From positions 1 to 13,012 of the forward strand of contig JAEUSA010000013.1 of assembly GCA_016788945.1 (NCBI GenBank): a DNA stretch of 13,012 nucleotides, given 5' to 3'. Below, one piece after another: positions 1 to 13,012 of this stretch (its first letter is position 1; each line of letters starts with the position of its first letter). Both the position numbers and the translations under genes were made by a program. The stretch comes from Leptospiraceae bacterium (GTDB lineage: Bacteria > Spirochaetota > Leptospiria > Turneriellales > Turneriellaceae). The notes below the pieces were generated by a model that worked only from the letters and a program-made list of their open reading frames with translations, was not told where the DNA came from and did not search any database.

Positions 1-395
1 GCAATTCGGTGCGCGCGCCGATCTATAATGAGAACACACTCACTTTCGGCCTGTTCGGCAAACGTGTCTTTCTTGCCGTGAAAGAGATCAATGACTTTTA
101 TCTGGACCGGGACTACTTCAGCGCGCGCATAATTCCCGTGCTCGAAATATGGCTCACCAACTGGCTTTCTTTGCGCGGCGGTGCAGAGCAAAACTACGCC
201 AACCTTTCAGGCACAGTGTACCATAACACAGGTTTCGTTGCCGGCCTCTCACTGCGCGGTATCCGTTCAGGCTGGGATTTCGACATAAACTATACCCAGC
301 GTAATCGCCCGTCGCGCATTATCACCGGCGAAATTATCAATGAGGGTATCGTCTATTTTACGCTGAGTAAATCCAACAACTTCATCAACCGGTGA
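1..395 (+). CDS. Outer-membrane beta-barrel protein, C-terminal fragment
   Basis: The frame is open from the left edge (first full codon at 3) to the TGA at 393-395, so the true start lies outside the window. About 131 residues are visible. They alternate hydrophobic and polar residues in short strands with Gly, Asn, Tyr and Trp turns (for example FGLFGKRVFLAV, FVAGLSLRGI, WDFDINYTQRN, GIVYFTLSKSNNF), which is typical of the last strands of an outer-membrane barrel. The protein ends NNFINR, so the usual terminal aromatic sits a few residues in from the end. I do not recognise a specific family. A porin, transporter or PorV-like barrel is possible. Its stop codon directly abuts the stop codon of the convergent cytochrome gene. 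Barrel nature is inferred from residue pattern only. Confidence 0.6.
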   Translation, partial: NSVRAPIYNENTLTFGLFGKRVFLAVKEINDFYLDRDYFSARIIPVLEIWLTNWLSLRGGAEQNYANLSGTVYHNTGFVAGLSLRGIRSGWDFDINYTQRNRPSRIITGEIINEGIVYFTLSKSNNFINR

Positions 396-656
396 TCATG
401 AGCAAGGCCGGCCCGCTTCGGCATTCAGATAACAACGAATTCTCCGCAACTCGTTTTCACTGAGTACCGGCCGGCCCGCTTCGCGCAAACGCTGCTGCAT
501 AGTCTTCAGCACAGCATCCCACTGCTTTTCGCTGAGGCCTGACGGATCAGGCAGAGCATGACAGCCGTTGCAGCGCTCTTCAAAGAGGGTCCTGTTCGGT
601 TCGGGCGCGGCAAACAATGAAGCGGCAAAACAGAGCAGCGTTATTGTGGTCCTCAC
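396..656 (-). CDS. Small exported mono-heme cytochrome c
   Basis: The 86-residue product has an N-terminal signal peptide (residues 1-17, cleavage expected near SLFA-AP) and one CxxCH heme-attachment motif, CNGCH, at residues 29-33. The pattern CHALPDP followed by W47 and M53 matches small class I cytochromes c in which the Met in a 'W..VL..M' helix is the second axial ligand. It should carry heme c in the periplasm and transfer electrons. The short fold is complete, ending after the C-terminal helix (ELRRIRCYL). Two extra cysteines, C75 and C85, could form a disulfide, which is notable beside two thioredoxin genes. The start is GTG at 654-656, overlapping the upstream gene's stop as GTGA, so it is probably translated by coupling as the last gene of the cluster. 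Redox partner unknown. Confidence 0.85.
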   Translation of the reverse strand: MRTTITLLCFAASLFAAPEPNRTLFEERCNGCHALPDPSGLSEKQWDAVLKTMQQRLREAGRPVLSENELRRIRCYLNAEAGRPCS

Positions 657-1198
657 AGCACCCCCAGAATCTGTTCCATTTTCTGTCTTTTATACACTTC
701 AATCATGCGGATTTTCCCCGTACTGTCGATGATCACCACGTACGCCATTGTCGCCCCATAGGTGTTCATGAAACTTTGCGACCGGTCAAGGGCGACGACA
801 ATACCGGTGGAATCATAACCGCCAAAAGTCTTGAGGGTCGCCGCTTCGCCGATGCTCGCCGAAACGTAATCAACCAGAACATAACGGGCATTCGGGTATG
901 CCGGCATGATCGCCTGAACGACTTCATCGGTGTGGCTTGTGCAGACGGGACACCACATCGTAAAATAGATCACGACGCCACTCTTGCCAGAAAGCGCCGT
1001 GGCAAGGGTGAGCGTTGCTCCATCGGTGACCGGCAAGGCAAACTCGGGCGCCGTCTGGCCTACCGTCAGTATACCGTTAGCATTCTTGCTGCGCAAATCG
1101 TCGCCATCGGGTAAGAGATTTGAGCAATGCGCGAGCATCAGCGCCGTAAACAGCACCAAAAAAATCCTTCTTGTTTTTATTCTGTTAACGCATGACAT
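653..1198 (-). CDS. Thioredoxin-fold lipoprotein (TlpA/AhpC-TSA-like), WCPVC motif
   Basis: This 181-residue protein has a charged N-terminus, a hydrophobic stretch and a lipobox-like LAHC with Cys25, so it is probably a lipoprotein facing the periplasm. Residues 44-180 form a thioredoxin/peroxiredoxin-like fold: GQTAPEFALP, then the redox motif TMWCPVC (Cys83, Cys86), then YVVIIDSTGKI. At the position where thioredoxins carry cis-Pro and SCO proteins a His, the sequence is GATMAYVV (residues 148-155), so both are missing. That may alter substrate specificity or reduce oxidoreductase activity. The ATG at 1196-1198 is preceded by AGGAG (complement of 1205-1209) at good spacing. The gene overlaps the barrel gene upstream by 14 bp and the cytochrome gene downstream by 4 bp. 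A role in keeping heme or copper ligands reduced is inferred from context. Confidence 0.85.
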   Translation of the reverse strand: MSCVNRIKTRRIFLVLFTALMLAHCSNLLPDGDDLRSKNANGILTVGQTAPEFALPVTDGATLTLATALSGKSGVVIYFTMWCPVCTSHTDEVVQAIMPAYPNARYVLVDYVSASIGEAATLKTFGGYDSTGIVVALDRSQSFMNTYGATMAYVVIIDSTGKIRMIEVYKRQKMEQILGVL

Positions 1199-2159
1199 AG
1201 TTTACTCCTAAAGAAAATGCATGCGTAGCCGGGAAGTTGCGCTGCAGCCCGGGTTCATGAAGCGCCGGATTATAGCTCAGCGAATATACGAGGTCGCGCT
1301 CGGGTGTTGCCCATGCGAGTGACGCGCCCAATAAATGCCGCTCAAACCCCGTCGTCTTGTCGACGTAGCCATTGATCGTCGCATCAGCCTCATGTAGATA
1401 TGTATAGCTCGAGCTTATGGTGAGACTCGACATTGATTCGGTGAAGTAGGTATAACTGAGCGCCGCCGTGCCGGTGAACCGGTCGCCGAGACGTTTGCGG
1501 TATGGTTCAACGTAGAGACCGTAGTCCCGGTTCACCGGTCTCGCAAAATGTGTGCCGTAGAGCATAGTTAGCGCCAGCGTAAACGGATAGATCGTCTTTT
1601 CGACAATCGCCTTGCCCTCGAGCCGGTAGAAGCCGCGACCCGTGATATCGAAGCTTGACTGCACATTGTCATAAGGCGACACACCGGTGGGCAACGTCAG
1701 CTGCGAAGCGAGATATACCGCAGGGATCACGTCTTGCCATTTGCGCACTCTCCACACGCAGCGAATATTGTCGAACGTCTCATACGTCAGTGAAGCGACG
1801 CTGTCGGCGGGAGCGTTCGTATTCGAGACGAGACCACTGTACTTGTTCGAATTGAACACATAACCCGACGCGAGCGCCGCCTGCCAGCGCGAAGCAAGAC
1901 GAACCGCCACGCCGCCGTTAAGACGATATTGCCTGAGATCTGAATTGGGCGGATCACTCAGATACTTGCCGCCACGGTCAAAATAGCCGTTGTATTTTTC
2001 AAAATCCCCGCTGGCGGCAAAGAGCCACTTGGCCGACTTGGGCATCAACAGCGCACCCGCCGTACCACCACCACAGCATGAACCGGCAAAAACTCTCTGC
2101 GGAAATAGCAGCAGAGCCGCCGGCATGGCGAGAACCATGCCGGATAACCCGATGCGCAT
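1185..2159 (-). CDS. Outer-membrane beta-barrel protein with GSCCGGG mature N-terminus
   Basis: From the ATG at 2157-2159 the product is 324 residues. A clean signal peptide (MRIGLSGMV...RVFA) is followed by GSCCGGG at about residues 26-32. The rest is a series of amphipathic strands ending SLGVNYVMR, as in an outer-membrane barrel (for example WQAALASGYVF, LTISSSYTYL, HLLGASLAWA, DLVYSLSYN). A GTG at 2178-2180 would add seven residues but overlap the upstream gene by 17 bp. The ATG leaves a 4-bp gap and a better signal peptide, so I prefer it, although neither has a strong ribosome site. The vicinal cysteines with a glycine run could bind a metal or be a thiol target of the neighbouring thioredoxins. 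I recognise the barrel class but not a named family, and transport function is unproven. Confidence 0.8.
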   Translation of the reverse strand: MRIGLSGMVLAMPAALLLFPQRVFAGSCCGGGTAGALLMPKSAKWLFAASGDFEKYNGYFDRGGKYLSDPPNSDLRQYRLNGGVAVRLASRWQAALASGYVFNSNKYSGLVSNTNAPADSVASLTYETFDNIRCVWRVRKWQDVIPAVYLASQLTLPTGVSPYDNVQSSFDITGRGFYRLEGKAIVEKTIYPFTLALTMLYGTHFARPVNRDYGLYVEPYRKRLGDRFTGTAALSYTYFTESMSSLTISSSYTYLHEADATINGYVDKTTGFERHLLGASLAWATPERDLVYSLSYNPALHEPGLQRNFPATHAFSLGVNYVMR

Positions 2160-2163
2160 AAGC

Positions 2164-3258
2164 TTATGGTAGGGTCGCACTCAGCGTGCCCGTGCCGCGC
2201 ACAGTACCGTTGACCGTGATTTCAAATGTCAGCGACTTGCCTGAACCCGCGGTGAGTCCCGCGACGCCGCCGATCGCGTAGTGGCCCGTGCCATTGTCAG
2301 TCAGGGTACCCACCCAGCTCGTACCGCCATCAATCGAAAGGCGAATGGACGTCGTTGCACCTATGACTGTCCAGTCTGCACCCATTGCCGGCGTGAGAGT
2401 AAGTCCGTTTGCCAGCGCGGGATGATCCATCATCGACTTGCGCGTCGCAGCAAACACGTTGATCGTGTGGTTTCCGGCAGAACCGGATATCGCATCGACA
2501 AACACAAAATAGGGCCGGTTTGTCGCAGTCATCATGTTGCTGTACTGGTCGGCACTGTTGCTGACAGACACGCGTGCCGTCGCCGAACCACCAACCGTCA
2601 TGGCAATGCGGGTGCCTATTTCACTCATAGCGGTGTTGTTCATGGTCTTCACATACCAGTAGCCGCCGTCTGAACTCATCAGATAATACACGACGGCTGT
2701 GTAGAGCCCACCGCCATTATCTGTCACCGAATCGACTGGAGTCGTGTGCACCATCGAACCCATGTCCATTTCGGGTATGATCTTGGGGTTAAGACCCGCG
2801 ACACCAGCACCGGTATTGTCAGTCACCTTTATCTGGAATGTTGTTTTACCGACGCTATGCGTGGGATTCCCCTGCATGGTAGAAGTGTATTGCACAACGG
2901 CAAGCTTCACCGCAGCAGTCGTTGAACCCGCGCTGTTACTGCCCGTTACGGTGTACGACGTCGCGGCCTGCGTGGTCGTCGGCGTGCCGCTAATCGTGCA
3001 ATTCGCCGTGTCGAGGCTGAGCCCCGTCGGCAACGCGGGCGAGACGCTGCAAGAAGTCACACTGCCGGTAACACTGACACTTTTTGAAATGGCCACATTT
3101 TGGGCCACAGTCAGCGTCTTGGCGCCATAGCTCATGCTTGCGGGGGCAGTGACCACAGCCTTTGCGGCTTCGTCATTTTGCACGCAAGCATTGGTAGTAA
3201 TAGACAGCAATGCAAATAGGAAAGCATTGCGTAACAGTTTTTTATTTTGATTTTGCAT
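2164..3258 (-). CDS. Met-rich lipoprotein with putative Ig domain and YtkA/FixH-like domain
   Basis: The 364-residue product begins with a basic, hydrophobic leader and a relaxed lipobox TTNAC (Cys25). Residues about 40-122 resemble a putative-Ig (He_PIG) repeat, with LPTGLSLDTANCTISGTP and SYTVTGSNSAGS. Residues about 128-230 resemble a YtkA/FixH-type beta-sandwich: K-F-I-V strands, then MDMGSMVH (Met164, Met166, Met169, His171), then GGGLYTAVVYYLMSSDGGYW. A third beta-rich part follows (about 235-364) with another Met/His cluster, KSMMDHP. YtkA/FixH-like domains often lie near copper handling or cytochrome oxidase assembly genes, so metal binding is a reasonable inference. The ATG has AAGGA upstream, within the end of the tlpA gene only 2 bp away, indicating coupled translation. 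It probably works in the periplasm or on a membrane face. Confidence 0.8.
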   Translation of the reverse strand: MQNQNKKLLRNAFLFALLSITTNACVQNDEAAKAVVTAPASMSYGAKTLTVAQNVAISKSVSVTGSVTSCSVSPALPTGLSLDTANCTISGTPTTTQAATSYTVTGSNSAGSTTAAVKLAVVQYTSTMQGNPTHSVGKTTFQIKVTDNTGAGVAGLNPKIIPEMDMGSMVHTTPVDSVTDNGGGLYTAVVYYLMSSDGGYWYVKTMNNTAMSEIGTRIAMTVGGSATARVSVSNSADQYSNMMTATNRPYFVFVDAISGSAGNHTINVFAATRKSMMDHPALANGLTLTPAMGADWTVIGATTSIRLSIDGGTSWVGTLTDNGTGHYAIGGVAGLTAGSGKSLTFEITVNGTVRGTGTLSATLP

Positions 3259-3260
3259 AA

Positions 3261-3743
3261 TTATTCCTTACTATGTTTCAATAAATTTTTGATCTGCAAT
3301 TTCAGATCTTGTTCGGGAAACTCGGAGTAGCCGCTCTGCGACCAGACTACATTACCTTTGCCATCAATTAACACCAGCGATGGCACACCGGAAACGCCGA
3401 GTGCATCGGCAAAGATGGATGCACCATCGAGATAATTGGCAAAACTCACGCCAGTCTTTTCAACCATACGCGCCGCCTGCTTTTCCGGACTGTCGACCGC
3501 TATGCCGACGAAGGTAATTTTTTCACTGCGGTGCACGCGTTGCAGCTCGCGCAGCTCAGCCGCGCAAGGACCACACCATACCGCCCAGAACACCAATACC
3601 AACGGCTTGCCGGCATAACTTGTCAGCTGCGGCGCATTTTTTCCCAACGCGGGTAAATCACGTAACTGAATCTGGTCAGCCGCCATAAGCGTCGCTGATA
3701 GCAGCAACACGGGCAGGCAAAAGCGCATGCGGAAAAAACGCAT
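3261..3743 (-). CDS. TlpA-like periplasmic thiol-disulfide oxidoreductase
   Basis: This is a 160-residue exported thioredoxin. It has a signal peptide (MRFFRMRFCLPVLLLSATLMAA), then the fold with VFWAVWCGPC (active-site Cys57 and Cys60), FVGIAVD and the cis-proline segment GVSGVPSLVLID (Pro121). These are the hallmarks of TlpA/ResA/CcmG-type reductases, which reduce disulfides in apocytochromes c or copper-site proteins outside the cytoplasm. I chose the ATG at 3741-3743 because AAGGAG lies six bases before it and it begins directly at a signal peptide. A longer frame, open to 3827, adds 28 residues unlike a leader. The gene is the first of the five closely spaced minus-strand genes and is 168 bp downstream of the Cys/His-rich ORF. 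With a cytochrome c in the same run, a CcmG-like role is possible. Confidence 0.93.
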   Translation of the reverse strand: MRFFRMRFCLPVLLLSATLMAADQIQLRDLPALGKNAPQLTSYAGKPLVLVFWAVWCGPCAAELRELQRVHRSEKITFVGIAVDSPEKQAARMVEKTGVSFANYLDGASIFADALGVSGVPSLVLIDGKGNVVWSQSGYSEFPEQDLKLQIKNLLKHSKE

Positions 3744-3911
3744 AGTTACTCCTTCAAGATCTTTGTTAGATTGTTTTGCCGGCAGGCGTCGCCGAGTACT
3801 GCGCTCATTCAGGCGCAGATCTGTCACGAAGCGTTACAAAACGTTGAAAACAACAGGCATTGAACCGGGTTCGATCAGCCTGAAGGTGCAGCCGGCAGCA
3901 CGCGCAGAAAG
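3744..3911 (-). promoter_or_regulatory. Leader region of the tlpA gene cluster with hairpin and candidate operator
   Basis: This 168-bp gap before the tlpA-like gene holds three things. There is a strong ribosome site, AAGGAG, just before the ATG. There is a hairpin at 3799-3818 with 6-bp arms (CTGCGC/GCGCAG) and an 8-base loop, without a following T run. There is also an imperfect 17-bp palindrome at 3822-3838, TGTCACGaagCGTTACA, with one mismatch between the arms and the TGT-N11-ACA form common among bacterial operators. A perfect short palindrome, GAACCgGGTTC, lies at 3862-3872. I could not find a convincing -35/-10 pair on the minus strand. A regulated promoter here is therefore inferred from the palindrome and from the gap, which is the longest in the cluster. 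Confidence 0.3.
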
Positions 3912-4304
3912 CTATGAAGGAATATCAGGGGGATCAGAAGAGAGGCCCGAAGGCAAAAACAGATGAGACCAATGCGGCAACGAACTCTGCCGGCGTGGCA
4001 GCAGCAATTCGCTGCCGTAGATAAAAACGAATGCCTCAAACCCCGGAACGCGGGCGTGATCATTGTCATCGCCGGCATCGCAATCGGCATGCGCGCTCAC
4101 CAGACGCACATCGTGGTGGCGCTTTTTGTGCTCATGGCCGCATGGGCAGGGGTTGCCGCGCAGAAATTTTGCCTTGGTGTGCGGGCAAATGCGGTACCTC
4201 GATTTTGTCGCATCGGCGGCAATCGCGGGGACATCGGCAAGCTGGGCCACAAAGAGTGCGAGACCAGCGAGGTGAACGATGCGAAGACAGCCGGCGAACG
4301 TCAC
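3912..4304 (-). CDS. Small secreted Cys/His-rich protein, CopL-like
   Basis: The 130-residue frame starts at the GTG at 4302-4304, only one codon after an in-frame stop. It has a plausible signal peptide (residues 1-31, ending AIAADA). A Cys/His-rich stretch follows: Cys40, His42, Cys53, Cys55, His57, His59, His63, His64, His72 and Cys75 (RICPHTKAKF, CPCGHEHKKRHH). The tail has a basic patch and a proline-rich end, SSDPPDIPS. This plan, signal plus Cys/His cluster plus short Pro-rich tail, is like CopL and related small copper-response proteins encoded beside copper genes. I infer metal binding in the periplasm. No Shine-Dalgarno is visible before the GTG, and the upstream AT-rich patch (4331-4360) has no clear promoter. 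Longer overlapping plus-strand frames look like shadows with no recognisable features. Confidence 0.55.
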   Translation of the reverse strand: MTFAGCLRIVHLAGLALFVAQLADVPAIAADATKSRYRICPHTKAKFLRGNPCPCGHEHKKRHHDVRLVSAHADCDAGDDNDHARVPGFEAFVFIYGSELLLPRRQSSLPHWSHLFLPSGLSSDPPDIPS

Positions 4305-4371
4305 GACTCAGCGCGAGCAGCCGCGTCACGCTGTAAATCGATAAACATATCTTTTAATACACAGTGTGCCG

Positions 4372-5022
4372 TCACCAGTCAGCGAGCGAACCACCCTTTT
4401 CAAACCAGTGCGGATAATGTTTGCGAAACGTGGCGACCATCAGCTCGAACGGCATATCGGCAAAGGTACCGTGGTCGAATAAATACTCCATATGCTTTTT
4501 GCCATCCGCCGAAAATTCGTGGAATACCGAGTCGTTGCGCCCGTCGAAATCGAGCGGTTTGATTTTGAAGAAACGACACAGGCGTTCGTTGAACGCAGGC
4601 GTGGCCTTTACCCATTTACCTTCGAGGAAAAGATCGGTATAGCCATGGAACGCGAAATAATCGCCGCCGAGCATTTCGAGCATTTTCGGCGTTGCGAGAT
4701 GGTTGGTGACATCGGCAAAACCGAGACGCGCCGGAATACCCTGCGAACGCGCGGCAGCCGCGAGCAGAATGGCTTTCGGGATGCAAAAACTGCGCTTCGC
4801 CTTAAGGCAATAACTTGCCTTGAAGACCTCGCGCGTGAAATGTTCGACCATCATGTCATACATGACGAGATCGCGCACCGCGTAATAGAGAGCCACCGCT
4901 TTCTCGCGCTGGTTACTCAGCCCGCGGGTGACCTCGGCTGCATACGCGATCACCTCGGGGTTATCAGAATCTATGGTGTCGGTGGGTAAGAGGTATTTCG
5001 TATCGACAGCCGGCTCAGCCAT
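4372..5022 (-). CDS. Transglutaminase-like cysteine protein
   Basis: From the ATG at 5020-5022 the product is 216 residues with no signal peptide, so it is probably cytoplasmic. The core is a transglutaminase-like (papain-fold) domain: helix AVALYYAVRDLV, then AKRSFCIPKAILLAAAARSQGIPARLGF with nucleophile candidate Cys80, then FHGYTDLFLEGKWVKATPAFN with His126. The usual third residue, Asp in a W...DPT context, is replaced here by KATP. My recollection is that a WVKATPAFN segment recurs in this subfamily, together with the following LDFDGRNDSVFHEF and HMEYLFDHGTFAD, so it is probably not a local defect. Substrate unknown; protease or amidase chemistry is as likely as crosslinking. This start has GAGG at good spacing and overlaps the MarR gene by 8 bp. 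A longer start at 5052 would overlap more. Confidence 0.85.
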   Translation of the reverse strand: MAEPAVDTKYLLPTDTIDSDNPEVIAYAAEVTRGLSNQREKAVALYYAVRDLVMYDMMVEHFTREVFKASYCLKAKRSFCIPKAILLAAAARSQGIPARLGFADVTNHLATPKMLEMLGGDYFAFHGYTDLFLEGKWVKATPAFNERLCRFFKIKPLDFDGRNDSVFHEFSADGKKHMEYLFDHGTFADMPFELMVATFRKHYPHWFEKGGSLADW

Positions 5023-5476
5023 GCAATGCCTCGGCGGAGAGTTTTGCGTCATTCAACAAATGCCGCAGCTCCCGCGTCTTCACCGGTGTGAGCGCTTTAG
5101 CGAGCGCGCGTTGCGCACGAAACCAGTAGGGATAGATCTCTTTCATTTTTTTAACGCCCTTAGCGGTGATGCTCACTCGCCGCTTATTGCCTGGTTCGGC
5201 CTTGCGTATTTCAATCAGCTTATCGTCTTCGAGTATCTTCAAACTGCGCGTCAGCGTCGTACGGTCGACCATCGCGAGGCGCGCGATGTCGGTAATGCTG
5301 TGGTCTTCGCGTGAGGCAATCGCCATGAGAATCGTAAACTGCGTCACCTTGACGCCGGTGGGTTTAAGTGCCTCGTCGTAATACTGCGTCACCGCGCGCG
5401 AAGTGCGGCGCAGGTTGAAGTTCAGACACACTGCGCCGGCAGAAAGCCAACTGAGTCCTTTTTCAGATCCGCTCAT
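5015..5476 (-). CDS. MarR-family transcriptional regulator
   Basis: The 153-residue product has the MarR winged helix-turn-helix layout. An N-terminal dimerisation helix (AVTQYYDEALKPTGVKVTQFTILMAIA) is followed by the HTH SITDIARLAMVDRTTLTRSLKILEDDKLI (residues 60-88), a basic wing (IRKAEPGNKRRVSIT), and C-terminal helices that complete the dimer interface. It should bind a short palindrome and respond to a small ligand. The ATG at 5474-5476 overlaps the thiolase stop by 14 bp, and the gene's own stop overlaps the transglutaminase-like gene, so the three are probably one transcript. A GTG or ATG further upstream would deepen the overlap without adding a recognisable domain. Autoregulation is suggested by an 18-bp imperfect palindrome before the thiolase gene. 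Cys17 lies in the dimerisation region and could sense oxidants, but that is speculation. Confidence 0.93.
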   Translation of the reverse strand: MSGSEKGLSWLSAGAVCLNFNLRRTSRAVTQYYDEALKPTGVKVTQFTILMAIASREDHSITDIARLAMVDRTTLTRSLKILEDDKLIEIRKAEPGNKRRVSITAKGVKKMKEIYPYWFRAQRALAKALTPVKTRELRHLLNDAKLSAEALHG

Positions 5477-6842
5477 AGATGACAGCGCCTGCGACGCCAC
5501 CATGCGCACAGGCCGTCGTCAATACGCGTTTTGCATTCTTGTCGACAACGAAATCCATGGCGGCGTTGAGTGCCAGCCTAACACCCGTTGCGCCGAATGG
5601 ATGGCCAGTGGCGATGGAACCCCCGTGCGGGTTGATTTTTTTTGCGTCGAATTGTTTCTCCCAATCCCATCCACCTGAACGCGACTTGATCTCTTCGAGC
5701 GCCGCAATCGCCGTCGCGGCAAAGGCCTCGTGAATCTCGATATAGTCCATGTCGGTGATTTGGTATCCTAACTCATCCAGTGCCGCGAGAGTCGCCTCTG
5801 CCTGCCCAAGGCCCATCAGATTGGGATGCACACCTTTCATGCGATAACCGCTCACCTTCATGACCGGCACGAGACCTAATTCCTTCGCTTTTTCCGGAGT
5901 GGTGATAATCACCCCCGCCGCGCCATCAGAACGCGGCGATGCATTGAAGATGCTGACTGTTGGGCCAGGAAGGTCCCGGTCGGCACCGGGCACGATGGCC
6001 GTCTTTGTACCGACCGTTGGGCCATGACTCTGCTTGAGGTCTTTGCCATACCGTTCTTTGAACTGCTCAAACTTGAACTGGGGATTATCAAACAGCAGCA
6101 TCGCACGACCCATGCGGTCAGGGTTTTCGACGAGGCCCTTTCGCAATACCACTGCCTCGTCCCAATCGAGAACCCCGCCCTCTTCATCTTGCATCGGAAT
6201 AATATAATCTTTGTACAGCCCGGCCGATGAAGCGTCGTATGCGCGCTTGAAGCTCTGGTAGGCAACCTTGTCATTGATTTCGCGCGACAGATGGTAATTT
6301 TGCGACAGAATCTCGGCAGTTGCCTGCATACCATAACTGTTCTCGCCGTCGCCAAGGCCGTCTTCCAGCGTATCGCGCAATTCAACGCCATCAGGCAGCT
6401 TGTCGGGTAACAGGGCTTTGAGCTTATCGAGTGTCGCCGTTTTTTTATCGAGGCGCGCGCCTTTCACGATCATCGGCATCGACGTCTGCGATTCTTCGCC
6501 GAGCACGAGCACGACAGAGGCTTCACCTAACACAATGCGGCGTGTCGCTTCGGCAATCGCATCCATGCCCGAAACGCAGTTATTGGCGACCGTGAGCGCT
6601 GGTATAGCGTCGTCGAGCCCGATCAGATTGGCAATCACCCGCGCCGAATTGGGGGCATTGGCGAAACCTTCGCCGACGATCACGGTATCAATGGCTGCTT
6701 TGGGTATTTTGTACTTTTCGATCATTTTTTCGGCAACGAGTTTACCAAGGTGGTGTGCTGGATATTTTGCCAGCGCCTTGCCGATCTGTGCAAATGGAGT
6801 GCGCAGCGGGGCTGCGACAACGACGGTTTTTTCGACTTTCAT
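5463..6842 (-). CDS. Thiolase (acetyl-CoA C-acyltransferase)
   Basis: This 459-residue thiolase carries all the expected catalytic parts: nucleophile Cys89 in NNCVSGMDA, His371 in HEAFA, His414 in GHPFGATG and the acid/base Cys445 in CAHGG. It condenses or cleaves acyl-CoA and acetyl-CoA in fatty-acid oxidation or related carbon metabolism. It is longer than the roughly 390-residue biosynthetic thiolases. The extra length lies in the loop region around residues 130-200 and 250-300, closer in size to the FadI-type beta-oxidation enzymes. The ATG at 6840-6842 follows GGGAGG at five bases; the longer open frame to 7025 adds 61 residues that do not look like thiolase. It is first in an overlapping run with the MarR and transglutaminase-like genes. 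Exact chain-length specificity cannot be read from sequence. Confidence 0.95.
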   Translation of the reverse strand: MKVEKTVVVAAPLRTPFAQIGKALAKYPAHHLGKLVAEKMIEKYKIPKAAIDTVIVGEGFANAPNSARVIANLIGLDDAIPALTVANNCVSGMDAIAEATRRIVLGEASVVLVLGEESQTSMPMIVKGARLDKKTATLDKLKALLPDKLPDGVELRDTLEDGLGDGENSYGMQATAEILSQNYHLSREINDKVAYQSFKRAYDASSAGLYKDYIIPMQDEEGGVLDWDEAVVLRKGLVENPDRMGRAMLLFDNPQFKFEQFKERYGKDLKQSHGPTVGTKTAIVPGADRDLPGPTVSIFNASPRSDGAAGVIITTPEKAKELGLVPVMKVSGYRMKGVHPNLMGLGQAEATLAALDELGYQITDMDYIEIHEAFAATAIAALEEIKSRSGGWDWEKQFDAKKINPHGGSIATGHPFGATGVRLALNAAMDFVVDKNAKRVLTTACAHGGVAGAVIYERI

Positions 6843-6883
6843 ACGGCCTCCCGATCCATTCTCGCATGGATTCCACAGACAAC

Positions 6884-6901
6884 ATAGTGTATATGCACGA
6901 T
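6884..6901. promoter_or_regulatory. Candidate MarR operator upstream of the thiolase operon
   Basis: The 18 bases ATaGTGtATATgCACgAT form an imperfect inverted repeat (AT.GTG.AT/AT.CAC.AT), the size and style of many MarR binding sites. It sits 42-59 bp before the thiolase ATG, in the 152-bp gap shared with the divergent membrane-protein gene. On the minus strand it contains TATACA, a possible -10 element, but no good -35 stands 16-18 bp upstream. Repression of the thiolase-marR run by its own MarR product is therefore an inference. A second, bulged inverted repeat (TTGGCCAC...GTGGAGCCAA, 6903-6932) lies just beside it and could also bind a protein. Confidence 0.4.
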
Positions 6902-6972
6902 ATTGGCCACTTTTTTCACTGTGTGGAGCCAAGAACCAGCACGGCCAAAAACTGTTTACGAGCCTGAGGCCA

Positions 6973-7002
6973 ATGCCTGACCTCACGGCAACGTATGCAT
7001 AA
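6973..7002 (+). CDS. Nine-codon upstream ORF (possible leader peptide)
   Basis: A short frame, MPDLTATYA, runs from the ATG at 6973 to the TAA at 7000-7002. GAGG stands five bases before its ATG, a better ribosome site than the membrane-protein gene has. Its stop overlaps the next gene's ATG (6995) by eight bases, so terminating ribosomes could re-initiate there. An inverted repeat, TGAGG (6965-6969) with CCTCA (6981-6985), could hide this ribosome site in a hairpin. Whether the peptide is made is not known; chance remains possible at this length. Confidence 0.3.
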   Translation: MPDLTATYA

Positions 7003-7372
7003 CCTCTTGGTAGGCACGGCAACAACCCTACTGACCATTTACCTGATCCCTATTCTCGTCTATGGTCTCTTTTCCCGAATCTTCGCTATCAAACCACCGG
7101 GCGACGTGGCGCCGGCACGCTTTCTGTTGAGCATCCTGATTTCAAAAGCCGGAACGGCGCTTGCCATCACCGTGTTGTACCCGCACGCGATCGGCATGTT
7201 TGCCAATTCTTGGTTATGGTACGCTCTGGTGTGGTGGGTATTTTTTGTTACCGGTGAAATTGGCCAATGGATAGGGAGAACTTCTTCGACAAAAGAAGCC
7301 ATCGCCGGCATGATTTCAGAAACGATCTATGTGCCGCTTTCAGTCTACTGGCTCAGCCTGATGCTGCGATAG
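6995..7372 (+). CDS. Small integral membrane protein, unknown function
   Basis: The 125-residue product is very hydrophobic, with about four membrane helices: residues 3-26, 42-62, 70-92 and 104-124. Polar connectors carry IKPPGDVAPARF and GRTSSTKEA. There is no signal peptide, catalytic motif or metal-binding cluster, and I do not recognise the family. It should sit in the inner membrane. The ATG at 6995 lacks a clear Shine-Dalgarno sequence of its own and lies inside the end of a nine-codon upstream frame, which suggests coupled initiation. It is transcribed divergently from the thiolase operon and shares its 152-bp upstream region, so joint control is possible. The 131 bases after its stop hold no gene I can support, only a short TATCGacCGATA palindrome at 7422-7433. 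Confidence 0.7.
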   Translation: MHNLLVGTATTLLTIYLIPILVYGLFSRIFAIKPPGDVAPARFLLSILISKAGTALAITVLYPHAIGMFANSWLWYALVWWVFFVTGEIGQWIGRTSSTKEAIAGMISETIYVPLSVYWLSLMLR

Positions 7373-7509
7373 AAGTAAAGACAGTTCGCCACGAAGAAGA
7401 GGTCAAACAGGTAATCGACAATATCGACCGATAATCTCCTTTGCGTTTATGTTATGCAGTTACCGTTGCAAATGACTTGTCGTGGTGATGTTTCTCGTCA
7501 CGGTTGCGG

Positions 7510-8196
7510 ATGCTCAGATGGTTCTTTGGGGTAATGGCGCTACAGGCCACCGCGCTGTCGGCGTGGGAAGGCAAGGTCTTCTCTGTACGTGAGAAAAAGG
7601 TAAGCATTTCAACTGGTTCCGGCAACCTGCTGCACCGGGGCAAACGGATTTATTTTATGCGCTCAGGGACTGTCACCGGTCAAGGGCAGGTTGTCGAAGT
7701 ATTCCATACACGCGTAGAAGCATTGGTGATCTCAGGGTATGTAGAAAAAGAATCCATAGCTACTGATGTTGAAGAGGTAAAAAAACCAGAACCCGCACTG
7801 AGCAAGTACGGGATCCTTGAGAAAATTGAGAATTATTCCCCGCCGCCATATCCGGAAACAAAGTACTCCAAAATGGAAGCTTACGACTACCGGATTTTTC
7901 AAGCTAAACGCGAAGGAAAGAAACCTGAGATACCGGAAAGCAAGATAGAAACTTGGATATGTGACCTCGCATACATTGGTAATGAGTGTAAGAAAGAACA
8001 ATTTGATGCAGAAACTTTTTTTGAATCTCTGCGCCGGTACCGCTCAGTCAATTATAGGAATATTTGTGGATTCAGGCCCCATGCGCACTGGCACTTTGTC
8101 AAAAACCTCGCACCCGCTGAAATGCGGCCATTAATTCTGCAATCATTGGATTATCTCGCAGAAAAGGGCAAAATAAACTGCTACCGTAGAAAATAG
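7510..8196 (+). CDS. Exported protein of unknown function, AT-rich
   Basis: From the ATG at 7510 the product is 228 residues; a TTG two codons earlier (7504) is the only other early start, and neither has a visible ribosome site. Residues 1-18 form a signal peptide (MLRWFFGVMALQATALSA). Residues 20-85 look like a small beta-barrel, with KVFSVREKKVSIS, GNLLHRGKRIYFMRSG, GQGQVVEVFHTRVEALVISGYVEK; its G-x-G and alternating pattern resembles SH3-like export domains. A Pro/Lys/Glu-rich linker (88-145) follows, then a C-terminal part with Cys in WICDLAYIGNEC, NICGF and INCY that may be disulfide-bonded. No enzyme motif is recognised. The second half is visibly richer in A and T than its neighbours, which may mean recent acquisition or relaxed constraint. 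It converges on the MpaB-like gene with 57 bp between. Confidence 0.75.
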   Translation: MLRWFFGVMALQATALSAWEGKVFSVREKKVSISTGSGNLLHRGKRIYFMRSGTVTGQGQVVEVFHTRVEALVISGYVEKESIATDVEEVKKPEPALSKYGILEKIENYSPPPYPETKYSKMEAYDYRIFQAKREGKKPEIPESKIETWICDLAYIGNECKKEQFDAETFFESLRRYRSVNYRNICGFRPHAHWHFVKNLAPAEMRPLILQSLDYLAEKGKINCYRRK

Positions 8197-8253
8197 AAAT
8201 AGCGAATCGCATCGTACCCGAGAATCCAATCCGCCGAAGCAGCCTGTCACACT

Positions 8254-9495
8254 CTATGCATACGCCGCTTCGCGCTTTAACTGTTGCGGCGGAACGAACG
8301 TCGCAGGCTTTGCGCCTAACGGCCCATCAACCATACTGCGCTGCAACCGGTCACCTGCGAGTACCGCGAGGTTGGTCGCCCCCGGCAATGCGCGCCGCAG
8401 TGTTTCCAGCGCGAACACCATAGGCGTTGTCAAAGCCGCAGCGTACTTGAGCGGCGTATTGGGTAACCCTAAATCGTCGCCAGCGCGATCGCCTAACACG
8501 AGCCGCGTGAAGCCGCTGCGCAGTTGTATCTCAAGCCATGCCGCCGCTTTTTCGAGCGGGGTTTCGGCCCTTTCTAACGGCACATGCATCAACGCCTGCC
8601 CTAAGAGCCGCGAATCTTCGTCGGCGCCCGGCTGCGTCACGCCCGCCAGCCATGCCATACGCGTGCCATCCGCTTCGTTGACGGGCAACAGATTTTCATC
8701 GATGCCCATCAGGTAGCCGATATAGCGCCACAGGTGCATTACACCGAGCGATTCGTCGTCAGCGATCTGCATACCTAAAACACGCAACCCGCCAAGATAA
8801 ACTGCGGAAAATAGCACATTAGTCGCCACGAGGTCTGCCTGATTGATCGGTAAACCCCAATCGTCGTGCCGCCATTTTGGCGAGCGGTCGAGCATCAGGC
8901 GTACGTGCGCGTGCATCATACGCACCTTGACCGCAGCTTTAAACCCAGCTGCACCGCGTTCAAGCCCTCCTGTGCGCGTGACGTCATAACTGAACTTTGC
9001 CGTTTCCGCAAGGCGGCGTGAGGCTTTGTACTCGAGCGCACCTGTGAAGGCAATCGGCTTGTTTGCCGCGGCCGATCGATAGCCACCCATCAGGCTCACG
9101 CACGAAAGCACGTACTCACCGAGTGGGCCAGAACGTTGTGTCATCCGCGCGCCCGCGTCGAGCAGGCGCTTGTCAACCCACGACGGCACACTGCCGACCT
9201 CTGCCATCAGCTCACGCAACTCTTGCGGATGGCCGTCGCTGTCTTTGCCCGACAATGCCTCATCGAGCATCTGCATCGAGCGCTGCATGCCGATCTCGTG
9301 GAACTTTGCCGCGAGCCGGTCGGCCACGGCGTCTCCCACCCAAAGATATTCGCCATAACGCTGAATTTCATCGGGCGTCACTTTACGTTTGATCAGCAGC
9401 TTTTCCGTTAATGCGAGAAAAAAATCTTTGTTATCGGCGGGGTCGCGAAAGCGGCTTGGCGGCATGCGCAGCTGGGCTTGGGGTTTGGCGCTCAT
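8254..9495 (-). CDS. MpaB/latex-clearing-type (DUF2236) heme oxygenase-like protein
   Basis: The 413-residue, mostly helical product matches the DUF2236 family, which includes rubber oxygenase Lcp and the MpaB-type enzymes. Landmarks are FHEIGMQRSMQMLDEAL, the core GAAGFKAAVKVRMMHAHVRLML with the likely heme-ligand His195, then INQADLVATNVLFSA and LWRYIGYLMGIDENLLPV. Family members are b-type heme proteins, some cleaving polyisoprene double bonds; the substrate here is unknown. There is no Tat or Sec signal, unlike secreted Lcp, so a cytoplasmic or peripheral location is expected. I chose the ATG at 9493-9495 because GGGG stands seven bases before it; an ATG two codons earlier (9499-9501) and a GTG (9508-9510) are alternatives. 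It is divergent from the DUF2007 gene across about 100 bp, and I found no convincing promoter for it there. Confidence 0.9.
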   Translation of the reverse strand: MSAKPQAQLRMPPSRFRDPADNKDFFLALTEKLLIKRKVTPDEIQRYGEYLWVGDAVADRLAAKFHEIGMQRSMQMLDEALSGKDSDGHPQELRELMAEVGSVPSWVDKRLLDAGARMTQRSGPLGEYVLSCVSLMGGYRSAAANKPIAFTGALEYKASRRLAETAKFSYDVTRTGGLERGAAGFKAAVKVRMMHAHVRLMLDRSPKWRHDDWGLPINQADLVATNVLFSAVYLGGLRVLGMQIADDESLGVMHLWRYIGYLMGIDENLLPVNEADGTRMAWLAGVTQPGADEDSRLLGQALMHVPLERAETPLEKAAAWLEIQLRSGFTRLVLGDRAGDDLGLPNTPLKYAAALTTPMVFALETLRRALPGATNLAVLAGDRLQRSMVDGPLGAKPATFVPPQQLKREAAYA

Positions 9496-9556
9496 GGCCA
9501 TGCCCCACACATCTTGAACGATGCGTCAAGTTTGTTTTCGCCCAGCCCCCATTAGA

Positions 9557-9585
9557 TTGACATTCTGCCACGGCCCTTGTAGAGT
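9557..9585 (+). promoter_or_regulatory. Sigma-70-type promoter giving a leaderless transcript
   Basis: A perfect -35, TTGACA (9557-9562), is followed after exactly 17 bp by TAGAGT (9580-9585), a four-of-six match to the -10 consensus. Transcription would start about six or seven bases later, at or next to the A of the ATG at 9592. The bases before that ATG (AGTTAACCG) contain no Shine-Dalgarno sequence, which agrees with a leaderless mRNA for the DUF2007/zinc-ribbon gene. Confidence 0.65.
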
Positions 9586-9591
9586 TAACCG

Positions 9592-10164
9592 ATGCATTTC
9601 ACGAATCAGGAAATATTTCTGTTCGTGGCTCTTGTGCCGCTGCTGATTGTTGTCGGCCGCAAATTGCGCGGCAAAAATGCGGCAACGCCCAAGGCAGAGC
9701 ATGAAACACAGCAGGCTGGATATCCCCCTGAGTTAAAAAGAAAAATCAGTATCGGGCGCTACGCCGACGGCGAAACGGTATTGCTTGCCGCTTTCGATTC
9801 AGACGTCGAAGCGAATATCGTGAAGGGCCTGCTGATCGATAACGGTATCTATGTCGAAATACGCGACGAGATCATCGGTGCCACGCGGTTTAACTATTCG
9901 TATGCCGTCGGCGGCGTGAAACTGTTCGTGCATCGAAGTGAAATTGCCGTCGCCCAGCAGTTGCTGACCGAACACACGCAAATCAGCAGTTTTGAAGCGA
10001 AAGAATGGCAGCCGCGGTTATGCCCGCAATGCAATTCAGATATGTTGACCTACCAGAAATATCATCCGGCGAGTGCGTTGCTGTTGTTTTTGGGGGCGCC
10101 GTTTTTGCCCGTCAGGGCGAGGCGCTGGGTGTGCCTGAAATGCGGGCACAAGTGGAAAGAGTAG
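9592..10164 (+). CDS. Membrane-anchored DUF2007/zinc-ribbon protein
   Basis: The 190-residue protein has three parts. Residues 6-22 form one membrane helix (EIFLFVALVPLLIVVG) followed by basic residues, so the rest probably faces the cytoplasm. Residues 60-126 resemble a DUF2007 (putative signal-transducing) domain: TVLLAAFDSDVEANIVKGLL, then GGVKLFVHRSEIAVAQQLL. Residues 142-190 hold a zinc ribbon with CPQC (Cys144, Cys147) and CLKC (Cys181, Cys184), interrupted by a hydrophobic stretch, ASALLLFLGAPFLPV. DUF2007 proteins have no firm biochemical role. The gene stands alone between a strong promoter at its ATG and a strong terminator after its stop, so it is a single-gene transcript. The ATG is the first codon of the predicted mRNA. 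Function beyond the fold assignments is unknown. Confidence 0.85.
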   Translation: MHFTNQEIFLFVALVPLLIVVGRKLRGKNAATPKAEHETQQAGYPPELKRKISIGRYADGETVLLAAFDSDVEANIVKGLLIDNGIYVEIRDEIIGATRFNYSYAVGGVKLFVHRSEIAVAQQLLTEHTQISSFEAKEWQPRLCPQCNSDMLTYQKYHPASALLLFLGAPFLPVRARRWVCLKCGHKWKE

Positions 10165-10169
10165 ACTCA

Positions 10170-10209
10170 ACTACAGAGACGACTTAGTCGTCTCTGTAGT
10201 GCGTTTTTT
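10170..10209 (+). terminator. Strong intrinsic terminator
   Basis: A perfect 14-bp stem (10170-10183 with 10187-10200) closes on the three-base loop TTA, and after GCG comes a run of six T (10204-10209). It lies 5 bp after the stop of the DUF2007 gene and faces the + strand. The last two T are also part of the stop codon (complement of 10208-10210) of the convergent RRM gene. On the minus strand the hairpin is followed by TTGAGT rather than a T run, so it should be a weaker stop for that gene. Confidence 0.92.
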
Positions 10210-10555
10210 ACCAGCGGTCGTTATAGCCGCCGCGGTTGCCACCACGGCCGCCGCCACGGTTGCCACCGTTGCCGCCGCGATAACCACCACCGCCGCCGCC
10301 ACCGCTGCGCTCTTCACGCGGGCGCGCTTCGTTGACCACGATCGCACGGTTATTGAGCTCACGGCCATTCATCGCAGCAATTGCTTTGATGCCGTCTGCT
10401 TTGTTTGCCATTTCGACAAAGGCAAAGCCCTTCGCGCGGCCGGTTTCACGGTCCATAATCATCTTCGCCGAATTTACGGTTCCGAATTCTGAGAACGCCT
10501 GTACTAACTGGTCATCTGTAACCGAGTACGCGAGGTTTCCTACATAAATATTCAT
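10208..10555 (-). CDS. RNA-binding protein: single RRM plus RGG tail
   Basis: The 115-residue product is one RNA-recognition motif followed by a glycine/arginine-rich tail. RNP2 is IYVGNL (residues 3-8) and RNP1 is KGFAFVEM (42-49), with the usual aromatic and basic RNA contacts. The RRM ends near residue 80 (AIVVNEARPREE). Residues 84-115 are built of G, R, N and Y (GYRGGNGGNRGGGRGG), as in the small cold-inducible glycine-rich proteins of cyanobacteria and other bacteria. It should bind single-stranded RNA in the cytoplasm, probably as a chaperone or regulator. The ATG has GGAG eight bases upstream and a good promoter about 30 bp further on. The DNA of the tail is a short imperfect repeat (about 10227-10305), which could vary in length between strains. 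Confidence 0.95.
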   Translation of the reverse strand: MNIYVGNLAYSVTDDQLVQAFSEFGTVNSAKMIMDRETGRAKGFAFVEMANKADGIKAIAAMNGRELNNRAIVVNEARPREERSGGGGGGGYRGGNGGNRGGGRGGNRGGYNDRW

Positions 10556-10583
10556 TCTTTATCTCCAAATTTTTCTAAACCCG

Positions 10584-10612
10584 ATTAAAAATGTCCGGAA
10601 ATGCGTTGACTA
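10584..10612 (-). promoter_or_regulatory. Candidate promoter of the RRM protein gene
   Basis: Read on the minus strand, TAGTCA (complement of 10607-10612, four of six to the -35 consensus) is followed after 17 bp by TTTAAT (complement of 10584-10589, five of six to the -10). Transcription would start near 10577, giving a leader of about 22 bases that contains the GGAG ribosome site (complement of 10562-10565). Confidence 0.5.
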
Positions 10613-10723
10613 ACTCAAAATCGTGATCATTCAAAATACAGCGGTTCGGGCGATGGCTACCCCCCGGGCACAGGCTGTCCAGCACAATATAAATCCCACT
10701 TTGGTTTTCACCCCGTCTCTCGG

Positions 10724-10739
10724 TGCGGTAACTACCGCA
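10724..10739 (+). promoter_or_regulatory. Hairpin immediately before the smpB start codon
   Basis: TGCGGTA (10724-10730) and TACCGCA (10733-10739) are perfect inverted arms with AC between; in RNA this would be about six base pairs with a four-base loop. It ends one base before the GTG at 10741 and occupies the place where a Shine-Dalgarno sequence would be. None is present. It could limit or gate smpB translation, or be a protein-binding palindrome in DNA. A TATAAA (10688-10693) upstream might be the -10, but no matching -35 is visible. Confidence 0.4.
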
Positions 10740-10740
10740 A

Positions 10741-11184
10741 GTGGAGATCGCTGTCAATCGTAAGGCACGTTTCAATTACGAAATCATCGAAGATTTCGAG
10801 GCCGGTATTGCGCTCACCGGCACCGAGGTAAAATCGCTCAGACAGAAAAAAGTCAATATATCTGACGGTTACGTGCTCATTCGCGGCAACCGCGTGCAGC
10901 TAATTAACTGCCGCATCGAACCCTATGAGCAGGGCAATATCATGAACCATGATCCGCTCAGGCCGCGCAACCTGCTGCTCAAACAAAAAGAAATCGATCG
11001 CATGCGCGGCAAGATGCACGAGCGCGGATATGCGCTGCTACCGCTGAAAATGTACTTCAAGGGCCGCTACGTGAAACTGTTGATCGGCCTCGGTAAGGGC
11101 AAAAAAACGCACGACAAACGTTCTTCGATACGCGAAAAAGACATACGCCGCGACACAGAGCGCGAGATGAAGAGCTATAAGTAA
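10741..11184 (+). CDS. smpB: SsrA-binding protein SmpB
   Basis: The 147-residue product is a full-length SmpB. It shows the oligonucleotide-binding barrel signatures YEIIEDFEAGIALTGTEVKSLR (residues 13-34) and NHDPLRPRNLLLKQKEI (about 69-85), then LKMYFKGRYVKLLIGLGKGKK. It ends in the basic tail KKTHDKRSSIREKDIRRD that enters the mRNA channel. SmpB carries tmRNA to stalled ribosomes for trans-translation in the cytoplasm. The start is GTG at 10741; an in-frame TAA at 10729 excludes a longer protein, and no Shine-Dalgarno precedes it. The tmRNA gene itself is not in the window. The stop overlaps the next gene's ATG by one base (TAATG), so the two genes are probably co-translated although their functions look unrelated. 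Confidence 0.97.
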   Translation: MEIAVNRKARFNYEIIEDFEAGIALTGTEVKSLRQKKVNISDGYVLIRGNRVQLINCRIEPYEQGNIMNHDPLRPRNLLLKQKEIDRMRGKMHERGYALLPLKMYFKGRYVKLLIGLGKGKKTHDKRSSIREKDIRRDTEREMKSYK

Positions 11185-12338
11185 TGTTTCGCCGACTGCT
11201 CAAAATTTTCGGTGTCGTTTTGCTCGCCACCATGGGTGGTATGGTGTTGCAGGGCTGGCAGGCTTTCGGCAAAAAATCTTCGGGTGAGCGCCTCGCGCGC
11301 AGCGAAAAGTCGGCGCAATGGCTGCGCGGATCTTTCGAGAACCCGCAACCACTCAAAAACGATTTTGCCGGTTCGATCTCCGCGATGTTCAAGACCGGCA
11401 AGTTCACCGCGCCAACAGGTGTAATTCCCGTCGAACGTTCTGACGGCGCGCAGTACAAAACACAACCTGAAAGCGGTCTCCGCGTGACCTGGTTCGGCCA
11501 CTCGTCAACGCTCGTCGAGATCGATGGCATGCGTGTTTTGACCGATCCGGTTTTTGCTGAGCGCGTCTCACCGTTTACGTGGCTCGGGCCCAAACGCTGG
11601 TACGCACCGCCCGTTGCATTTGCTGATTTGCCGCCGATCGATGCCGTAGTCATCTCGCACGATCACTACGATCATCTCGATATGCACTCGGTGAAGCTGT
11701 TGCTCTCAGGCAAGGCGATATTCGTCGTACCGCTCGGCATCGGTGCGCACCTTGAATATTGGGGAGTGCCCGCAGCGCGCATCGTGGAGCTCGAATGGTG
11801 GCAAGAAACCAAAATCGGCTCACTGCGTTTTGTGCTCACACCCGCGCGGCATGCTTCGGGACGCGTGCTCGTCGACTTCAACAAAAAACTGTGGGGCGGT
11901 TTTGCGCTGATCGGCAATAAGCACCGCGTCTATTATTCGGGCGACACGGGGCTTTTTCCCGCGATGAAAGATATCGGGCGGCGCCTCGGCCCGTTTGATC
12001 TGACAATGATTGAAGTGGGCCAATACAACCGCAGCTGGCCCGACTGGCATATCGGCCCCGAGCAGGCTGTCAAAGCGCACCTGTGGGTGAACGGCCGCAC
12101 AATGCTGCCGGTCCATTGGGGGTTATTCGTGCTCGCGGCACATAACTGGACAGAACCAGTCGAACGCGTTATCACGGAGGCAAAAAAGCTGAAAGTGCAA
12201 GTGGCTACGCCGAAGCCCGGCAAAAGTTTTGAACCAGCGGCGACGAGAGATCACACGCTTGTCGAACAATGGTGGCCACAAATCGAATGGCAGGGCGCGG
12301 CCGAGCATCCGATCGTATCTACTCAGGTGGATCAATAA
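11184..12338 (+). CDS. MBL-fold metallo-hydrolase, NAPE-PLD-like
   Basis: The 384-residue product has an N-terminal hydrophobic segment (residues 8-24), either an uncleaved anchor or a signal peptide. A metallo-beta-lactamase fold follows: VTWFGHSSTLVEIDG (101-115), the metal motif HDHYDH (His159, His161, Asp163, His164), His223 in TPARHASGR, Asp254 in YYSGDTG, and His311 in PVHWG. This order and the LTDPVFAERVSPF segment match the group that includes N-acyl-phosphatidylethanolamine phospholipase D and related bacterial lipid or phosphodiester hydrolases. All expected di-zinc ligands are present, so it should be active. The substrate is not readable; a membrane phospholipid is plausible given the anchor. 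It starts in a TAATG overlap with smpB, without a strong ribosome site of its own, and its stop overlaps the convergent SPASM gene by 7 bp. Confidence 0.93.
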   Translation: MFRRLLKIFGVVLLATMGGMVLQGWQAFGKKSSGERLARSEKSAQWLRGSFENPQPLKNDFAGSISAMFKTGKFTAPTGVIPVERSDGAQYKTQPESGLRVTWFGHSSTLVEIDGMRVLTDPVFAERVSPFTWLGPKRWYAPPVAFADLPPIDAVVISHDHYDHLDMHSVKLLLSGKAIFVVPLGIGAHLEYWGVPAARIVELEWWQETKIGSLRFVLTPARHASGRVLVDFNKKLWGGFALIGNKHRVYYSGDTGLFPAMKDIGRRLGPFDLTMIEVGQYNRSWPDWHIGPEQAVKAHLWVNGRTMLPVHWGLFVLAAHNWTEPVERVITEAKKLKVQVATPKPGKSFEPAATRDHTLVEQWWPQIEWQGAAEHPIVSTQVDQ

Positions 12339-13012
12339 TTAAACGTAAAATATTCGTCGCATTGCGCACACGGCAGATGGCCCGGATATTTTTCCCGGTA
12401 ATTCAATACGAAATCTTGCCCCTGCGCGGCCCATAAAGCAGAAAGCGAATCTTTTGCGAGGTTGCCGCGTGCCGAGGGCTTTGCCGGGTCAACGGTTTGT
12501 TTGCAGAATGCGACATCCCCATTGGCACGAATAAACAAATCACGGCGCAAATGCCAGCACGAATAGCGCTCGAGCGGCGTCATATCAGAGACACGACGCT
12601 CTGGCATGAGCCCCGCATAGCGGTTATATTTCTGAAACAGAAAACTACCGCCAAGCTCTTCGGCGAGCGCATAGAGCGCATCAATTTCGGCCTCATTTTC
12701 TTCTACCTTAAAGGCCTGCAGAAAAAGTTGCTCCTGCGGATTTTTACCCGCCTGCGCCAGCGCCTGCGCTAAATTGCGAAAATTGACCTTTATCTTTTCG
12801 AGCGTCGCCTGAGGTGCTCCAGAATATTCTGCGAACTTTGTCAGGGAATTCAACAGAACAATAATCCGCAACTTGGCGGCTTGCGCGTGCGCTGCAAGAG
12901 GCAAAATTTTATCGAGATGGATTCCGTTGGTTTCGATGAAGACCAAACGCGTGTCGGCACAGGCAAGCAGTTCTTGTAGATACTCAGGCGCATCGGGATG
13001 CTCCAGTGGTTC
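12332..13012 (-). CDS. Radical-SAM/SPASM protein, C-terminal part (spiro-SPASM-like)
   Basis: The frame is open from the stop at 12332-12334 to the right edge, giving the last 226 residues; the N-terminus, including the CxxxCxxC cluster site, lies outside the window. The visible part starts EPLEHPDAPEYL, matching the 'GEP..HPD' strand of radical-SAM barrels, then RLVFIETNGIHL. The C-terminal half has SPASM-type cysteines: YSCWHLRRDLFIRANGDVAFCKQT, then GNLAKDSLSALW, then HLPCAQCDEYFTFNY. SPASM domains bind extra iron-sulfur clusters in enzymes that modify peptides or small substrates. The layout resembles the spiro-SPASM proteins, which I recall as largely restricted to spirochaetes; their reaction is unknown. 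An ATG at 12944-12946 lies inside the barrel and is not the start. Confidence 0.88.
   Translation of the reverse strand, partial: EPLEHPDAPEYLQELLACADTRLVFIETNGIHLDKILPLAAHAQAAKLRIIVLLNSLTKFAEYSGAPQATLEKIKVNFRNLAQALAQAGKNPQEQLFLQAFKVEENEAEIDALYALAEELGGSFLFQKYNRYAGLMPERRVSDMTPLERYSCWHLRRDLFIRANGDVAFCKQTVDPAKPSARGNLAKDSLSALWAAQGQDFVLNYREKYPGHLPCAQCDEYFTFNY

Follow-up and report, generated by a model that had tools for sequence, protein, structure and literature searches.

A candidate copper-regulated envelope operon headed by a putative nascent-chain copper sensor in a spirochaete

The six genes described here, located within the window (the whole stretch of 13,012 nt that was analysed, from an environmental spirochaete), are best explained as a copper-regulated envelope operon headed by a copper-sensing leader, a reading to which we assign a probability of about 0.6. 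Judging from the sequence, we propose that they form an outer-membrane/periplasm copper-trafficking cassette under copper regulation, and that the first gene is best read as encoding a nascent-chain metal sensor of the CutF/CruR type. The features of this region are summarized in Table 1.

Table 1. Features of the proposed cassette and its flank (positions in the window)
Feature	Position	Strand	Description
Leader ORF	3912..4304	-	130 aa; proposed CutF/CruR-type nascent-chain copper sensor
Leader-TlpA gap	3744..3911	-	168 nt; proposed regulatory region
TlpA/ResA-like thioredoxin, WCGPC	3261..3743	-	Redoxin 7.3e-18, AhpC-TSA 2.1e-14; alignment
Lipoprotein: He_PIG Ig + YtkA-type domain	2164..3258	-	He_PIG 7.5e-11; alignment
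Outer-membrane barrel, CCGGG	1185..2159	-	Predicted fold of FapF/COG4313 type; invariant Cys
Thioredoxin-fold probable lipoprotein, WCPVC	653..1198	-	Redoxin 6.1e-13; alignment; PDB relatives
Mini c-type cytochrome, CNGCH	396..656	-	CXXCH; DHC match under cut-off
Flank: transglutaminase-like gene + MarR regulator	4372..5509	-	Outside the cassette; syntenic anchor common to G012

Analysis of the ORFs bore out the sequence-only reading in placing six consecutive genes on the minus strand (396–4304), the last five of which overlap or are separated by at most 4 nt. With the starts judged likely (ATG at 3743 for TlpA, chosen by the preceding AAGGAG, and ATG at 2159 for the barrel), the TlpA gene begins 168 nt behind the leader, and the subsequent junctions measure 2 nt (TlpA–lipoprotein), 4 nt (lipoprotein–barrel), −14 nt (barrel–thioredoxin) and −4 nt (thioredoxin–cytochrome). 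The fixed stoichiometry earlier deduced for the five fused genes does not follow from such tight spacing. The claim that all six products are exported agrees with the appearance of their N-termini, on visual reading alone. Codon position 3 was the most frequent site of difference in all 12 comparisons of the six genes with those of L006 and L007. Since the transglutaminase-like gene, on the same strand, ends 67 nt upstream of the leader, the transcript that carries the leader may have another gene in front.

The same six genes in the same order were identified in three of the 18 genomes of the order (the window, G017/L006 and G015/L007), and this unit stands between three different flanks. A core composed of TlpA, the YtkA-type lipoprotein, the CCGGG barrel and the WCPVC thioredoxin is present in five of the 18, the further two being G003 (L008) and G002 (L009). 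The 14-nt overlap of the barrel and thioredoxin genes is kept in 5/5 cassettes, and the neighbourhood check run on the 18 genomes revealed conservation of gene order beyond chance. The contig of L009 ends upstream of the core.

The window leader has a hydrophobic N-terminus (by eye), the motif CxHT...CPCG...C (C40-x-H-T, C53-P-C55-G, C75) and the tail ...DPPDIPS, with Pro-Pro near the very C-terminus at a near-constant distance. It had been called CopL-like and counted as a member of the pathway; no Pfam or NCBIfam family matched it above cut-off, and a cis-acting copper-sensing leader of the CutF/CruR type appears the more likely reading. CutF (cutFOG, Rhodobacter capsulatus) and CruR (bp2923-bfrG, Bordetella pertussis) resemble it in being shorter than 150 aa, with a hydrophobic N-terminus, a Cys metal motif, a C-terminal Pro-Pro and first place in their gene sets. 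Compared with the filters used for CutF-like leaders (PMC9973294), the window leader (130 aa) is under the limit of 150 aa, its Pro-Pro (residues 125–126; invariant in 9/9 aligned relatives) is inside the last 15 residues, and the downstream same-strand gene, at 168 nt, is within 1000 nt; where the filters call for an N-terminal signal peptide, visual reading shows a hydrophobic stretch. However, it differs from CutF and CruR in its motif (CxHT...CPCG...C instead of CxxxC/CXXC), in the distance from CPC to Pro-Pro (71–75 residues in its family instead of 45), in the upstream same-strand gene, in the absence of a stable hairpin and, up to an E of 1, in not matching DUF2946 (PF11162), to which CruR belongs. 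Nor did DUF2946 match the leaders of L037 and L038 (E up to 0.5) or those of L042, L067, L048, L008 and L009 (E up to 1).

The CPC-to-last-PP distance of 71–75 aa was obtained for 7/7 family members measured, the PP of each starting among its final 6 residues. The eighth leader-like ORF to be measured (L040, 4821–5189) is without CPC. In the comparison set, PP falls within the last 9 residues of 4/169 other ORFs. Altogether, ten credible occurrences of the leader family were found, each with a terminal PP and each the first gene of its cassette, followed by the cassette TlpA (3), MbnP (4), a CGxxxCP barrel (2) or a TonB receptor (1; Plug domain, 9.6e-15). Small ORFs with PP tails precede the L008 core as well as a CSVCG barrel–Csp1 pair in L008 and L009, and in the MbnP cassette of G009 (L065) the leader-like ORF lacks PP. 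The leaders of G006 and G010, of the other family and of Manganitrophus lie outside the established homologues of the window leader.

The leader gap is 60–168 nt long in the three Turneriella cassettes. A 6-bp hairpin (CTGCGC...GCGCAG) was read by eye in the window gap, which showed no excess folding stability (z 0.02 and 0.14); the stem-loop over the Shine-Dalgarno sequence (SD) of the next gene, required for a CutF-type switch, is absent from it. Among the 11 leader gaps folded (a set that leaves out L039, L042, L049, L067, L068 and L090), z was ≤ −3.7 in five and not in six. In the L041 gap a stem extends across the SD (z about −5); the stem in the L007 gap is strong (z about −6) and leaves the SD free.

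Copper is the likely metal, because relatives of the leader precede copper genes and two relatives have a Csp1-type gene next to the core (L008, TIGR04401, 8.4e-38; L009, by eye). In G012, the MarR–transglutaminase–leader site is the same as in the window, but carries MbnP and MbnH behind the leader (TIGR04052, 1.5e-73, and TIGR04039, 1.8e-135, respectively), known as the metallo-mystery pair. The transglutaminase anchors of the two sites are 83% identical and the leaders 31%. MbnP occurs in 7/18 genomes and the CCGGG barrel in 5/18, no genome having both, a weak exclusion (P 0.054, kinship ignored). In the genome of the window (G000), MbnP was not found, and the three matches to the MbnH model are all below cut-off and on other contigs. 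Related leaders also head the MbnP–MbnH cassettes of G011, G013 and G016, and in those of G006, G009 and G010 a Cys-led barrel stands between leader and MbnP; the window differs in having TlpA, the YtkA-type lipoprotein and the thioredoxin, and no MbnP/MbnH. The Csp1 gene and CSVCG barrel adjoining the L008 core, with a similar pair in L009, have no equivalent in the window. The leader relatives, Csp1 and YtkA, whose domain has been tied to copper in Bacillus (PMC13344008), support the earlier suggestion that a thiol-binding metal, probably copper, is linked to this conserved envelope set. DUF2946 operons are reported to have the same kinds of partner as the leader cassettes (MbnPH-like, TonB, AhpC/TSA), and copper operons that begin with a leader and contain AhpC/TSA and MbnPH-like genes have already been described (PMC9426467). 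Within reach of the literature searched, it still stands that no named system has this exact combination.

The CCGGG barrel contains invariant Cys residues 35, 36 and 141 (numbered from the GTG at 2180), and its mature N-terminus probably begins GSCCGGG. Its model, of low confidence (pLDDT 67), has 15 strand segments, read as 12 strands; in a Foldseek search with this model, FapF took ranks 1–18 (best E 8e-12) and 4rl8 (COG4313) rank 30 (E 1.4e-7). The predicted fold resembles the 12-stranded COG4313/FapF channels (PF13557), and in COG4313 channels the N-terminus sits within the barrel lumen (PMC4493636). The window barrel differs in its Cys-Cys mature N-terminus, in its gene company and in the absence of a match to PF13557, as to any Pfam family, at E up to 1.

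The lipoprotein, previously described as Met-rich and YtkA/FixH-like, is only mildly Met-rich (4.1%). Its YtkA kinship is seen in the L008 orthologue, which matched PF13115 above cut-off (E 5.6e-7; 30.6 bits over 25.9); the L009 orthologue scored just under it (24.5 bits) and the window protein failed to match it up to an E of 1. Alignment of the YtkA-type domain revealed invariant M164, M166, H171 and M194; the model is of low confidence (pLDDT 60). With YtkA/CtaK copper lipoproteins the cassette proteins share the domain (L008 orthologue), the lipoprotein character and conserved Met/His, but they have an extra C-terminal region, and the Turneriella ones an added Ig domain (He_PIG), absent from two distant orthologues.

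Both thioredoxins matched AhpC-TSA/Redoxin above the Pfam cut-offs (TlpA searched as the longer ORF 3261–3827), and scored below the cut-offs of the NCBIfam ResA and DsbE models; the PDB relatives of the WCPVC protein include ResA and other thioredoxins. The mini cytochrome, a candidate class I-type cytochrome c, has CXXCH in 3/3 sequences, with invariant M53 as a possible distal ligand and C75 and C85 also invariant; its Pfam matches, including DHC, are below cut-off. It was seen in the three Turneriella cassettes alone and not beside the core in the other 2/5 genomes. The suggested delivery of metal to a cytochrome is unsupported.

We infer copper binding, the switch, and the order and direction of transfer as follows. 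The Cys/His motif of the leader would read copper during its export, and its Pro-Pro tail would cause the ribosome either to pause or to go on, determining how strongly the five genes behind the leader are expressed. The Cys-Cys N-terminus of the barrel and, on the same face, its third invariant Cys would bind Cu(I) at the periplasmic mouth, and the YtkA-type lipoprotein would take the copper over via Met/His, while the two dedicated thioredoxins would hold the Cys residues of the barrel reduced; in Turneriella, the small cytochrome c may act as electron partner. Precedents exist for the leader (CutF, PMC9973294; CruR, PMC9426467) and for the lipoprotein (YtkA/CtaK, PMC13344008). A bolder version is offered tentatively: the barrel may be a thiol-gated outer-membrane Cu(I) channel, with its Cys-led N-terminus in the mouth, held reduced by both dedicated thioredoxins and handing copper to the YtkA-type lipoprotein, the set being switched by spirochaetal nascent-chain copper sensors that also control other, interchangeable copper cassettes.

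As regards direction, the presence of MbnP–MbnH and of a TonB receptor behind related leaders inclines us towards acquisition when copper is scarce. The same observation argues against detoxification, in which the leader would induce on excess copper and the barrel and reductants would export or buffer periplasmic Cu(I). In the presence of copper, CutF does increase production of the multicopper oxidase encoded downstream of it (PMC9973294), and Csp1 beside the core could store surplus copper; however, the cassette genes identified include neither an RND pump nor a P-type ATPase nor a multicopper oxidase, and copper lowers expression of the CruR operon, which has a TonB receptor (PMC9426467), so that we regard this explanation as doubtful. 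It is unlikely that the first protein, although Cys/His-rich and exported-looking, acts in the periplasm as a stable chaperone or buffer for copper, in an operon regulated by an ordinary factor, such as the MarR protein encoded with the transglutaminase just upstream on the same strand: this pair is not beside the cassette in L006 and L007 (~6 kb fetched upstream), and terminal PP and first-gene position recur in 10/10 credible relatives.

Cytochrome c maturation relies on TlpA-like and ResA-like proteins, and the cassette might serve general envelope disulfide or cytochrome c maintenance, or another thiol-seeking metal, its copper neighbours being coincidental. Some CutF-like leaders, those that have only His, stand before HupE/UreJ genes, which are implicated in nickel/cobalt, and may sense these metals (PMC9973294), and a Manganitrophus plasmid carries a SCGSANC barrel and TlpA near NikR, chromate-resistance and HupE/UreJ genes. 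The adjoining Csp1 gene and the relatives that precede MbnP, annotated as copper-binding, in 4/10 cases in the order make this quite improbable. The least probable alternative is assembly of the CuA site of a haem-copper oxidase, with the YtkA domain acting as CtaK, implicated in this process in B. subtilis (PMC13344008), and TlpA as reductant. COX2 is present in 5/5 cassette genomes, but also in 8/13 without the cassette; there is no obvious role for an outer-membrane barrel in such a pathway, and the presence of Sco at the oxidase locus of G000 (Sco1 match of 25.9 bits, over cut-off, on contig C169 with COX2 ~0.6 kb away; two further Sco1 loci) makes it less likely.

If the cassette is a copper-regulated envelope operon, nascent-chain copper sensing would be extended in Spirochaetota, where CutF-like proteins have been reported to be scarce (PMC9973294). 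From their sequences, related bacteria look to place the same kind of switch ahead of other copper gene sets, and a leader in front would lend unknown genes a copper label. To our knowledge, little is understood of how copper passes the outer membrane other than through TonB receptors; leader-headed cassettes, each with a Cys-led barrel and a different periplasmic copper module, would provide defined candidates for copper-specific barrels.

The sequence-only reading had described a cluster of six minus-strand ORFs in the window, one contig of a 3.7-Mb genome bin, and a check of ORFs and spacings confirmed that this cluster is real. The successive intergenic gaps are 168, 2, 4, -14 and -4 nt (likely starts: TlpA 3743, barrel 2159). 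Pfam analysis supported a thioredoxin fold for two of the proteins, whose motifs are WCGPC and WCPVC, and placed a He_PIG domain within the lipoprotein. No Pfam family was matched by the barrel, and the leader protein (product of the first gene) and the mini cytochrome matched Pfam/NCBIfam families only below cut-off. The mini cytochrome carries CNGCH and two further cysteines (75 and 85), kept in all three sequences. Two other ORFs of the window, of 230 and 125 aa, had no Pfam match at E 0.01.

Positions of features in the window and in loci of related genomes
Feature	Locus	Position	Strand	Remark
Mini cytochrome c	window	396-656	-	cassette
ORF, 125 aa	window	6995-7372	+	
ORF, 230 aa	window	7504-8196	+	
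MPAB/Lcp oxygenase-type protein	window	8254-9510	-	ordinary neighbour
RRM protein with Gly-rich tail	window	10208-10555	-	ordinary neighbour
SmpB	window	10741-11184	+	ordinary neighbour
Metallo-beta-lactamase-fold hydrolase	window	11184-12338	+	ordinary neighbour
SPASM domain protein	window	12332-12946	-	ordinary neighbour
CSVCG barrel + Csp1-type copper storage protein pair	L008	693-2119	+	
CSVCG barrel + Csp1-type copper storage protein pair	L009	3118-4555	-	
Double-MbnP protein	L040 (genome G013)	1799-3547	-	
Leader-like ORF	L040 (genome G013)	4821-5189		without CPC
Leader-like ORF and TonB receptor	L090 (genome G014)	1315-3354	+	

The barrel was matched in 5 of the 18 genomes of the order and in 5 of 296 in a search of the phylum; a profile search found it in 6/392, the sixth probably by chance. 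In all five barrel genomes the lipoprotein, barrel and WCPVC thioredoxin genes follow a TlpA gene in the same order, and the 14-nt barrel-thioredoxin overlap is kept. Lipoprotein matches occurred in 10/18 genomes, those outside the five being confined to residues 10-194, mostly the Ig domain, and WCPVC thioredoxin matches in 6/18 (the sixth, and two second matches, were weak and generic). Of the loci retrieved, just those of the three Turneriella genomes have the cytochrome and the CPCG leader together with this core. In G015 and G017, the other two Turneriella genomes, the genes flanking the six-gene unit differ from those in the window, so that the unit moves, or is re-sited, as one block.

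Comparison with another genome, G012 (two contigs, 4.4 Mb), revealed the order MarR-transglutaminase-leader followed by MbnP (TIGR04052, 1.5e-73), MbnH (TIGR04039, 1.8e-135) and a PF13557 barrel. The transglutaminases of the window and G012 are 83% identical, whereas the leaders share 31%; with the leaders of G017 and G015, located at other sites, the window leader has identities of 52 and 50%. Judging from these identities, leader and cassette seem to have been inherited together and swapped at one site. MbnP (7/18 genomes) and the CCGGG barrel (5/18) never occur together (chance 0.054 with kinship ignored). In the window, 67 nt separate the leader from the end of the transglutaminase gene that precedes it on the same strand, and the two may therefore share a transcript.

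Leader relatives were found in 7/18 genomes of the order. A 9-row leader profile gave 12 matches in 10/392 genomes; dropping two weak matches (in two of those genomes) left 10 credible sites, at which the next gene is the cassette TlpA (3), MbnP (4), a lone barrel starting SCGxxVCP (2) or a TonB receptor (1). C40-x-H-T, C53-P-C-G, C75 and a final PP (Pro-Pro) are invariant in all nine aligned leaders, and 71-75 residues separate CPC from the last PP in 7/7 family members measured; an eighth leader-like ORF, in L040, lacks CPC. PP within the last 9 residues was present in 17 of 182 mechanical ORFs of at least 90 aa from the larger loci, 13 of them leaders or leader-like, against 4/169 non-leaders, in a count for which several tails had been noticed beforehand and which, owing to overlap, lacks the L039 and L042 leaders. 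In PMC9973294, CutF-like leaders were picked out by a length below 150 aa, a signal peptide, PP among the final 15 residues and a neighbouring gene on the same strand; the window leader fits this selection, with an apparent signal peptide read by eye only, but does not fit the DUF2946 profile. According to PMC9426467, CruR senses copper through CXXC and RAPP, and operons headed by its relatives include MbnPH-like and AhpC/TSA genes. The leader-like ORF of L090 (CPKC...CPCC...PPPRR tail) lies directly upstream of a TonB receptor, as in the CruR-BfrG arrangement.

Further cassettes are headed by leader-like ORFs that may or may not be homologous to the window leader. In L008 and L009, loci carrying the core in genomes G003 and G002, a divergent pair adjoins the core and encodes a CSVCG barrel and a Cys-rich protein, identified as Csp1 in L008 (TIGR04401, 8.4e-38) and read by eye in L009. 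Small Cys-bearing ORFs ending FKPPK plus 1-3 residues precede both pairs and the L008 core, those before the pairs being exported-looking and having 2-3 residues after FKPPK; the contig ends upstream of the L009 core. Genomes G006 and G010 have a leader (PPS tail), a barrel starting CGGExCP, MbnP and MbnH; G009 has the same order, yet its leader-like ORF lacks PP. Two Candidatus Manganitrophus plasmids (Nitrospirota; L048 and L049) carry an ORF of 91 residues ending RAPPL, another His/Cys ORF, an SCGSANC barrel and TlpA, in L048 near NikR, chromate-resistance and HupE/UreJ genes; the annotation of L049 splits the barrel into two overlapping pieces. The 582-aa protein of L040 contains two MbnP domains, and its gene is followed by a di-haem peroxidase gene and, where the contig ends, by a third MbnP match.

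CutF requires a hairpin covering the next ribosome-binding site. Eleven leader gaps were folded, a set outside which lie those of L039, L042, L049, L067, L068 and L090. The strongest z-scores were those of L009 (-7.3), L040 (-7.2), L007 (-6.3), L041 (-5.0, with a stem spanning Shine-Dalgarno (SD) and ATG) and L038 (-3.8); weaker were L006 (-2.3), L008 first (-2.3), L037 (-1.4), L048 (-0.9) and L008 second (-0.35). Folding of the window gap gave 0.02, no support for a hairpin switch. Repeat folding gave -5.8 (L007), -5.3 (L041), -2.4 (L006) and 0.14 (window), and 1/240 random stretches reached z <= -4. The hairpin test of the copper switch partly failed. A CruR-type mechanism, in which termination is Rho-dependent and the gap measures 162 nt, would make an SD hairpin unnecessary.

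The barrel model (pLDDT 67; 15 strand segments, read as 12 strands) resembles FapF (ranks 1-18, best E 8e-12), with the COG4313 channel 4rl8 at rank 30 (E 1.4e-7). PMC4493636 reports that in COG4313 about 14 residues at the N-terminus enter the lumen from the periplasm and fold inside it. In the model, whose N-terminus has pLDDT <50, invariant Cys141 would fall within a periplasmic turn, with Cys35-Cys36 on that side too. A YtkA domain was recognised in the L008 lipoprotein orthologue (5.6e-7), and M164, M166, H171 and M194 are invariant in the lipoprotein alignment.

In B. subtilis at low copper, cytochrome caa3 and, by inference, its CuA site are supported by CtaK (YtkA) and by YcnJ through its YtkA domain (PMC13344008). 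It is unlikely that the cassette is a dedicated CuA assembly set: COX2 is present in all five genomes with the cassette and in 13/18 overall, Sco1 in 17/18, and the window's genome has one Sco1 match ~0.6 kb from COX2. No description of the six-gene combination was recognised in the open-licence literature among the matches listed, judged by titles, abstract starts and selected passages. The best reading, to which we give a probability of roughly 0.6, is a leader-headed copper cassette of the cell envelope.
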